Part shown: in pieces, positions 1 through 64,000 of the stretch
Position numbering within the stretch: position 1 is the first letter of the stretch
Layout of the letters: every line of letters begins with the position of its first letter
Assembly: GCF_003691585.1 (NCBI RefSeq)
Contig: NZ_CP033169.1
Coordinates: 682,001 to 746,000 of the forward strand
From: Biomaibacter acetigenes
Lineage (GTDB): Bacteria > Bacillota > Thermosediminibacteria > Thermosediminibacterales > Tepidanaerobacteraceae
Length of the DNA: 64,000 bases
Direction: 5' to 3'
The notes under the pieces: model-generated
Seen by the model: the letters and a program-made list of their open reading frames with translations, nothing else
The model's database searches: none
Told to the model about the DNA's origin: nothing
Translations under genes and position numbers: made by a program

Positions 1-297
1 TTTGGAAAACTTATTACAGAACAGACCGCTATGGAAATATTCGCTGATGTAAGATGCACGGTTATAGGGAAGGGCGGAATCTGCGGAGCCGAAGGAGCCA
101 CAACAATGGTAGTGGAGGGCGAAAAAAGGGAAATAAAAAAGATTTATGACCTTGTGAAAAACATAAAGGGTGTGTCAACCAGCGGCTCGGAGAAAAGCCT
201 AAAGGAATGTATTAAAGCCGGATACGGATGCAGTGATGACCTGGCGTGCATATATAAAAATCCCATAACTCCCGGTTTTTGGGATGATGAAAAATGA
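1..297 (+). CDS. 3' part of an unrecognised protein (truncated by window edge)
   Basis: The reading frame is open from the first base, so the 5' end lies outside the window. A methionine at 31 gives 88 residues but has no ribosome binding site in front of it, so it is probably internal. The visible part is soluble and contains four cysteines, a Gly-rich stretch (IGKGGICGAEGA, about residues 13-24 from that Met) and a C-terminal CIKAGYGCSDD segment. I do not recognise the family. It is followed by a hairpin terminator and converges on the pucR gene. Confidence 0.5.
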   Translation, partial: FGKLITEQTAMEIFADVRCTVIGKGGICGAEGATTMVVEGEKREIKKIYDLVKNIKGVSTSGSEKSLKECIKAGYGCSDDLACIYKNPITPGFWDDEK

Positions 298-378
298 TTG
301 TTGAGATTGTATAATCTAGCAGTAGTTTACGAATTACTGAAAAAAATTACATTAAAGAATTAATGTATGTTAGTGTTT

Positions 379-410
379 ATCCGAAACATCGAAGTTTCGG
401 ATTCTTTTAT
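379..410 (+). terminator. intrinsic terminator between convergent genes
   Basis: A 9-bp stem (ATCCGAAAC / GTTTCGGAT) with loop ATCGAA is followed by TCTTTTATATT on the plus strand. It lies downstream of the truncated first gene and before the end of the convergent pucR gene. Confidence 0.6.
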
Positions 411-455
411 ATTGCGGTCCGGCCGATTGCAGAAGATACAAAAAATAGCAATGTA

Positions 456-1592
456 TTATCTACAAAGTTTGTGGATCTTGACCGCTATGGAGATCTGTTC
501 ATAAAAACCGCCGACCATATGTTCCATATGAAGTATTTCCTTGATTTTTTCGATGCGATATCTTATGGTATTGACATGAAGAAAAAGGGCTTTTGCCGTT
601 CGGGCGATGTCGCCGTCATTTTCCACGTAAGAAATCATAGTCTCCAGAAGCCTGGTGCGGTATTTCCGGTCATATTCCTTTACGGGGTTTATGATTTCGC
701 TCATATAATTTTTAAGTTCCGGTTCATTCTTCAAAAGCATCAAAAGTCTGTAAATCCCCAGGTCTCTGTAAAAAACGATATTTTTATCTTCCATGGCTCG
801 GGCCGCATCGCATGCCAGCAAGGCTTCTTTAATGCACATGTTTATTTCAGAAAGAGCTTCATGCAAAGTGCTGATCCCAAGCCTGTATTTTCCGCCGATG
901 CCTTCAACCGCTTTTATGATCGCATCTATGCGCAGATCGATACCTTTCTTTGATTCGTTTCCGAAGCTCATCAGGACAAGGACACCGCTTTTATATTTGA
1001 GCAATGACCAGTGATCTGGAAGATCAGTGCGGTTTTTTAATTTCCTTAATATATCTTCAGCAGAAAATACCACATTTTCATAAAAGGCGGCCACAATTTT
1101 TTCCTTGAACCTGGCATTTATTTTTTTTGCGGTTTCATATATTTCTCTTGCAGTTTTCCCCGGCAAAAGCATTGTATCCACATGCATTTCATTTATAATG
1201 TCGTCTTTGCTCTGAATGATAGCATCCATCACATTCGTGATTATTTCGGCATAAGGCACAACATTGGGAAGAATCATTACCGGAAAGCATGCTTTGTCGG
1301 CAAGTCGTTTAACGGACTCAGAAAGGTCGGAAAGGTACATGTCTATAACGCACAGCCCGCTGCATCCGCAGTCTACCAGAGCTTGTATCATGGAAAGCTG
1401 AGCGTCGACATCTTCTTTCAGGGCGAAAAAAGCGGTAATAAAAAAATCTCCCTCAGTGAATAATTCGGGGGACTCGGGACATTCTATGACGCTCACTCTT
1501 TTTATGAACCTGTCAAGCCCCTTTTCGCCGGCTATTAATTTAGCCCTGTCAAGCCCTTTCAATTTTAAAGCTTCTTTAACGGTTATTCCCAT
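456..1592 (-). CDS. PucR family transcriptional regulator
   Basis: The protein has the PucR layout: an N-terminal purine-catabolism-type sensor domain (about residues 1-125, beginning MGITVKEALKLKGL), a central GGDEF-like spacer, and a C-terminal helix-turn-helix of the CdaR/PucR type (ARTAKALFLHVNTIRYRIEK, near residues 335-355). Members regulate catabolic genes such as purine or amino acid use, usually next to their targets. I chose the ATG at 1592 because a GAGGTG site sits just upstream on the minus strand; the longer TTG version starting at 1613 has none. Its target is not evident: the neighbouring gene is cut off and an insertion sequence now lies upstream. The insertion may have separated it from a divergent partner. 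Confidence 0.85.
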   Translation of the reverse strand: MGITVKEALKLKGLDRAKLIAGEKGLDRFIKRVSVIECPESPELFTEGDFFITAFFALKEDVDAQLSMIQALVDCGCSGLCVIDMYLSDLSESVKRLADKACFPVMILPNVVPYAEIITNVMDAIIQSKDDIINEMHVDTMLLPGKTAREIYETAKKINARFKEKIVAAFYENVVFSAEDILRKLKNRTDLPDHWSLLKYKSGVLVLMSFGNESKKGIDLRIDAIIKAVEGIGGKYRLGISTLHEALSEINMCIKEALLACDAARAMEDKNIVFYRDLGIYRLLMLLKNEPELKNYMSEIINPVKEYDRKYRTRLLETMISYVENDGDIARTAKALFLHVNTIRYRIEKIKEILHMEHMVGGFYEQISIAVKIHKLCR

Positions 1593-1650
1593 GATGTTCA
1601 CCTCGCCGGACAATTTAAATTTAATAATAATTCTAGAAAAACAATAAAAA

Positions 1651-1670
1651 TCCTGCAGGTTGTTGCAGGA
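1651..1670. promoter_or_regulatory. palindrome upstream of pucR
   Basis: TCCTGCA and TGCAGGA form a 7-bp inverted repeat separated by 6 bases, about 60 bp upstream of the pucR start. It could be an operator for the regulator itself or a leader hairpin. There is no second copy nearby to support an operator. Confidence 0.25.
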
Positions 1671-1695
1671 AAATCTGACAATTGTGTGGATAGGA

Positions 1696-1717
1696 AAACC
1701 CGCTTATTAGCGGGTTT
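1696..1717. repeat. left 22-bp target duplication of IS copy 1 (a terminator hairpin)
   Basis: This perfect 22-bp copy of the sequence at 3329-3350 abuts the left IS end. It is itself a complete hairpin with 9-bp stem AAACCCGCT / AGCGGGTTT and loop TATT, so the whole stem-loop was duplicated on insertion. Confidence 0.85.
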
Positions 1718-1718
1718 C

Positions 1719-1754
1719 AGACTGTCGACAAAGTAGCTGTCGACAGTCTTTTTT
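1719..1754 (+). terminator. IS left-end hairpin reading inward (copy 1)
   Basis: An 11-bp perfect stem (AGACTGTCGAC / GTCGACAGTCT) with a 9-nt loop is followed by TTTTTT. It overlaps the terminal inverted repeat and would stop outside transcription from entering the transposase gene. The same hairpin occurs in copy 2 at 8620-8655. Confidence 0.6.
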
Positions 1755-1826
1755 GTAAAAAGGGTATAAAAATGATCATTTTTATAGTAAAATTAAAGAA
1801 ATAAAAACATACGGTGGGGCGATGAA

Positions 1827-3305
1827 ATGTTAACGAAGAAAAGACGAGAAATAATAGAGCAGATAGAATTAGTAAGCATTGATAGCTTAGTACCTAAAGA
1901 CCATCTCCTCAGGACAATAGAAGAAAGCATCAACTTTAACTTCATATATAACGAAGTAAAAGACCTATACAGCGAAAATACAGGCAGACCCAGCATTGAT
2001 CCAGTGGTATTAATAAAACTGCTCATGCTCCAAGCACTGTATGGAATCCGCTCTATGCGCCAAACCATCAAAGAAGCAGAAGTCAATATGGCTTACCGCT
2101 GGTTTCTAGGATATGGGCTCCAAGAAAAAATACCTCACTTCTCGACTTTTGGAAAAAACTATGAACGGCGGTTTAAAGAAAGCGATCTATTTGAAAAGAT
2201 ATTCGAACGAATATTAAAAGAAGCCATAGAGTGCGGGTTTATCAAAGAAGACGCGGCATTTATCGATGCCACCCACATAAAAGCCAGTGCCAATAAGAAT
2301 AAATACATAGAGAAAGTTGCAAAAAAGCAGGTACAAAAATACAAGAAAGAACTTTTAAAAGAAATCAACGCCGAAAGAGAAGCCAACGGCAAAGAACCGT
2401 TTGAAGAAGATGACGATGAAGCTAGCGGCGATGCCGAAGGAGGAAACAGCTCCACCAACGGAAAACGAGTAAAGATAAGCACCACCGATCCTGAAAGCGG
2501 CATATTCCAAAAAGGAGAAAAAGAGCGCTGCTTTGCCTACACGGCTTCTGTAGCCTGCGACCGCAACAACTTCATCCTTGGCTTCAAAATAGCACCTGGA
2601 AATGTACACGACAGCCAGGTATTCTCCGATCTTTTTCAAGAAGTAAACGATAAATTTCCCGAAATAAAAGCAGTAGTGGTTGATGCAGGCTACAAGACCC
2701 CCGGCATATGCAGAGAAATCATTGAAGCGGAAATACTTCCTGTCATGCCATATAAAAGGCCAATGACCAAAGATGGCTACTTTAAAAAGAGAGAATACGT
2801 ATATGACGAATATTATGACTGCTACATATGCCCTAACAACCAAGTATTAAAATACAGCACCACCAACCGGTCAGGATACCGGGAATACAAGAGCGATCCA
2901 CAAATATGCCGGGAATGCCCCATGCGTTTGAGATGCACACAGAGCAAAAACTACACGAAAGTGGTAACCCGGCACATATGGGAGCACTATGTGGAAATAG
3001 CAGAAGATATAAGGCACACCGAATTAGGCAAAGAATTATACAAGATGCGCTGCCAGACCATCGAGCGGGTATTTGCCGATGCCAAAGAAAAGCATGGTAT
3101 GCGTTATACGAATCTAAGAGGCTTGAGCAAAGTAGGACATTATCTCACGCTTCTTTTCGCATGCATGAATTTAAAAAAGCTGGCCATGTGGAAGAGAAAA
3201 CGTGGGATGTTTCCACCGGCAGCCCCTGCTTTGCATTCATTTTTCTTTATGATTTTAAAATTTTTTGCTTCAAATAAAAAACCGCTTTTAGGTTGTGCGT
3301 TCTAA
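1827..3305 (+). CDS. IS1182-family DDE transposase (copy 1)
   Basis: This 492-residue transposase has the IS1182 layout: an N-terminal DUF772-type region (about 1-130), then a catalytic domain with candidate acidic residues D147 in FIDATH, D286 in VVVDAGYK and E413 in QTIERVFADAK. A cysteine cluster between them (C332, C335, C361, C364, C370) resembles a zinc ribbon. The ATG at 1827 follows GGTGGGG; an overlapping out-of-frame ATG at 1822 encodes only three codons. Against copy 2 I see two residue changes, A144 here versus V and N338 here versus K. The last nine codons overlap the right-end hairpin of the element. Confidence 0.92.
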   Translation: MLTKKRREIIEQIELVSIDSLVPKDHLLRTIEESINFNFIYNEVKDLYSENTGRPSIDPVVLIKLLMLQALYGIRSMRQTIKEAEVNMAYRWFLGYGLQEKIPHFSTFGKNYERRFKESDLFEKIFERILKEAIECGFIKEDAAFIDATHIKASANKNKYIEKVAKKQVQKYKKELLKEINAEREANGKEPFEEDDDEASGDAEGGNSSTNGKRVKISTTDPESGIFQKGEKERCFAYTASVACDRNNFILGFKIAPGNVHDSQVFSDLFQEVNDKFPEIKAVVVDAGYKTPGICREIIEAEILPVMPYKRPMTKDGYFKKREYVYDEYYDCYICPNNQVLKYSTTNRSGYREYKSDPQICRECPMRLRCTQSKNYTKVVTRHIWEHYVEIAEDIRHTELGKELYKMRCQTIERVFADAKEKHGMRYTNLRGLSKVGHYLTLLFACMNLKKLAMWKRKRGMFPPAAPALHSFFFMILKFFASNKKPLLGCAF

Positions 3306-3317
3306 AAGCGGTTTTTG
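3277..3317 (+). terminator. IS right-end hairpin overlapping transposase stop (copy 1)
   Basis: A perfect 15-bp stem (AAAAACCGCTTTTAG / CTAAAAGCGGTTTTT) with a 10-nt loop spans the end of the transposase frame and its stop. The right arm ends in TTTTT, so it probably terminates transposase transcription and can block transcription from outside. The equivalent in copy 2 is at 7057-7097. Confidence 0.7.
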
Positions 3318-3328
3318 TCTACAAGCTG

Positions 3329-3350
3329 AAACCCGCTTATTAGCGGGTTT
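3329..3350. repeat. right 22-bp target duplication of IS copy 1, hairpin with T-tract
   Basis: Identical to 1696-1717 over 22 bp, and followed on the plus strand by TTAATATTTA, giving TTTTT after the stem. Before insertion this single hairpin lay downstream of the minus-strand DUF1540 gene (stop at 3412), and was probably its terminator, perhaps bidirectional. Confidence 0.8.
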
Positions 3351-3411
3351 TTAATATTTAGAGCAGGCTTTATTAATGCTGCTGACCTTACCCTGGATTT
3401 AGGGAATTGTG

Positions 3412-3867
3412 TTATTTAAACTTTTCTCCCTTTTCCCTGGCCTGTTGTGTTTTTTCGTTTTTTGAAGGCTTGCCGTTATATTCAAAGGTGGCGCAATCGG
3501 TGGCCTGACATTCCTTCGCATTTTTCCCTGAAACTTCGATGGCTTCAGCATTGCAGAGATCGCCTTCGTGCCAGTACTTGCAGGTATCTACAACACACGT
3601 TACAGTGGGATTCAGCTGGCGGCCTGTACCTACAAGTTCTTCGGCAAATCCCACCCAGTTTACATTGTCGGCGGAACCAATCATATTCGCAAGGCCTCGT
3701 CTTTCAGCAAAGGTCTTGCACTCGGTTTGTTCGCGGGTCTTTGACATTTTGCCCACTTCTTCATTTAAAATGTCGATATTAGCGGCGGAACATTTATTTC
3801 CCGGGATCCAGTGGGTGCAGGTGTTGACAATACATTTCACTTCAGGATTCGGATTATTATCGGCCAT
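3412..3867 (-). CDS. DUF1540 protein with two cysteine-rich repeats
   Basis: The 151-residue protein carries two DUF1540-type units: one near residues 8-55 (VKCIVNTCTHWIPGNKCSA through ECKTF) and one near 88-130 (VTCVVDTCKYWHEGDLCNA through DCATF). Each has four cysteines in the C-x4-C...C...C order typical of the family, which suggests metal or disulfide sites. The family is small, mostly found in Clostridia and Bacilli, and of unknown function. There is no signal peptide. A clear AGGAGGT site precedes the ATG at 3867. It is monocistronic; its likely terminator has been duplicated by the IS insertion. Confidence 0.85.
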   Translation of the reverse strand: MADNNPNPEVKCIVNTCTHWIPGNKCSAANIDILNEEVGKMSKTREQTECKTFAERRGLANMIGSADNVNWVGFAEELVGTGRQLNPTVTCVVDTCKYWHEGDLCNAEAIEVSGKNAKECQATDCATFEYNGKPSKNEKTQQAREKGEKFK

Positions 3868-4040
3868 GACCTTACCTCCTGATTCTTTTTAAAAATAATC
3901 TAATTTTCCGTATTTAGTATTCTCCCGATAGATGGGATTAATTCGGAAAAATGATTGTTGATAGTTAATCTGCGGTGTTAGAGGAATTTTCCATTATATG
4001 TCGAAATAATCATTGTAAATACTATTTGTGGGGTGGTATA

Positions 4041-4727
4041 ATGCTATCCAAACAAGAACTTGCCGGATATATTGATCATACTCAGTTAAAGCCCGTGGCT
4101 ACATATGAAGACATCGAAAAGCTATGCAGTGAAGCTAAAGAATATGGATTTTATTCGGTTTGTGTGAATTCCTGTTACGTAAAATATGCGGTGGAAAAGC
4201 TGGCCGGCAGCAATGTAAAAGTTGCCGCCACCGTTGGGTTTCCACTGGGGACGGCTTCCACCGGGGCTAAAGCCTTTGAGGCTGCGGAGGCTATTAGGGC
4301 GGGGGCCAGTGAAATCGACATGGTCATGAATGTGGGACTTTTAAAGAGTGGGGACTATTTTGCTGTACGGGAAGATATGGAGGCAGTGGTGAAAGCCGCA
4401 AAACAGATTAATCCCGACGCGAAAGTCAAGGTTATCCTGGAGATGTGCTACCTTAATCCCAGCGAAAAAGTTACTGCATGCCAGCTTGCCAGAGATGCCG
4501 GGGCGGACTTTGTAAAAACCTCTACAGGTTTTGGACCGGGAGGAGCCACTGTAGAAGATGTGGAACTCATGAAAAAGCTCGTGGGGGATTCCATGGGCGT
4601 GAAGGCTGCAGGAGGAATAAGGGACCTTAAAACTACCATGGCCATGATTGAAGCCGGGGCTACCCGGATCGGGGCCAGCGCCGGGGTTGCCATTATTTTG
4701 GAACTTGATAGAAGTAAGAATGGATAA
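4041..4727 (+). CDS. deoC: deoxyribose-phosphate aldolase, DeoC copy 1
   Basis: This class I aldolase cleaves 2-deoxyribose 5-phosphate to glyceraldehyde 3-phosphate and acetaldehyde. The 228-residue protein has the opening IDHTQLKP, catalytic Asp93 in SEIDMVMN, Lys130 in KVKVILE and Schiff-base Lys159 in DFVKTSTGF, followed by AAGGIRD. The start at 4041 is chosen because GTGGGGTGG lies just ahead; an upstream TTG-type start at 3975 would add 22 residues unlike the family. It is followed after 45 bp by the pyruvate-kinase-C-like gene. No nucleoside phosphorylase or kinase is adjacent, so the substrate source is unclear. Two further DeoC paralogues lie at 38.4 and 39.5 kb. Confidence 0.93.
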   Translation: MLSKQELAGYIDHTQLKPVATYEDIEKLCSEAKEYGFYSVCVNSCYVKYAVEKLAGSNVKVAATVGFPLGTASTGAKAFEAAEAIRAGASEIDMVMNVGLLKSGDYFAVREDMEAVVKAAKQINPDAKVKVILEMCYLNPSEKVTACQLARDAGADFVKTSTGFGPGGATVEDVELMKKLVGDSMGVKAAGGIRDLKTTMAMIEAGATRIGASAGVAIILELDRSKNG

Positions 4728-4772
4728 GGTTTTAGTAAAATGAGCCTAATTTTTCAACAGGGAGGAAAAAAC

Positions 4773-5327
4773 ATGTACTGGGGTAAACCTGGAAAACAAA
4801 ATACTGAAAAGACGCTGGAGTTGGTTAAAAAGACAGTAAAGGAAAGAGGCATCAAACATGTGGTGGTGGCCTCTTCGGAAGGCTATACCGCAAAGCTTTT
4901 CAAGGATGCAGACCTGGGCGCAAATCTTGTGGTCGTCACTCATGTTTGCGGTTACGAAGCGCCGGGGAAAATGCAGTTTCCGGAGGAATTGCGGCAGGAG
5001 CTTGTTTCATCGGGGGTGAAGGTGCTTACCACCACCCATGTGCTCTCCGGCATTGAGCGGGGTATGAGCCGCAAGTTTGGAGGAGTATACCCCACGGAAG
5101 TGATGGCAAACACTCTGCGGATGTTCGGCCAGGGCACCAAGGTATGTGTGGAGGTATCCATCATGGCCCTGGATGCGGGCCTCATACCTTACGGGGAAGA
5201 TATCATAGCGGTAGGCGGCAGCAATGAAGGCGCTGACACCGCTGTGATAATGCGGCCATCCCATGCGGCCAGCGCCTTCGACACCTGGATTTCGGAGATC
5301 CTTTGCAAGCCGGCAAATAAAGAATAA
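4773..5327 (+). CDS. pyruvate kinase C-terminal-domain-like protein (COG1751 type)
   Basis: The 184-residue protein resembles stand-alone proteins built from the allosteric C-terminal alpha/beta domain of pyruvate kinase: MYWGKPGKQNTEKTLELV, then HVVVASSEGYTA, VVTHVCGY, and GGSNEGADTAVIMRP. It lacks the catalytic barrel, so it is not a pyruvate kinase; the family's role is unknown. The ATG at 4773 follows GGGAGG. The longer reading from 4740 has no site and overlaps the deoC spacer. It probably shares a transcript with deoC. Confidence 0.8.
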   Translation: MYWGKPGKQNTEKTLELVKKTVKERGIKHVVVASSEGYTAKLFKDADLGANLVVVTHVCGYEAPGKMQFPEELRQELVSSGVKVLTTTHVLSGIERGMSRKFGGVYPTEVMANTLRMFGQGTKVCVEVSIMALDAGLIPYGEDIIAVGGSNEGADTAVIMRPSHAASAFDTWISEILCKPANKE

Positions 5328-5354
5328 AAACCCGGTCAATATTCTTTGGCCGGG
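5320..5354 (-). terminator. terminator of the ccdA-tlpA operon
   Basis: Read on the minus strand, a 9-bp stem (CCCGGCCAA / TTGACCGGG, one G-T pair) is followed by TTTTTATTC. On the plus strand the same hairpin lacks a T-tract, so it mainly serves the minus-strand tlpA gene that ends at 5398. Confidence 0.65.
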
Positions 5355-5397
5355 CTAACAGTTATTTAAAGCATATACTATGCTTTCACAATGCCGG

Positions 5398-6072
5398 TCA
5401 GGAAGAGACCGGGGCTTTATTGGAGGGTGAAGTTTTAACCAGTTCTCCCAGAATCTGTTTTGTGACAGGTCCCTCCACCCGGGCAGCGACAATGCCGTCT
5501 TTTCCTACCACTATGGTGGTGGGAACTCCCCGGATGAGGTAAGACCTCAATGTTTTTGCCTTTTCATCTTTTAAAACGGTGAATTTATACCCCTTGTTTT
5601 TAATATATGTGGAGAGTTTCTTCTGGTCCCGGTCGAGGTTAACCATCAACACTTCCACATCTGTTGGTTTTGACGAATTGAATGAATCAAACTCCGGCAT
5701 TTCGGCAAGACAGTAAGGGCAGTCCAGAGACCAGAAATTTATGACCACCGTTTTGCCGCAAAGGCCGGAAAGCTTGACCTTGTTCCCTGAAAGGTCTTCC
5801 AGCTCAAAGTCTGGCGCCTTATATCCCTCAAAGGGTTTAACCTCCGGGGTATTTTTTACAGCCGCCTTATCCGAAGAGCTGCCAGAGGAATATTTCACAT
5901 CATTGGATGATTTTGAAGAATCGGTGGTGGAAGGGGAACCAGAGCCGGGAGTATTATCCCGATTGGTGCCATTCCTGCTGAGAACTCCGCAGCCGGACAG
6001 AATCACTGATAGAATCAACACGAGAGCAATAAGAATGGCCGATGCAAAAACATTATTGCCGCTGATTTTCAT
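5398..6072 (-). CDS. TlpA/ResA-like thiol-disulfide oxidoreductase lipoprotein
   Basis: The 224-residue protein has a lipoprotein signal (LSGC, cysteine 28), a Ser/Thr-rich linker to about residue 80, then a thioredoxin-fold domain of the AhpC/TSA-Redoxin type. Its active site is CPYC (C118, C121) inside FWSLDCPYC, and the cis-proline motif is GVPTT. It should act outside the membrane, reducing protein disulfides, for instance in cytochrome c maturation or spore or envelope proteins. AAAGGAG precedes the ATG. It lies 90 bp downstream of ccdA on the same strand, and CcdA-type proteins are the usual electron source for such enzymes. Confidence 0.9.
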   Translation of the reverse strand: MKISGNNVFASAILIALVLILSVILSGCGVLSRNGTNRDNTPGSGSPSTTDSSKSSNDVKYSSGSSSDKAAVKNTPEVKPFEGYKAPDFELEDLSGNKVKLSGLCGKTVVINFWSLDCPYCLAEMPEFDSFNSSKPTDVEVLMVNLDRDQKKLSTYIKNKGYKFTVLKDEKAKTLRSYLIRGVPTTIVVGKDGIVAARVEGPVTKQILGELVKTSPSNKAPVSS

Positions 6073-6162
6073 ACAAATTCTCCTTTCAGCTTTAATACAT
6101 CATACAATGTAATCTTACAGTACCAATGTTTATTAAGTTTTCCTTCATTTTTAATTTTATTA

Positions 6163-6858
6163 CTACTTTAGTCGGTTTAAATACAACAAAGCCCCCATTA
6201 TTATTAATACCACTCCTGCCGCCTTCTGAAGATGCGGCAGGTATTTTTGAGAAACCTTTAAAAACCCCATAGCCCTGTCAGCAGCTAGCGCCAGGATCAT
6301 AAAAGGCATCGCCAGTCCCGTGGAAAACACCAGAAGCAGCCAGAATCCGGCCAGGTAATTTTGAGTGCTGCCGGCCATGAAGAGTACCGAAGAGAGCACA
6401 GGGCCGATGCACGGTGTCCATCCCAGGGAAAAAGCATTTCCCAGTAGAAAGGCTGAAAGCGGCGTGACTTTTTCAAAATGCATTTCAGCCCGCCGTTCTT
6501 TAAGTAAGAATGGCAGGTTAAAGGCTCCGAGCAAAAACAGTCCGAAAAACACCACAAACGCTCCCGCTATTTTTGTAAGCCACAACCGGTTAAAAAGCAG
6601 ATACCTGCTCAAAGCCGTCACCGAAATTCCCAGCAAGATGAATACAGCGGAAAATCCCAGGATAAAAAAGACGGTGTTGATAAACAGAACACTTCTTTTT
6701 TTTCCGGAACCAATGTAACTCCTGCCATTTTTTATATAATTTTCACCTGCGCTTCCCGCTAGCACACTGACATAGACCGGCAATAGGGGAAGCACGCAGG
6801 GTGAAAAAAAGGCCAGAATCCCCGCCGCAAAAGCCGCCCAGAAACCAATGTTGCCCAT
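6163..6858 (-). CDS. ccdA: CcdA/DsbD-type transmembrane electron transporter
   Basis: The 231-residue integral membrane protein has about six hydrophobic segments and the two family signature cysteines, FFSPCVLPLLP (C21) and GWTPCIGPVL (near residue 150). These shuttle reducing power from cytoplasmic thioredoxin to extracytoplasmic thiol proteins. AGGAGGT precedes the ATG. The downstream gene on the same strand encodes its likely partner, the TlpA-like lipoprotein. No cytochrome c genes are in the window, so the final target is unknown. Confidence 0.92.
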   Translation of the reverse strand: MGNIGFWAAFAAGILAFFSPCVLPLLPVYVSVLAGSAGENYIKNGRSYIGSGKKRSVLFINTVFFILGFSAVFILLGISVTALSRYLLFNRLWLTKIAGAFVVFFGLFLLGAFNLPFLLKERRAEMHFEKVTPLSAFLLGNAFSLGWTPCIGPVLSSVLFMAGSTQNYLAGFWLLLVFSTGLAMPFMILALAADRAMGFLKVSQKYLPHLQKAAGVVLIIMGALLYLNRLK

Positions 6859-7016
6859 TCTAATACACCTCCTGGTGTGTATTGACCCCGAAATTGGGGA
6901 TATACGGGTAAACTATTCTATATATGAGTATTATATCATATATTTAGGATATATAAATATATTACTTTATTCCCTGATTATATTTACATTTTTAGCCTGG
7001 TATGATATTTTGAAAT

Positions 7017-7045
7017 AAAAAAATCAGGCCCTCTATTGAGGGCCT
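7017..7045 (-). repeat. left target duplication of IS copy 2, with the original T-tract
   Basis: Positions 7026-7045 are a perfect 20-bp copy of 8657-8676, a hairpin with 8-bp stem AGGCCCTC / GAGGGCCT and loop TATT. On the minus strand this copy is followed by GA and seven T residues (7017-7023). Joined to the other side it would have been a canonical terminator for the PepSY gene ending at 8699. Confidence 0.85.
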
Positions 7046-8656
7046 CAGCTTGTAGACAAAAACCGCTTTTAGAACGCACAACCTAAAAGCGGTTTTTTAT
7101 TTGAAGCAAAAAATTTTAAAATCATAAAGAAAAATGAATGCAAAGCAGGGGCTGCCGGTGGAAACATCCCACGTTTTCTCTTCCACATGGCCAGCTTTTT
7201 TAAATTCATGCATGCGAAAAGAAGCGTGAGATAATGTCCTACTTTGCTCAAGCCTCTTAGATTCGTATAACGCATACCATGCTTTTCTTTGGCATCGGCA
7301 AATACCCGCTCGATGGTCTGGCAGCGCATCTTGTATAATTCTTTGCCTAATTCGGTGTGCCTTATATCTTCTGCTATTTCCACATAGTGCTCCCATATGT
7401 GCCGGGTTACCACTTTCGTGTAGTTTTTGCTCTGTGTGCATCTCAAACGCATGGGGCATTCCCGGCATATTTGTGGATCGCTCTTGTATTCCCGGTATCC
7501 TGACCGGTTGGTGGTGCTGTATTTTAATACTTGCTTGTTAGGGCATATGTAGCAGTCATAATATTCGTCATATACGTATTCTCTCTTTTTAAAGTAGCCA
7601 TCTTTGGTCATTGGCCTTTTATATGGCATGACAGGAAGTATTTCCGCTTCAATGATTTCTCTGCATATGCCGGGGGTCTTGTAGCCTGCATCAACCACTA
7701 CTGCTTTTATTTCGGGAAATTTATCGTTTACTTCTTGAAAAAGATCGGAGAATACCTGGCTGTCGTGTACATTTCCAGGTGCTATTTTGAAGCCAAGGAT
7801 GAAGTTGTTGCGGTCGCAGGCTACAGAAGCCGTGTAGGCAAAGCAGCGCTCTTTTTCTCCTTTTTGGAATATGCCGCTTTCAGGATCGGTGGTGCTTATC
7901 TTTACTCGTTTTCCGTTGGTGGAGCTGTTTCCTCCTTCGGCATCGCCGCTAGCTTCATCGTCATCTTCTTCAAACGGTTCTTTGCCGTTGGCTTCTCTTT
8001 CGGCGTTGATTTCTTTTAAAAGTTCTTTCTTGTATTTTTGTACCTGCTTTTTTGCAACTTTCTCTATGTATTTATTCTTATTGGCACTGGCTTTTATGTG
8101 GGTGGCATCGATAAATACCGCGTCTTCTTTGATAAACCCGCACTCTATGGCTTCTTTTAATATTCGTTCGAATATCTTTTCAAATAGATCGCTTTCTTTA
8201 AACCGCCGTTCATAGTTTTTTCCAAAAGTCGAGAAGTGAGGTATTTTTTCTTGGAGCCCATATCCTAGAAACCAGCGGTAAGCCATATTGACTTCTGCTT
8301 CTTTGATGGTTTGGCGCATAGAGCGGATTCCATACAGTGCTTGGAGCATGAGCAGTTTTATTAATACCACTGGATCAATGCTGGGTCTGCCTGTATTTTC
8401 GCTGTATAGGTCTTTTACTTCGTTATATATGAAGTTAAAGTTGATGCTTTCTTCTATTGTCCTGAGGAGATGGTCTTTAGGTACTAAGCTATCAATGCTT
8501 ACTAATTCTATCTGCTCTATTATTTCTCGTCTTTTCTTCGTTAACATTTCATCGCCCCACCGTATGTTTTTATTTCTTTAATTTTACTATAAAAATGATC
8601 ATTTTTATACCCTTTTTACAAAAAAGACTGTCGACAGCTACTTTGTCGACAGTCTG
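7046..8656 (-). mobile_element. IS1182-family insertion sequence, copy 2
   Basis: This element is 1611 bp long, the same as copy 1 but inverted, with the same ends (CAGCTTGTAGAC at 7046 and, on the minus strand, CAGACTGTCGAC at 8656). It is flanked by a different, 20-bp direct repeat, so it inserted independently. Its subterminal hairpins are at 7057-7097 and 8620-8655. The two copies enclose 3.7 kb carrying five genes. Confidence 0.9.
7069..8547 (-). CDS. IS1182-family DDE transposase (copy 2)
   Basis: The 492-residue transposase is identical to copy 1 except for V144 and K338, by direct reading. All candidate catalytic residues (D147, D286, E413) and the cysteine cluster are kept. The start context, with GGTGGGG ahead of the ATG, is the same. 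Confidence 0.92.
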   Translation of the reverse strand: MLTKKRREIIEQIELVSIDSLVPKDHLLRTIEESINFNFIYNEVKDLYSENTGRPSIDPVVLIKLLMLQALYGIRSMRQTIKEAEVNMAYRWFLGYGLQEKIPHFSTFGKNYERRFKESDLFEKIFERILKEAIECGFIKEDAVFIDATHIKASANKNKYIEKVAKKQVQKYKKELLKEINAEREANGKEPFEEDDDEASGDAEGGNSSTNGKRVKISTTDPESGIFQKGEKERCFAYTASVACDRNNFILGFKIAPGNVHDSQVFSDLFQEVNDKFPEIKAVVVDAGYKTPGICREIIEAEILPVMPYKRPMTKDGYFKKREYVYDEYYDCYICPNKQVLKYSTTNRSGYREYKSDPQICRECPMRLRCTQSKNYTKVVTRHIWEHYVEIAEDIRHTELGKELYKMRCQTIERVFADAKEKHGMRYTNLRGLSKVGHYLTLLFACMNLKKLAMWKRKRGMFPPAAPALHSFFFMILKFFASNKKPLLGCAF

Positions 8657-8676
8657 AGGCCCTCTATTGAGGGCCT
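8657..8676 (-). repeat. right target duplication of IS copy 2, hairpin without T-tract
   Basis: This 20-bp hairpin lies 22 bp downstream of the PepSY gene stop on the minus strand and is identical to 7026-7045. Insertion placed the IS end directly after it, so the T-tract that made it a terminator is now 1.6 kb away beside the other copy. The IS's own left-end hairpin lies just beyond. Confidence 0.8.
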
Positions 8677-8698
8677 TTAATATTTTCATGTTGATTTT

Positions 8699-9265
8699 TT
8701 ATTCTTCCACTTCTTCCTGAATGTTATCGTTATCTACTGCCGAATGAGCTTCTTCTGCCTTGTTTTCCTTTTCATTATCTTCTGCTTGATTATCGGCGGC
8801 CAGTACCTTGCCATTGCCGGCGTCGACCTTTACCTCGAGCGATTTTCTAGCATTGTCAACCATCTTTATTTCATAGATGAGGTATCCATTTTCATTTCCG
8901 ATGGCTGCACCTTTGACCGCATATCCCGGATAAGCCGCCATAGCCGCTTTTATGGCTTCATCTTTTTTTATTTTTGCTTTCGAAGCAAGGTTTGCATCTT
9001 CCTGTTGTTCCGCTTTAACGTCTTTAGTTTCTTTTAAATCTTGAGCTTTACTTTCAGTCTGGTCCTGCTGGCCTAAGAATATAGAACCCTTATATAACGG
9101 GCTCTGTTGCTGGTCCTCTTTTTGTGCCTGCTGCTGGACCGCCGGTGGATTTTGAGGAGCAGCTATGGATTTCGATATTCCCGTAAATCCTGCCGCGCTC
9201 CCCAGGATTACCGTTCCCGCCAGAAACGGCACCCCATACTTTTTGAATGTTTCTTTGAGATTCAT
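8699..9265 (-). CDS. PepSY-domain secreted or membrane-anchored protein
   Basis: The 188-residue protein has an N-terminal hydrophobic segment (about residues 12-36), a Gln/Glu/Lys-rich linker, one PepSY domain (about residues 97-157, KKDEAIKAAMAAYPGYAVKG through VDAGNGKVL) and an acidic tail. PepSY proteins are often extracytoplasmic inhibitors or sensors. The ATG at 9265 follows AAGGAGG; the longer reading from 9304 lacks a site. It is divergent from a two-component system, a common pairing in Firmicutes, where the regulator controls the PepSY gene. Its terminator was split by IS copy 2. Confidence 0.82.
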   Translation of the reverse strand: MNLKETFKKYGVPFLAGTVILGSAAGFTGISKSIAAPQNPPAVQQQAQKEDQQQSPLYKGSIFLGQQDQTESKAQDLKETKDVKAEQQEDANLASKAKIKKDEAIKAAMAAYPGYAVKGAAIGNENGYLIYEIKMVDNARKSLEVKVDAGNGKVLAADNQAEDNEKENKAEEAHSAVDNDNIQEEVEE

Positions 9266-9445
9266 GACACATACCTCCTTGAGATTTTTGAGCTTGTAGC
9301 TCATTACATTTTTTATTATGCGGCGGCAATATTAAAACATTATTAATGCAGGATTAGAATTTTTTAATCCCGGTTTAAGCTTTTTGGGTTATAATTTGTT
9401 TATAATGAAAGAAAAATATTTAAAATCAAGTCGGAGGTATATGCC

Positions 9446-10120
9446 ATGAGAATTCTGGTGGTGGAAGACCAGCCTTCTTTATTAAAGACCATCGCCCGCA
9501 GGCTTCAAGAAGATGGATACAGTGTGGATACTGCAAAAGATGGGGAAGAAGGATTGGACTTTGCCCTGGTGTCAGACTATGACTGTATAGTGCTGGATAT
9601 CATGCTTCCCGTAATAGACGGCATGACGGTGCTGAAAAGATTGAGGGAAAATAATATCGTGACACCTGTCCTGTTCCTGACTGCGAAAGATGCCATTGAA
9701 GACAGGGTAAGGGGCCTTGACCTCGGAGCCGATGACTATCTTATTAAACCTTTTTCTTTCGATGAGCTCCTGGCAAGAATAAGGGCTCTTTTGAGAAGGC
9801 AGAGTATTAGCCGTGAAACTGTGATAAAGATAAAAGATCTGACGCTTGATACAAACACCCATGCTGTAACCCGGGGCGGCAAACCCATAGAACTTACAGC
9901 CAAAGAATATGCGGTGCTGGAATATCTTATGAGAAACAAAGGAAGATTATTGACCAGGTCCCAGATAGCCGACCATGTCTGGAATTATGACTTTGAAGGG
10001 AATTCAAATATAGTCGATGTCTATATAAGGTATTTGAGAAGAAAAATCGATGACGGCTTTGAGGATAAGCTTATACAAACTGTAAGGGGCAGCGGGTATA
10101 TGATGAGGGGTGAATCATGA
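9446..10120 (+). CDS. OmpR/PhoB-family response regulator
   Basis: The 224-residue protein has a receiver domain with acidic pocket E7/D8, phosphoacceptor Asp51 in IVLDIMLP, Thr79 and Lys101 in YLIKPF, then a winged-helix DNA-binding domain (about 128-222) with IDVYIRYLRRKI-type recognition region. CGGAGGT precedes the ATG. Two TATAAT hexamers (9390-9395, 9401-9406) lie in the spacer to the divergent PepSY gene, with no strong -35, which fits an activator-dependent promoter. It overlaps the kinase gene by ATGA. Confidence 0.94.
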   Translation: MRILVVEDQPSLLKTIARRLQEDGYSVDTAKDGEEGLDFALVSDYDCIVLDIMLPVIDGMTVLKRLRENNIVTPVLFLTAKDAIEDRVRGLDLGADDYLIKPFSFDELLARIRALLRRQSISRETVIKIKDLTLDTNTHAVTRGGKPIELTAKEYAVLEYLMRNKGRLLTRSQIADHVWNYDFEGNSNIVDVYIRYLRRKIDDGFEDKLIQTVRGSGYMMRGES

Positions 10121-11463
10121 AAAATCTGACCATACGGACCAAAATGACACTGTGGTATAGTTTCATGCTTTTAGTTTTGCTTTCCATATTCAGTTTCTTT
10201 GTTTATATCCTGATGTCAAGGATGATGTATAGCGGGGAAGAAAGCCTGATAAAGGCTCATGCGGCCCAGGCGATCTCAGTTATAGAGCTGGAAAACGGCC
10301 GCATTAAATTCGCCGAGCCCAATGAACTCATGACTTCCGGCACTTATATATTCGTATACGATAAAAAAGGCCAGATGATATTTGGCAGCAAAGGAATTTA
10401 TCCTGAAATTAACATGCAAAGGCCCTCGGAAGAAAAGTTAAGAGTGGTTAACATAAAAGACGATGCCTGGATAATATATGACAGGCCTGTGTATGAAGAA
10501 AATAAACTGGTGGCGTGGGTCAGAGCCAGTCGCTCTCTGGCATCGGTCAGGCATGCCCTGGAAAATCTAAGGGATATACTAGTTGTTACAATCCCCCTGT
10601 TTCTCATTATTGCCGCCGGAGGGGGGCTATTTTTGGCAAACAGGGCGCTGGCACCCATTGACCGCATAACTAAAACTGCCAGAGCTATAGGGCGTGGCGA
10701 TTTGAGCCGGAGGCTTAATATGCCAAAAGTAGAAGATGAAGTGGGTCGGCTCGCCATGACCTTTGATGAGATGCTGGATAGACTTGAAACTAGCTTTAAA
10801 AAAGAGCGGCAATTCACTTCGGATGCATCACATGAACTTCGCACTCCCCTTGCGGTAATAAGGGCACTAGCAGAAGAAACCTTAATGGGTGCAAGAAGTG
10901 AAGAGGAATTCAGGGACACCCTGGAAGATATACTCAAAGAAACGACAAATATGCAAAATATGGTATCTCAGTTGCTCTTACTGACCAGGGGCGATGAAGG
11001 AAGATACCAACTTGAGATGGAAAATATCGACCTTAAGATCGTGATAGAAGACGTGATGGGAGAAATGGAGGCTATGGCCGGCCAATATGGGGTAAATTTA
11101 TACTTCCAAGCCGAAAAAAGCGTTGTTGTAAAGGGTGATCAGACACTTTTGACAAGGCTTTTCATGAATTTGATAGATAACGCCATAAAATACAATACAG
11201 AAGGTGGATGGGTGAAAGTAACCCTGCATGAAGCAAAGGGCTTTGCCAGAATAATTGTGAAAGACAGCGGAATAGGCATACCTAAAGAAGATATACCCCA
11301 TGTATTTGACCGGTTTTACAGGGTTGACAGGTCTAGATCCAGCGACGGCACCGGCCTCGGACTTTCTATTGTTCAGTGGATTGTAAAAATCCACAATGGG
11401 CAAATATACGTAAAAAGTCGTCCCGGTGAAGGCACCGAATTTGAAATACTACTGCCGTTATGA
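10117..11463 (+). CDS. sensor histidine kinase of the two-component system
   Basis: The 448-residue kinase has two membrane segments (about 12-34 and 152-174) around an extracytoplasmic domain of roughly 115 residues, a HAMP domain (about 176-228), phosphoacceptor His239 in SHELRTP, and an ATPase domain with NLIDNAIKYN, DSGIGIP, FDRFYRVD and GTGLGLSIV. The start overlaps the regulator stop. The neighbouring PepSY protein is a likely ligand, target or inhibitor. The signal is not evident from sequence. Confidence 0.93.
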   Translation: MKNLTIRTKMTLWYSFMLLVLLSIFSFFVYILMSRMMYSGEESLIKAHAAQAISVIELENGRIKFAEPNELMTSGTYIFVYDKKGQMIFGSKGIYPEINMQRPSEEKLRVVNIKDDAWIIYDRPVYEENKLVAWVRASRSLASVRHALENLRDILVVTIPLFLIIAAGGGLFLANRALAPIDRITKTARAIGRGDLSRRLNMPKVEDEVGRLAMTFDEMLDRLETSFKKERQFTSDASHELRTPLAVIRALAEETLMGARSEEEFRDTLEDILKETTNMQNMVSQLLLLTRGDEGRYQLEMENIDLKIVIEDVMGEMEAMAGQYGVNLYFQAEKSVVVKGDQTLLTRLFMNLIDNAIKYNTEGGWVKVTLHEAKGFARIIVKDSGIGIPKEDIPHVFDRFYRVDRSRSSDGTGLGLSIVQWIVKIHNGQIYVKSRPGEGTEFEILLPL

Positions 11464-11506
11464 GGGGAGTTATTATTTTACTTTTACCAACTTCAGGCGG
11501 TTTTAT

Positions 11507-11683
11507 CTATGCGCATAACATTTTGTAATTCCAATTGATTTTGCATTCTGGACTTTTTAAAATCGTACCAAGAGGAATATGGCCGGCCGGCATGGCTGTC
11601 TGCTCTCTGATGACCGCCAGCACATCTGAAACGGTGACGGGAGTTTTCGGGTCGCGGGTAGCTTCTGTCAGCTCTACAGGCGT
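11507..11683 (-). pseudogene. possible gene relic (58 codons, no start)
   Basis: Read on the minus strand, a frame runs from directly after a TAA to a TAG with a protein-like composition (TPVELTEATRDPKTPVTVSD, then MPAGHIPLGTILKSPE). It is richer in GC than the flanking spacer and has no start codon or ribosome binding site, so it looks like the C-terminal remnant of a lost gene. I do not recognise the family. It fills most of the 280-bp gap between the kinase and fetA genes. Confidence 0.3.
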
Positions 11684-11704
11684 TTAACCTTTTTGTAACA
11701 AATG

Positions 11705-11733
11705 TTGCAATAAAAAGAAACGTATGTTACAAT
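11705..11733 (+). promoter_or_regulatory. sigma-A-type promoter for fetAB
   Basis: TTGCAA and TACAAT are separated by 17 bp. The expected transcript start near 11740 means a TTG at 11743 would be leaderless, and supports a later translation start. Confidence 0.55.
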
Positions 11734-11778
11734 CTAAGTAAATTGAATCAATTTCTACATTGTCTGGGGGAAGGAGAC

Positions 11779-12516
11779 TTGGATAAGATAAACAGTATAA
11801 AAATGGAGCGTGTAAGTTTCAAAAGCGGGGGTGAGGATATCTTAAAAAATATTAATGTAGAATTTGAAGCGGGCTATATCCATACTTTGATCGGGCCATC
11901 CGGTGCCGGCAAATCGACCTTGATCAAGCTAATCAACCGTTTGATAGACCCCACCGAAGGGAGGGTATTGATAAACGGGATTGATATCAATAATTTTGAC
12001 GTCATAAACCTGCGCAGGAAAATAGGTATGGTTTTTCAACAGGCTCATTTATTCGATGGGACCGTTTCGGATAACATAAAATACGGCCCACTGCTCATGG
12101 GAGAAAAAAACATTGATGTAAAGTATTACTTGAATATAGTGGGTCTTGAAGAAAACTTCCAAAACAAAAATGTAAGCAATTTATCGGGAGGCGAGCAGCA
12201 GCGGATATCCATCGCCAGGACCCTTGCCAATAGGCCCGAGGTGATCCTGCTGGATGAGCCCACTTCAGCCCTGGATCCTACATCGACTCAGCTGATAGAG
12301 GAACTAATATTGCAGCTTAAAAATAAATTGAACCTTACATTCATATGGATAACCCATAACATGGAACAGGCTAAAAGGGTGGGAGATTTTACTTATCTGG
12401 TGGTAGGCGGGGAACTGGTGGACTGCGGCAGAACCGGGGAATTATTTGAATATCCCCGGAAGGAAATTACCAGGCTTTTTATCGATGGAAAGCTGACAGG
12501 GGGTAAATCAAAATGA
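11779..12516 (+). CDS. fetA: FetA-like ABC transporter ATP-binding protein
   Basis: The ATPase of about 245 residues has Walker A GPSGAGKST, signature LSGGEQQRIS and Walker B VILLDEPTS. It pairs with the UPF0014 permease that follows with an ATGA overlap. In Escherichia coli the FetAB (YbbL-YbbM) pair is reported to export iron and aid oxidative stress resistance. The start is uncertain: TTG at 11779 follows AAGGAG closely, ATG at 11803 is the alternative, and the longest frame (11743) starts at the predicted transcript start. Confidence 0.85.
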   Translation: MDKINSIKMERVSFKSGGEDILKNINVEFEAGYIHTLIGPSGAGKSTLIKLINRLIDPTEGRVLINGIDINNFDVINLRRKIGMVFQQAHLFDGTVSDNIKYGPLLMGEKNIDVKYYLNIVGLEENFQNKNVSNLSGGEQQRISIARTLANRPEVILLDEPTSALDPTSTQLIEELILQLKNKLNLTFIWITHNMEQAKRVGDFTYLVVGGELVDCGRTGELFEYPRKEITRLFIDGKLTGGKSK

Positions 12517-13268
12517 ATGCGATTTCGCTGACACTGGCATCAAGCCTTGTTCTAATATCGATATTTATCTCTTATTACCAAAAACTGGGTGTTGAAAAGG
12601 AAATAGTCGTTGGCACCATCCGAGCGGTTATTCAGCTCACAATCGTAGGATATATCCTTCATTACATTTTTGCCGCCAACAACTTCTTCTTTACACTGGC
12701 CATGGTGACGGTTATGATCATCGTTGCCGGCAACAATGCGGCAAAGAGGGGCAGGGGCATACCTGGGGTCTTTTATTACATAACCGTATCCATTGCTATC
12801 GGCACCGCCATAACTTTGGCCATATTGATATTATTTGGGACTGTTCATTTCAGGCCCCAGGAAGTGATACCGGTGGCCGGAATGATAATAGGCAATTCCA
12901 TGGTATCATCAGGCCTTACAGTGTCGAGATTAAAAGATGAGATGAAGAACCGAACCCTGGAAATTCAAACGGCGTTAGCTCTGGGAGCAAGTGCCCGGCA
13001 GGCTGTCCAAAAGATACTGAAGATATCTCTCAAGACCGGTATGATGCCTACTATAGATGGTATGAAGACCCTGGGCATAGTCCAGCTCCCTGGCATGATG
13101 ACGGGTCTTATCCTGGGCGGAGTTGATCCTATAAATGCAGTAAAATACCAGATCATGGTCACATTCATGCTGGCCTCCACCGTGGCCATTTCATGCTTTT
13201 GCGTAACATTTCTGACCTATAAAGAGTTCTTCACGCCATATCATCAGTTGAAAGTTGGGGTTAAGTAA
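12513..13268 (+). CDS. fetB: FetB/UPF0014 family permease
   Basis: The 251-residue integral membrane protein has about seven hydrophobic segments and the conserved UPF0014 stretch MIIGNSMVSSGLTVSRL, followed by LALGASARQAV and the TIDGMKTLGIVQLPGMMTG block. It should form the membrane channel for the preceding ATPase. No terminator is visible after it; the 170-bp spacer that follows holds the LacI-gene operator. Confidence 0.9.
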   Translation: MNAISLTLASSLVLISIFISYYQKLGVEKEIVVGTIRAVIQLTIVGYILHYIFAANNFFFTLAMVTVMIIVAGNNAAKRGRGIPGVFYYITVSIAIGTAITLAILILFGTVHFRPQEVIPVAGMIIGNSMVSSGLTVSRLKDEMKNRTLEIQTALALGASARQAVQKILKISLKTGMMPTIDGMKTLGIVQLPGMMTGLILGGVDPINAVKYQIMVTFMLASTVAISCFCVTFLTYKEFFTPYHQLKVGVK

Positions 13269-13411
13269 TTTTTTCTCTTGGTAACTTTTTTCTTTTGGTG
13301 GTATATTTCTTCCAAACTGGAATGAAACTGTGCCATATTTATTGCAATTTATTTTAAAATTTCTTTTAAAATAAAGAAGGATTTTTGTAATATACGTAGA
13401 ATATATAAACA

Positions 13412-13425
13412 TGGAAACGTTTCCA
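13412..13425. promoter_or_regulatory. LacI-type operator at the lacI-family gene
   Basis: TGGAAACGTTTCCA is a perfect 14-bp palindrome with a central CG, the usual LacI/GalR operator shape, 16 bp before the start of the regulator gene. A sister site, TGGTAACGTTACCA, lies before the downstream operon. CcpA binding is possible but the outer bases fit cre poorly. Confidence 0.65.
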
Positions 13426-13440
13426 AAGGGATGATGAATT

Positions 13441-14445
13441 TTGAATATTACTATCAAGGACATCGCTAAAACAGCGGGAGTTTCTCCTTCAACTGTTTCA
13501 CGGGTTCTTACCGGGAATATCCATGTGAGCGAAGAAACTCTTAAAAAGGTCAAAAGTGCTATTGAAAAACTAGGCTATAGGCCTAATGCCCTTGCAAGGA
13601 GTCTGGTAAGTAAAAGAAGCAGGACCATCGGTCTCATTATACCCGAAATAGGAAACCCATTTTATGCTGAAATTATAAGTGGCGTGGAGAAAGCTGCTAC
13701 AAGGCAAGGTTATGGGGTTTTATTGATAAGTTATTCTCCGGACAACATTAAAAAAGATGGTATACAAACATTGCTTGAGCGCCGAGTAGATGGCATCATT
13801 CATGCCGGTCCTTTTCAAAATGATAAGCTTGTGCCAAGGTTAAAAAAAGAAGGGTTTCCATTTGTGCTGGTAGGAAGAAAAATAGATAATCTTGAGACAA
13901 ACTGCGTTATAGCAAATGACCGGCATGCAGCTTACCAGGCCACAATGCACCTTTTAAACCTTAATCATAAGATCATCGGTTTTATTTTCGGTAACAATGA
14001 ATCTTACAGTAGTATAGAAAAGTTAGAAGGTTATAAATTAGCACTGGCTGAAAGACAGATTCCTTTCAGGGAAGAGTTGGTTGAGCCTGGTTATTTGGAA
14101 TTTAATGGTGGATATGAAGCGGCGTTAAGCCTTCTCAAGAAAAACCCTAAGCCTTCGGCTATTTTGGCCGGAAATGACGTTATGGCTCTTGGTGCAAGAG
14201 AAGCTATACTGGAAATGGGTTTAAGCATTCCGAAGGATGTGGCACTCATGGGATTTGATGACATTCCATGGGTATCCTTAAAAGGGCTTGAACTTACCAC
14301 AATGTCGGTTCCAAGATATAAGATGGGATATCTTGCATGTGATTTACTTATAAAGAAAATAAACAAGCCTGATGACCATGAGGTAGAACAAATTGTTTTG
14401 GAACCGGAAATAAAAATCAGAAAGACTTGCGGATATTTTAAATAA
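13441..14445 (+). CDS. LacI-family transcriptional regulator
   Basis: The 334-residue protein begins with a LacI helix-turn-helix (TIKDIAKTAGVSPSTVSRVL) and hinge, followed by a periplasmic-binding-protein-like ligand domain (about 60-334). The start is a TTG at 13441, since a stop lies two codons upstream in frame. It probably represses itself and the following sugar-acid operon through the two palindromes at 13412 and 14462. The ligand would be a metabolite of the mandelate-racemase-family enzyme or its substrate. Confidence 0.9.
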   Translation: MNITIKDIAKTAGVSPSTVSRVLTGNIHVSEETLKKVKSAIEKLGYRPNALARSLVSKRSRTIGLIIPEIGNPFYAEIISGVEKAATRQGYGVLLISYSPDNIKKDGIQTLLERRVDGIIHAGPFQNDKLVPRLKKEGFPFVLVGRKIDNLETNCVIANDRHAAYQATMHLLNLNHKIIGFIFGNNESYSSIEKLEGYKLALAERQIPFREELVEPGYLEFNGGYEAALSLLKKNPKPSAILAGNDVMALGAREAILEMGLSIPKDVALMGFDDIPWVSLKGLELTTMSVPRYKMGYLACDLLIKKINKPDDHEVEQIVLEPEIKIRKTCGYFK

Positions 14446-14461
14446 TTTTTTTACTGAATCG

Positions 14462-14475
14462 TGGTAACGTTACCA
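14462..14475. promoter_or_regulatory. LacI-type operator before the sugar-acid operon
   Basis: TGGTAACGTTACCA is a perfect 14-bp palindrome that matches the site at 13412 in 12 of 14 positions. It lies between the regulator stop and the enolase-superfamily gene. Confidence 0.65.
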
Positions 14476-14545
14476 AAGGCTCAATAAAGTAGAACCTAAA
14501 TTTATAAAGTATGAAGTTTTGACATATTCGTGGAGGTTGTATCAA

Positions 14546-15655
14546 ATGAAGATAACGGATGTAAAACCAATCAAATTAAAGTTTTTTCCAAAAAGACCAC
14601 CCAGGGATGGGCTGGCAGGGATCCCTTCAAGAGATGTTTTTCTGGTAGAGGTTTACACTGATGAGGGAATTACCGGGATAGGTGAATCATTTGCTCTTGG
14701 TTCTCTGGAGTCACTGGAGGCTATAGTGGAGGAAACGCTTAAACCACTGGTGTTAAACGAAGATCCTCTATTAATAGAAAAGCTATGGAATAAGATGTAC
14801 AAGCAAACCTTTAGATACGGACGTCGTGGTATTGTACTGGCAGCCATAAGTGCTATTGATATAGCATTATGGGATATCATGGGCAAAGTAGCTCAAAAGC
14901 CGGTTTACAAGCTGTTGGGTGCCGCACATAATAAGTTGAAAGCATACGCCAGCGGTGGTTACTACATGGATGGTAAAGGACTTGAAGAATTGGCTGATGA
15001 GGTCAGGCAGTATAAGGACATGGGATTTTCAGCCGTCAAAATTAAAGTAGGTGGAGCTTCATTAGAGGAGGACATCGAAAGGGTTGAGACCGCAAGAAAG
15101 GCTCTTGGACCTAATATAAAACTTGCTATTGACGCAAACAACGCATGGGATTTTAATACTGCTTTGAAAATGGCAAGGGTCTGTGAAAAACTTGATATAT
15201 TTTTCTTTGAAGAGCCAATTTCCTCTGATGATATACATGATAGTATCCGACTGGCTGACGCTACCGATGTACCCATAGCCGGCTATGAGACAGAACTTAC
15301 GCGTTTTGGTATAAAAGAATTTATTACCCGAAACGCCGTAGATATTGTGCAGGCTGACGCTATCTGGACCGGCGGTATTAGCGAAGCGCGTAAAGTGGGA
15401 ATACTTGCCGGCACATGGGGTAAACCGATAATTCCACACTTTTCAGCATCGGCAGTATCTTTGGCGGCAAACTTGCATTTCGGTGCATCGCTGGTCAATG
15501 TTGAATACTTTGAATATACTCTCGATGAAAATCCGCTTCGAGATGAACTTTCGTTGATAAAAATCCAGGTTAAAGACGGGTATATCTATTTACCGGACAA
15601 ACCGGGTATAGGAGTGGAGTTAAACCAGGATATAGTTAAAAAATATAGTGTCTAA
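14546..15655 (+). CDS. mandelate racemase / muconate lactonizing enzyme family dehydratase
   Basis: This 369-residue enolase-superfamily member has the mandelate-racemase-type active site: KIK (K165, K167), metal ligands D196, E222 and E248, and an Asp271/His298 pair (PHFSAS). Such enzymes abstract a proton alpha to a carboxylate and commonly dehydrate or epimerise sugar acids. The start at 14546 follows GGAGGT; an in-frame upstream start at 14519 has none. The TRAP transporter that follows probably imports the substrate. No ketodeoxy-sugar kinase or aldolase is adjacent, so the rest of the pathway lies elsewhere. The exact acid cannot be named from sequence. Confidence 0.88.
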   Translation: MKITDVKPIKLKFFPKRPPRDGLAGIPSRDVFLVEVYTDEGITGIGESFALGSLESLEAIVEETLKPLVLNEDPLLIEKLWNKMYKQTFRYGRRGIVLAAISAIDIALWDIMGKVAQKPVYKLLGAAHNKLKAYASGGYYMDGKGLEELADEVRQYKDMGFSAVKIKVGGASLEEDIERVETARKALGPNIKLAIDANNAWDFNTALKMARVCEKLDIFFFEEPISSDDIHDSIRLADATDVPIAGYETELTRFGIKEFITRNAVDIVQADAIWTGGISEARKVGILAGTWGKPIIPHFSASAVSLAANLHFGASLVNVEYFEYTLDENPLRDELSLIKIQVKDGYIYLPDKPGIGVELNQDIVKKYSV

Positions 15656-15746
15656 AAATGATATTGGGAGGTGATTTTTAAAGAGAATTATTTTCTCATA
15701 AGTTATTTTTAGAATACTTAATGATATTTTAAAGGAGGAAGAAAGT

Positions 15747-16787
15747 ATGTTAAAAATGCAATTTAAGCTTTTTACATTGGTTCTTGTGCTGATGATGCTT
15801 GTAGTAGTAGGTTGCGGGACGTCAACAAAGACTCAACCGAACTCAGATACAAAAGCCCAGGACCAAAATCAAAATTCCGATAAAATTGTACTTAAACTCG
15901 CTCATGACCAGCAACCTAATCAAGGATATGGTATAGGTGTCAATAAAATGGTTCAGGAAGTTAAAGACAAGACTAATGGCAAAGTAGAAATTCAGGTCTT
16001 TGATAGAGGTGTTCTGGGAAATGAAAGGGATGTTGTTGAAGGCTTAAAAATGGGTACTATAGACATGGCCATAATAACAGCAGGGACATTAACTAATTTT
16101 GAACCTAAAATGGCGGCCATCAATATGCCCTTTATATTCAGAGATTGGGATCATGTCAATAAAGCATTAGAGGGTCCCATTGCTAATGAAGTTTTCCCTG
16201 CAATTGAAAGCAAACAAAAGATTAAACCATTAGCTGTTTATGCCCTTGGTTTCAGAAACATTGCCACTACTAAAAAAGAGATAAAATCTGTAGATGATCT
16301 CAAAGGCTTAAAAATACGTGTTCCTCAGGCTCCGGTTTTTCTTTCAACATTTAAAGCATTAGGAGCAAACCCGACACCCATGGCTTGGGGCGAACTCTAC
16401 ACCTCACTGCAAACCAATGTAGTGGACGGTTTTGAGAACAGTGCACAAGTAATGGACCAGTTTAAGATGTATGAAGTAACAAAATATCTCACCATCACCA
16501 ATCATATATGGGAAGGTGGAGTCGTTCTGATATCTGATAAAGCATGGGAGAAGCTCACGCCGGAATTTCAGCAGGTTCTTCAGAATGCGGCACAAGAAAG
16601 CGCTAAATATCAAAGGGATCAAGTTAAAGCCCAGGACGAGGATATGATCAAGTCATTGAAAGATAAGGGGATGAAAGTTACTCAAATACCCAGGGAACAG
16701 CTTGAAAAGGTTGCAAAACCTGTATACGACGAGTTGGGTAAACAATACGGTATAGAATCGTTAATAAAAGAGATTCAAGGTTTGTAA
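15747..16787 (+). CDS. dctP: TRAP transporter substrate-binding protein (DctP type)
   Basis: The 346-residue protein has a lipoprotein signal (VVGC, cysteine 23) and a DctP-family fold with IRVPQAPVFLSTFKALGANP, the segment that carries the family's conserved carboxylate-binding arginine, and PTPMAWGELYTSLQ. AAAGGAGG precedes the ATG. It supplies an organic or sugar acid to the small and large permeases downstream and is separated from them by a strong hairpin. Confidence 0.93.
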   Translation: MLKMQFKLFTLVLVLMMLVVVGCGTSTKTQPNSDTKAQDQNQNSDKIVLKLAHDQQPNQGYGIGVNKMVQEVKDKTNGKVEIQVFDRGVLGNERDVVEGLKMGTIDMAIITAGTLTNFEPKMAAINMPFIFRDWDHVNKALEGPIANEVFPAIESKQKIKPLAVYALGFRNIATTKKEIKSVDDLKGLKIRVPQAPVFLSTFKALGANPTPMAWGELYTSLQTNVVDGFENSAQVMDQFKMYEVTKYLTITNHIWEGGVVLISDKAWEKLTPEFQQVLQNAAQESAKYQRDQVKAQDEDMIKSLKDKGMKVTQIPREQLEKVAKPVYDELGKQYGIESLIKEIQGL

Positions 16788-16794
16788 ATAGTCT

Positions 16795-16812
16795 AGGGCC
16801 GATTTCGGCCCT
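16795..16812 (+). repeat. intercistronic hairpin after the TRAP binding-protein gene
   Basis: A 7-bp GC-rich stem (AGGGCCG / CGGCCCT) with loop ATTT lies 8 bp after the dctP stop and has no T-tract. It probably stabilises the upstream message or partially attenuates, giving more binding protein than permease. Confidence 0.55.
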
Positions 16813-16839
16813 CATAAATTTTCTTCTGGTGGTGATAAA

Positions 16840-17337
16840 ATGAATACACTTGGTGCCGTTCGACGTATTTTAATCAAGTTTTCAGAGACTATTGTAGTCA
16901 CCATGTTCTTGCTGATGATAACGGTTTCTTTTATACAGGTGGTATCCCGTTATATATTCAATTACTCATTGAGTTGGTCTGAAGAAATGGCGAGATATCT
17001 TTTTGTTTGGATTGTATTTCTGGGGGCACCTATTGTTCAGGATAGAAATGCCCACCTAGGTGTAGATCTTTTACTATCGAAATTCCAGGGTAGAGCAAAG
17101 GTTATACTTCAAATGTTAATAAATATTGCGATAGGTATTTTTACCCTTGTTCTAATTCGTACAGGGGCAGGGTTAGTTCTTATGACGATGGACCAGCCTT
17201 CAGCAGCCTTGAAAATACCGATGGCTTATATATATTTTTCCATCCCTTTGGGAGCTGGGATAATGCTTTTAGTATGTTTCCATGATGTTCTTAAAAGCAT
17301 TACAAATTTATCATTGAGAGGTGATACTGCGAAATGA
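16840..17337 (+). CDS. dctQ: TRAP transporter small permease (DctQ type)
   Basis: The 165-residue protein has four hydrophobic segments and the DctQ-like motif YSLSWSEEMARYLFVWIVFLG. GGTGGTGA precedes the ATG. It overlaps the large permease gene by ATGA. Confidence 0.9.
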   Translation: MNTLGAVRRILIKFSETIVVTMFLLMITVSFIQVVSRYIFNYSLSWSEEMARYLFVWIVFLGAPIVQDRNAHLGVDLLLSKFQGRAKVILQMLINIAIGIFTLVLIRTGAGLVLMTMDQPSAALKIPMAYIYFSIPLGAGIMLLVCFHDVLKSITNLSLRGDTAK

Positions 17338-18611
17338 GTTCTATATTACTTATTGTAGGTTTGATCGGCATTTTTTCAGGCATCCCTATAGCAGTAGCCC
17401 TTGGCCTTGGTTCCATCGTCTCCATTCTTCTGGTACCCGGTTTACCGCTTGAAGTTATACCACAGCGCATGATGGTAAATGTAGATTCCTTCCCTATGAT
17501 GGCCATACCTTTCTATATACTGGCCGGCGAGATAATGAGCAGCGGTGGTGTATCTCGCAGGCTTGTTAATTTTGCAAGTGCTCTTGTAGGCCATCTTAGA
17601 GCAGGCCTTGCAATGGTAGGAATTGTATCAAGTGTCATATTCGCAGGGATATCCGGATCGGCCGCTGCTGATACTTCTGCCATAGGATCTATACTGATTC
17701 CATCTATGGTCAAGAAAGGTTATGATAAAGGCTTTGTTGCAGCTTTACAAGCCTGTGCTGGTGCATTAGGCCCTATAATTCCCCCGAGCCTCGTAATGGT
17801 TATCTACGGGTCTATAACGGGGATATCAGTTGCGTCATTATTCATCGGAGGAATTATCCCGGGGCTTCTTATAGGTGCGGGTTTAATGCTGATCACATAT
17901 ATTGTAGCGGGGAAGTTTAATTATAAAGGCGAAAAAAGAGTAAATTTTAAAGAATTTATCCGGGTTTTAAGAGAATCCATTCTTGCATTGTTTTTACCAG
18001 TGATAATAATAGGTGGAATAGTCCTGGGCATTTTTACCCCGACAGAAGCTGGAGTCATAGCTACGGTCTATGCTTTTGTAGTCAGCATCTTCATTTATAA
18101 GGAGCTTAAAATTAAGGATATACCCAAAATTGTTTTAAATGCATCCATAAACACGGCATCTATACTGTTTATAGTGGCCGCGGCTTCTGTGGCATCATGG
18201 ATTTTTGCTAATGACCGTTTTGCGGACAGTATAGTAAAATTGTTGGGTATGGTAAGTGGCAATTATTATGTAACATTGTTTTTAATAATATTGTTCGTGT
18301 TATTAGTCGGAACAGTAGTTGAAACGGTTGCTGCGGCCATTTTATTAATTCCAGTGTTATTTCCTGTAGGTCAGGCGCTGGGGATGAATCCTATTCACTA
18401 TGGCGTGGTCATAGTCATCGCACTGGTCTTTGCCGGTATAACACCGCCGGTAGGAGTACTTCTATACATTACCTCCAGCATTGCAAAGGCTTCTTTTAGT
18501 GAGACATTAAAATGGTTGCCGCCTTTTTTGGCAGTTTGTTTGATAGTGCTTTTTGCATCGGCTTATATTCCCCAGCTAGTTACGTTTTTACCGAATTTAC
18601 TGATCCATTGA
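17334..18611 (+). CDS. dctM: TRAP transporter large permease (DctM type)
   Basis: The 425-residue membrane protein has about twelve hydrophobic segments and DctM-family motifs SGSAAADTSAIGSILIPSM and GPIIPPSLVMVIYG. It forms the sodium- or proton-coupled channel with DctQ. It ends the LacI-controlled operon; a clear terminator follows. Confidence 0.93.
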   Translation: MSSILLIVGLIGIFSGIPIAVALGLGSIVSILLVPGLPLEVIPQRMMVNVDSFPMMAIPFYILAGEIMSSGGVSRRLVNFASALVGHLRAGLAMVGIVSSVIFAGISGSAAADTSAIGSILIPSMVKKGYDKGFVAALQACAGALGPIIPPSLVMVIYGSITGISVASLFIGGIIPGLLIGAGLMLITYIVAGKFNYKGEKRVNFKEFIRVLRESILALFLPVIIIGGIVLGIFTPTEAGVIATVYAFVVSIFIYKELKIKDIPKIVLNASINTASILFIVAAASVASWIFANDRFADSIVKLLGMVSGNYYVTLFLIILFVLLVGTVVETVAAAILLIPVLFPVGQALGMNPIHYGVVIVIALVFAGITPPVGVLLYITSSIAKASFSETLKWLPPFLAVCLIVLFASAYIPQLVTFLPNLLIH

Positions 18612-18644
18612 TCTTTTCTATTCAGGATAAAAAAGTATTAGGTA

Positions 18645-18692
18645 AGGCCTTGATGCATGTAATTATAAAATCAAGGCCTCATTTTTTTATTT
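18645..18692 (+). terminator. terminator of the TRAP operon
   Basis: A 10-bp stem (AGGCCTTGAT / ATCAAGGCCT) with a 15-nt loop is followed by CATTTTTTTATTTT. Confidence 0.8.
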
Positions 18693-18802
18693 TCTATGTA
18701 AACAAAGACTATTTGAGTTAACGAAATGATTAGATTATAAGACATTAGAGATATGATGTTGTTTTCAGAAGAGAGTGGCCATATTAAAGAATACGTTATA
18801 AC

Positions 18803-19212
18803 CGGGGGATGCCGTTTTCATGACTATACTGGAGGGTACCGGCCTTCATAAGCGCCTTGTATATGTAAAGATAAAAGATGGGTACGATTTTGAAAAAGTA
18901 GCGGAAGCCATCAAACAAGACCCGTATTTTGTTCATGATGAAGCCCATGTGTATTGCGTCGACGACGTTGAAAGCCTTATTGATGTGGGGCATGGTGTCC
19001 ACATGGAAAGAAAAGGCGTGTCGGGTACAACTCACAGCCAGAGGATGGAATTCATCATGTCGGTAACAAACCCCGCAGCTACAGCCCAGGTCATGGTATC
19101 TGCCGCCAGGGCCAGCCCCAGGCAAAAACCCGAATGCTATACCCTGCCGGAAATCCCGCCCATTGATTATATTTTTGGGGAGAGGGATGTTTTGCTGCGG
19201 CGGTTGGCATAA
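18803..19212 (+). pseudogene. 5'-truncated diaminopimelate dehydrogenase paralogue
   Basis: The frame from 18820 (130 residues) matches the last 130 residues of the complete Ddh at 42577-43485 with about 13 differences. Nucleotide similarity extends back to about 18803 (GGGGATGCCGTTTTCATG versus GAGGACGCCGTATCTATG), where it stops. The NADP-binding Rossmann half is missing, so it cannot be a working dehydrogenase. The frame is still intact and most changes are mild, so the loss looks recent, or the fragment is kept. There is no good ribosome binding site. It sits directly before a peptide transporter operon whose last gene has a relic next to the full ddh. Confidence 0.85.
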
Positions 19213-19392
19213 ATCGGCATTATGATAATATATAATATTTATTAACCATATTTTTTTGATTTTAAGATAATGAAAATTTGCGAGAAGAAATATATTAATT
19301 ATATATAGAAAAAATAAAACACTAACAAAATAGGAATTATTAATTTTTTATCGAATTTAATTTAAACTAAAATAAAAAGGAGGTAAATTGAC

Positions 19393-21030
19393 ATGAAAGG
19401 TGTTTCTACAAAAAAGGTTTTTGTGCTGCTGGTGGTTCTAGCGATGATAGTATCGCTTATTGCTGGTTGCTCATCGGGTTCGACCACCCAGAAACAGGCA
19501 GGTAAGGCAGGGGGCGAAAAAACGCTTACCATTGCTTTGACTGCTGATCCCGGCACGGGTGACGTTCAATTGACTACCGATGATTATTTTATTCCTCTGA
19601 ACATCTATGACCGCCTGGTGGAAGCCGTTACTACCGGTCCCGGCAAATCTGAATTAAAACCCGGTCTCGCAGAAAGCTGGGATGTATCTCCTGATGGCAA
19701 GGTATACACTTTTCATTTAAGAAAAGGTGTGAAATTCCACAATGGCGAAGAACTTAAAGCCGATGATGTGCTTTATACGTTTGATAGGATGTTAAACCCA
19801 AAGACAAAAGCCTTGAATACCGACTTTCTTGACATGATTGCCGGAGCAAAGGACAGAATGGATGGAAAGGCGGACTCTACCAGCGGTCTTAAGGTCATCG
19901 ACGGTTACACCATAGAGATAACTCTGGCGGAACCATATGCTCCATTTCTTGCAAACCTTGCTACACCTGCGGGTTCCATCTACAACCGGAAGGCCACCGA
20001 AGCTGCGGGCGCCGATTTTGGCGTAAAGCCTGAAGCAACGGTAGGAACCGGTCCCTTCAAATTGTCGGGCTGGACCTTTAACAGTGAAGTGGTGCTGACC
20101 GCTAACAAGGATTATTTCCTGGGGAAACCAGATATCGATAAAATAGTCGCAAAGGTGGTTCCCGATGCCGAGACCCAGAGAATGATGTTCGAAAAGGGAG
20201 AACTGGATGTATTTGACTGCGACAATGCCCGTTCCCAGATACCTTATTTTACGAAGAACGACAAATGGAAGGATTATATAGTGAGCGGTCCCCGTGTTGG
20301 TACATATTACTATGCCATTAACGAATCTATCAAACCCTTTGATGATGTAAGAGTAAGAAAAGCGATTCAACATTCGATAGACAGACAGCTTCTTCTGGAT
20401 AGACTTTATTACGGCACCGGAACCATAGCCAAAGGTATAATGGCTCCCGGCCTTGCGGGTTACAACCCGGATCTGCCCGGCATTCCCTATGATACTGCAA
20501 AGGCGAAGGAATTGCTTAAGGAAGCGGGTTATCCCGACGGCTTCAATATGACCATAGCCCAGATTACCGATTCGCCCAGCACATTGAAGATAAATGAAGC
20601 GGTCCAGGCCATGTTGAATGATGTGGGCATTAAGGCGGAAATAAACCACATGGACGAGGCCGCATATTTTGCCACCAGAAAAGAAGGGAAACTTCCCATG
20701 TATCAGGCGGATTGGTCAGCAGATTTCAATGACCCGGACAATTTCATATATACTTTCTTTGCTCCAAGAAACTCCGTAGCCAGGTCTTTCAATTATACTA
20801 ATGCCCAGGTTCAGGCGGACCTTGAAAGAGCCCGGGTCATGACCAACATGGATGAACGGTATAAGCTGTATCAGGAAATTGAAAAGAAGATTGTATATGA
20901 AGATGCGGCGTGGGTGCCTTTGTTCCACTTGAACCACCTGTTTGTGGTACAGCCTAAAGTCAAAAACTTCAAGGTTTCATGGAACGGTTGGAGCAACATG
21001 CCCTACTACGAAGTCAAAATAGAACAATAG
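19393..21030 (+). CDS. peptide ABC transporter substrate-binding lipoprotein (SBP family 5)
   Basis: The 545-residue protein has a lipoprotein signal (IAGC, cysteine 26) and a family 5 extracytoplasmic binding fold, with the signature stretch [20 protein letters not shown] and [11 protein letters not shown]. It binds oligopeptides or dipeptides, though the family also binds nickel and opines. AAGGAGGT precedes the ATG at 19393. It leads a five-gene transporter operon. The upstream 180 bp are AT-rich with no clear promoter. Confidence 0.93.
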
Positions 21031-21037
21031 CGCAAAA

Positions 21038-21078
21038 GCAGGGCCCTGAACGAGCGTAAAGCAAGGTCAGGGCCCTGC
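21038..21078 (+). repeat. intercistronic hairpin after the peptide-binding-protein gene
   Basis: A perfect 12-bp stem (GCAGGGCCCTGA / TCAGGGCCCTGC) with a 17-nt loop starts 7 bp after the stop and has no T-tract. Confidence 0.65.
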
Positions 21079-21121
21079 CGTAAATCTATTACAACGGATT
21101 AGCCTGAATTGAGGTGAAATC

Positions 21122-22042
21122 ATGACAGGATATATAATAAAAAGAATCCTGATATCTATCCCGGTAATCATAGGCATCACGGTAATAACTTTTTTTCTTT
21201 TGAACGTTGTTCCGGGAGATCCGGTGGTCTTGATGATGAAAGAACATATAAGTCCCGATGTGGTGGAAAGGGTAAAGGCCGAAATGCATTTGAACGATCC
21301 GGTTTATCTCAGGTATATAAAATATATGTGGGGAGCGCTTCATGGAGATCTCGGCAGGTCTTACAAACTTAACCGTGAAGTGGCAGATCTAATAGTTGAC
21401 GCATTTCCGAACACGTTGAAGCTGTCGGTGGCCGCGGTGTTAATAGCATGGATAGTGGGCATACCGGCCGGCATAGTCTCAGCGGTAAAACAGTATTCTT
21501 TCATAGATAATTTTTTTATGGGATTTGCTCTACTTGGAGTGTCCATGCCGGTGTTCTGGTCCGCATTGATAATGCAGTACATCTTTGCATTAAAGCTGGG
21601 ACTGCTGCCGGTATCGGGGTTTGCCGGGCCCCAGTATATCATCATGCCCGCCATTGTACTGGGCTGGAGTTCGGCGGCGTCCATCGCGAGGCTTACCAGA
21701 TCCAGCCTGCTTGAAGTGATAAGGACGGATTATATAAGGACGGCCAGGGCCAAGGGGTTGAGGGAGTGGCAGGTGGTATTTTACCATGCATTGAAAAATT
21801 CCATGCTGCCTGTTGTGACAATAATGGCAATCCAGATAGCAAGCCTGCTGTCGGGAGCGGTGATAACCGAGAGCGTTTTTGGGATCCCCGGAATAGGCAG
21901 GCTTTCCGTAAATGCCATTCAAAACCGGGATATGCCCCTCCTGCAGGGTACTTTGATTTTTACGGTGGTACTTGTTATCCTGGGCAACCTCTTTGCCGAT
22001 ATCGCTTATTCATATCTTGACCCCAGGATAAAATACGAGTAA
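21122..22042 (+). CDS. peptide ABC transporter permease (DppB/OppB type)
   Basis: The 306-residue protein has six predicted membrane segments and the inner-membrane-component motif in EWQVVFYHALKNSMLPVV. GAGGTG precedes the ATG. It pairs with the DppC-type permease 14 bp downstream. Confidence 0.93.
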   Translation: MTGYIIKRILISIPVIIGITVITFFLLNVVPGDPVVLMMKEHISPDVVERVKAEMHLNDPVYLRYIKYMWGALHGDLGRSYKLNREVADLIVDAFPNTLKLSVAAVLIAWIVGIPAGIVSAVKQYSFIDNFFMGFALLGVSMPVFWSALIMQYIFALKLGLLPVSGFAGPQYIIMPAIVLGWSSAASIARLTRSSLLEVIRTDYIRTARAKGLREWQVVFYHALKNSMLPVVTIMAIQIASLLSGAVITESVFGIPGIGRLSVNAIQNRDMPLLQGTLIFTVVLVILGNLFADIAYSYLDPRIKYE

Positions 22043-22056
22043 AGGAGGGGACCCGG

Positions 22057-22968
22057 ATGATTGAATTAAACAAGAAAAACGTACCGTCACAGGAACTGGA
22101 ATTTGATGAAGAGATGGAACTGCAGGGTACCACCTTTATAAGAGAAGTATGGTACAGATTCAGAAGAAATAAAATGGCCATGGTGGGCGCCATTACCATC
22201 ATACTTCTCATTTTTGTCGCCGTTTTTGCTCCATGGGTTGCCCCTTACGACCCGTATAAAGTGGACTTAAAAGAACAGTTTATAGCGCCCGGCGCAAAAT
22301 ACTTTTTGGGCACCGATATGTACGGCAGGGATGTTTTGAGCCGGGTTATATTCGGGACCCGTATTTCTCTGATAATAGGTCTGGTGCCATCAATAATTTC
22401 CATGGTTCTTGGTTCTGTACTGGGTATAATATCCGGGTATTACGGCGGCAAGGTGGATACGGCCATCATGAGGGTCGCCGACATGGTTATGGCGTTTCCT
22501 TCTCTACTTCTGGCAATGGCGGTAATGTACACTCTGGGGGCTAATTTATACAACATTTTTATCGCTTTGAGCATCGTAGGTTGGGCCGGAACGGCCAGGG
22601 TGGTGAGGGCCCAGACGCTATCCATAAAAGAAAAGGAATTTGTGGAGGCGGCAAGAGCCATTGGAGTTAAAAACTGGATTATAATGATACGGCATATTTT
22701 TCCAAACTGTGTGGCACCGCTCCTGGTGCTTTTGACCCTTGGAATTCCCGAGGCGATCATGTCGGAAGCCAGTCTCAGCTTTTTGGGTGTAGGGGCGCAG
22801 CCGCCCACTCCAAGCTGGGGTCTCATGATCTCAAACGGCAAGGAATATCTTTTTTCCGCCCCATGGGTGGCCATTAGTCCTGGTTTTGCCATATTGATAA
22901 TCGTACTGGCCTTCAACTTTCTGGGCGACGGTCTGAGGGACGCTCTAGATCCCTTTATGAAGCAGTAG
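22057..22968 (+). CDS. peptide ABC transporter permease (DppC/OppC type)
   Basis: The 303-residue protein has an N-terminal cytoplasmic extension, six membrane segments and the EAA-type loop EAARAIGVKNWIIMIRHIFP. The C-terminal GDGLRDALDPFMKQ is typical of OppC. AGGAGG precedes the ATG. Confidence 0.93.
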   Translation: MIELNKKNVPSQELEFDEEMELQGTTFIREVWYRFRRNKMAMVGAITIILLIFVAVFAPWVAPYDPYKVDLKEQFIAPGAKYFLGTDMYGRDVLSRVIFGTRISLIIGLVPSIISMVLGSVLGIISGYYGGKVDTAIMRVADMVMAFPSLLLAMAVMYTLGANLYNIFIALSIVGWAGTARVVRAQTLSIKEKEFVEAARAIGVKNWIIMIRHIFPNCVAPLLVLLTLGIPEAIMSEASLSFLGVGAQPPTPSWGLMISNGKEYLFSAPWVAISPGFAILIIVLAFNFLGDGLRDALDPFMKQ

Positions 22969-22980
22969 AGGTGATAAAAT

Positions 22981-23958
22981 ATGAACAATGATGTACTGAT
23001 AGATATTAAAAATCTCAAAACCTATTTTTATATGGATGAAGGTGTAGTGCCCGCTGTGGATGGAGTCAGCTTTAAGATAAATAAGGGAAAGACTCTAGGC
23101 CTTGTAGGAGAATCGGGTTGCGGCAAAAGTGTGACCGCTCTTTCCATACTGAAATTGATCCCGTCGCCTCCGGGCAGGATTGTGGAGGGAGAAATAATTT
23201 TTGAAGGCCAGGACCTGGTTAAAAAATCGGCGGATGAGATGTGTGCCATCCGCGGAAACGACATAGCGATGATTTTTCAGGAACCGATGACCTCGCTGAA
23301 TCCGGTTTATACGGTTGGTAAACAGGTTGCAGAATCGTTGAAGATTCACCGCCACCTGACACCGAAAGAAGCAGAAGAAAAAACTCTGGAACTGTTCAAC
23401 CTGGTAGGAATACCGGACCCGAAGAGGAGGTTGAACAATTATCCACATCAACTGTCAGGGGGTCTCAGGCAGAGAGTCATGATTGCCATGGCTCTGGCCT
23501 GCAACCCAAAATTGCTGATAGCCGACGAGCCTACAACGGCTCTTGATGTTACGATACAGGCACAGATCCTGCGGCTAATAAAACAACTGCAGGAAAAAAT
23601 AAACATGTCGGTTTTGATGATTACCCATGACCTTGGCGTGATAGCGGAAGTTTCGGATGATGTCTGCGTGATGTACGCCGGGACAGCGGTGGAATATGCC
23701 GATGTATATACCATTTTTGACAAGCCGCTTCATCCGTATACCATTGGCCTCTACAACTCCATACCCAAACTTTCCCAGGATGAAAACAAGAAACTTTTCA
23801 ATATACCCGGCGTGGTGCCAAACTTATTGCATCTGCCTGAAGGATGCCGGTTCTGGCCTCGATGCGGCGATGCAAAAGACATATGCAGACAGAAGAACCC
23901 GGAATTTTTTGAGGCGGAAAAAGGCCACCGGGTGAAATGCTGGAAATATCAGAAATAA
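22981..23958 (+). CDS. peptide ABC transporter ATP-binding protein (DppD/OppD type)
   Basis: The 325-residue ATPase has Walker [10 protein letters not shown], signature [10 protein letters not shown], Walker [13 protein letters not shown] and the C-terminal oligopeptide-transporter extension with a cysteine motif ([14 protein letters not shown]) that in relatives can hold an iron-sulfur cluster. It lies in tight spacing between the permease and the second ATPase. Confidence 0.93.
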
Positions 23959-23975
23959 CCGAGGAGGTAATTTTT

Positions 23976-24947
23976 TTGGATGCACAGTTCCTGATCGAAG
24001 CAAAAGGTCTTAAAAAATACTTCTCCACAGAAGGTACCGGTCTTATCAAAAAAAATAAAGGCATTGTCCATGCTGTGGACGGTATAGATTTAATAGTTCG
24101 AAAAGGCGAGACTGTCGGCCTTGTAGGTGAATCAGGATGCGGCAAAAGCACTCTTGGAAGGCTCATATTGAGGCTGATAGAACCCACAGCCGGAGAACTC
24201 TTTTTTGAAGGGCAGAATCTATATAAAATAAGTGGAGAAAATCTTCGGCAGATGAGAAAAAAGATGCAGATTATATTTCAGGATCCTTATGCTTCGTTAA
24301 ATCCCCGGATGCCTGTGGCAGACATAATAGGAGAACCACTTATAACTCATGGTATGGCCTATGGTAAGGAAAAAGAGCATCGGGTAATGGAATTGATGAA
24401 GATAGTGGGTTTGAGGCCATATCATATGAAACGTTACCCCCATCAATTCAGCGGCGGCCAGAGGCAGAGGATCGGCATTGCCAGAGCTCTTGCTTTAAAC
24501 CCCGAGCTTGTAGTATGCGATGAACCGGTATCGGCCCTGGATGTTTCAATACAATCTCAGGTATTAAATCTTTTAAAGGATCTGCAACAAAAATTCAATC
24601 TAACCTATATTTTTATTTCCCATGATTTAAGGGTTGTAAAATACATTTCTGACAGGGTTTACGTTATGTTTCTCGGCAAGATAGTGGAGTCGGGAAAAAC
24701 CAGGGATATATATAACAACCCGCTGCATCCGTATACAAGATTCTTGATGTCGGCGGTGCCCGAAGCCAATCCGCATATAAGGGACAGGGAGAGGGTTATC
24801 CTTGAAGGGGATGTGCCGAGTCCCATAAATCCTCCTTCCGGCTGCAGGTTCCATACCAGGTGTCCCATGGCGAAGGCCGTATGCGGTGAACTGGAACCTC
24901 CCCAGGTTGACATGAATGGTCATTTTGTAGCTTGCCATAGAATATAA
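23976..24947 (+). CDS. peptide ABC transporter ATP-binding protein (DppF/OppF type)
   Basis: The 323-residue ATPase has Walker [10 protein letters not shown], signature [10 protein letters not shown], Walker [13 protein letters not shown] and the C-terminal cysteine motif [15 protein letters not shown] chose the TTG at 23976 because GAGGAGG lies 8 bp upstream; the ATG at 23937 would lie inside the upstream gene and lacks a site. A relic of the last ~34 codons of a close homologue lies at 43511-43614, directly downstream of ddh. Confidence 0.92.
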
Positions 24948-24979
24948 AGTGGAATATAAACCCTGTTTTCTGCAAATTT

Positions 24980-25012
24980 ATGGATTTTCCTGAAGAAAAT
25001 CCATTTTTTTAT
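24980..25012 (+). terminator. terminator of the peptide transporter operon
   Basis: A 10-bp stem (ATGGATTTTC / GAAAATCCAT) with loop CTGAA is followed by TTTTTTATTT. From here to the first sugar-operon gene there are about 340 bp, holding the palindrome at 25148, a stretch of eight G (25193-25200), and a short upstream frame. Confidence 0.8.
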
Positions 25013-25147
25013 TTATATTTAATATAACTCAATTAAAATATAATATTTCTATTGCTCCAGTTATAAAATAGACAATCAAATAAAAGTTATTAATATAACA
25101 AAGAAGGATTTTTTACAGAAGCGTCGAATTAATATTACAAAAGTTAT

Positions 25148-25177
25148 GATGTGAAAATGTAATTACATATTCACATC
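25148..25177. promoter_or_regulatory. 30-bp near-perfect palindrome, candidate operator of the sugar operon
   Basis: Arms GATGTGAA and TTCACATC enclose a core ATGTAATTACAT; only the bases at positions 9 and 22 break symmetry. The core resembles GntR-family operators and the flanks resemble TGTGA/TCACA half-sites. It lies about 180 bp before the first gene of the operon that encodes a GntR-family regulator, its most likely binder. Confidence 0.5.
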
Positions 25178-25298
25178 ACTACATATTTTAAAAGGGGGGG
25201 AAAGGTAGAAAGCGGTTTTTGAAAAAGGCTATACTAGAAGTGGTATTTTAAGGAGGTGGGGTCTGATTGCTTTCATGAATTTAAAGTGAGGTTCAAAT

Positions 25299-25358
25299 AT
25301 GGTAGATAATTTAAATGCTTCATTAAATCATGAAATATTAGGGAGGAAAAATATATGA
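25299..25358 (+). CDS. possible 19-codon leader peptide overlapping the sugar-binding-protein gene
   Basis: ATG at 25299, with GTGAGG 7 bp upstream, opens a 19-codon frame (MVDNLNASLNHEILGRKNI) that stops with TGA overlapping the ATG of the binding protein (ATGA). The arrangement would allow translational coupling. The peptide shows no recognised pattern, so this may be chance. Confidence 0.3.
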   Translation: MVDNLNASLNHEILGRKNI

Positions 25359-26410
25359 AAAAAGTTTTATCCATTCTCCTGATAGTATTGATGGTGGGTT
25401 TGATTCTGGCCGGATGCTCAAGCAAGCAGGCCCAGCAGCCCGCACAACAGGAACAGGCTCAGCAGCAACAGCAGTCCCAACCGCAGCAAGAACAGGCCAA
25501 AAAAGATAAATATGAATTTGCAGTAATAGTCAAAGCTACCGACTCGGATTTCTGGCAGTATGTTTTAATCGGCGCCAATAATGCCGCAAAAGATAATCCG
25601 GCCATCCATGTGACCACATATGGCCCCCCTTCCGAAGCCGATATCGATAAACAGGTTTCGATACTGGAAAATGTGGTAAACCAAAAACCCGATGCCATAG
25701 TTATAGCTTCAACCAGCTCCGACGCAACGGTTCCCGCTCTTGAAAAGGCTCACGATCAGGGTATTAAAATCATAACCATAGACAACAAGGTAAAGACAGA
25801 CAAAATCGATTCATTCCTGGCTACCGACAATATTGAAGCCGGTGGAAAAGCCGCACAAAAACTCGTGGATGAATTGAAGGCAAAGGGGATTCCGCTGAAA
25901 GGCAAGGTAGGTATCATTAGCGCTATGGCTGGAGTTCAGGTTTTGATAGATCGCGACAAGGGTTTTACCGACAAGTTGAAAGAACTTGCCCCTGACATTC
26001 AGATTGTCGGGCCGAGATATGTGGACAATGATGTGCTCAAAGCTGTAAGCGCCGCGGAAAATATTTTGACCGCCAATAAAGATGTCATCGGTTTCTTTGC
26101 GGACAACAACATGACCGGCGACGGGCTATCCAGGGTTATTACTGAAAGAAAATTGCAAGACAAAGTGGTGGCAGTGGCTTTCGACTCCGACCCCGAAGAA
26201 ATTAAGGCATTAGAAAGCGGAGCCCTCAAGGCTTTGATTCTGCAGGATCCGTACGGCATGGGATACAAGGGCGTAATGAGTGCTTACGATGCGCTTCAGG
26301 GCAAGACTCTTGAAAAATACATCAACACGGGTTCGACTGTAGTGACCAAAGAAAATATGAATCAGCAGGAAATCAAGGAATTACTCGATCCCACATTGAA
26401 AAAGAAGTAA
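25355..26410 (+). CDS. sugar ABC transporter substrate-binding lipoprotein (RbsB type)
   Basis: The 351-residue protein has a lipoprotein signal (LAGC, cysteine 21), a Gln-rich linker (about 24-48) and a periplasmic-binding-protein type 1 sugar-binding domain with FWQYVLIGANNAAKD and ITIDNKVKTDKIDSFLATDN. GGGAGG precedes the ATG. It leads a 17-gene operon and should bind a pentose, deoxypentose or related polyol. Confidence 0.92.
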   Translation: MKKVLSILLIVLMVGLILAGCSSKQAQQPAQQEQAQQQQQSQPQQEQAKKDKYEFAVIVKATDSDFWQYVLIGANNAAKDNPAIHVTTYGPPSEADIDKQVSILENVVNQKPDAIVIASTSSDATVPALEKAHDQGIKIITIDNKVKTDKIDSFLATDNIEAGGKAAQKLVDELKAKGIPLKGKVGIISAMAGVQVLIDRDKGFTDKLKELAPDIQIVGPRYVDNDVLKAVSAAENILTANKDVIGFFADNNMTGDGLSRVITERKLQDKVVAVAFDSDPEEIKALESGALKALILQDPYGMGYKGVMSAYDALQGKTLEKYINTGSTVVTKENMNQQEIKELLDPTLKKK

Positions 26411-26418
26411 AATTAATC

Positions 26419-26458
26419 GGGATAGGGCTAAAAAAGCCCTATCCCCTTGTAAAAGGGG
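26419..26458 (+). repeat. twin hairpins between sugar-binding-protein and ATPase genes
   Basis: The first hairpin has an 11-bp stem (GGGATAGGGCT / AGCCCTATCCC, 26419-26445) with loop AAAAA. The second (26443-26458) pairs CCCCTT with AAGGGG, the likely ribosome binding site of the ATPase gene. They share CCC at 26443-26445, so the two folds compete. Confidence 0.55.
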
Positions 26459-26465
26459 TTATGTT

Positions 26466-27971
26466 ATGGCGGGACAGGAAATAGTAAGAATGGAAGGAAT
26501 TACCAAAGAATTCCCCGGAGTAAGAGCTCTTTCAAACGTCAACCTAACGGTAAAAAAAGGAGAAGTACATGCGATAGTAGGAGAAAACGGCGCCGGAAAA
26601 TCCACTCTGATTAAAATACTCATGGGAGTATACCAGAAGGACAAAGGCAAGATTTTCATAGAAGGCAGAGAGGTAAATATCGCAAATCCCCTGGTGGCTA
26701 AAGAATACGGTTTGGGGGCCGTTTACCAGGATATTACACTGGCTCCCCATCTTTCCGTGGGAGAGAATTTCTTTCTGGGCAAGCTGCCGGTCAAAAACGG
26801 CCTGATAGATTGGACCACTGTATACAAAGTAACCGAAGAAACTCTAAAAAAACTGGATATAAATATTGATCCGAGAAAAAGATTAAAAGACCTGCCGGTA
26901 GCCCAGCAGGAAATGGTAGCTATTGCCAAGATGATTTATGAAAAGGTCAAGCTTGTAATTTTCGATGAGCCGACGGCGCTATTGACCAATGAAGAAACTC
27001 AGAAACTATTCGAAATCATAGATAGGTTGAAAAAAGACGGAGTAGGGGTCATATATATCTCACACAGACTTGAAGAAATATTTGGCATATGCGATACTGT
27101 GACGGTCTTGAAAGACGGCGAGTGGGTGGCCACGGTACCGGTGTCGGAGGTCAAAGAAGACCGCCTGATATCCATGATGGTGGGCCGTGACATAAAGGAC
27201 ATATACTCCATAAAACAATACAATACCCGGGATGTAGTGCTCGAAGTAAAAAATTTGACCAGAGAACCGAGGTTCAGAAATATTAATTTCAAACTTTATA
27301 AAGGCGAAATACTGGGAATGTTTGGCCTGGTAGGGTCTGGCAGGACCGATATAGTCCGATGCATTTTTGGGGCCGACAGGGCCGATGCAGGAGAAATATA
27401 TGTGGGTGGCGTCAAGCAATCGCTGAATTCACCCATAGATGCAATAAAGGCTGGAATCGGTTTTTTGCCTGAAGACAGAAAATTGCAGGGCCTGGCTTTA
27501 CAGCTTCCGGTTATGACAAATACAAACATTGTAATATATGAGAATATATCAAAGTTCGGAATTATTGACGGAAGAGAAGAAAAGAAGAGAGCGAAAAAAT
27601 ATGTCGAGGAATTAAATATTAAAACTCCGTCCGTCTATCAGAAAGTAAAAAAGTTGAGCGGAGGAAACCAGCAAAAAGTGGTAGTATCGAAATGGTTGAA
27701 CGCTGAGAGCAAAATATTCATATTTGATGAACCTACGGTCGGGGTTGATGTGGGCGCAAAACTTGAAATCTACAGATTGTTTGAAAACCTTACATCCCAG
27801 GGGGCGTCTATTATCTTGATTTCTTCCTATCTGCCGGAGGTCATGGGCCTTGCAAAGAGAATACTGGTCATGTATGAAGGAAATTGCACCGGCATAGTAA
27901 ACAGGAATGAAGTTACAGATGAAGACATACTCAGATTGGCTTCAGGATTATCGATAGAGGGCAACAACTGA
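26466..27971 (+). CDS. sugar ABC transporter ATP-binding protein (RbsA/MglA type)
   Basis: The 501-residue protein has two fused ATPase domains. The first has Walker A GENGAGKST and Walker B LVIFDEPTALLT. The second has a degenerate Walker A (GLVGSGRTD), signature LSGGNQQKVV and FIFDEPTVGVDVG, as is usual for the family. It energises the RbsC-type permease that follows. Confidence 0.94.
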   Translation: MAGQEIVRMEGITKEFPGVRALSNVNLTVKKGEVHAIVGENGAGKSTLIKILMGVYQKDKGKIFIEGREVNIANPLVAKEYGLGAVYQDITLAPHLSVGENFFLGKLPVKNGLIDWTTVYKVTEETLKKLDINIDPRKRLKDLPVAQQEMVAIAKMIYEKVKLVIFDEPTALLTNEETQKLFEIIDRLKKDGVGVIYISHRLEEIFGICDTVTVLKDGEWVATVPVSEVKEDRLISMMVGRDIKDIYSIKQYNTRDVVLEVKNLTREPRFRNINFKLYKGEILGMFGLVGSGRTDIVRCIFGADRADAGEIYVGGVKQSLNSPIDAIKAGIGFLPEDRKLQGLALQLPVMTNTNIVIYENISKFGIIDGREEKKRAKKYVEELNIKTPSVYQKVKKLSGGNQQKVVVSKWLNAESKIFIFDEPTVGVDVGAKLEIYRLFENLTSQGASIILISSYLPEVMGLAKRILVMYEGNCTGIVNRNEVTDEDILRLASGLSIEGNN

Positions 27972-27988
27972 ATGCAGGAGGGTATCCG

Positions 27989-28954
27989 ATGAGCATCAAT
28001 TCAAGCGCTAAAAAAATATTAGGCAAAGATAAATCTTTATCGGAAGGAACTATAATAATAGTTTTTCTGGCTCTTTTTGTACTGCTTTCCGTAGCGGTAA
28101 ACGGTTTTTTTACCGCCAACAATCTTTCAAACCTGGTAAGGCAGACTTCAATTAACGGCGTCATAGCTCTGGGCATGACATTTGTAATAGTATCCGCCGG
28201 AATCGATCTGTCGGTAGGTTCCGTAGTGGGATTTTCCGGCATGTTTGCGGCGATTTTAATGACGCAAATGGGTATGAGCGCCGCAGTTTCAACAATACTC
28301 GCTCTGATTGCCGGGACTTTGGTTGGCCTGATAAACGGCATCCTGATCTACGACGGGAAAGTGCCGCCCTTTATTGCCACATTAGGCACGATGACTGTAT
28401 TCAGAGGAGTCATAATGCTGATCAGCGGAGCGAGAATGGTATCGGGTCTTCCCAAATCATTCGTGAATTTTGCTCAGACAAGTTTTTTGGGAATGCCTTC
28501 GCTTTTTGTTGTATGGGTTGTAATGATTCTGATTTCATCGTTTATCATAGCTAAAACCAGATTCGGCCGCAACATCTATGCTATCGGCAGCAATACGGAG
28601 GCCGCCAGGCTCAGCGGCATCAATATCCGAACAAATATGTACATGATATACGGCTACAGTGCATTGATGTCTTCCATTGCCGGCATCATGCTGGTGTCCC
28701 GGCTGGCCAACGGAATCCCCACTGCCGGGGGCGGATATGAATTGGATGCCATTGCTGCTGCAGTCATCGGCGGCGCAAGTTTGAACGGTGCCGAGGGTTC
28801 TATTATCGGAACGGTTGTGGGCGCCATGTTGATGTCGACTCTGCGCAATGCGGGGGACCTGCTGGGCATTGATCCGTTTATCCTTCAGATATTGATCGGT
28901 GCTTTGATTGTGGCGGCCGTCTTGATCGACCAGGTAAAAAAGCAGAATAAATAG
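27989..28954 (+). CDS. sugar ABC transporter permease (RbsC type)
   Basis: The 321-residue membrane protein has 8-10 hydrophobic segments and the family stretch AIGSNTEAARLSGI with a C-terminal GGASLNGAEGSIIGTVVGA. GCAGGAGGG precedes the ATG. Only one permease is present, so it should act as a homodimer. Confidence 0.93.
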   Translation: MSINSSAKKILGKDKSLSEGTIIIVFLALFVLLSVAVNGFFTANNLSNLVRQTSINGVIALGMTFVIVSAGIDLSVGSVVGFSGMFAAILMTQMGMSAAVSTILALIAGTLVGLINGILIYDGKVPPFIATLGTMTVFRGVIMLISGARMVSGLPKSFVNFAQTSFLGMPSLFVVWVVMILISSFIIAKTRFGRNIYAIGSNTEAARLSGINIRTNMYMIYGYSALMSSIAGIMLVSRLANGIPTAGGGYELDAIAAAVIGGASLNGAEGSIIGTVVGAMLMSTLRNAGDLLGIDPFILQILIGALIVAAVLIDQVKKQNK

Positions 28955-28983
28955 AATTAATAAAGGTAAAAGAGGTGACAACC

Positions 28984-29967
28984 ATGTTAAAGAGACGAAT
29001 CGGAACTACGGAATTGGAAGCATCGGTCATCGGTTATGGTTGCTGGGTTATATCGGGCAGCGATTTCTGGACGGGTACCGGGGACGAATCATCGATAAAA
29101 GCTGTTCAGACAGCTTATGACATGGGGATCAACTTTTTTGACGTCGCTCCGGTATACGGTTTCGGCCACGCGGAGGAACTCCTGGGCAAAGCCTTAAAAG
29201 GAAAGAGGGGAAAGATCATAATCGCCTCGAAATGCGGGCTGGTTTGGGACGATCAAAAAAGAATAACAAACCTGCTTTCAAAGCGGAGCATTTTGAAAGA
29301 AATAGACGACAGCTTGAGAAGACTGGGGACCGATTATATAGATATATACCAGATGCACTGGCCCGATTACAATACGCCGATTGAGGAGACCATGGACGCA
29401 TTGAATCAGATAAAAAAGGAAGGGAAAATAAGATATATAGGCGCATCGAATTTTCCCGTCAAACTGCTTAATGAAGCAAGAAAATACGGGGAAATAGTAT
29501 CGCATCAATGCCTTTACAACATGATAGATAGAAACGCCGATTTTTATCACAACATACCGCTTTATTACAGGACCGAGGAAGAGATTATTCCTGACTGCAA
29601 AGAGAATAAAACGGCTTTTATACCTTACAGTCCTCTTTGCCAGGGACTATTGACAGGAACCTTTAAACCCGGGGAAAACTTTGATGAAAAGGATGTGAGA
29701 AATGCCAATCCGGAACTTAAAGGCGAAAAACTTGCCAGGAATCTTCAAATCGTAGAAGAGTTAAAAAAAGTCGCAGAAAGGATAGGTAAGCCGCTTTCTC
29801 AAATAGCCCTCAACTGGCTGATTAAAAATGAAACGGTAACCACCATCATTGCCGGAGCCACAAAAACCGCACATATAAAGGACAATGTAGAAAGCGCCGC
29901 ATGGGAGCTGGATAATGAAACATACAAAGAAATCAACACAATTCTTGATAAATATCAAAAAAAGTAA
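28984..29967 (+). CDS. aldo/keto reductase
   Basis: The 327-residue NAD(P)H-dependent barrel enzyme carries the family tetrad: Asp and Tyr in FFDVAPVYGFGHAE, Lys in IIASKCGL and His in YQMHWPD. ATG at 28984 follows AGAGGTG at proper spacing; the GTG within that site (28975) is unlikely to be the start. In this operon it may oxidise or reduce a free sugar before phosphorylation. Confidence 0.88.
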   Translation: MLKRRIGTTELEASVIGYGCWVISGSDFWTGTGDESSIKAVQTAYDMGINFFDVAPVYGFGHAEELLGKALKGKRGKIIIASKCGLVWDDQKRITNLLSKRSILKEIDDSLRRLGTDYIDIYQMHWPDYNTPIEETMDALNQIKKEGKIRYIGASNFPVKLLNEARKYGEIVSHQCLYNMIDRNADFYHNIPLYYRTEEEIIPDCKENKTAFIPYSPLCQGLLTGTFKPGENFDEKDVRNANPELKGEKLARNLQIVEELKKVAERIGKPLSQIALNWLIKNETVTTIIAGATKTAHIKDNVESAAWELDNETYKEINTILDKYQKK

Positions 29968-30008
29968 TATGTTTAATGTAGAAAATATTATAGCAAAGGA
30001 ATGAAATA

Positions 30009-30758
30009 ATGAATCTGGAAGCCGCAAAACTTAACAAAGACATACCTGTGCCGCTTTATTACCAGCTAAAAGAAATACTGCTGTCATATATTCACAAAAA
30101 TCAGCTGAATGCCGGTGATCCTATTCCCACGGAAATTGAACTTTGCCAGATTTTTAATATCAGCAGGCCCACTGTAAGGCAGGCCATCAATGAATTGGTG
30201 AGAGAAGGATATCTGAAAAAAATAAAGGGTAAGGGGACATTTATCACCGAACCGAAAATCAATCAGGAGTATACTCACAGAATCATAAGCTTCAATGATG
30301 AGATGATACAAAAAGGTCTGGTTCCAAAAACAAAAGTTTTAAAACAAAGATACATTGCATCCGATGAACAGGTGGCAAAAAAGTTGAATTTAACCGTGGG
30401 AGAAGAAGTCTTTCACTTAAAAAGGCTGCGCTACACCAACGACGAGCCGATTGTCTTTTTAGACAGCTACGTACCGCTAAAATTGTGTCCCGGGATCATC
30501 GAAATTGATTTTGTGAACAATTCTCTTTATGCCACTTTTGAACAAAAATACGGTATTATCGTCAAAAGAGCTGTAAGGTCTATTGAAGTCGATTTGGCGG
30601 GGGAGTACGAGGCAAAGCTGCTGCATATAAAGGAAGGGGCTCCGATTCATTATTTTGAAACGGTGGCTTATAATCAGGATAATGTAGCCGTCGAATATAC
30701 GATTTCCCGTTACAGGGGAGACAAGAGCAAGTTTATAGTGGAGCTTGTCAATGCCTAA
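30009..30758 (+). CDS. GntR-family regulator with UTRA domain
   Basis: The 249-residue protein has an N-terminal winged helix (about 10-78, YYQLKEILLSYIHKN, then FNISRPTVRQAINELVREGYLKK) and a UTRA ligand domain (about 95-245). HutC-subfamily members usually sense a phosphorylated sugar or a related effector and repress the operon they belong to. The palindrome at 25148 is its most likely site. It is embedded inside the operon. Confidence 0.92.
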   Translation: MNLEAAKLNKDIPVPLYYQLKEILLSYIHKNQLNAGDPIPTEIELCQIFNISRPTVRQAINELVREGYLKKIKGKGTFITEPKINQEYTHRIISFNDEMIQKGLVPKTKVLKQRYIASDEQVAKKLNLTVGEEVFHLKRLRYTNDEPIVFLDSYVPLKLCPGIIEIDFVNNSLYATFEQKYGIIVKRAVRSIEVDLAGEYEAKLLHIKEGAPIHYFETVAYNQDNVAVEYTISRYRGDKSKFIVELVNA

Positions 30759-30798
30759 ATTATTTACTAAATTTTAATGTTATTGGGAGGTCATCGCA

Positions 30799-32316
30799 AT
30801 GCCGAAATATCTTCTGGCACATGATCTGGGGACTTCCGGAAACAAGGCTACTCTGTACACGACCGATGGCGAACTGGTAGCGAGCAGGACATATCCATAT
30901 GATACGAAATATTTCAATGCCAATTGGGCGGAGCAGAATCCCGACGACTGGTGGCAGGCGGTCTGCATTTCCACCGGGCAGCTCATCCGGGGCATAGACC
31001 CGAGCCAAATAGCATGCGTTTCCTTCAGCGCGCAGATGATGGGGTGCCTGTGTGTTGACAGGCAGGGAAGGCCTTTGAGAAATTCAATAATTTATTCAGA
31101 CCAGAGGGCGGTAAAAGAGACGGATAAAATACTGCAACACATAGACGCCATGGATTTTTATAAAATCGTGGGCCACCGGGCCAGTCCTTCCTATTCCCTG
31201 GAAAAGCTGATGTGGATCAAAAACAACGAACCCGACATTTATAAAAATACTTACAAGATGCTGAATGCAAAAGACTATATCGCTTTTAAACTGACCGGCA
31301 AAATGGTTACGGATTATACGGATGCGTCCGGAACCAATGCCTTTGATTTAAACACTTACAAATGGTCGGATAAAATAATCGATATCGCCGGTATAGATGA
31401 AGACAAACTGCCGGAAGCTCGCGAATCCACTTTTGTCGTAGGTGAGATAACAAAGGAAGCAGCGGAAGAAACGGGTCTAAAAGAGGGCACACCGGTGGTC
31501 ATCGGCGCCGGGGACGGTATGTGTGCTTCGGTGGGTGCGGGATGTATCAAGCCGGGGATTGCCTACAATTATGTAGGGTCATCGTCATGGATAGGGATTA
31601 CATCAGAAAAACCCGTATATGATGTGAAAATGAGGACTATGACGTGGGCCCATGCCGTTCCCGGCTACGTCAATCCCATAGGGACCATGCAGACCGCCGG
31701 TACGTCGTACAGCTGGCTTAAAAATGAGATTTGCAAAATTGAGACAAAAGAGGCGCTGGAAAAAGGCGTAAGTCCGTATGAGATAATCAATGATGAAATA
31801 GAAAAGTCTCCTCCCGGGGCCAGGGGAATCCTGTTTTTACCCTATCTCCTCGGTGAAAGGACACCTCACTGGAATCCCAATGCCAGAGGTGCTTTTATAG
31901 GAATAACCGTCGGGCATAAACGTGAAGATCTGTTGAGGGCTGTCATGGAAGGAGTGACATACAATTTAAATACTATAGTGAATATCTTTAAAAATTACGT
32001 TCCAATCGACAGCATGATTGTCATTGGCGGAGGGGCCAAAGGGAAAGTATGGCGCCAGATGATGGCGGATATATATGGCGTGAAGATATTAAAGCCCAAT
32101 TATCTTGAAGAAGCCACATCCATGGGAGCGGCCGTCATCGGCGGCATAGGAGTCGGTGAATTCAAGAGCTTTGACGCCATAAATAAATTTATAAAAATTG
32201 AGAGTGAACATGACCCCGACCCTTCAAAAAGAGAAATTTATAATAAAACATATCAAGTTTTTCTTCATTCATATGACGCTTTGACGGGTATATATGAAGA
32301 ACTGGCTAGACTTTAA
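30799..32316 (+). CDS. FGGY-family carbohydrate kinase
   Basis: The 505-residue protein is closest in look to xylulokinases: N-terminal LAHDLGTSGNKATLYT, catalytic Asp239 in GAGDGMCASVG and the C-terminal IVIGGGAKGKVWRQMMADI. It phosphorylates a ketose, polyol or sugar acid of unknown identity. GGGAGGT precedes the ATG. It is the first of several enzymes whose order suggests kinase, oxidation and lactone opening steps. Confidence 0.9.
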   Translation: MPKYLLAHDLGTSGNKATLYTTDGELVASRTYPYDTKYFNANWAEQNPDDWWQAVCISTGQLIRGIDPSQIACVSFSAQMMGCLCVDRQGRPLRNSIIYSDQRAVKETDKILQHIDAMDFYKIVGHRASPSYSLEKLMWIKNNEPDIYKNTYKMLNAKDYIAFKLTGKMVTDYTDASGTNAFDLNTYKWSDKIIDIAGIDEDKLPEARESTFVVGEITKEAAEETGLKEGTPVVIGAGDGMCASVGAGCIKPGIAYNYVGSSSWIGITSEKPVYDVKMRTMTWAHAVPGYVNPIGTMQTAGTSYSWLKNEICKIETKEALEKGVSPYEIINDEIEKSPPGARGILFLPYLLGERTPHWNPNARGAFIGITVGHKREDLLRAVMEGVTYNLNTIVNIFKNYVPIDSMIVIGGGAKGKVWRQMMADIYGVKILKPNYLEEATSMGAAVIGGIGVGEFKSFDAINKFIKIESEHDPDPSKREIYNKTYQVFLHSYDALTGIYEELARL

Positions 32317-32348
32317 CTGCACTTTAATCGAAGGAATGTGATAACAGC

Positions 32349-33272
32349 ATGAAAATACTGGTGACACCCAGGTCCTTTGCTAAACATGATCCAAAACCCC
32401 TGGAGATGCTTCTCGAAAAAGGCTTTGAAATAGTGCAAAATCCGTATCAAAGGCCGCTCGTGGAAGAGGAAATAACCGAGCTTATAAAAGATGTAGACGG
32501 CGTAATAATAGGCGTTGATCCTCTTACAAGAAATGTCCTTGAAAAAGCTGAGAATCTAAAAGCCATATCAAAATACGGTGTCGGTGTCGATAACATTGAC
32601 CTTGATTATGCAAAAGAGCGGGGGATAAAGATATCAAGGACCGTTGGAGCCAATTTTAACGCTGTAGCGGATTTTACCGTATGTCTTATGCTGGCAGTTG
32701 CCAGGAAAATCAATGTAATCGACAGGGAGTGCAGAAGAAACAACTGGAACAAAATCATGACGATGGAAATATATGGTAAAACGCTCGGAGTAGTTGGAAC
32801 TGGCAATATAGGCAAAGGTGTAATTAAAAGGTCAAAAGGTTTCGATATGAATATCCTTGCCTATGATGTTTATCCGGATGAAAAATTTGCTAAAGAATAC
32901 GGCGTGAAGTATGTGAGCCTTGAAGAGCTGTACAAAAACGCCGATGTAATTTCACTTCATGTGCCTTTGACGGAAGATACTTACAAAATGATAGGAAAAA
33001 GAGAACTTCATATGATGAAGAAAAATGCCATATTGATTAACACTGCCCGGGGTGGCCTCATTGATGAGGAGGCTTTATATGAAGCGTTAAAAGAAAATGT
33101 GATATACGGTGCAGGCATCGACGTTTTTGAGCATGAACCGCCGACCAATAAAAAGCTCTTTGAGCTGGACAATATGGTAATCAGTTCTCACAATGGGGCT
33201 TCTACTTACGAGGCGGTGGATAATATGGGGCTGATGGCTGTGGAAAATCTTGTAAGGGACCTATTTTCTTGA
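32349..33272 (+). CDS. D-2-hydroxyacid dehydrogenase (phosphoglycerate dehydrogenase-like)
   Basis: The 307-residue enzyme has the NAD-binding motif GVVGTGNIGKG (about 147-157) and catalytic Arg234 (NTARGG), Glu263 and His281 (SHNGA). It lacks the ACT domain of biosynthetic SerA, so it probably serves this pathway. The substrate would be a phosphorylated or free 2-hydroxy acid. It overlaps the next gene by TTGA. Confidence 0.88.
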   Translation: MKILVTPRSFAKHDPKPLEMLLEKGFEIVQNPYQRPLVEEEITELIKDVDGVIIGVDPLTRNVLEKAENLKAISKYGVGVDNIDLDYAKERGIKISRTVGANFNAVADFTVCLMLAVARKINVIDRECRRNNWNKIMTMEIYGKTLGVVGTGNIGKGVIKRSKGFDMNILAYDVYPDEKFAKEYGVKYVSLEELYKNADVISLHVPLTEDTYKMIGKRELHMMKKNAILINTARGGLIDEEALYEALKENVIYGAGIDVFEHEPPTNKKLFELDNMVISSHNGASTYEAVDNMGLMAVENLVRDLFS

Positions 33273-34237
33273 GGTCAAATATTCAGACTGTTCTCGGGCT
33301 TATCCCGAAAGAAAAACTGGGTTTTTGCCACAGCCATGAGCACTTATTCATAGCCCCCGGGAAGTCGGAAAAGGTAAATCCGGCTTTGAGAATAGACGAT
33401 TTGGGCAGGACCGTAGAAGAACTGAAAATGTATAAAAATTTGGGCGGTCAGAGTATTGTGGATGCGCAGCCGGTTGGATGCGGAAGGATGGCCGAATATC
33501 TGGCCGAATCATCCGAAAAGGCGCATGTCCATATAATTGCTTCTACGGGATTTCACAAGATGATTTTTTACGATGAGGACCATTGGATTAAAAACATAAA
33601 TGAGGATAAACTGGCGGATATTTTTATCCATGAGCTTGAAAAGGGTATGTTTACAGACGGAGATTATAAAGCGCCGGAAAAGGCAATTTCATCGAAAGCG
33701 GGCATAATTAAAACTGCTTCTGACAGTGAAGGCATAACGGATGAATACAAAAAACTATTTCTGGCCGCTGCCAGAGCCTCCAGATGTACCGGTTTTTGCA
33801 TCTTGAGCCACACGGAAATGGGAAAACATGCCCTGGAACAAATAGAACTTTTTGTAAAGGAAGGCGTGAACCCGGATTCCATCATAATCTGCCATCTTGA
33901 CAGAGATTTGAGCGACATGGGATATCACAGAGCTGTGGCGGAAACCGGAGTATTTATGGAATATGATACTATAGGCAGGTTTAAATATCACAGCGATCTG
34001 GAGGAAGCAAAATTCATTGTAGAGATGGTTGAATCGGGTTTTGAAAACAAAATATTGCTGGGCCTCGATACCACCAGGGAGAGGCTGCTAAGCTACGGTG
34101 GCAGTATAGGCCTGGGATATATAAAGCAAAAGTTTATACCGCTGCTCCTGGAGCTGGGTATAACGCAAGAAATGATAGAGAAATTTACAATAATAAACCC
34201 ATCAGAAGCTTTGGCAAAAAGGAGTGAAACCGTATAG
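33269..34237 (+). CDS. phosphotriesterase-family hydrolase (lactonase-like)
   Basis: The 322-residue barrel enzyme keeps all expected binuclear metal ligands: H23 and H25 in HSHEH, K148 in GIIKTAS (the lysine carboxylated in this family), H181, H209 in ICHLDRD and D267 in LLGLDTTR. Characterised bacterial relatives in COG1735 open phosphorylated furanose lactones, which would fit beside the dehydrogenases here. The start is a TTG overlapping the previous stop. Confidence 0.85.
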   Translation: MRSNIQTVLGLIPKEKLGFCHSHEHLFIAPGKSEKVNPALRIDDLGRTVEELKMYKNLGGQSIVDAQPVGCGRMAEYLAESSEKAHVHIIASTGFHKMIFYDEDHWIKNINEDKLADIFIHELEKGMFTDGDYKAPEKAISSKAGIIKTASDSEGITDEYKKLFLAAARASRCTGFCILSHTEMGKHALEQIELFVKEGVNPDSIIICHLDRDLSDMGYHRAVAETGVFMEYDTIGRFKYHSDLEEAKFIVEMVESGFENKILLGLDTTRERLLSYGGSIGLGYIKQKFIPLLLELGITQEMIEKFTIINPSEALAKRSETV

Positions 34238-34238
34238 A

Positions 34239-35186
34239 ATGGCTGTAGAATTACCGAAAAAGGCAACACAACCGACAATGTATTTCATTGGAGTCACTAC
34301 AAAGCAATCTTCAATAATGAAAGTTTTTCCTCTGTGGGCAGAGGAACTGGGGCTCAAAGATGCGGTCCTGAAAGGGATAGATATGGAGATCCATGCAGAT
34401 CCGGATGATTACAGGAAGGTAGTGGACTTTATCAAAAATGATGAACAATCTCTGGGAGCGCTGGTTACAACTCATAAGATTGATTTGTACAATGCCGCCA
34501 AAGATATGTTTGAATATCTGGACCCCTATGCGAAAGCCTTTGGAGAATTATCTTCCATATCGAAAAAAGAAGGCAGACTGGAAGGCTACGCGAAGGACCC
34601 CATTTCAAGCGGATTGGCGCTGGAAGCGTTTTTACCGGAGGATTACTGGAGGAGTTACGGCGGTGAGGTTTTCATTATGGGAGCCGGAGGAAGCTCCATT
34701 GCGGTAACATCTTACTTGATTAACAAAAAGCATAATGGAAATTATCCTTCAAAAATAATCGTTTCCAACAGGAGCAAACCCAGGCTGGTTTCCATGGAAA
34801 AAATCATTAAACAATTAAATCCGCCGATTCCCATTGAATATCACTTGTGCCCCCAGCCAGAGGACAATGATAAACTGCTTGAAAAATTAAAACCTCATTC
34901 ACTTATAATCAACGCCACAGGCCTGGGGAAAGACAGGCCGGGATCGCCGCTGACCGATGCATGCGAATTCCCCCGGGACAGCCTCGTATGGGAGTTTAAC
35001 TATAGAGGGGATCTGGATTTTATGCATCAGGCTTTAAGACAGAAAGATAATAAAAATCTATATGTGGAAGATGGATGGATATACTTCATACACGGATGGA
35101 CTCAGGTTATTGCCGAAGTGTTTCACATCGATATCGACAGCGCAAGATTGAAGCGGCTGAGCGAAATTGCGCAAAGCTACAGATGA
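34239..35186 (+). CDS. shikimate dehydrogenase-like oxidoreductase
   Basis: The 315-residue protein matches the AroE/YdiB fold: N-terminal GVTTKQSSIMKVFPLW, a catalytic-type Lys in ALVTTHKIDLY, an NAD(P) motif MGAGGSSIAVTSYL (near 145-158) and INATGLGKD. It is longer than typical AroE (about 270-290) and is not next to other aromatic genes, so I infer a catabolic dehydrogenase of a polyol or sugar acid. ATG at 34239 directly follows the upstream stop; a GTG at 34224 is possible. Confidence 0.78.
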   Translation: MAVELPKKATQPTMYFIGVTTKQSSIMKVFPLWAEELGLKDAVLKGIDMEIHADPDDYRKVVDFIKNDEQSLGALVTTHKIDLYNAAKDMFEYLDPYAKAFGELSSISKKEGRLEGYAKDPISSGLALEAFLPEDYWRSYGGEVFIMGAGGSSIAVTSYLINKKHNGNYPSKIIVSNRSKPRLVSMEKIIKQLNPPIPIEYHLCPQPEDNDKLLEKLKPHSLIINATGLGKDRPGSPLTDACEFPRDSLVWEFNYRGDLDFMHQALRQKDNKNLYVEDGWIYFIHGWTQVIAEVFHIDIDSARLKRLSEIAQSYR

Positions 35187-35205
35187 GACATGGGAGATGG
35201 CAGAA

Positions 35206-35781
35206 ATGAACGAAATATTGAGACCGTTTGATATTGATTTTGATTTGACAACCGGCTTGTCCAGGTTAAAAAAAGCCTCAAAAAGATATCTTTCAAATAT
35301 GGCGGACATGTTCTATGACACCGAAAAAGCCGGTGATATCTTGAAAAATGAAGACCCCCTCATTTATGAATTTTATGAGATGGGGATTCCTGAAACTGTC
35401 GGAGACATCGCCTTTGGTACCAGCATTGTATATCCGGGGAAAATCGGCAATGAATACTTTATGACAAAAGGCCACTTCCATACGGTATTGGAAACGGCAG
35501 AGGTTTACTTCTGCATAAAAGGAAAAGGCTATATGCTGATGGAAACCCCTGAAGGCCAGTGGGACGCTCAGGAATTTGCCCCGGGTAAAGCCGTATATGT
35601 CCCCAAAAGATGGGCCCATAGAAGCATCAATGTGAGCCCGACCGAGCCTTTAATTACATTTTTTGCCTTCAGGGCCGATGCGGGACACGATTATGGAACG
35701 ATAGAAACAAAAGGGTTCAGAAAACTTATTGTCGAAAAGGACGGCAGACCTGTGGTAATTGACAACCCCAGATGGAGTTAA
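35206..35781 (+). CDS. cupin-type glucose-6-phosphate isomerase
   Basis: The 191-residue protein matches the small cupin phosphoglucose isomerase known from Pyrococcus, not the large SIS-type enzyme. Metal ligands are visible as H90 and H92 (TKGHFHT), E99 and H138 (RWAHRSI), almost the same numbering as the archaeal enzyme. It interconverts fructose 6-phosphate and glucose 6-phosphate. ATG at 35206 follows GGGAG at 9 bp. Placed before HPS and PHI, it would drain F6P from them. Confidence 0.88.
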   Translation: MNEILRPFDIDFDLTTGLSRLKKASKRYLSNMADMFYDTEKAGDILKNEDPLIYEFYEMGIPETVGDIAFGTSIVYPGKIGNEYFMTKGHFHTVLETAEVYFCIKGKGYMLMETPEGQWDAQEFAPGKAVYVPKRWAHRSINVSPTEPLITFFAFRADAGHDYGTIETKGFRKLIVEKDGRPVVIDNPRWS

Positions 35782-35805
35782 AAAATATTTTTTGGGGAGT
35801 TTTTT

Positions 35806-36471
35806 ATGAAACTTCAATTATCGTGTGATCTTATCAGCATTGATCGTGCTGTCAAGCTGGCGGAAGACATACTGCCCTTTATAGATATAATAGAAATGGG
35901 AACGCCTTTTTTATTGCAAAACGGTATAAATGCAGTGAAGACATTCAAAGAAAGATTTCCGACCAAACTTATTCTTGCCGATATGAAAATCATGGACAGC
36001 GGATATGAAGAGGCAAAGATGGCTTTTGAAGCGGGAGCGGATATCGTCACGGTGCTGGCGGTATCCTCGCCCAATACAATTCGAAACGCCATTGTGTGTG
36101 CGAAAGAGTTTGGCAAAGAGGTAATGGCGGATATGATAGAAGTGAAGAACATTATAGAAAGAGCTAAATTCCTGCAAGATTTGGGAATAGATTATATTTG
36201 CGTGCACACCGCGGTGGACAATCAGAAATCCGAAAACCCGCTGGCAGATTTGTATACGTTAAAACAAAGTATTGAAAATGCAAGGTTGGCAGTAGCCGGT
36301 GGAATCAAACTTGAAAACATAGATGCTGTTATATGTGAAAAGCCCGATATTGTCATAGTGGGCGGGGGCTTGACCAAAGCGCCCAATCCCCGGGAGATTG
36401 CAAGAGCCATGAAAGAAAAAATGGAAAATATAAGCAGGATAGGTAAAGATGATGAAATTTGCGGAGTATAA
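35806..36471 (+). CDS. 3-hexulose-6-phosphate synthase-like decarboxylase-fold enzyme
   Basis: The 221-residue protein belongs to the orotidine-phosphate decarboxylase suprafamily: Asp8, E30 in IIEMGTP, the DxKxxD motif (D59, K61, D64 in LADMKIMD), H134 in CVHTAVDNQ and a phosphate site in VAGGI and IVGGG. HPS condenses formaldehyde with ribulose 5-phosphate or does the reverse; 3-keto-L-gulonate-6-phosphate decarboxylase has the same fold. The adjacent PHI gene favours HPS, but the dehydrogenases upstream leave decarboxylation possible. GGGGAG precedes the ATG. Confidence 0.85.
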   Translation: MKLQLSCDLISIDRAVKLAEDILPFIDIIEMGTPFLLQNGINAVKTFKERFPTKLILADMKIMDSGYEEAKMAFEAGADIVTVLAVSSPNTIRNAIVCAKEFGKEVMADMIEVKNIIERAKFLQDLGIDYICVHTAVDNQKSENPLADLYTLKQSIENARLAVAGGIKLENIDAVICEKPDIVIVGGGLTKAPNPREIARAMKEKMENISRIGKDDEICGV

Positions 36472-37006
36472 GAATAAGATCCTCAATGAAATTTCCCTGA
36501 CCCTCGATGCGGTGTCGGAGGAAAAGGTCGATGAGCTGACAGAAGCCATACGTTCCGCCGGCAGGATTTTTGTTGACGGCGCGGGAAGATCCGGATATAT
36601 GATGAGATGCTTTGCCATGAGGCTGATGCACATCGGCTTTTGCACATATTTTCTGGGCGAAACGGTTACTCCCGGCGCAAGAGAAAAAGATATATTGATA
36701 ATAGGCTCAGGTTCGGGCGAAACAGGTTCGCTTGTCGCCAGGGCGAAAAAGGCAAGAAAGATTGGGTGCAAGATCGCAGTCATTACCATATCGGGTTGCT
36801 GCAGTCTAGGCAGCCTGGCTGATTGGGTTATTGAAATTCCGGCTCCCACGGCAAAAATAGAAACTGAATATAAATCCATTCAGCCCATGGGAAATTTGTT
36901 TGAACAGGCTCTTTTGTTGACATGCGAAATCATGATTATGAAAATCATGGAGAAGACCGGAATTTCATCCGACGAAATGTTTAAAAACCATGCCAATTTA
37001 GAATAA
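36449..37006 (+). CDS. 6-phospho-3-hexuloisomerase (SIS domain)
   Basis: The 185-residue SIS-domain enzyme, with RIFVDGAGRSGYMMRCFAMRL and IGSGSGETGSLV, matches PHI, which converts hexulose 6-phosphate to fructose 6-phosphate. It overlaps the HPS-like gene by 23 bp, indicating translational coupling; a second ATG is at 36452. Confidence 0.88.
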   Translation: MMKFAEYKNKILNEISLTLDAVSEEKVDELTEAIRSAGRIFVDGAGRSGYMMRCFAMRLMHIGFCTYFLGETVTPGAREKDILIIGSGSGETGSLVARAKKARKIGCKIAVITISGCCSLGSLADWVIEIPAPTAKIETEYKSIQPMGNLFEQALLLTCEIMIMKIMEKTGISSDEMFKNHANLE

Positions 37007-37022
37007 AAGGGAGGAAGTTGGA

Positions 37023-37424
37023 ATGATAAAAAAGGGAATCCTTCATCCGCAATTGAAGCATGTTTTGACATCGATAGGCCACCAGGATTATCTTGCCATG
37101 GTGGACTCCGGATACTGCGTCCCACTGGGGGTCGAGAGAGTGGACCTGGCATTTCTGCCAAATATTCCGACAATGCTTCAGGTTCTGGATGGCGTTCTGG
37201 ATGAGCTTGCCGTAGAAAAAATAATACTGGCGGAAGAGATTCACGAACATGCTCCGGAATTTTTAAAAGAGATTAAAAAAAGATTTCCCGATAATTTCCC
37301 CATTGAGTTTGTGCCGCACGTGGAATTGAAAGAAATAATAAAGCAATCCAAAGCGGTAGTACGCACCGGCGATTTCGGGACCCATTACGGCAACATGGTT
37401 CTTGTGGCGGGTTGCGTATACTAA
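37023..37424 (+). CDS. RbsD/FucU-family sugar mutarotase, divergent
   Basis: The 133-residue protein matches the RbsD/FucU family, which interconverts ring forms of free sugars. It keeps His20 (SIGHQDY) but has VDSGYCVPLG where canonical RbsD, and the second copy at 39090, have DAGLPIP. A different sugar is therefore likely. GGGAGG precedes the ATG. Confidence 0.87.
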   Translation: MIKKGILHPQLKHVLTSIGHQDYLAMVDSGYCVPLGVERVDLAFLPNIPTMLQVLDGVLDELAVEKIILAEEIHEHAPEFLKEIKKRFPDNFPIEFVPHVELKEIIKQSKAVVRTGDFGTHYGNMVLVAGCVY

Positions 37425-37445
37425 AATTGATTCGGAGGAGTATCT

Positions 37446-38396
37446 ATGAAAAAGCCAAAAATAACTGTGCTCGGCAGCTTTGTGGTCGACTTAATGAGCA
37501 GGACTCCCCATTTGCCCGCAAGGGGTGAGACCGTGTTTGGAGGGCCTTTTAAACTGGGGCCCGGAGGAAAAGGCTCAAATCAGGGGGTTGCCGCTCATAA
37601 GGCGGGAGCCGATGTGACAATGGTCACAAAACTCGGGAGAGATGATTTTGCCCAAATTGCCTTAAATAGCTTTAAAAGTGTAGGAATGAGGACAGACTAT
37701 ATATTTTTTGACAATGAACATGAGACAGGCGCAGCCCTTATCATGGTTGAAAACGGCACCGGGGAAAATGAGATCGTGGTTTCCATAGGAGCGTGCAATT
37801 ACATTACCGATGACGAAGTGGAATCGGTAAGGGAAGAAATAAGGAATTCGAAGCTGTTGTTGACACAGCTGGAAACAAATTTAAGTGCGGTATATAAGGC
37901 AATCGACATAGCCAACGAATACGGAGTAATGGTCGTTTTAAATACTGCTCCCGTTCAGCCTGTTCCCGAGCAAATATATAAAAAAGTCGACGTTTTGACG
38001 CCCAATGAGACCGAGGCATCGATTCTGTCGGGGATTGAAATAAAAGATATAGAAGGGGCAAAAAAAGCCGCCGAGTATTTTGTTGAGAAAGGGGTAAAAT
38101 CTGTCGTCATAACTCTGGGTTCGAATGGGGTATATGTAAAATCGCCGGAATTTGAGGGCCATGTTCCCGCTTTTGCGCTGGACAACGTAATCGACACCAC
38201 TGGCGCCGGTGATGCCTTTAACGGCGGGTTTGCCACGGCTCTGGCGGAAGGCAAAAGCATAAAAGAGGCAGCCATTTTTGGAAATGCCGTGGCCGGAATT
38301 TCGGTCACTCGGATAGGAACCGCTCCTGCCATGCCCTGGAGAGAAGAAGTCGAAGAATTTTTAAAAAAGCATTTTTACGAAGGTGATAAAAAATGA
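37446..38396 (+). CDS. rbsK: ribokinase-family sugar kinase
   Basis: The 316-residue PfkB-family kinase has the N-terminal [21 protein letters not shown], the [17 protein letters not shown] stretch and the catalytic [13 protein letters not shown]. It could phosphorylate ribose or deoxyribose; the immediately following deoC, overlapping by ATGA, favours deoxyribose. GGAGGAG precedes the ATG. Confidence 0.9.
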
Positions 38397-39052
38397 GCAG
38401 AAAACTTGCAAAATTCATCGATCATACACTGTTAAAACCCGAAGCGACATCAGACCAGATCAAAGCCCTGTGCAAAGAGGCAATAGAATACGGCTTTGCT
38501 TCCGTCTGTATAAATCCGTGCCGGGTAAAACTGGCTTCAGAGCTGTTGAAAGGTACAGATGTGAAAGTATGTACGGTGATAGGATTTCCTTTAGGAGCCG
38601 CAACTCCGGAAGTTAAAGCCTTTGAGACGAAAAACGCCATTGACAATGGCGCCAGCGAAGTGGATATGGTGATGAACATCGGCGCCATGAAAGAAAAGGA
38701 TTACGAACTGGTGGAAAAGGATATTCGAGCAGTCGTGGAAGCCGCCGGTGGAAAGGCGATTGTTAAGGTGATTTTGGAGAATTGTTTGCTGGAAAAAGAC
38801 GAAATAAAAAAAGCATGCGAAATCTGTATTAAAGCCGGAGCGGATTTTGTCAAAACTTCCACCGGTTTTAATAAATCCGGTGCAACTCTGGAGGATGTAA
38901 AATTGATGAAGGAAACGGTGAAGGACAGAGCCGGGGTAAAAGCCGCCGGAGGCATCAAAGACGCAATAACCGCAAAAGCCATGATCGAGGCGGGAGCATC
39001 CCGGTTGGGCACCAGTTCTTCAATAAAAATTGTTTCTGAAATGGAAGACTAG
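38393..39052 (+). CDS. deoC: deoxyribose-phosphate aldolase, DeoC copy 2
   Basis: The 219-residue class I aldolase has [11 protein letters not shown], Asp91, Lys125 in VKVILEN and Schiff-base Lys154 in DFVKTSTGF. It is a canonical DeoC, coupled to the kinase. With the mutarotase and kinase it forms a complete deoxyribose to glyceraldehyde-3-phosphate plus acetaldehyde module. Confidence 0.93.
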
Positions 39053-39089
39053 ATAAGTTATCATTTTTAATTCAATGTAAAGGAGCGTT

Positions 39090-39491
39090 ATGTGGATGAA
39101 AAAGGGCGGTATATTAAACAAAAGACTGAATGAGGTCATCGCTAGCCTCGGTCACATGGATACGATAGTCATATGTGACGCCGGTTTGCCTATTCCCGAT
39201 GAAAATCAGAGAGTGGACCTGGCATTCGAACCGGGAACTCCAGGACAAATCCAGGTATTGAAAGCCGTATTAAATGAAGTTGTAGTTGAAAAAGTAATTA
39301 TGGCTGAGGAAAGCAAGAAAGTAAGCCCGGAGATGCACGAAGAGATATTAAAATTACTTGGCGATAAAGAAATTGAATATGTACCCCATACCGAGTTTAA
39401 GGAAAGAAGTAAAAAGTCAAAAGCCATCATCAGAACCGGAGAATTTACTCCGTATTCGAATGTCATGCTGGTATGCGGCTGCGCTTATTAA
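39090..39491 (+). CDS. rbsD: RbsD-family D-ribose pyranase, canonical
   Basis: The 133-residue protein has the classical RbsD features KGGILN, His22 in SLGHMD, DAGLPIPDENQRVDLAF and a C-terminal IIRTGEFTPYSNVMLVCGC. It interconverts pyranose and furanose forms of ribose or a similar sugar for uptake or phosphorylation. AAAGGAG precedes ATG 39090; ATG 39096 is also possible. It is a second copy in the same operon. Confidence 0.92.
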   Translation: MWMKKGGILNKRLNEVIASLGHMDTIVICDAGLPIPDENQRVDLAFEPGTPGQIQVLKAVLNEVVVEKVIMAEESKKVSPEMHEEILKLLGDKEIEYVPHTEFKERSKKSKAIIRTGEFTPYSNVMLVCGCAY

Positions 39492-39507
39492 AAAAGGAGA
39501 AAAGAAA

Positions 39508-40200
39508 ATGGAATGTAATGTTACATTGAAAGACCTGGCGGGAATGATCGACAACACTAATTTGAAAGTTGATGTTCAAAGAGAAGATCTGGAAAAATTA
39601 TGCAAGGAAAGCATAAAGTATGGATTTAAATCTGTTGCCGTCAATCACTCTTCAATAAAATACTGCAGGCAATTGCTGGCGGGAACAGGTGTGGGAATTG
39701 TCACCGGCGTAAGTTATCCCCTGGGTACCAATACTCTGGAAGAAAAACTTTTTGAAACAAAACATACGATAGAAATAGGCGCCACTGAAATAGATTATGT
39801 GATAAACATTTCCGAACTTCGGGCAAAAAATTATGACTATATGAAAAAAGAGATGGAAGAAATACTGAAAGTATGCAGGCAAAACAACGTATTATGCAAA
39901 GTTATACTTGAAACTTATTATTTGACAGATGATGAAATCATAGCAATGTGTAAAATAGCATCTGAAGTTAAACCGGACTTTATAAAGACATCAACAGGAC
40001 AGATTCAGGGCGGCGGAGCCAGAGTGGAACACGTAAGCCTGATTAAGGAAGCCCTGGGTGACAGTGGAGTTCAGGTTAAAGCCGCGGGCGGAATTAAGAC
40101 TCTGGAAGACGCTCTGAACATGATAGAGGCAGGAGCGACAAGACTGGGGACAAGTTCGGGAACTAAAATCATGGAAGAATATATGGAAAGGTTCAGCTAG
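39508..40200 (+). CDS. divergent DeoC-family aldolase, copy 3
   Basis: The 230-residue protein keeps the DeoC catalytic set, Asp96, Lys131 (CKVILETYY) and Lys160 (DFIKTSTGQ), but differs around it: DNTNLKV for DHTxLKP, GVSYPLG for GFPLG, and TSTGQIQGGGAR for TSTGF-x2-GGAT. It is therefore probably a working Schiff-base aldolase with another substrate. AAAAGGAG lies ahead of the ATG at 39508; the in-frame extension to 39358 overlaps rbsD. It is the last gene of the operon. Confidence 0.85.
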   Translation: MECNVTLKDLAGMIDNTNLKVDVQREDLEKLCKESIKYGFKSVAVNHSSIKYCRQLLAGTGVGIVTGVSYPLGTNTLEEKLFETKHTIEIGATEIDYVINISELRAKNYDYMKKEMEEILKVCRQNNVLCKVILETYYLTDDEIIAMCKIASEVKPDFIKTSTGQIQGGGARVEHVSLIKEALGDSGVQVKAAGGIKTLEDALNMIEAGATRLGTSSGTKIMEEYMERFS

Positions 40201-40210
40201 CATTGTTACA

Positions 40211-40260
40211 GGCGGTTCCTCCGGAAAAAATTAAGAAAGGAACCGCCACATTTTATTTTA
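40211..40260 (+). terminator. terminator of the sugar operon
   Basis: A perfect 10-bp stem (GGCGGTTCCT / AGGAACCGCC) with a 17-nt loop is followed by ACATTTTATTTTA, 10 bp after the last stop. Confidence 0.8.
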
Positions 40261-40439
40261 TATTTGTTTAATATATTTCTTGTGATATAATAGCTGAAAA
40301 GAAATAATTTAAGAATATATATTATCTCAATGAATGAGATTTTTGTCGTTTTAGTAAAAATTGTTGGTTCAGTATATGAAAGGGTGCGAAATATGAGTTT
40401 TAATTAAATTCGAAAATATTATTCAAAAAGGTGAAATGT

Positions 40440-42302
40440 ATGGATTACCAATCTTCCGTAATAGAACTTATCGATGAAGGTATAATAGCCATAGATTCCA
40501 TGGCGCACATCAAGATTTACAACCGTATGGCCCGAGACATTTTCGGGCTTAATCCCGACGAGGGCCCCGGACACCCGGAAGGAAGGATCGCTGAAGGGGA
40601 TATTGTCATTATTGCAGACAACCTGCTGGGCGCCGATGACGGTGGACTTGAACCGGAAGATTTGAGGGTTATAGGGATAGAACCGTCGGAGATAGAGAGA
40701 GGAGATGCCGTCGTAGCCATAGGGACGGTGGGCGGCGGAACTGGAAGCGGCGTATTCAACAGGCTGGATAAAAAGATACCGGCAGAACGTCTTTCGGTTG
40801 AGACCTCAATAGACGGTTTAAAGCTCAAAGCGCAGATTGATTTTGATCTGAAACGCTTGAGGGTAACGGTAGACAGCAGCCATTACGATTATGTTTTTCG
40901 CTGGGCTGCAGGCCACATGATTATAGTTGATGGGACAAGCCACCAGGTTAAATTTTATCAGACCCGAGGCTACACGGCTCGGCAAGAAGAGCTCAAGGCG
41001 GTTTTGTATGGCAAACCTTTTCGGGGAAAGGGGAAATACGGCCAGGTCTTTCAGGTGCTGGAAAAACATATAAACGAGATTCACCCCGACTCGCATATAA
41101 TCCGGGGTTTGATGGCCGTTGCCCGAGGCGAAAGCTGTGAGGTGAGGGGCCTGGAGTCCATGATTAACGGCATTCCTGTGAGATGTTCCATGGAACCTCT
41201 TGTGATCGAAGGTAAAAAGGTTGGCGCTTTTTTGAAAGTGCTGGATATAACCGAGCTTAAAGCTCTTCAAAATGAGCGCCAGAAAGTTTTAACATCCCTG
41301 GAGAATCTTGAAAACCGCATAAAAATTGAAAGGATTCAAAAGGAAGCTTTCAGGGACATAGTTGGAAGCGGCGAGAAAATCCGACGGGTGGTAGAAATGG
41401 CAAAAAAAGCCGCGGAAACCAGTTCGACAGTGCTTCTGACCGGGGAAAGCGGCACCGGCAAGGGACTTTTTGCAGAGGCCATACACCGGGCCAGTTCTCG
41501 TAGAGACGGTCCCTTTATATATGTCAACTGTGCTTCTATTCCAGAAAATCTGCTGGAAAGCGAGCTTTTCGGCCACGAAAAGGGTGCTTTTACAGGGGCT
41601 GTCGCTGAAAAGCAGGGGAAATTCGAACTGGCTGATGGCGGTACCATTTTTCTTGATGAAATAGCGGAACTTCCGCTCACTCTTCAGGCAAAGCTCCTCC
41701 ATGTCATACAGAAGAGAACTTTCACGCGGGTGGGTGGAGTAAAACCTATCCAGGTTGATATCAGGATTATTGTAGCTTCAAACCGAAATCTGGAGGAAGC
41801 GGTTAAAAAAGGAGAATTTAGGGAAGATTTGTTTTACAGGATAAATGTAATCTCCATTCTGCTGCCGCCCCTTCGGGAACATAAGGAAGACCTGTATCTT
41901 CTGGTGAGTTATATTCTCCCCCGAATGGCGGAAAGGGCCGGAAAGAAAGCTGTTCAAATATCCGGCGAGGTCATGAAGATATTTCTGGATTACGATTGGC
42001 CCGGAAATGTAAGAGAACTGGAAAATGTGCTGGAAAGGGCTGCAATAATGGCTGATGGGGACATTATCATGCCTGAACATCTGCCTGAATATATATTGGG
42101 GCAAAACAAGAATGATAATATCGACGACATGATAACTGTAAAAAAAATCGGACCTTTAAAAGAGCTTTTGATGGAGACGGAAATTCATGCGGTAAAAAAA
42201 GCGCTTGAAATCTGCGGCGGCAATAGAAAAAAGGCTATGGAAATGCTGGGAGTGGGTAAAACCAATTTCTATAAAAAGCTAAAAAAAGCCATGAGTTCGT
42301 GA
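40440..42302 (+). CDS. sigma-54-dependent transcriptional activator
   Basis: The 620-residue activator has a PAS-like start (residues 8-36), a long inserted region (about 40-250, with [17 protein letters not shown] and [12 protein letters not shown]), a PAS exit ([16 protein letters not shown]), a coiled linker, then a AAA+ domain with Walker A GESGTGKG (335-342), the sigma-54-contacting GAFTGA loop (382-387) and GGTIFLDEI, and a Fis-type helix-turn-helix at the end ([20 protein letters not shown]). ATG at 40440 follows AAAAAGGTG; GTG 40431 is part of that site. Two promoters of the -24/-12 class with shared upstream palindromes lie just downstream, so it probably drives ddh and the liv operon. 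The sensed molecule is unknown. Confidence 0.93.
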
Positions 42303-42413
42303 TTGCGGAAAAAGCACATAAATGCGGAATAGCTTTAGAGTTTACATTTAGAAGTATCTTAAAGGGGTCGAGTGGTACATTATAGCCGATTTAATGTTAT
42401 TTTTATTTTTAAA

Positions 42414-42429
42414 GTTCGCAAATGCGAAC
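42414..42429. promoter_or_regulatory. 16-bp palindrome, candidate activator site for ddh
   Basis: GTTCGCA-AA-TGCGAAC is a perfect 7-bp inverted repeat with 2 bases between, centred about 90 bp before the expected ddh transcript start. Similar sites occur before the liv operon. Because AAA and TTTTT flank it, it could also act as a terminator for the activator gene. Confidence 0.55.
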
Positions 42430-42484
42430 TTTTTGTTTTGCATTGTTGGATACTTTCGGGCTTGTATTGAGGCTTATGTAAGTA

Positions 42485-42500
42485 TGGCATGTAAATTGCT
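42485..42500 (+). promoter_or_regulatory. sigma-54 promoter of ddh
   Basis: TGGCAT-GTAAA-TTGCT matches the -24/-12 consensus TGGCAC-N5-TTGCW with exact spacing and one mismatch. It lies 76 bp before the ddh start. Within the 274-bp gap (42303-42576) this and the palindrome are the only structures seen. Confidence 0.75.
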
Positions 42501-42576
42501 TTTTGTTAAATACGAAAAAAATTTCGTCTCTCGGATTTAACGGTAATAAAAAATTAACCTTGGGGAGGAGACAGGA

Positions 42577-43485
42577 TTGGAAAAAGCAAAAATCGCCATA
42601 GTGGGTTTTGGCCATGTGAGCAGGGAAGCCCTGGCTGCCGTTCTGGAAAGCCCTGATATGGAGGTTGCAGGCGTAGTCCTCAGAAATCCGGTGAAAGTGG
42701 CGGAAGTACAGAAAGAGGCAGGGGAGATTCCTGTGGTCACTGATGTGAAGGAACTTGGGGAGGTTGATGTCGCCATACTTGGAATTGCCAGCCGGGCGGT
42801 GCCGGAAGTGGCGAAAAAATATCTTGAACAGGGGATAAACACCGTAGACAGCTTTGACATCCATGGAGAAGCGATAATGAAGATGAGGCGGGATCTTGAC
42901 AGAGAGGCAAAGGCGCATAATGCTGTTGCCGTAATTTCCGCCGGATGGGACCCGGGCACCGACTCTATAATAAGGACGGTCATGGAAGCCATTGCTCCAA
43001 AAGGGCTTACATATACCAATTTCGGTCCCGGCATGAGCATGGGGCATACGGTGGCTGTTAAGGCTGTGGAAGGTGTAGAGGACGCCGTATCTATGACAAT
43101 ACCCGAAGGCACCGGCCTTCACAAACGCCTCGTATACGTAAAGCTAAAAGACGGGTACGAATTTGAAAAAGTAGCGGAAGCCATCAAACAAGACCCGTAT
43201 TTTGTCCATGATGAAACCCATGTGTATTGCGTCGAAGACGTTGAAAGCCTTATCGATGTAGGGCACGGCGTCCACATGGAGAGAAAAGGCGTGTCGGGCA
43301 TAACTCATAACCAGAGGATGGAATTCATCATGTCGGTGACAAACCCTGCGGCCACGGCCCAGGTCATGGTATCCGCGGCCAGAGCCAGCCTCAGGCAAAA
43401 ACCGGGATGCTACACCCTGCCGGAAATCCCGCCTATTGATTACATATATGGGGAAAGGGAAGCATTGCTGAGGCGGCTGGTATAA
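42577..43485 (+). CDS. ddh: meso-diaminopimelate D-dehydrogenase
   Basis: The 302-residue enzyme has an N-terminal NADP-binding motif (IAIVGFGHVSREAL), the substrate region SFDIHGEA, SAGWDPGTDSI and NFGPGMSMGHT, and the C-terminal half found duplicated at 18.8 kb. It interconverts meso-diaminopimelate with tetrahydrodipicolinate and ammonia, serving lysine/peptidoglycan synthesis or, run the other way, diaminopimelate breakdown. The start is TTG at 42577 with GGGGAGGAG ahead. A sigma-54 promoter suggests nutrient-responsive, possibly catabolic, expression. Confidence 0.92.
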   Translation: MEKAKIAIVGFGHVSREALAAVLESPDMEVAGVVLRNPVKVAEVQKEAGEIPVVTDVKELGEVDVAILGIASRAVPEVAKKYLEQGINTVDSFDIHGEAIMKMRRDLDREAKAHNAVAVISAGWDPGTDSIIRTVMEAIAPKGLTYTNFGPGMSMGHTVAVKAVEGVEDAVSMTIPEGTGLHKRLVYVKLKDGYEFEKVAEAIKQDPYFVHDETHVYCVEDVESLIDVGHGVHMERKGVSGITHNQRMEFIMSVTNPAATAQVMVSAARASLRQKPGCYTLPEIPPIDYIYGEREALLRRLV

Positions 43486-43510
43486 ATCCCTGGAAAAATG
43501 TATATATAAT

Positions 43511-43614
43511 AGTAGCCGTCATACCAGGTGCCCCATGGCGAAGGCCGTATGCAGTTAATTGCAACCTCCCCTGGTGGATAAAGACGGCCATTCTGTGGCA
43601 TGCCACATTGTGTA
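43511..43614 (+). pseudogene. 3' relic of a DppF/OppF-type ATPase gene
   Basis: About 100 bp directly after ddh match the end of the ATPase gene at 24850-24947. In the matching frame it reads [11 protein letters not shown] then a stop (TAA where the intact gene has GAA), then PPLVDKDGHSVACHIV and the stop, against [11 protein letters not shown]...[16 protein letters not shown]. Everything upstream of this tail is missing. It is the mirror image of the truncated ddh before the intact transporter. Confidence 0.85.
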
Positions 43615-43634
43615 ATTAAATTAGATTATTTGTT

Positions 43635-43662
43635 TTGCTCAGTACAAAACTTATGATATAAT
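43635..43662 (+). promoter_or_regulatory. sigma-A-type promoter for dapF
   Basis: TTGCTC and TATAAT are separated by 16 bp; the -10 is a perfect match. It gives dapF its own promoter, independent of ddh. Confidence 0.5.
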
Positions 43663-43712
43663 ACTTTCAATAAAAGATGAAAAAAGCTGAAAGGAGATGC
43701 AGCATTTATCTT

Positions 43713-44555
43713 ATGTACTTTACAAAGATGCACGGTCTGGGGAATGATTTTATTTTAGTCAACGGCTTCAGGGAAGATGCCGCCGCCGTCGTGAAGAATG
43801 CAAAAAAATTGTGCGACAGGCATCTGGGGATCGGGGCCGACGGAGTGATTCTGGCTCTGCCGTCAGATAAGGCAGACGTAAAAATGAGGGTCATAAACAG
43901 CGACGGCAGCGAAGCCCCCATGTGCGGCAACGGCATCCGGTGCTTTGCCCGGTATGTTTTTACAAGAGGTATTGTTTCCAAAACTAAAATGTCTGTGGAA
44001 ACTCTGGCGGGCATTATGAAGCCGGAAATCATAATAATCGACGATGTTATAGAAGCCGTCAAGGTGGATATGGGGCACTACAGTCTTTTGAAAAAAGATG
44101 TCCCGATAATGGGCAGCCCTGATGAAGAAGCTCTAGACCTGGAAGTTGAGGCGCAGGACCGGAAATATATTGCTACCGGAGTTTCTATGGGAAATCCTCA
44201 CTGCGTCATTTTTGTAGATAATGTTGATGGCGTACCGCTAGAGAAGGTTGGGCCCATTCTCGAAAATCATCCCCTTTTCCCGAAAAAGACCAATGTGGAA
44301 TTTATTGAGGTGAAAGGGAAAGACCACCTCAAGATGAGGGTATGGGAGCGGGGATGCGGGCTGACTCTTGCCTGCGGGACCGGAGCCTGTGCATCGGCGG
44401 TGGCCGCATACAAAAAAGGTATTGCCGGAAACAAGGTTAAGGTATCACTTACGGTGGGGGACCTGATGATTGAGATACAGGATGACCGGAGGGTTTTCAT
44501 GACAGGCCCCGCAAAGGAAGTATATTCAGGAGATATAATTCTGGCAGGATTATAA
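43713..44555 (+). CDS. dapF: diaminopimelate epimerase
   Basis: The 280-residue enzyme begins with the family signature MHGLGNDFILVNG and carries both catalytic cysteines, C71 in PMCGNGIRC and the second in LACGTGACAS. It converts LL- to meso-diaminopimelate. ATG 43713 gives the family N-terminus; the longest frame starts at 43677, which would be almost leaderless from the predicted promoter. It stands between ddh and the liv operon, and dapL lies 6 kb downstream. Confidence 0.93.
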   Translation: MYFTKMHGLGNDFILVNGFREDAAAVVKNAKKLCDRHLGIGADGVILALPSDKADVKMRVINSDGSEAPMCGNGIRCFARYVFTRGIVSKTKMSVETLAGIMKPEIIIIDDVIEAVKVDMGHYSLLKKDVPIMGSPDEEALDLEVEAQDRKYIATGVSMGNPHCVIFVDNVDGVPLEKVGPILENHPLFPKKTNVEFIEVKGKDHLKMRVWERGCGLTLACGTGACASAVAAYKKGIAGNKVKVSLTVGDLMIEIQDDRRVFMTGPAKEVYSGDIILAGL

Positions 44556-44566
44556 ATTACTATATA

Positions 44567-44671
44567 GTTCATAATATAAAACACAAGGTTCGCATTTATG
44601 AACACAAGTTAACGACTAAATTTATTCTAAATCTTTATTGAGGAAATTAAATATAGTTCATATATGCGAAC
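44567..44671. promoter_or_regulatory. cluster of activator-type palindromes before the liv operon
   Basis: Two clear 16-bp sites, GTTCGCATTTATGAAC (44588-44603) and GTTCATATATGCGAAC (44656-44671), and a weaker one, GTTCATAATATAAAAC (44567-44582), share the pattern of the site before ddh. The first two centres are 21 bp apart, two helical turns. They lie roughly 100-190 bp before the expected liv transcript start, the normal distance for sigma-54 activator sites. Confidence 0.55.
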
Positions 44672-44736
44672 TTTTTATATACAGCCAAAACTCATAATTA
44701 TTGAATTTTAGAAATGACACAGGCCGGTTTCGTTGA

Positions 44737-44752
44737 TGGCATTATATTTGCT
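44737..44752 (+). promoter_or_regulatory. sigma-54 promoter of the liv operon
   Basis: TGGCAT-TATAT-TTGCT has the same -24 and -12 hexamer/pentamer as the ddh promoter, with exact spacing. The expected start near 44764 leaves a 190-nt leader. Confidence 0.75.
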
Positions 44753-44821
44753 AACATTAACAACTGTATAATTATTTCCCATAGAGGAGTTTTTCTAAAC
44801 ATGTCGAATATATAAAACCAA

Positions 44822-44868
44822 TACGCACAGGTAATTGCAGAAAATTGTGCTTTTGCGTACGATTTTTT
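44822..44868 (+). terminator. possible leader attenuator before the liv operon
   Basis: An imperfect hairpin (outer arms TACGCA / TGCGTA, inner AATT / AATT) is followed by CGATTTTTTC, inside the leader between the sigma-54 start and livJ. It may be a conditional terminator. No T-box or known riboswitch core was seen. This lies in the 398-bp gap 44556-44953, which otherwise holds the palindromes and promoter. Confidence 0.35.
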
Positions 44869-44953
44869 CATTTAAAGGGGGTGAGCCCAGGGGAATATCG
44901 TGCAAGAAAATATTAAAAGAGTTTAGGTAATAATTTAAGGAGGGGAAATCAGA

Positions 44954-46189
44954 ATGAGAAAAAAGTATTATTATCTTACATTGATGTTGATTCTGGTTTT
45001 TGTAGCAGGTATTTTTATGACAGCTTGCGGAGGGCAGAAACAGACCGATAATCAGAGTGGGCAGCAAAGCCAGAGTCAGACTCAGTCTGAGCAGAGTCAG
45101 AGCAGCGGCAAAGAACCCATAAAGATAGGCCATGAAGTAGCTTTAACCGGCGATGCTTCCATGTGGGGTCAATCCGAAGAAAACGCCCTTCAAATGGAGA
45201 TTGAGAAAATAAATGCGGCAGGCGGTGTGAACGGAAGACCGCTGAAGCTTATATCTTATGATAATAGAGCCGATTCCATAGAAGCCGTTAATGTGGCAAA
45301 AAGATTGATTGAGCAGGATAAAGTAGTGGCTATTATTGGCCCTGCTCAGAGCGGTGTGGCCAATGCCATTTCTTCGGTTACTGAAGAAGCCAAGGTTCCT
45401 TTTATAGCCACCACTGCAACCAACCCTCTAGTAACGGTTCCCAAGGAAGGTCAGCTCAGGAAATACGCATTCAGGACATGCTTCATTGACCCGTTCCAGG
45501 GCAGAGTTGCGGCGCAGTTTGCCTATTACAGGCTGAACGCAAAAAAAGCCGCCATTTTATATGATGTGGGTTCAGATTATTCCGCATGGCTTGCCAAGTA
45601 TTTTGAGGATGCATTCAAAGAAATGAAAGGCGAAATTGTTGGTAAAGAAGCCTTCAGATCTGGAGAACTGGATTATAGGGCCATGCTTGGAAAGATAAAA
45701 CAGGCCAATCCCGATGTTATTTTCATCCCCACAGCCCAGAAAGAAGCGGCTCTTGCGGCCAAACAGGCAAGAGACCTTGGCATAAAGGCAACCCTGATGG
45801 GCGGGGACAACTGGGGAAGTCCGGATCTTATCACTCTGGGTGGCTCGGCCGTGGAGGGCGGCTATTTTGTGAACCTGGCTTCGATGGAAGATCCGGACAT
45901 ACAGGATTTCATAAAGGAATATAAAGCAAAATTCAATACGGATCCGGTACTGCCGAATCCTGTCATGGCAATAGACGCTCTCTACATGCTGGTTGACGCC
46001 ATAAAGAGAGCAGGAACCACCGATGGCCCAGCGCTGGCCGATGCCCTTGAAAATACGAGCAACCTGAAAGTGCTAACAGGTATACTGACCATCGATCCTT
46101 CCACTCATAATCCTTTAAATAAGCCGGCAATAATCCAACAGGTGAAAGATGGTAAATTTATCTACGTAGAAAAATATGTTACAAAGTAA
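44954..46189 (+). CDS. livJ: branched-chain amino acid ABC substrate-binding lipoprotein (LivJ type)
   Basis: The 411-residue protein has a lipoprotein signal (MTAC, cysteine 25), a Gln/Ser-rich linker and a type 1 amino-acid-binding fold with INAAGGVNGRPLKLISYDNR and IIGPAQSGVANAISSV. The family binds leucine, isoleucine, valine, and in other members amides, urea or other amino acids. AAGGAGGGG precedes the ATG. Its position beside ddh, dapF and dapL makes a diaminopimelate or lysine-related ligand worth considering. Confidence 0.92.
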   Translation: MRKKYYYLTLMLILVFVAGIFMTACGGQKQTDNQSGQQSQSQTQSEQSQSSGKEPIKIGHEVALTGDASMWGQSEENALQMEIEKINAAGGVNGRPLKLISYDNRADSIEAVNVAKRLIEQDKVVAIIGPAQSGVANAISSVTEEAKVPFIATTATNPLVTVPKEGQLRKYAFRTCFIDPFQGRVAAQFAYYRLNAKKAAILYDVGSDYSAWLAKYFEDAFKEMKGEIVGKEAFRSGELDYRAMLGKIKQANPDVIFIPTAQKEAALAAKQARDLGIKATLMGGDNWGSPDLITLGGSAVEGGYFVNLASMEDPDIQDFIKEYKAKFNTDPVLPNPVMAIDALYMLVDAIKRAGTTDGPALADALENTSNLKVLTGILTIDPSTHNPLNKPAIIQQVKDGKFIYVEKYVTK

Positions 46190-46209
46190 AAAGAAAAAGA
46201 ATAGATGCA

Positions 46210-46234
46210 GATAAGGGGGCTTGCCCCCCTTATC
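46210..46234 (+). repeat. intercistronic hairpin after livJ
   Basis: A 10-bp stem (GATAAGGGGG / CCCCCTTATC) with loop CTTGC begins 20 bp after the livJ stop, with only TTT after it. Confidence 0.6.
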
Positions 46235-46267
46235 TTTAAATACCATCGCAGGACAGGAGATGAAACA

Positions 46268-47140
46268 ATGTTTCTACAAACATTGATCACGGGACTTTCT
46301 ATCGGAGGCATCTACGCATTGATGGCGGTAGGGTACTCCCTGGTGTTTTCAATATTGAATTTCAGCAATTTTGCTCACGGCACTATCATAATGCTGGGGG
46401 CATATATAGGATATTTTTTAATATCCTCATTTAAATTGGGTTTCCCCTTTTCTTTTATTGGCGCCATTGTTGGGGCGGCGCTGCTAGCTCTAATAAACGT
46501 GAGGCTGGCCTACAGTCCCCTTATAAACAGAAAAGCTCCGCCTTTATATCTGATGATAACGGCCATGGGTGTTTCAATTTTTTTAGAAAACATGGTGTAT
46601 GTGACTGTGGGGTCACATTTTTATTCTTTTCCGGAAATATTTAAACAATCCACCATCAAATTTTTTGGAAGCGACATAAGTCCTCTGGACTTGTTTGCGC
46701 TGATATTTTCATTCATAGCCATTTTCGCCCTTCACCTTTTCCTAACCAGGACAAAAATGGGAACTGCCATCAGAGCGGCTTCTTACGATATGACAGTAGC
46801 TTCGCTGAACGGAGTGAACATGAATAAACTTATAGGAATCGTGTTCATACTTGCCGGCGCTTTCGGAGGTCTGGCCGGAGTTTTCCTGGGAGTAAAATAT
46901 ATGGTTTATCCTACCATGGGCTGGATAACCAACAAGGCGTATATTGCGGCAGTAATAGGCGGCCTGGGAAGTCTGCCCGGCGCCGTTATCGGTGGGGTTA
47001 TTCTGGGAGTGCTGGAGACTTTTGTGTCGGTGTATGTTTCTTCAGTCATAAGAGATGTTTTCAGCTTTTCGCTGGTTATTTTATTTCTTGTCATCCTTCC
47101 GGCCGGCCTGCTTGGTAAATATTTAGAAGAAAAGGTGTAA
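46268..47140 (+). CDS. livH: branched-chain amino acid ABC permease (LivH type)
   Basis: The 290-residue membrane protein has the LivH layout and motif GISIGGIYALMAVGYSL-like start (LSIGGIYALMAVGYSLVFS). ATG 46268 follows AGGAGATG; the upstream in-frame start at 46205 lies within the hairpin and is unlikely. Confidence 0.93.
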   Translation: MFLQTLITGLSIGGIYALMAVGYSLVFSILNFSNFAHGTIIMLGAYIGYFLISSFKLGFPFSFIGAIVGAALLALINVRLAYSPLINRKAPPLYLMITAMGVSIFLENMVYVTVGSHFYSFPEIFKQSTIKFFGSDISPLDLFALIFSFIAIFALHLFLTRTKMGTAIRAASYDMTVASLNGVNMNKLIGIVFILAGAFGGLAGVFLGVKYMVYPTMGWITNKAYIAAVIGGLGSLPGAVIGGVILGVLETFVSVYVSSVIRDVFSFSLVILFLVILPAGLLGKYLEEKV

Positions 47141-47154
47141 AAGGGGGAATATCT

Positions 47155-48039
47155 ATGGAATATATTTATGGAGTAATTTCTGTAATAGGCATAGAAATAA
47201 TCGCAACAGTAGGCCTTTCGGTATTTACCGGATTTACAGGGCTATTTTCACTGGGGCATGCAGCCTTTATGGCCATAGGAGCTTATACCGCGGCTATTCT
47301 GACGTATTTTTATAATGTACCCTTTATTCTTGCTCTCCTTGCAGGTATGCTGATGTCCGCTATGGTGAGTTTCGTGATAGGCTTTCCGACACTGAGGGCA
47401 AAACTTCGCGGCGATTATTTTGCGATAGCAACCCTGGGATTTGGTGAAGCTGTAAGAGTCATACTGGAAAATCTCTCCATAACTCAGGGTGCAAGAGGAC
47501 TTCCCGGGATTTCTCATTTTACCACTCTGCCGGTTGTAGCCATATTTTCGGTAATAGTAGTCTGGATGACAAGAAACTTTATCTGGTCCAAATTTGGCCG
47601 AAATGCCATTGCCGTAAGAGAAGATGCGGTAGCTGCAGAGATGGCGGGTATAGACATCTTCCGGGTGCGAATGCTGTCTCTCGTTTACAGCGCGGCCTGC
47701 GGAGGCCTGGCGGGCGGACTGTTTGCACACTATCTTAACTTTATACAGCCGGCCATGTTTACATCTATCCTCTCCACACAGCTTACTTCAGCGGTGGTAG
47801 CCGGGGGGATGGGAAGCCTCACCGGTCCCATCATTGCCATTTCTCTTTTTATCGCTGTCCCTGAGGTTTTGCGGGTGGCCAATATGTGGCGTCTTGTGGC
47901 ATATGGTTTGATACTGGTTCTTATCATGATATACAGGCCATCAGGAATCATGGGGTACCACGAACTTTCTTTTGCTTCTTTTAAAAACCTGTTCAATAGA
48001 AAGGCTGCAAATCAAAGCGCCGGCGGGAGGAGGATGTAA
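47155..48039 (+). CDS. livM: branched-chain amino acid ABC permease (LivM type)
   Basis: The 294-residue membrane protein has LivM features: FTGLFSLGHAAFMAIGAY, TLRAKLRGDYFAIATLGFGE and IAVREDAVAAEMAGI. GGGGGA precedes the ATG. It pairs with LivH. Confidence 0.93.
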   Translation: MEYIYGVISVIGIEIIATVGLSVFTGFTGLFSLGHAAFMAIGAYTAAILTYFYNVPFILALLAGMLMSAMVSFVIGFPTLRAKLRGDYFAIATLGFGEAVRVILENLSITQGARGLPGISHFTTLPVVAIFSVIVVWMTRNFIWSKFGRNAIAVREDAVAAEMAGIDIFRVRMLSLVYSAACGGLAGGLFAHYLNFIQPAMFTSILSTQLTSAVVAGGMGSLTGPIIAISLFIAVPEVLRVANMWRLVAYGLILVLIMIYRPSGIMGYHELSFASFKNLFNRKAANQSAGGRRM

Positions 48040-48040
48040 A

Positions 48041-48823
48041 ATGTCGTTGCTGGAGCTGAAAAATGTTACAAAATGTTTCGGCGGCATAGTGGCGGTAAAG
48101 GATTTATCATTTTCGTTGAATGACGGCGAAATCGTAGGTTTGATTGGACCCAATGGAGCCGGTAAAACCACGGTTTTTAACCTTATAACCGGCGTATACA
48201 AGGTTACCGAGGGAATCATTTTATTTGAAGGAAAGGATATAAATAAGTGTGACCCTGTTTCCATTGTGCGGGGCGGTATAGCCAGGACTTTTCAGAATAT
48301 ACGTCTTTTCAACAAGTTGAGCGTGATGGAGAATATAAAGACAGTTCTTTTTCGGGAAGCAAATTATAATTTTACCCAGGTCCTGATGAAAACCCCAAAA
48401 GTCGTTAAAATGGAGCGTCACCTTACTGAAAGGTCTATGGAGTATTTAAAGGTTGTGGGTCTGGAACAATATGCAAATTTCAGAGCGGACAGCCTGCCCT
48501 ATGGCCTGCAGAGAAAGCTGGAAATCGCCAGGGCCCTTGCATTAAAGCCGAAACTTCTTCTCCTGGATGAGCCCGCCGCCGGCATGAATCCTGAAGAATC
48601 TCTGGCGCTGGTGGATTTGATAAGGTATATCAAGGAGCAGTACAATCTTACCATTATTTTAATAGAACATCACATGGATGTGGTCATGGAACTTTGTCCC
48701 CGAATTATAGTCATCAACTTCGGCGAATTGCTGATAGATGGGTCTAAAGAAAAGGTGCAGAGCGATGAAAGAGTGCTGAAGGCTTATCTGGGGGAGGAAT
48801 ATGCCAATGTTGCTGGAAATTAA
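48041..48823 (+). CDS. livG: branched-chain amino acid ABC ATP-binding protein (LivG type)
   Basis: The 260-residue ATPase has Walker A GPNGAGKTT, Walker B LLLLDEPAAGMNPEE and signature LPYGLQRKLE, which is typical for LivG. ATG 48041 follows GGGAGGAGG; the longer frame from 47972 overlaps livM and has no site. Confidence 0.93.
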   Translation: MSLLELKNVTKCFGGIVAVKDLSFSLNDGEIVGLIGPNGAGKTTVFNLITGVYKVTEGIILFEGKDINKCDPVSIVRGGIARTFQNIRLFNKLSVMENIKTVLFREANYNFTQVLMKTPKVVKMERHLTERSMEYLKVVGLEQYANFRADSLPYGLQRKLEIARALALKPKLLLLDEPAAGMNPEESLALVDLIRYIKEQYNLTIILIEHHMDVVMELCPRIIVINFGELLIDGSKEKVQSDERVLKAYLGEEYANVAGN

Positions 48824-49526
48824 AGATATAAATGTTTTTTACGGAAAAATCCACGCATTAAAAAATGTCAGTCTGCAGGTAGCCAAGGGAGAGATTGTAA
48901 CAATAGTGGGCGCCAACGGCGCGGGCAAATCCACTCTCATGTGGACTCTTGCCGGAGTTTTGAAAGCAAGGGACGGGTCGATAATTTATAAAGACAGACC
49001 CCTGCCTTCTTTTGCCCATGATGTGGCCGCATCTGGAATTATCTTAGTGCCGGAGCGGAGGAGGCTCTATGCCAACCTGACAGTGAGAGAAAATCTGATA
49101 ATGGGAGCATTTTTAAGAAATGATATAAATGAAGTAAAGAAAGACCTGGAATTTATCTATGGCCTTTTCCCTATATTAAAGGAAAGATCCAACCAATATG
49201 CAGGAACGCTTTCGGGCGGTGAGCAGCAAATGGCGGCCATAGCCAGGGGGCTTATGTCCAGACCCGAAATTCTTCTGCTGGATGAACCTTCGCTCGGTCT
49301 TTCACCGCTCTATACTTCCGAGGTCTTTAAGACTATCCGGCAGATTAGAGACAAAGGAACCACTATACTTCTGGCCGAGCAAAATGCTCACAAGGCCCTG
49401 GAAATGGCAAACCGTGCCTATGTACTTGAAACCGGGCGCATAGTGCTTTCGGGCACCGGAAAGGAACTTTTGGCCAATGCGGCTGTCCAGGAGGCCTATC
49501 TTGGAGTCAGGCACAAGGTCATCTAA
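48807..49526 (+). CDS. livF: branched-chain amino acid ABC ATP-binding protein (LivF type)
   Basis: The 239-residue ATPase has Walker A GANGAGKST, signature LSGGEQQMAA and Walker B ILLLDEPSLGLSP. It overlaps livG. ATG 48807 lies 9 bp after GGGGAGG and is preferred to ATG 48801 at 3 bp. It completes a five-part importer. Confidence 0.93.
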   Translation: MLLEIKDINVFYGKIHALKNVSLQVAKGEIVTIVGANGAGKSTLMWTLAGVLKARDGSIIYKDRPLPSFAHDVAASGIILVPERRRLYANLTVRENLIMGAFLRNDINEVKKDLEFIYGLFPILKERSNQYAGTLSGGEQQMAAIARGLMSRPEILLLDEPSLGLSPLYTSEVFKTIRQIRDKGTTILLAEQNAHKALEMANRAYVLETGRIVLSGTGKELLANAAVQEAYLGVRHKVI

Positions 49527-49561
49527 TTTTCTTAGTATGCAAAAGATGGAAGGAGTTCAAT

Positions 49562-50566
49562 ATGGACTTATTAGAAAAGTTAAACCGTTTTCCAAAAGTC
49601 AAGATGCTGTGGGGGATGACTCCCATAGTCCGGGCGGACAACATCAGCAGAGAAACCGGAGTTGACCTATACGTAAAACGAGACGACCTTACGGGGCTTG
49701 CCCTGGGCGGCAACAAGACGCGAAAGCTGGAATTCCTGATGGGAGAAGCCCTGGCCTGCAAATGCGATACCGTGGTAACGGCGGGGGCTGTCCACTCGAA
49801 TCACGCCCTTCAGACTGCCGCAGCGTCGAAAAAGCTCGGGCTTGCGCCAATCCTTGTTTTAAGGGGAAAGGAAGAAAATCTGGGAAACCTGCTGATGGAC
49901 AAATTGCTCCGGGCCGACATCCGGGTGTATGATGTCATGACCGGCAGGGAGTTAAACGATATAATGCTGAACATAGCTGAAGAGCTTGAAAAAAAAGGCA
50001 AAAATCCCATGGTTATACCCATCGGCGGTTCAAACCCCACCGGCGCCCTGGGATATATAAAGGCAGCGGCGGAAATACTGGAGCAGGAAAGAGAATTGGG
50101 ATTGGATTTTGACTATGTTATAAGCCCCAGCAGCAGCGGCGGGACCCAGGCCGGTCTTTTATTCGGATTTAATGTGTTAAAACGCAAAACCCGCGTTTTA
50201 AATATCGGGGTGGGAGACCCCAGGGATGAACTCATCGAAGATGTTTTGAACCTTATAAATGACCTTTCTAAGATTCTGGACATAAAAACAGAGATCAACC
50301 GTGAAATTATTGAATCCGTTACAGTTGATGGATACGGCTTTGGGGGCTATGGTACCATCGTCAAAGAAGTAATAGAAGTTATAATGTACGCCGCATCCAG
50401 AGAAGGATTTTATCTTGATCCGGTTTACAGCGGTAAAGCTTTTTGTGGCATGCTGGACCTTATCGATAAAAAAATTATACCGCAGGGGTCAAAGGTATTA
50501 TTTATACACACCGGAGGGCTTGGAGGCATATTTCAATATGAAAAAATCATAGGAGATATGCTGTAA
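49562..50566 (+). CDS. D-cysteine desulfhydrase / ACC deaminase-family PLP enzyme
   Basis: The 334-residue fold-type II PLP enzyme has the cofactor lysine in LGGNKTRKLEFL, TAGAVHSNHALQTAA and a glycine-rich phosphate site SSSGGTQAGL. Relatives deaminate D-cysteine, 1-aminocyclopropane-carboxylate, or other D-amino acids. GAAGGAG precedes the ATG, 35 bp after livF, so it probably belongs to the liv transcript and processes what the transporter imports. Confidence 0.85.
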   Translation: MDLLEKLNRFPKVKMLWGMTPIVRADNISRETGVDLYVKRDDLTGLALGGNKTRKLEFLMGEALACKCDTVVTAGAVHSNHALQTAAASKKLGLAPILVLRGKEENLGNLLMDKLLRADIRVYDVMTGRELNDIMLNIAEELEKKGKNPMVIPIGGSNPTGALGYIKAAAEILEQERELGLDFDYVISPSSSGGTQAGLLFGFNVLKRKTRVLNIGVGDPRDELIEDVLNLINDLSKILDIKTEINREIIESVTVDGYGFGGYGTIVKEVIEVIMYAASREGFYLDPVYSGKAFCGMLDLIDKKIIPQGSKVLFIHTGGLGGIFQYEKIIGDML

Positions 50567-50605
50567 AATAGCGCAAATAATATAGAGAGCTTTTAATTTC
50601 AGGAC

Positions 50606-50634
50606 TTGAAAAATAATATAAATATAAGTAATAT
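50606..50634 (+). promoter_or_regulatory. possible promoter for dapL
   Basis: TTGAAA and TAATAT are separated by 17 bp. The region is very AT-rich, so the match may be chance. Confidence 0.35.
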
Positions 50635-50670
50635 AAACATAAATACACACAAAAGTCTGGAGGAATGTCT

Positions 50671-51828
50671 ATGAAAGTAGCCGAGCGCCTCAACAAAATC
50701 CCACCATATATTTCCGCCCAGATCGATAAAAAGATCGCTGAACTCAGGAAAAAAGGCGTAGATGTGGTAACTCTCGGAGTTGGAGACCCGGACCTGCCTA
50801 CACCGGACAATATAATTGAAGTGATGGAAAAGGCCATATGGGAACCGGCTTTTCACCGCTATCCGGATTACGAAGGTTCCATTGAATTTCGTAAGGCTGT
50901 GGCCGAATATTATGAGAGACGTTTTGACGTAAAATTAAACCCTGAAAATGAAGTCATGGCACTCATAGGTTCTAAGGAAGGCATTGTGAATCTGACGTAT
51001 GCTTTCGTGGATCATGGTGACTATGCGCTGATTCCGGATCCCGCATATCCCGTTTATAAGACCGCTACACTTTTTGCCGGCGGCATACCCTATACCATGC
51101 CGCTGCTCAAAGAAAACAATTTCCTGCCGGATTTTACAAAAATCGATACCGATATTGCCAGAAAAGCAAAGCTCATGTTTTTATGCTATCCCAACAACCC
51201 CACATCGGCTGTGGCCGACAAGAAGTTTTTTGAAGAAGCCGTGGAGTTTGCAAAAACATATGATATCGTCATTTGCAATGACAGCGCCTATGCCGAAATC
51301 ACCTATGACGGATACGAATCCCCCAGCCTGCTTTCGGTTAAAGGGGCGGAAGATATAGCCATAGAACTGGGTTCCCTGTCCAAACCCTACAGGATGACCG
51401 GGTGGCGCATCGGGTATGCCGTGGGCAACAGGGACATCATGAAAGCCTTAGGTAGGATAAAGACCAATGTGGACTCCGGCCAGTTTACCGCCATCCAGAA
51501 AGCAGCCGTTGAAGCCCTTACAGGGCCTCAGGACAGCTTGAAGGAGCTGAGATCCATCTTTACCGCCCGTCGAGACATGATGGTAAGTGCCTTAAAAGAA
51601 ATGGGATTTGATGTATCGGCTCCAAAAGGCACCTTTTACATTTGGGCACCGGTGCCGGAAGGCTATAGTTCCATGTCTTTTTCCGAAATGCTGGTGGAAA
51701 AGGCTGCGGTGGTGGTAATTCCGGGCAATGCGTATGGAGAGTATGGCGAGGGATTCTTCAGGATTTCACTGACGACACCCGATGATAGGATAAAAGAGGC
51801 TATAAAGAGGATGAAGGAAATTTTTTAA
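50671..51828 (+). CDS. dapL: LL-diaminopimelate aminotransferase
   Basis: The 385-residue class I aminotransferase has the DapL-like start (RLNKIPPYISAQIDKKIAEL), GVGDPDLPTP, FHRYPDYEGS, YPNNPTSAVA and the PLP lysine in GSLSKPYRMTGWRIGY. It converts tetrahydrodipicolinate and glutamate to LL-diaminopimelate, or the reverse. ATG 50671 lies 7 bp after GGAGG and is preferred to 50665. With ddh and dapF it gives two routes around diaminopimelate within 9 kb. Confidence 0.9.
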   Translation: MKVAERLNKIPPYISAQIDKKIAELRKKGVDVVTLGVGDPDLPTPDNIIEVMEKAIWEPAFHRYPDYEGSIEFRKAVAEYYERRFDVKLNPENEVMALIGSKEGIVNLTYAFVDHGDYALIPDPAYPVYKTATLFAGGIPYTMPLLKENNFLPDFTKIDTDIARKAKLMFLCYPNNPTSAVADKKFFEEAVEFAKTYDIVICNDSAYAEITYDGYESPSLLSVKGAEDIAIELGSLSKPYRMTGWRIGYAVGNRDIMKALGRIKTNVDSGQFTAIQKAAVEALTGPQDSLKELRSIFTARRDMMVSALKEMGFDVSAPKGTFYIWAPVPEGYSSMSFSEMLVEKAAVVVIPGNAYGEYGEGFFRISLTTPDDRIKEAIKRMKEIF

Positions 51829-51852
51829 CACAATCTGGTCAAATTTTATAAT
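51825..51852 (+). promoter_or_regulatory. promoter of the glycine cleavage operon
   Basis: TTAACA and TATAAT are separated by 16 bp, overlapping the dapL stop. The expected start near 51859 lies about 35 nt before the riboswitch. Confidence 0.6.
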
Positions 51853-51892
51853 CTATGGTAATATTTAAAACAAAATGATATATGGAATGAAA

Positions 51893-52030
51893 AAGGCGAG
51901 AGAGACCCACAGCCGAATTGAGATGCGACAACGCTTGTATTGGAGTGTGGGCGCCGAAGGGGTAAACCCGGGATTTTTGGGTGATACTCTCAGGCAAAAG
52001 GACCGCCTTTGGACCAGCCTCTGGAGGAGT
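51893..52030 (+). promoter_or_regulatory. glycine riboswitch (single complete aptamer)
   Basis: The conserved core is clear: GGCGAGAGAGACCCACAG, then GCGCCGAAGGGGTAAAC and CTCTCAGGCAAAAGGACCG in the right order and spacing. Only one full aptamer is seen; the following CCTTTGGACCAGCCTCTGGAGG may be the helix remnant found in single-aptamer forms. It precedes a terminator and then gcvT, so glycine should turn the operon on. Confidence 0.9.
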
Positions 52031-52052
52031 AAAATGCTGCGATTATAGCAGG

Positions 52053-52103
52053 GGTTCTAGGCTCAAGAAGTGATATATACTTTGAGTTTAGAACCATTTT
52101 TTG
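52053..52103 (+). terminator. riboswitch expression-platform terminator
   Basis: Arms GGTTCTAGGCTCAA and TTGAGTTTAGAACC (with G-T pairs) are followed by ATTTTTTG. It lies 22 bp after the aptamer and 115 bp before gcvT. The rest of the 390-bp gap (52104-52218) shows no further structure except a repeat of AGAACCATT at 52146. Confidence 0.8.
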
Positions 52104-52218
52104 TTTTGACTGTATATCTTGACGCTTTTGTTTGGAACCTAGTAACAGAACCATTACATAAGACTTCGGAGGCATATACTTACTTTTAGAGAAGTTTAAA
52201 TTGAAAAGGAGGGATATA

Positions 52219-53307
52219 ATGTTAAAAAGGACACCGCTGTATGATGCTCATCTAAAGTTAAAGGCCAGGATGGTAGAATTTGGCGGTTTTGAAATGCCCA
52301 TACAATACACTTCCATCATCGATGAGCATATGGCCGTGAGGACCAGGGCCGGTGTCTTCGATGTGGCCCACATGGGAGAAATACTGGTGGAAGGGGAGAA
52401 ATCAGCGGATTTTTTAAACGGGCTGCTCACTAACGACATTGCCGTATTGAAAGATGGCAAAGTGCAGTATTCCATCATGACCTATGATGATGGGGGTACC
52501 GTGGACGATCTACTGGTTTACCGCATGGATGATAACAAATATTTTCTAGTGGTGAACGCTTCCAATAAGGATAAGGATTTTGAATACATTAAAACCCATG
52601 CTCCCGCCGGTGTGGAAATCGAAGATTTGAGCGAAACCTGTGCAGAAATTGCCCTCCAGGGGCCGGAAAGTTTCAAGTTCGCCGAAAAGTTGCTTGGTCC
52701 ATTACATATTGCCCGATTTTACTTCATAAAATTAAAATACGGCGAGGAATCATTGATAATATCCCGTACCGGTTATACCGGCGAGGATGGTCTTGAAATT
52801 TACGGGCCGCCGGAGTCCATCATTAAGCTTTTTGCAGACTTTATCGAGGCAGGAGTCACTCCATGTGGCCTGGGGGCCCGGGACACTCTGAGGTTTGAGG
52901 CGGGGCTGCCCCTTTACGGCCACGAACTTTCCGAAAGCATAACCCCTGTGGAAGCGGGGCTCTTACCGTTTATTAAGTTTAATAAAGATTTTACCGGCAA
53001 AGATGCGCTGTACCGCCAGGTGAAAGAAAATAAAGGGCGCAGGCTTGTAGGCCTTAAGCTCAACGAAAAAGGCGTACCCCGTCAGGGATATAAAGTATTT
53101 TTCGGGGATAGTGAAGCAGGATTTGTGACATCGGGAAATTTTGCGCCGTATTTAAAGGAATACCTGGCCATGGCTCTGGTGCAATTGCCACAGGATTCTA
53201 TGGAAGATTATATCGATAAGGAGTTTGAGATTGAAATTCGGGGAAAAAGGCTAAAGGCTGAAGCTGTGCCCAAAAATTTTTTAAAAGCCTTGCGACCGGG
53301 GAAATAG
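52219..53307 (+). CDS. gcvT: glycine cleavage system T protein (aminomethyltransferase)
   Basis: The 362-residue enzyme matches GcvT: TPLYDAHLKLKARMVEFGGF, GVFDVAHMGEI and RTGYTGEDGLEIY with LGARDTLRFEAGLPLYGHEL. It releases ammonia from lipoyl-bound aminomethyl and makes methylene-tetrahydrofolate. ATG 52219 follows AAAAGGAGGG. It leads the riboswitch-controlled operon. Confidence 0.95.
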   Translation: MLKRTPLYDAHLKLKARMVEFGGFEMPIQYTSIIDEHMAVRTRAGVFDVAHMGEILVEGEKSADFLNGLLTNDIAVLKDGKVQYSIMTYDDGGTVDDLLVYRMDDNKYFLVVNASNKDKDFEYIKTHAPAGVEIEDLSETCAEIALQGPESFKFAEKLLGPLHIARFYFIKLKYGEESLIISRTGYTGEDGLEIYGPPESIIKLFADFIEAGVTPCGLGARDTLRFEAGLPLYGHELSESITPVEAGLLPFIKFNKDFTGKDALYRQVKENKGRRLVGLKLNEKGVPRQGYKVFFGDSEAGFVTSGNFAPYLKEYLAMALVQLPQDSMEDYIDKEFEIEIRGKRLKAEAVPKNFLKALRPGK

Positions 53308-53346
53308 AGTATTTATATAAAATCAAAAATCAAGGAGTGATAAAAA

Positions 53347-53733
53347 ATGAGTAAGATTCCAAAAAATTTATTGTACACCGAAGAGCATGAGTGGATACTG
53401 GTAGAAGGAAGCAGGGGAACCATCGGTATCACCGACCATGCTCAAGAGGCTCTGGGGGATGTGGTGTATGTGGACCTACCCAAAGTGGGAGACAAGGTTG
53501 TGAAAGGTGAAACCTTCGGCACGGTAGAATCGGTGAAAGCGGCATCGGACATCTATGCCCCGGTTTCCGGCACCGTGGTTGAAGTAAACGAAGCGCTGAA
53601 AGACAACCCCGAACTCATAAACAAGAGCCCCTATGAGGATGCCTGGATGATAGTGGTGGAACTGGATGACGAGAGCGAACTTGATGAACTTTTAGGCCCG
53701 GAGGATTATGAAAATATTTTGGAAGGGGAGTAA
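53347..53733 (+). CDS. gcvH: glycine cleavage system H protein
   Basis: The 128-residue lipoyl carrier has the lipoylated Lys64 in GTVESVKAASDIYAP and TEEHEWI at the start. AAGGAGTG precedes the ATG. It shuttles the aminomethyl group between P and T proteins; the downstream lplA can attach its lipoate. Confidence 0.95.
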   Translation: MSKIPKNLLYTEEHEWILVEGSRGTIGITDHAQEALGDVVYVDLPKVGDKVVKGETFGTVESVKAASDIYAPVSGTVVEVNEALKDNPELINKSPYEDAWMIVVELDDESELDELLGPEDYENILEGE

Positions 53734-53736
53734 AAC

Positions 53737-55068
53737 ATGAGGTATATCGGCCACACTCCTTTTCAGGTTAAAGAGATGATGAAAACTCTCGGGATAAGCG
53801 AAATCGACGAGCTTTTTGCCGACATTCCCGAAGAGGTTAAGCTTAAAGGCGATCTGGACCTACCTCTGTCTTTAAATGAAGTTGAACTAAAAAGAGAAAT
53901 TTTAAATCTAGCCAGGGATAATAAAGCCGGCGAATACATCAATTTTATGGGCGCCGGAGCCTATGACCATTATGTGCCGGCAGTGGTGAAGGCGCTGGTG
54001 GGGCGTTCGGAGTTTTACACATCCTACACGCCCTATCAACCCGAAAGAAGTCAGGGGACCCTGGCCGCCATATTTGAATACCAGACCATGATAGCAAATC
54101 TGACCGGGATGGATGTGGTCAATGCATCGGTATACGACGGTGCCAGCTCCCTGGCGGAGGCTGTACTTATGGCCTGTGACATAAAGAGGAAGAACAGGGT
54201 GGTGATTTCCGGGGCGGTCCACCCAGAATATGTGGAGACTGCACGAACCTATGGCTTTGGATATAACAAAGATATAGCCGTGGTACCTTATACTGAATCT
54301 CTTGAGACAGATTGGGATAAGATCGATGATATGGTGGATGGCAGTACCGCTGCCATTGTCGTGAGTATGCCCAATTTCTTTGGAGTTCTGGAAGATGTAA
54401 AGAGAGCCCGGGATATTGCAAAAGAAAAAAATGTCATGTTCATAGTCGTTGCAAATCCCATATCTCTTGGCCTTTTAAGGCCGCCGGGGGAATACGGGGC
54501 CGACATTGTGGTGGGGGAAGGCCAGCCTCTTGGCAATGCCCTGAATTTCGGCGGACCGTACCTGGGCTTCATGGCGACCAAATCCGAATACGTGCGCCGC
54601 ATGCCGGGCCGTATAGTAGGCGAGACAGTGGATGCCGAAGGTAAAAGGGCTTTTGTTCTCACCCTTCAAGCCCGGGAGCAGCATATTCGCCGCGAAAAAG
54701 CCACGTCGAATATTTGTTCCAACGAGGCATTAAATGCCCTGGCCGCCACCATATATATGGCCTATCTCGGCAAAAAGGGCTTGAAAGATGTGGCGTATCA
54801 TTCCCATATAAAAGCAAGGTATTTTATTGATGAAGTAAAAAAGAGCGGCAGGGCTCACATAGTCAACCACAGGGTTTTCAACGAAGTAGTGGTGGAAGTA
54901 GATAACCTTGAGCAAAAATACCGGGAGGCGCTGGAACAAAAAATCCTGCCGGGAATAAGACTTTCCCGCTTTTTCCCGGAAGAGGAGAACCGCCTGCTGG
55001 TGGCCTTTACGGAAAAGCGCTCAAAGCATGAGATTGATTTTTTATTAAAAGCACTGGGGGTGAAATAG
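53737..55068 (+). CDS. gcvPA: glycine decarboxylase subunit 1 (P protein, N-terminal half)
   Basis: The 443-residue protein is the non-cofactor-lysine half of split P protein: RYIGHTPFQVKEMMKTLG, NFMGAGAYDHYVP and YTPYQPERSQGTLAAIFEYQ. GGAAGGGGAG precedes the ATG. The stop is adjacent to the start of subunit 2. Confidence 0.95.
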   Translation: MRYIGHTPFQVKEMMKTLGISEIDELFADIPEEVKLKGDLDLPLSLNEVELKREILNLARDNKAGEYINFMGAGAYDHYVPAVVKALVGRSEFYTSYTPYQPERSQGTLAAIFEYQTMIANLTGMDVVNASVYDGASSLAEAVLMACDIKRKNRVVISGAVHPEYVETARTYGFGYNKDIAVVPYTESLETDWDKIDDMVDGSTAAIVVSMPNFFGVLEDVKRARDIAKEKNVMFIVVANPISLGLLRPPGEYGADIVVGEGQPLGNALNFGGPYLGFMATKSEYVRRMPGRIVGETVDAEGKRAFVLTLQAREQHIRREKATSNICSNEALNALAATIYMAYLGKKGLKDVAYHSHIKARYFIDEVKKSGRAHIVNHRVFNEVVVEVDNLEQKYREALEQKILPGIRLSRFFPEEENRLLVAFTEKRSKHEIDFLLKALGVK

Positions 55069-56511
55069 ATGAAGGGGACACCTCTTATTTTCGAACGGTC
55101 CCTGCCCGGAAGGGAAGGCTTCAGGCTGGATGACCCTGATGTGCCCGGGGTGGACCTGTCCGAAACCCTGGGCGGAGAATTCCTGCGGCAGGACCTGGAC
55201 CTGCCCGAGGTTTCGGAAGTGGATGTGGTAAGGCATTATACAAAGCTTTCTAAAATGAATTTCGGTGTGGATGATGGCTTTTATCCTTTAGGTTCCTGCA
55301 CCATGAAGTACAATCCCAAAATAAATGAGGAAATAAGTGCACTTCCCCATTTTACGGAGCTTCATCCCTATGCCCCGGAAGAATTAGCCCAGGGGACATT
55401 AAGGTTCATGTACGAGATGCAGAAATTTCTCTGTGAAATCACCGGCATGGATTATTTCACCCTGCAACCAGCCGCTGGAGCGCATGGAGAGCTCACCGGA
55501 ATACTTATTATCAAGAAATACCTGGAAATAACCGGGGAAAAGCGCAACAAAATCATCGTTCCCGACTCTTCCCACGGCACCAACCCCGCCACCGCTAAGG
55601 AAAGCGGATTTGAGATAGTAAAGGTGAAGTCCGGCAAAGACGGCCTTGTAGACATTGCAGAACTTAAAAAAGCTGTAGATGAGGATGTGGCCGCTCTTAT
55701 GCTCACAAACCCCAATACCCTGGGTTTATTCGAAAAGGCCATACCGGAAATTTCGCGTATTTTGCATGAAAAGGGAGCCCTGCTGTATTACGATGGGGCA
55801 AACCTCAATGCCATCATGGGCATCGCCCGTCCCGGTGACATGGGCTTTGACGTGGTTCATGTAAATCTTCATAAGACCTTTTCCACTCCCCATGGAGGCG
55901 GCGGACCGGGGGCAGGGCCGGTGGGTGTGAAGGCATTTCTCAAGGACTTTTTGCCAAAGCCCATTGTCGAAAGGGAAGGGGAGAAGTATTTCCTAAATTA
56001 CGATTTGCCCCATTCCATAGGCAGAATGAAGGCATTTTACGGCAACATCGGCGTTGTATTAAAGGCCTATACGTATGTGAGAAGCCTCGGAGCCCGGGGC
56101 CTGAAAGAGGCCAGTGAAATGGCGGTACTCAACGCCAATTACCTGAAAAAACAAGTAGAGGATTTATTTGAAGTGCCTGTAAACGCCATATGCAAGCATG
56201 AATTCGTGGTGAGCGCCAGCAACTGGAAGGAAAAATACGGCGTGAGAGCCCTTGACATCGCCAAGCGCCTGCTGGATTATGGATTCCATCCGCCCACCAT
56301 ATATTTCCCCCTCATTGTGGAGGAGGCTTTGATGATAGAACCCACCGAAACTGAAAGTAAGGAAGCTCTGGATGCTTTTGCCGCTTCTTTGAAGAGGATT
56401 TACGATGAAGCTCAAGAAAATCCCGATCTGATGCAAAAGACACCTCATCATATGCCGGTGAAGCGGGTGGATGAAGTAAAAGCTGCGAGAGAGATGAAAC
56501 TTAAATACTAA
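55069..56511 (+). CDS. gcvPB: glycine decarboxylase subunit 2 (P protein, C-terminal half)
   Basis: The 480-residue subunit holds the PLP lysine in [17 protein letters not shown], with [14 protein letters not shown] and [11 protein letters not shown] ahead of it. The start directly follows the subunit 1 stop. The split form is usual in Gram-positive bacteria and archaea. Confidence 0.95.
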
Positions 56512-56577
56512 ACGGCGCTCCTGACCATCTCCGGCAGCTACTTAAGTTCTACACCAAATCAAGAAAGGGTAGGGAGT

Positions 56578-57567
56578 ATGCAATATATTAATAATGAATC
56601 CTATGATCCATATTTCAATATGGCCCTCGAAGAACATACAGTAAAATTCCTTGACCCCGGTGAAGAATACTTCATCCTCTGGCAGAACCGGCCGGCTGTT
56701 ATTATCGGCAAAAATCAGAACGCCATCGAGGAAGTCAATCTAAAATACACCAAAGAGCATGGCATAGCCGTGGTTCGCAGGCTTTCCGGCGGCGGGGCGG
56801 TTTACCATGACCTGGGCAATATAAATTTTACTTTTGTAGTAAATTACCGGCCAGAGGATTTCAACAGCATTGAGAGGTTTGCCCGGGCTGTGGTGAGGGC
56901 ACTGGACAGATTTGGAGTTAAATCTGAGTTTACAGGCAGAAACGATATTACTATCGATGGAAAGAAAATCTCCGGTAATGCCCAATACCTTTACAAAAAG
57001 AGACTGCTCCACCACGGAACCCTTCTTTTTGACTCTGATGTTACAAGGCTTTCGGAGGCTCTAAATGTGAAAATAGACAAGATATCCTCCAAAGGCGTAA
57101 AATCCGTTAAAAGCCGGGTGACAAACATAAAAGAATATTTGAAACAGGATATCAGCGTAAAGGAATTTAAAGAACTGCTGGCAAAATACATCTTCGAGGT
57201 AGAAGACCAGCCCTTTAGAGAATATCAATTAACAGCACAGGATCTGGAAAACATAAACAGGTTAAGAGAGGATAAGTATTCCACCTGGGAATGGAACATT
57301 GGATATTCACCGGAATTTGATCTCACAAAATCCCAGCGTTTCGATGCCGGTGAGGTGGAAGTCAAACTTAACGTAAAAGATGGAATGATCACTGCCATAA
57401 AATTTTACGGCGATTTTTTGAGCATGAGGGATGTGGCTGAAGTGGAAAATCTTTTAACAGGGTGCCGCTATCGGGAAGAAGACATAAAAAAGGCCCTTTC
57501 AAAAGTTAACCTGGAAGAATATTTCGGTAAGATCTGCCTTCATGACCTGTTAAATTTGATATTATAG
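56578..57567 (+). CDS. lplA: lipoate-protein ligase
   Basis: The 329-residue enzyme has an LplA catalytic domain (YDPYFNMALEEH, RRLSGGGAVYHDLGNINF, and the lysine motif ISGNAQYLYKKRLLHHGTL) and the C-terminal accessory domain. It activates free lipoate and attaches it to GcvH. AGGGTAGGGAG precedes the ATG. Dihydrolipoamide dehydrogenase (L protein) is not in the window. Confidence 0.93.
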   Translation: MQYINNESYDPYFNMALEEHTVKFLDPGEEYFILWQNRPAVIIGKNQNAIEEVNLKYTKEHGIAVVRRLSGGGAVYHDLGNINFTFVVNYRPEDFNSIERFARAVVRALDRFGVKSEFTGRNDITIDGKKISGNAQYLYKKRLLHHGTLLFDSDVTRLSEALNVKIDKISSKGVKSVKSRVTNIKEYLKQDISVKEFKELLAKYIFEVEDQPFREYQLTAQDLENINRLREDKYSTWEWNIGYSPEFDLTKSQRFDAGEVEVKLNVKDGMITAIKFYGDFLSMRDVAEVENLLTGCRYREEDIKKALSKVNLEEYFGKICLHDLLNLIL

Positions 57568-57613
57568 GCTATAGATCAACATCATCAGGTTTATATATTT
57601 AAACAAAAATTTT

Positions 57614-57635
57614 GGCCGCATGATGCGGCCTTTTT
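57614..57635 (+). terminator. terminator of the glycine cleavage operon
   Basis: A 7-bp stem (GGCCGCA / TGCGGCC) with loop TGA is followed by TTTTTG, with AAAAATTTT on the other side. It sits between convergent genes and may work both ways. Confidence 0.8.
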
Positions 57636-57641
57636 GTCTAT

Positions 57642-58619
57642 TTATTTTGTGAATACGTGGTTTCCTATTTTATATAACACAGGTTTTGACAAAAGCCATT
57701 TGTTGGAAATTTTAGCAGGATTGAAGAAATACAATGCTCCACCGGTGGGATCTACCCCTGCCAGCGCGTCATCGGCGGCACTCAGGGAGTCCTTGTTTGG
57801 TGTGATATAGTCCAGGCGCCCTTCCTCTACCGGAGAAAACTGGTATAATCCCAGCTCATCGATCTGATAAACCACATCCTTGATGGTATTCGGGAAATCC
57901 GGGCTTTTCACGCGGTTTACCACTACAGCCCCTACTGCTACCTTGCCGTCATAAGGCTCCCCTTCGGCTTCTGCATGGATGAGCTTTGCCAGAACCATCC
58001 GGTCTTCGGCGGTGTAGTATATGCCTGAGCTGGATTTTACATAGGCATCCCTGTCGATATATCCTCTTGAAGGAAGTTCTCCGGAACGCTCGGGAGCGGT
58101 GGCAGGGACCTGAGCACTATGCGGAATCAGAAGCCTCATACCGGGGTAAATATCATCCCCGATAAGCCCGTTAAGGTCTTTCAAATCCTGCACCGTCACT
58201 CCGTAAGCCCTGGAAATCAAGAAAAGAGTGTCTCCTTTTTGCACCGTTATTCTCCGATACGGACTTTTCTGCGGGATGTAGAGGGCCTGTCCCACAAAAA
58301 TCTCATCGGAAGAGAGGCCGTTTAAACTTTTCAACTCCTGCAAATCTATACCGTAGCGGCGACTTATGAGATAAAGGGTATCTCCTGATTTTACTATGTA
58401 TTTCTCCGGTAATAGCAGAACCTGTCCGGCTAAGATCTGGTCATTGGCCAACGTATTGGCCGAAACAATTTTTTCCATCGGGACTCCGGTGCTCTTGCTC
58501 AGGAGAAAAAGCGTGTCGCCGGGCTGAACGGTATAAACCTGGGCCTGGGCCGTCCCTCCCAAAAGGAGAAAAAATGTGACTGCAAATGCTGCGATATTCA
58601 GTTTTTTGAATAGTTGCAT
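57642..58619 (-). CDS. secreted cell wall hydrolase with three LysM repeats and a SleB-type domain
   Basis: The 325-residue protein has a signal peptide ending near AQAQ (residue 26), three LysM peptidoglycan-binding repeats (about 28-70, 73-115, 121-165, each with QPGDTLFLLS-like starts) and a C-terminal Hydrolase_2/SleB domain (about 205-325, LAKLIHAEAEGEPYDGKVAVGAVVVNRV). SleB-type enzymes act in spore cortex breakdown, though LysM versions also serve wall turnover. AAAGGAG precedes the ATG. Confidence 0.92.
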   Translation of the reverse strand: MQLFKKLNIAAFAVTFFLLLGGTAQAQVYTVQPGDTLFLLSKSTGVPMEKIVSANTLANDQILAGQVLLLPEKYIVKSGDTLYLISRRYGIDLQELKSLNGLSSDEIFVGQALYIPQKSPYRRITVQKGDTLFLISRAYGVTVQDLKDLNGLIGDDIYPGMRLLIPHSAQVPATAPERSGELPSRGYIDRDAYVKSSSGIYYTAEDRMVLAKLIHAEAEGEPYDGKVAVGAVVVNRVKSPDFPNTIKDVVYQIDELGLYQFSPVEEGRLDYITPNKDSLSAADDALAGVDPTGGALYFFNPAKISNKWLLSKPVLYKIGNHVFTK

Positions 58620-58744
58620 TAACCATCATCTCCTTTCCCTGGGTCCATTATACTATAAACCCAGGCCCTATTTCATCAAGTAAATTCCACCAATGAAAAT
58701 GCTGGTAAAAAACTTCACAAGCTGATACAAGGCCACTTGGACCG

Positions 58745-59884
58745 CTATCGTTTCAGATACATTATAAGTTTTCCTTCTTCAGTGGAAATGGAAGCTATCT
58801 TCAAATCTTGAGGCAACGGGGGAGGTGTAAACTCCATATTATAATCCTTCATCAGTTCCTTAATTACTTCCGGGGGCAGTATCACGCCATTAAATTCCAG
58901 GCTCTTTGGGGTAAATTTTATCTTCTGTTCTTCCGTCAACTCAAGGCTGCATGTTATCGAATAGAGCGGCACGCTGCTTTCGGGCTTCTTTTCCGATACT
59001 GTCAGGCCTTCCCGGTGAAAGGTAAAGTAGACATTTTTGAGTTTTTCATCTTTTGAAAGCAGTTTTTGTGTAAGGCTGGTATCTTTAAATTCCGCCCGCG
59101 CCGTAAGGGTGAACCAGTTCACCTTCAGGTCATCGGGACTTATACTTGTCCATGGAAGTGCAGTAAGGTTTTTAAGCAGGTAATCCAGAGAAGGCAGCGC
59201 TTCCTGCCAGTTCTCGCTCATTTCCTCGAGAAAAGATGTATCCTTTAGCAGCATTCGTGCATGGGCGAGTTCCCTCTGCTTTTCGGCTATGGTCGCCTTA
59301 AGTTCCTCAAGGGCTTTTTTTGCCTGCTGTTCCAGCTCTTGAATCCGGTTTTGTTTTTCCATTATTTCCAATTCCTCCTGTTTTCGGCGAGAGATAAGGG
59401 ATTTGGTCTCAACAATCATATTATTATAGTATTCCATAATGAATATGATGTTGTCGAGGCGGCGGAAAAAATCTCCCATATCTTCTGCACCCACCAGGAC
59501 ACCCAGAAAATTGCCCATCCCCCCCTTAAAGCTAAAAACTATCCACCGGGAGAGCCTTTTTTGCCGGTCCCTGACATCCCGGTCCAGCCTGGATAATTCC
59601 TTGCGCTTTTGGGAAAGGCTTTTTTTAAGTTCATTGTTCTGGGCTGAAAGCTCATTCACCCGGTTTTGAAGGGCCAGCACCCGGGAGTCCAGCGCCAGGA
59701 TTTCTTCTATTAGTTTTTGCTCGGTGCTTTTTACCTGAGTTGTTGAATTGCCTGGAGGATTGGCGGTATTTATAAAGGTATTTGGTATACCTGACACGCT
59801 GTTTAAAACAAGGGGATTTGATAGTGTTAACATGAAAACCAATACGGGCATTATTTTTCTCAATATCTTGCGGAAAATCGTCAT
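58745..59884 (-). CDS. secreted coiled-coil protein of unknown function
   Basis: The 379-residue protein has an N-terminal hydrophobic export signal (about 10-28), a long coiled coil (about 55-115 and 165-230, rich in Glu/Lys/Gln with heptads such as LQNRVNELSAQNNELKKSL) and a C-terminal beta-rich region ending in EFTPPPLPQDLKIASISTEE. The coiled coil resembles the N-terminal part of wall hydrolase regulators such as PcsB or CwlO, but no hydrolase domain is present. No ribosome binding site lies before the ATG at 59884. It may be part of envelope remodelling with the LysM-SleB protein downstream. Confidence 0.7.
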   Translation of the reverse strand: MTIFRKILRKIMPVLVFMLTLSNPLVLNSVSGIPNTFINTANPPGNSTTQVKSTEQKLIEEILALDSRVLALQNRVNELSAQNNELKKSLSQKRKELSRLDRDVRDRQKRLSRWIVFSFKGGMGNFLGVLVGAEDMGDFFRRLDNIIFIMEYYNNMIVETKSLISRRKQEELEIMEKQNRIQELEQQAKKALEELKATIAEKQRELAHARMLLKDTSFLEEMSENWQEALPSLDYLLKNLTALPWTSISPDDLKVNWFTLTARAEFKDTSLTQKLLSKDEKLKNVYFTFHREGLTVSEKKPESSVPLYSITCSLELTEEQKIKFTPKSLEFNGVILPPEVIKELMKDYNMEFTPPPLPQDLKIASISTEEGKLIMYLKR

Positions 59885-59893
59885 GATGTTCGT

Positions 59894-60006
59894 CGTTTCA
59901 GCATATTTATTTATAATTTATATTGATTTCTATGTCAGAATCATTATTATGGTGTAGAAACGACTGTCTACACCTGAATCATTATGTAAAAATCGATGCT
60001 GAAACG
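59894..60006. repeat. 113-bp inverted-repeat-bounded segment between divergent genes
   Basis: The 11-bp arms CGTTTCAGCAT and ATGCTGAAACG bound a segment that contains an inner 8-bp hairpin (GGTGTAGA / TCTACACC, 59951-59974) flanked by direct repeats GAATCATTAT. It could be a regulatory region or a small non-autonomous element. No second copy is present here. Confidence 0.3.
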
Positions 60007-60078
60007 GACAGCCTCCTTAAGTTAAAATATTCTACGGAAAACAAAAATATCCTTTAATACAGTTGTTAAAACATCTTG

Positions 60079-60108
60079 TTGAACATTACATTATGAAAGC
60101 TGTATAAT
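60079..60108 (+). promoter_or_regulatory. sigma-A-type promoter for the EamA transporter
   Basis: TTGAAC and a perfect TATAAT are separated by 18 bp, 20 bp before the start codon. Confidence 0.6.
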
Positions 60109-60128
60109 GAAAAGGCGGAGGTGTTAAT

Positions 60129-61058
60129 TTGAATCAGTCGGTAAAAACTTACCTTGGTCTGCTGGCAGTGGCTTTTTTCTGGGGAACATCTTTTTCCGTG
60201 TCGAAAATAGGCTTAAGGCAACTTCTACCCATGCATCTGGCGATTCTTCGTTTTTCACTGGCATCCATCATCTTTTATTCCCTGCTCATAATGTTTTACA
60301 GAAATAACTCCATAGAAAAAAAGGACCGGCCGCTTCTCTGGTTTCTTGGAGTTCTGGGGGTTTCATCCTACTTTTATATCCAGTATACGGGTCTTAAATT
60401 GACCACCACTGTAAATACGGCTATAATCATAGCCATAAGCCCCATCTTTACCATAATATTTTCATCTCTGGTATTTCATCAGGAAAGCCTCACTTTAAAT
60501 AAAATTGTTGGAGCTATCCTGGCCTTTTCCGGCATTTTCCTGATATTTGCCGGTTCCACCGGTATGTCCCTGGGCAAAGACACGATGGCAGGCGATCTTT
60601 TGATCCTTTCCAATTCCGTGGCCTGGGCGCTTTTTACCGTGCTGGGGAAAAAACTGGTGGAAAAGTACGACCCCTTTATGGTCATGGCATATATCAATAT
60701 CTACGGCACCATCACCATGCTCCCTCTGGCCTTCACTCCGACCTTTGTAAATTCCGTGAGAACAATAGGGCCCATTACATGGGGAGCGGCTCTTTACCTT
60801 GCAGTCACATGTTCCGTTTACGGATATTTCATGTGGTACCGGGGGGTAAAGGTCCTGGGCGCTTCCCGCACAGCCGTATTCAATTATATTAATCCACTCT
60901 TTGCGGTGGCCATAGGTATATTGTTCCTGAAAGAGCCGGGAAATATTTATACTCTTCTGGGTGGAGCGGCGGTCCTGGCGGGGGTGTATACGGCTTCCCG
61001 AAGCGGGGAGAAGTTCCGTCATAAAGGAGAGCTGGTATCTTCTGACCGGCTTAAATGA
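60129..61058 (+). CDS. EamA/DMT-family transporter
   Basis: The 309-residue membrane protein has ten hydrophobic segments in two EamA repeats (about 8-140 and 153-290), with AVAFFWGTSFSVSKIGL at the start. DMT permeases export amino acids or metabolites; the substrate is not predictable. The start is TTG at 60129 after GCGGAGGTG. Confidence 0.9.
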   Translation: MNQSVKTYLGLLAVAFFWGTSFSVSKIGLRQLLPMHLAILRFSLASIIFYSLLIMFYRNNSIEKKDRPLLWFLGVLGVSSYFYIQYTGLKLTTTVNTAIIIAISPIFTIIFSSLVFHQESLTLNKIVGAILAFSGIFLIFAGSTGMSLGKDTMAGDLLILSNSVAWALFTVLGKKLVEKYDPFMVMAYINIYGTITMLPLAFTPTFVNSVRTIGPITWGAALYLAVTCSVYGYFMWYRGVKVLGASRTAVFNYINPLFAVAIGILFLKEPGNIYTLLGGAAVLAGVYTASRSGEKFRHKGELVSSDRLK

Positions 61059-61153
61059 TGTTTAAGGACTTTCCAAAGTTTATCCATATAGAAGGATTTT
61101 TATGGGTATTGTAGAAAGTAAATATTAAACTTGAGAAGCGGGAGATGATTTTT

Positions 61154-62173
61154 TTGAATATGCAAGAATTAAAGAAAAATGCCCGGGAAAAGATGAAAGG
61201 CTACTGCCGGGTATGTAGAGTATGTGATGGAGTGGTGTGCGCCGGGGAGGTTCCGGGCATGGGAGGTACGGGCACAGGAGCTTCTTTTAAGGCGAACGTT
61301 CAGGCTCTGGCCGATGTAAAACTAAATTTAAGGACTTTTCACGATGCCAAGAGTCCCGACATATCCTGCGAGATTTTTGGGAGAAAACTCTCCATGCCCA
61401 TCCTGGCAGCGCCCATTACCGGCTCGGAATACAATATGGGCGGCGCCGTGCCCGAGGCGGAATTTATTCATATGGTAATTTCCGGTAGTAAGCAGGCAGG
61501 GACCATGGGTATGTGCGGGGATGGCGGAAACCCCGTGTTTTACAGCTCCGGCCTTTCTGCCATTGAAAAAGAGGGGGGTCATGGCATCGCCGTCATCAAG
61601 CCGAGGGAAAACCATAAGGTCATTGAAATGGTAAAGCGCGCCCAGGATATAGGGGCTGTAGCCGTGGGCATGGATGTGGATGGCGCTGGCCTTGTAACCA
61701 TGGCGCTGATGGGCCAGCCGGTGGGGCCGAAAAACGTGAAAGAACTAAAAGACATAATATCACATACAAAACTTCCTTTTATACTCAAGGGTATCATGAC
61801 CGTGGATGAGGCAAAACTGGCCGTAGAAGCCGGAGCCAGGGCCATAGTGGTTTCAAACCACGGCGGGCGCATACTGGACTATACCCCGGGTGTGGCCGAA
61901 GTATTGCCAGCCATTGCAAATACGGTTAAAGGCAAAATAACCATTTTTGCCGATGGTGGCGTCCGCTCCGGTGTGGATGTATTGAAGTACCTGGCTCTGG
62001 GGGCCGACGCGGTGCTGGTGGGAAGGCCTATCATCATCGGGGCCTTCGGCGGAGGTTCAGAAGGAGTCAGGCTGGTACTGGATACCATGGCCGGTGAACT
62101 GAAACAGGCCATGATACTTACGGGATGCAGTAATCTGGAAGAAATAACGGATCGGGTGATATACAGGAATTAG
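61154..62173 (+). CDS. FMN-dependent alpha-hydroxy-acid oxidizing protein
   Basis: The 339-residue protein matches the lactate/glycolate-oxidase family: catalytic His in VVSNHGGR, FADGGVRSG and VLVGRP for FMN phosphate. It has a cysteine-rich head (YCRVCRVCDGVVCAGEVPGMGG) seen in clostridial members, which may hold a metal or disulfide, and so may not use oxygen. I favour the TTG at 61154, 9 bp after GCGGGAG; ATG 61145 abuts the site. Confidence 0.82.
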   Translation: MNMQELKKNAREKMKGYCRVCRVCDGVVCAGEVPGMGGTGTGASFKANVQALADVKLNLRTFHDAKSPDISCEIFGRKLSMPILAAPITGSEYNMGGAVPEAEFIHMVISGSKQAGTMGMCGDGGNPVFYSSGLSAIEKEGGHGIAVIKPRENHKVIEMVKRAQDIGAVAVGMDVDGAGLVTMALMGQPVGPKNVKELKDIISHTKLPFILKGIMTVDEAKLAVEAGARAIVVSNHGGRILDYTPGVAEVLPAIANTVKGKITIFADGGVRSGVDVLKYLALGADAVLVGRPIIIGAFGGGSEGVRLVLDTMAGELKQAMILTGCSNLEEITDRVIYRN

Positions 62174-62193
62174 CTACTGAAAGGGGATAATAT

Positions 62194-62940
62194 ATGAAAC
62201 TTGCCCTTTTTTCCGACATCCATTCCAATTTATACGCTCTGGAAGCGGTGTTATCCGACATTGAGAAATTTTCTGTGGATACTGCCATCTGCTGTGGTGA
62301 CCTGGTGGGATACGGTGCCCACCCCAATGAAGTAGTAAAACTTATATTTGAAAAGGACATATCCACCGTAATGGGAAACTATGATGATGGTGTGGGGTTT
62401 GACCGGCTGCTCTGCGGTTGTGATTTTAAAAATGAAGAAGAGGCCCGGCGGGGTGAAAAATCTCTGCTCTGGACCAGGCAGAAAATAACTTCCGAAAACA
62501 AACAGATACTCAAACAGTTACCCCGCAAACTCGAATTTGAGATTGAAGGCAGAAAGGTGCTGGTAATACACGGCAGCCACCGGGCCCTCAACGAATATCT
62601 TCATGAGAAATTGCCACAGGCGGAAGTGGCTAGATTATTTGAAGAAACCGGGGCCGACATCATCTTCTGCGGCCATACCCACATCCCCTATGTGAGAAGA
62701 TACAAAGACAAATTTCTCGTCAATGTCGGCACTGTTGGCAAACCCAAGCCCCATGCACGGGTTGTGAAGCGTTTCAGCAATGATGCCATGTGGATCTATG
62801 CGGACATCAACAAAGATGACATTTTGTTTAAGCTCATGCTGGTACCGTATAATTTTGAAAAGAGTGCTGAGGCCATAGAGGAAGCCGGCCTTCCCCACCA
62901 CTTTGCCGATTATATCCGGGGAATAAACCCCGACTTTTGA
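62194..62940 (+). CDS. metallophosphoesterase (calcineurin-like, YfcE-type)
   Basis: The 248-residue protein carries the metallophosphoesterase motifs in order: FSDIHSNLYAL, CCGDLVGYGAHP, MGNYDD, VIHGSHR and CGHTHIPY. Such small members hydrolyse phosphodiesters or nucleotides; the substrate is unknown. AAAGGGG precedes the ATG, 20 bp after the upstream gene, so the two are probably co-transcribed. Confidence 0.92.
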   Translation: MKLALFSDIHSNLYALEAVLSDIEKFSVDTAICCGDLVGYGAHPNEVVKLIFEKDISTVMGNYDDGVGFDRLLCGCDFKNEEEARRGEKSLLWTRQKITSENKQILKQLPRKLEFEIEGRKVLVIHGSHRALNEYLHEKLPQAEVARLFEETGADIIFCGHTHIPYVRRYKDKFLVNVGTVGKPKPHARVVKRFSNDAMWIYADINKDDILFKLMLVPYNFEKSAEAIEEAGLPHHFADYIRGINPDF

Positions 62941-62942
62941 TT

Positions 62943-62970
62943 GACCGGTATATGCCGGTCCTTTCTATTT
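62943..62970 (+). terminator. weak terminator after the phosphoesterase gene
   Basis: A 6-bp stem (GACCGG / CCGGTC) with loop TATATG is followed by CTTTCTATTT. Confidence 0.45.
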
Positions 62971-63091
62971 ATAGTAATTTTACCATTTGATCGCAATATC
63001 TTACAAAAGGAATTGACCGCCATTTATAGAATTATTAATCTAAAACAAACATGTTTTGCGGTAGTTTCAACAAAAGCGGGGGAGGGATTTT

Positions 63092-64000
63092 ATGCACAGA
63101 CTGGAAAAAATGATTTCGGCTATTGAAATAATCTTGAGACATGTACATGAGGGTATAGTCATTGCCGACAGAGAAGGCCGAGTGGTCTATGTCAATGATG
63201 CCAATGAGAGGATCACTGGTCTTGATAATAAGAAGATTCTGGGCAGGTATGTCAAAGATGTGGTTCCCGAGTCTTCTCTTATAGAAGTCATTGAGACCGG
63301 CAGGGAAAAGCTGGGGACCAGGACCAGGGTAAGGGATAAATATGTCATTTCCAATATTGTACCTATATATGACGGGGCTGAAATCATAGGCAGCATATCG
63401 GTATTTCTGGATATTACCGAGGTGGAAAATCTAAACATAAAGTTGAAAAAGGCCCAGGAGCAGATAGATAAACTTTCCAAACAGCTTTCCACCTTTTTGG
63501 GGGATGGGCAGTTTATAGTTGGTAAGAATCCCATGATGCAAAAAGTCATTTATATCGCCCAAAAAGCTGCCGGAGTAAATTCCAATGTGCTCATTACAGG
63601 AGAAAGTGGCACAGGAAAGGAAGTTATGGCACGATTTATTCATAATGCGGGCCCCCGCAAGGATAAACCCTTTGTGGCCGTAAACTGCGGTGCCATCCCT
63701 GAAACTCTTCTGGAAAGCGAGCTCTTCGGATACGAGCCCGGGGCTTTCACGGGGGCAGGAAACAGGGGTAAAGCAGGAATTTTCGAACTGGCCAATGGCG
63801 GTACTATTTTTTTGGATGAGATAGGAGACATGTCCCTTTCCCTGCAGGTGAAACTTCTAAGGGTTTTACAGGATAAGGAAATTCGGCGGTTGGGCGGCAT
63901 CGACAAGATAAAACTTGATGTCAGGGTAATGGCAGCCACCAACAAACCTCTGGAGAAAATGGTGGCGGAAAAGACCTTCAGGGAAGACCTTTATTACCGT
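63092..64000 (+). CDS. second sigma-54-dependent activator (truncated by window end)
   Basis: From ATG 63092, preceded by GGGGGAGGG, the frame is open to the end of the window (303 residues). It has an N-terminal PAS domain (about 8-118, HEGIVIADREGRVVYVNDAN), a coiled linker, and the start of a AAA+ domain with Walker [10 protein letters not shown], the sigma-54 loop GAFTGA and [12 protein letters not shown]. The DNA-binding end lies beyond the window. Its target genes are probably downstream. Confidence 0.92.
   Translation, partial: MHRLEKMISAIEIILRHVHEGIVIADREGRVVYVNDANERITGLDNKKILGRYVKDVVPESSLIEVIETGREKLGTRTRVRDKYVISNIVPIYDGAEIIGSISVFLDITEVENLNIKLKKAQEQIDKLSKQLSTFLGDGQFIVGKNPMMQKVIYIAQKAAGVNSNVLITGESGTGKEVMARFIHNAGPRKDKPFVAVNCGAIPETLLESELFGYEPGAFTGAGNRGKAGIFELANGGTIFLDEIGDMSLSLQVKLLRVLQDKEIRRLGGIDKIKLDVRVMAATNKPLEKMVAEKTFREDLYYR

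Follow-up and report, generated by a model that had tools for sequence, protein, structure and literature searches.

What reactions are carried out by three adjoining genes in a sugar-related region of the Biomaibacter acetigenes genome, and in what order? The window, by which we mean the whole 64,000-nucleotide stretch that was analysed, encodes on its plus strand a D-2-hydroxyacid dehydrogenase (2HDH; 32349–33272, 307 aa, ATG start), a PTE-family hydrolase (33269–34237, 322 aa, TTG start) and an oxidoreductase that resembles shikimate dehydrogenase but does not score as AroE (AroE-like; 34224–35186, 320 aa, GTG start). The first two genes overlap by 4 bases and the last two by 14. The row of genes is as a preliminary description had reported it, seen in the open reading frames, in the family scans and in a genome of the same genus where the order is kept at 83–92% identity. 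Because of that conserved order, and because the trio also recurs together in distant loci, we regard these as real genes and a linked set, not a chance arrangement.

The gene run and its relatives

We compared 83 loci, namely the window, L006, L007 and the best 80 of at least 573 relatives, so counts among them are biased toward near relatives. They include some near-duplicates: L010 was judged to be the same contig as L002/L005, L020 and L021 are from one species, L048 and L051 lie on one contig, and L042 and L045 belong to one MAG. Families were assigned at 60 bits on profiles built from our own protein clusters. Across these loci and 15 proteobacterial plasmid loci we found a conserved set of a cupin-type phosphoglucose isomerase (cPGI), the AroE-like protein, a hydrolase, 2HDH, a KDPG-type aldolase (EDA) and a sugar kinase. 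Among the 83 listed loci, 2HDH is present in 65, cPGI in 64, PTE in 55, the FGGY kinase in 54 and EDA in 43. The plasmid loci all have cPGI, the AroE-like protein, FGGY and an MBL-fold hydrolase (15/15 each), together with 2HDH in 14, EDA in 10 and PTE in none. We found no literature describing this gene set in a search made without most subscription journals.

The trio is part of an operon-like run of 17 genes (25355–40200), all on the plus strand. The run starts with an ABC importer made of an RbsB-type sugar-binding protein (25355–26410), which falls into one cluster with sugar-binding proteins encoded at other loci, an RbsA-type ATPase (26466–27971) and an RbsC-type permease (27989–28954), the latter two each in a cluster found in 32 loci. 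Next come an aldo/keto reductase (28975–29967; YdjG-type match of 229.5 bits, below the cut-off of 550; 15 of the 83 listed loci), a GntR-family regulator identified by family scan (30009–30758; 38 of the 83) and an FGGY kinase of the XylB type (30799–32316; TIGR01312, 416.3 bits, cut-off 380.25). Only 1 of the 7 loci with a PfkB kinase also has FGGY, and we read the two as possible alternative kinases. Downstream of the trio and cPGI (35167–35781) are a 3-hexulose-6-phosphate synthase (HPS; 35806–36471), a 6-phospho-3-hexuloisomerase (PHI; 36449–37006; TIGR03127, 224.8 bits, cut-off 160), an RbsD D-ribose pyranase (37023–37424; NF008761, 119.7 bits, cut-off 93), a ribokinase (37446–38396; TIGR02152, 325.8 bits, cut-off 299.65), a deoxyribose-phosphate aldolase DeoC (38393–39052; TIGR00126, 303.3 bits, cut-off 117.3), and second copies of RbsD (39090–39491; 169.5 bits) and DeoC (39508–40200; 216.8 bits). 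HPS, PHI, ribokinase, RbsD and DeoC are additions to the conserved set.

Taken as an order of steps, the preliminary description would have 2HDH making a lactone, the AroE-like protein carrying out the second oxidation, and the HPS/decarboxylase-fold enzyme decarboxylating the product. In its favour are the contiguity of the genes and the homology of HPS to KGPDC (85–93 bits to KGPDC chains). However, two observations speak against a KGPDC-type decarboxylase: HPS scores above its own equivalog cut-off (TIGR03128, 247.6 bits against 200), and it has the HPS-type residues D109, V137 and A164. At the position of V137 the KGPDC chain 1xby has Arg. Its scores for 3-keto-L-gulonate-6-phosphate decarboxylase (NF009832 and NF009831; 121 and 87.8 bits) are below the cut-offs of 250 and 294. 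In addition, HPS and PHI are local additions that occur together in only 2 of the 83 listed loci, the window and L010, both from one genus. We dropped decarboxylation by the HPS gene product on the basis of the residues and this rarity, and the suggested feed from the trio into this enzyme is not supported. As D-2-hydroxyacid dehydrogenases act on open 2-hydroxy acids, 2HDH should act after ring opening, and we consider the original order as a whole very improbable.

The AroE-like protein

Public annotation labels members of this family as shikimate dehydrogenase, and the relatives that we found come from Bacillota, Atribacterota, Planctomycetota, Verrucomicrobiota and Pseudomonadota. The window protein scores 31.8 bits against the aroE equivalog TIGR00507 (cut-off 200.2), its best NCBIfam shikimate dehydrogenase match is 41.7 bits against a cut-off of 413, and a Pfam scan gave no match at E 0.001. 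A canonical AroE (TIGR00507, 289.9 bits) is encoded elsewhere in the same genome, so the earlier view that this is not the true shikimate dehydrogenase of the genome is supported.

The predicted structure (pLDDT 92) has the shikimate dehydrogenase fold, with a Foldseek E of 8e-18 to 2hk9 and a VIA Z of 28.0 to 3tnl (rmsd 2.8, 275 aligned). Lys85 and Asp125 are invariant in all 62 AroE-like relatives; by motif alignment they match K65 and D102, the catalytic pair of E. coli AroE. The protein thus shares the whole fold, the GxGG nucleotide motif and the Lys-Asp pair with the family of shikimate dehydrogenases and 5-ketofructose reductases, but its identity to them is only 12–22%. It is further set apart from AroE by S110, at the place of the Asn in the AroE motif GxVNT, and by conserved motifs of its own such as NATGxGKDRPGSP and EDGW.YF..GWT.

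This fold family leads to a different explanation, in which the AroE-like protein would be a keto-sugar reductase acting at C3 or C5, either ahead of the kinase step or on the phosphorylated sugar. In this scheme a dehydrogenase would oxidise an odd sugar, the AroE-like protein would reduce it with the other stereochemistry, the kinase and cPGI would pass the product to glycolysis, and PTE, 2HDH and EDA would form a side branch. An AroE-fold 5-ketofructose reductase is known (7cok and 7col, Z 26.4 and 25.8 to our model), and PMC7954740 describes the Tatumella enzyme, annotated as a putative shikimate dehydrogenase, as reducing 5-ketofructose. Several loci have only the AroE-like protein, cPGI, FGGY, MDR and Gfo/Idh, and psicose 3-epimerase-type genes occur in 18 of the 83 listed loci. 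However, 7cok does not appear closer to the AroE-like protein than true shikimate dehydrogenases are, and the 5-ketofructose reductase profile match (E 9e-4) ranks below those of several of them. A hydrolase is also tied to the AroE-like protein in most loci, through two unrelated families, and in genome G130 (L006) the two adjoin each other alone. We think a reductase is rather unlikely. The AroE-like protein is a better candidate than 2HDH for making the lactone, most likely from a sugar phosphate; it is probably NADP-dependent, and it could instead act on another ring hydroxyl.

The hydrolase and its replacement

The hydrolase matches PF02126 at 161.4 bits (cut-off 22.4). All six metal ligands that had been reported for it (H23, H25, K148, H181, H209, D267) are indeed there, and they are present in 48/48 aligned relatives as well. 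The nearest solved structures are 3pnz (149 bits) and 3msr (148 bits). These are Lmo2620 (3pnz) and MS0025 (3msr/3ovg), phosphofuranose lactonases of the PTE family, and the metal site is common to them and the window protein. Residues K239 and R270 align with the phosphate-binding K244 and R275 of 3pnz; K239 is kept in 46 of 48 relatives and R270 in 33, while R272 and Y276 are invariant. The score against the phospho-furanose lactonase equivalog NF045706 is 177 bits, far below the cut-off of 630, and relatives score similarly low (143–170 bits for four from other loci, 148 for L006). The hydrolase is a putative sugar-phosphate lactonase.

In all 15 proteobacterial plasmid loci an MBL-fold hydrolase stands in place of PTE, and the two never occur together in the 98 loci (83 listed and 15 plasmid). 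The sequences behind the MBL profile came from L089 and 3 of the plasmid loci; the hits in the remaining 12 plasmid loci are thus independent. The MBL fold is shared with UlaG, the L-ascorbate 6-phosphate lactonase, which belongs to another pathway; weak similarity to it was seen in three of the four MBL proteins scanned (29–42 bits, at most 42.3, against a cut-off of 306). This swap of two unrelated hydrolase families supports lactone opening as one of the steps, as had been suggested, and it provides an independent handle on the function of the set. In a tree of 62 AroE-like proteins, linkage to PTE is spread across many branches (45 rows, 11 changes).

SMP-30 and NagB were considered as lactonases alternating with PTE and were rejected, since neither excludes it: PTE is present in 8 of the 14 loci with SMP-30 and in 6 of the 10 with NagB, counted in 61 loci with 4 kb flanks.

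Order of the proposed steps

cPGI matches PF06560 (90.5 bits, cut-off 20.7) and is identical to the solved phosphoglucose isomerase 1j3p at 91 of 185 aligned positions (49%), with the ligand positions H103, H105, E112 and H151 kept in 59–60 of 60 relatives. It shares the metal ligands with the known cupin-type enzyme, but occurs in sugar catabolic sets of many bacteria, and its substrate there is putative. 2HDH matches PF02826 (213.9 bits, cut-off 25.1) and PF00389 (96.5 bits, cut-off 24.6), has the Arg-Glu-His triad R234, E263 and H281 found in 56/56 relatives, and falls below the cut-off for phosphoglycerate dehydrogenase (TIGR01327, 299.5 bits against 454). The window operon lacks a KDPG-type aldolase, and one is encoded elsewhere in its genome.

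We give about an even chance to the following reading, in which the trio sits midway in a conserved catabolic gene set. At its start, a dehydrogenase and the FGGY kinase would produce a ketose phosphate, which cPGI, given its close homology to phosphoglucose isomerase, would convert to an aldose phosphate. The AroE-like protein would oxidise the ring form to a lactone, and the PTE-type hydrolase, or the MBL-fold hydrolase in Proteobacteria, would open it to an aldonate phosphate. We infer that 2HDH then oxidises the aldonate at C2, and the KDPG-type aldolase, where present, would cleave the resulting 2-keto acid. Two oxidations around a ring opening had been part of the preliminary description and are retained; it is their order that changes, with the AroE-like protein making the lactone and 2HDH following the opening.

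Gene linkage bears on this route in both directions. Among the 83 listed loci, AroE-like and cPGI genes are adjacent in 58 of the 64 loci with both, AroE-like and PTE genes in 33 of 55, and 2HDH is present in 42 of the 43 EDA loci. The exception is L032, where the AroE-like frame starts at base 450 of the contig. Counting against the lactone route, some loci have the AroE-like protein and cPGI without PTE, 2HDH or EDA (e.g. L022, L027, L028, L036, L075 and L088), and only 8 of 25 PTE-less loci have a similar PTE (42–52% identity) elsewhere in the genome. Loci with Gfo/Idh have PTE in 7 of 19 cases, against 33 of 42 for the others (61 loci). A cyclitol or levoglucosan route was rejected in view of this tendency of Gfo/Idh loci to be without PTE, and because Gfo/Idh proteins related to IolG and levoglucosan dehydrogenase fall short of the cut-offs for those enzymes.

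The proposed set has a sugar phosphate, a lactone, an aldonate phosphate and a KDPG-type aldolase in common with the Entner-Doudoroff pathway (Zwf, Pgl, Edd, Eda), but has the AroE-like protein for Zwf, PTE or MBL for Pgl, and 2HDH where Edd would stand. It might be specific for glucose 6-phosphate, with the AroE-like protein and the hydrolase as a second Zwf/Pgl pair, which would suit the 49% identity of cPGI and the absence of Zwf from G000, G362 and G130 (21 of 49 genomes in all). However, the set would look redundant on that substrate because Zwf is present in the other 28 of the 49 genomes with the set, and the sugar-specific ABC importers and dehydrogenases fit a peripheral sugar better. 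We therefore find specificity for glucose 6-phosphate quite doubtful, and we dropped the idea that the AroE-like protein simply takes the place of Zwf.

Edd (TIGR01196, cut-off 708.25) was over its cut-off in none of the 34 genomes searched, with weaker relatives of that fold in 33. Nor was a dehydratase or glycerate kinase among the 25 listed of 94 Pfam families matched by 69 extra neighbour proteins; the 25 include every family with at least 2 members, and the 69 were taken from 102 listed neighbours after leaving out 33 (among others, genes of the window, near-duplicates and previously scanned proteins). This counts against the proposed route, since with no dehydratase the substrate split by the aldolase would be a non-deoxy 2-keto acid, except in the case of a 3-deoxy sugar. 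If the proposed set is right, a family annotated as shikimate dehydrogenase would work on sugar phosphates as an oxidoreductase, within a catabolic pathway that is widespread, and there would be a further way from sugar phosphate to 2-keto acid without homologues of Zwf, Pgl or Edd.

It is possible, if unlikely, that the set is dedicated to the breakdown of a 3-deoxy sugar, such as the 3-deoxyfructose or 3-deoxyglucosone that forms when sugar is heated or decays. The kinase and cPGI would act on a 3-deoxyketose, the AroE-like protein would make a 3-deoxy lactone phosphate, PTE or MBL would open it to 3-deoxy-6-phosphogluconate, 2HDH would form KDPG, and EDA would yield pyruvate and glyceraldehyde 3-phosphate, so that each enzyme would perform its own textbook reaction. 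This would explain why the aldolase goes together with 2HDH while a dehydratase is missing. HexR senses KDPG, and the 3-deoxy route would also account for a HexR-like regulator that we observed beside the plasmid cassette L101, the one cassette whose regulator was scanned.

Gene run and AroE-like protein

The three reading frames described in the preliminary description lie where it placed them; they share a strand, and each overlaps the next, by 4 and then 14 bases: a D-2-hydroxyacid dehydrogenase (2HDH, 32349-33272), a phosphotriesterase-family (PTE) hydrolase (33269-34237) and an AroE-like protein (34224-35186). They are part of an operon-like run on the forward strand (25355-40200), which encodes a ribose-type ABC importer, an aldo/keto reductase, a GntR regulator, an FGGY kinase, the trio, a cupin-type phosphoglucose isomerase (cPGI), 3-hexulose-6-phosphate synthase (HPS), 6-phospho-3-hexuloisomerase (PHI), RbsD, ribokinase, DeoC, RbsD and DeoC. 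Upstream there is a terminator-like site (24980-25004), called by consensus match only. The two copies each of RbsD and DeoC (within 37023-40200) cross-match the same-genus locus L005 at 44-47% identity, and DeoC is present too in the L054, L055, L088, L103 and L104 cassettes.

No Pfam family matches the AroE-like protein at E 0.001, and its score against the aroE equivalog model is 31.8 bits (cut-off 200.2), while the canonical AroE in the same genome scores 289.9 bits. K85 and D125 are invariant in an alignment of 62 relatives and match the AroE catalytic pair (K65 and D102 in E. coli) by motif alignment. The GxGG nucleotide motif is retained with NRS after it, which in AroE goes with NADP, and Ser110 takes the place that Asn has in AroE's GxVNT motif. 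The AlphaFold2 model (mean pLDDT 92.1) found shikimate dehydrogenases as its best Foldseek matches (E 8e-18). With VIA, it matched 3tnl at Z 28.0 and the 5-ketofructose reductase 7cok at Z 26.4; because the latter is inside the shikimate dehydrogenase range, the fold tells kinship, not substrate.

Distribution and conserved neighbours

The AroE-like family occurs in 4 of the 398 genomes of the phylum sample, and at least 573 relatives turned up when 84,980 species genomes were scanned. We retained the best 80 of these, which are mostly from Bacillota, plus Atribacterota and one member each of Planctomycetota and Verrucomicrobiota. With the window, L006 and L007 they make 83 loci, in which we counted neighbours by profiles. 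The companions were 2HDH (65), cPGI (64), PTE (55), FGGY kinase (54), MDR dehydrogenases (type a in 44 loci, type b in 23), a KDPG-type aldolase (43) and GntR (38). The AroE-like gene neighbours cPGI in 58 of the 64 loci having both and PTE in 33 of 55. 2HDH accompanies the aldolase in 42 of 43 loci, as its direct neighbour in 21 of the 42; the exception is L032, whose AroE-like frame starts at contig base 450.

Smaller sets also occur. PTE and the AroE-like gene are alone together in L006, the cupin isomerase being elsewhere in that genome, and several loci, chiefly from Atribacterota, have the AroE-like gene and cPGI without hydrolase, 2HDH or aldolase. For the 25 PTE-less loci, a related PTE (42-52% identity) was found elsewhere in 8 genomes and was absent from 17. 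In L007, where the AroE-like gene was matched over its C-terminal portion only (L007:12001-12459, minus strand), this match adjoins a KDPG-type aldolase, an aldehyde ferredoxin oxidoreductase and a 2HDH. A second entry group, made up of a GH88-like relative of the hydrolase BglB from Agrobacterium and an SMP-30 type protein, often with a PfkB kinase, is joined to the core in L020, L035, L038, L041, L046, L047 and L053. A Firmicute-type fructose-1,6-bisphosphatase is one among 69 neighbours scanned, most likely the 658-aa frame just ahead of the L048 cassette (L048:3518-5494), which a frame outside that scan (L049:3539-5515) resembles.

Hydrolase slot and proposed order of steps

The six metal ligands that had been named for the hydrolase (H23, H25, K148, H181, H209, D267) are all present and are conserved in 48 of 48 relatives. 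K239 and R270 align with K244 and R275 of 3pnz, which we take to be phosphate-binding; K239 is kept in 46 of the 48 and R270 in only 33, while R272 and Y276 are in all. A second PTE-family gene elsewhere in the genome (G000:C1:2541228-2542139) is 33% identical to the hydrolase.

In a plasmid collection, 15 records carry the AroE-like family, all proteobacterial, with the protein called shikimate dehydrogenase or similar where annotated. cPGI, the AroE-like gene, an FGGY kinase and an MBL-fold hydrolase are in all 15 loci, 2HDH in 14, the aldolase in 10 and PTE in none. The locus without 2HDH (L109, Paraburkholderia) has an SDR between its AroE-like and MBL genes. A frequent order is cPGI, aldolase, AroE-like, 2HDH, MBL and regulator, divergent from an ABC importer and kinase. 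The HxHxDH motif is in all 15 MBL reading frames, and three of four MBLs scanned gave weak hits to the model for ascorbate-6-phosphate lactonase (29-42 bits against a cut-off of 306). The sole MBL among the 83 genome loci is in L089 (Verrucomicrobiota), itself without PTE; PTE and MBL are together in 0 of 98 loci. Lactone hydrolysis is a known activity common to these two unrelated families, and their use of one slot is our strongest evidence for a lactone step.

The earlier reading of the trio is partly supported: lactone formation, ring opening and a second oxidation remain the proposed steps, but the two dehydrogenases exchange places. Open-chain 2-hydroxy acids are the substrates of D-2-hydroxyacid dehydrogenases, so we place 2HDH after ring opening; this, with an AroE fold built for ring-hydroxyl oxidation, makes the AroE-like enzyme the candidate lactone-former. 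In the proposed order, cPGI, which shares 49% identity with a phosphoglucose isomerase of solved structure, would supply an aldose phosphate, the AroE-like enzyme would oxidize its ring to a lactone, the hydrolase would open it and 2HDH would carry out the second oxidation. The kinase (54 of 83 genome loci, 15 of 15 plasmid loci), cPGI and the PTE residues suggest a phosphorylated intermediate. Literature searches of incomplete coverage found no paper on this gene set.

Aldolase substrate and the HPS/PHI pair

The textbook substrate of a KDPG-type aldolase is a 2-keto-3-deoxy acid, yet the family scan of the 69 neighbours found no recurrent dehydratase in the gene sets and Edd was above its cut-off in 0 of 34 genomes. 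Either the aldolase yields hydroxypyruvate by splitting a non-deoxy 2-keto acid, or the sugar entering the set is already 3-deoxy. The latter would fit a glycyl radical enzyme in L052 (L052:7571-9874), whose nearest solved structures are diol and glycerol dehydratases, a second one in L051 (L051:1968-4334; the structure comparison covered L052 only) and an RpiR-type regulator in L101 that has HexR as its nearest match (269 bits against a cut-off of 296). However, L-fucose isomerase genes in three loci and a psicose-3-epimerase match above cut-off in L081 point to ordinary sugars there.

The idea that the trio's product feeds HPS was not borne out: HPS (35806-36471) and PHI (36449-37006) are each above their own family cut-off, but among the 83 loci just 2 have them, one being the window and the other from a same-genus genome. 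D109 and A164 of HPS agree with the solved HPS chains compared; V137 agrees with the KGPDC chain 1xbx, presumably a variant engineered toward HPS, and not with 1xby, which has Arg there. HPS, PHI and cPGI may together act as a small ribulose monophosphate module. In the same-genus locus a zinc dehydrogenase (L010:11587-12609) lies between cPGI and HPS; it is missing from the window, and the closest protein that the window's genome encodes shares only 35% identity with it. Between the window (35806-37006) and L005 (10545-11741), HPS is 71% and PHI 69% identical, lower than the 83-95% of the other cassette genes; the pair may have been exchanged in one lineage.
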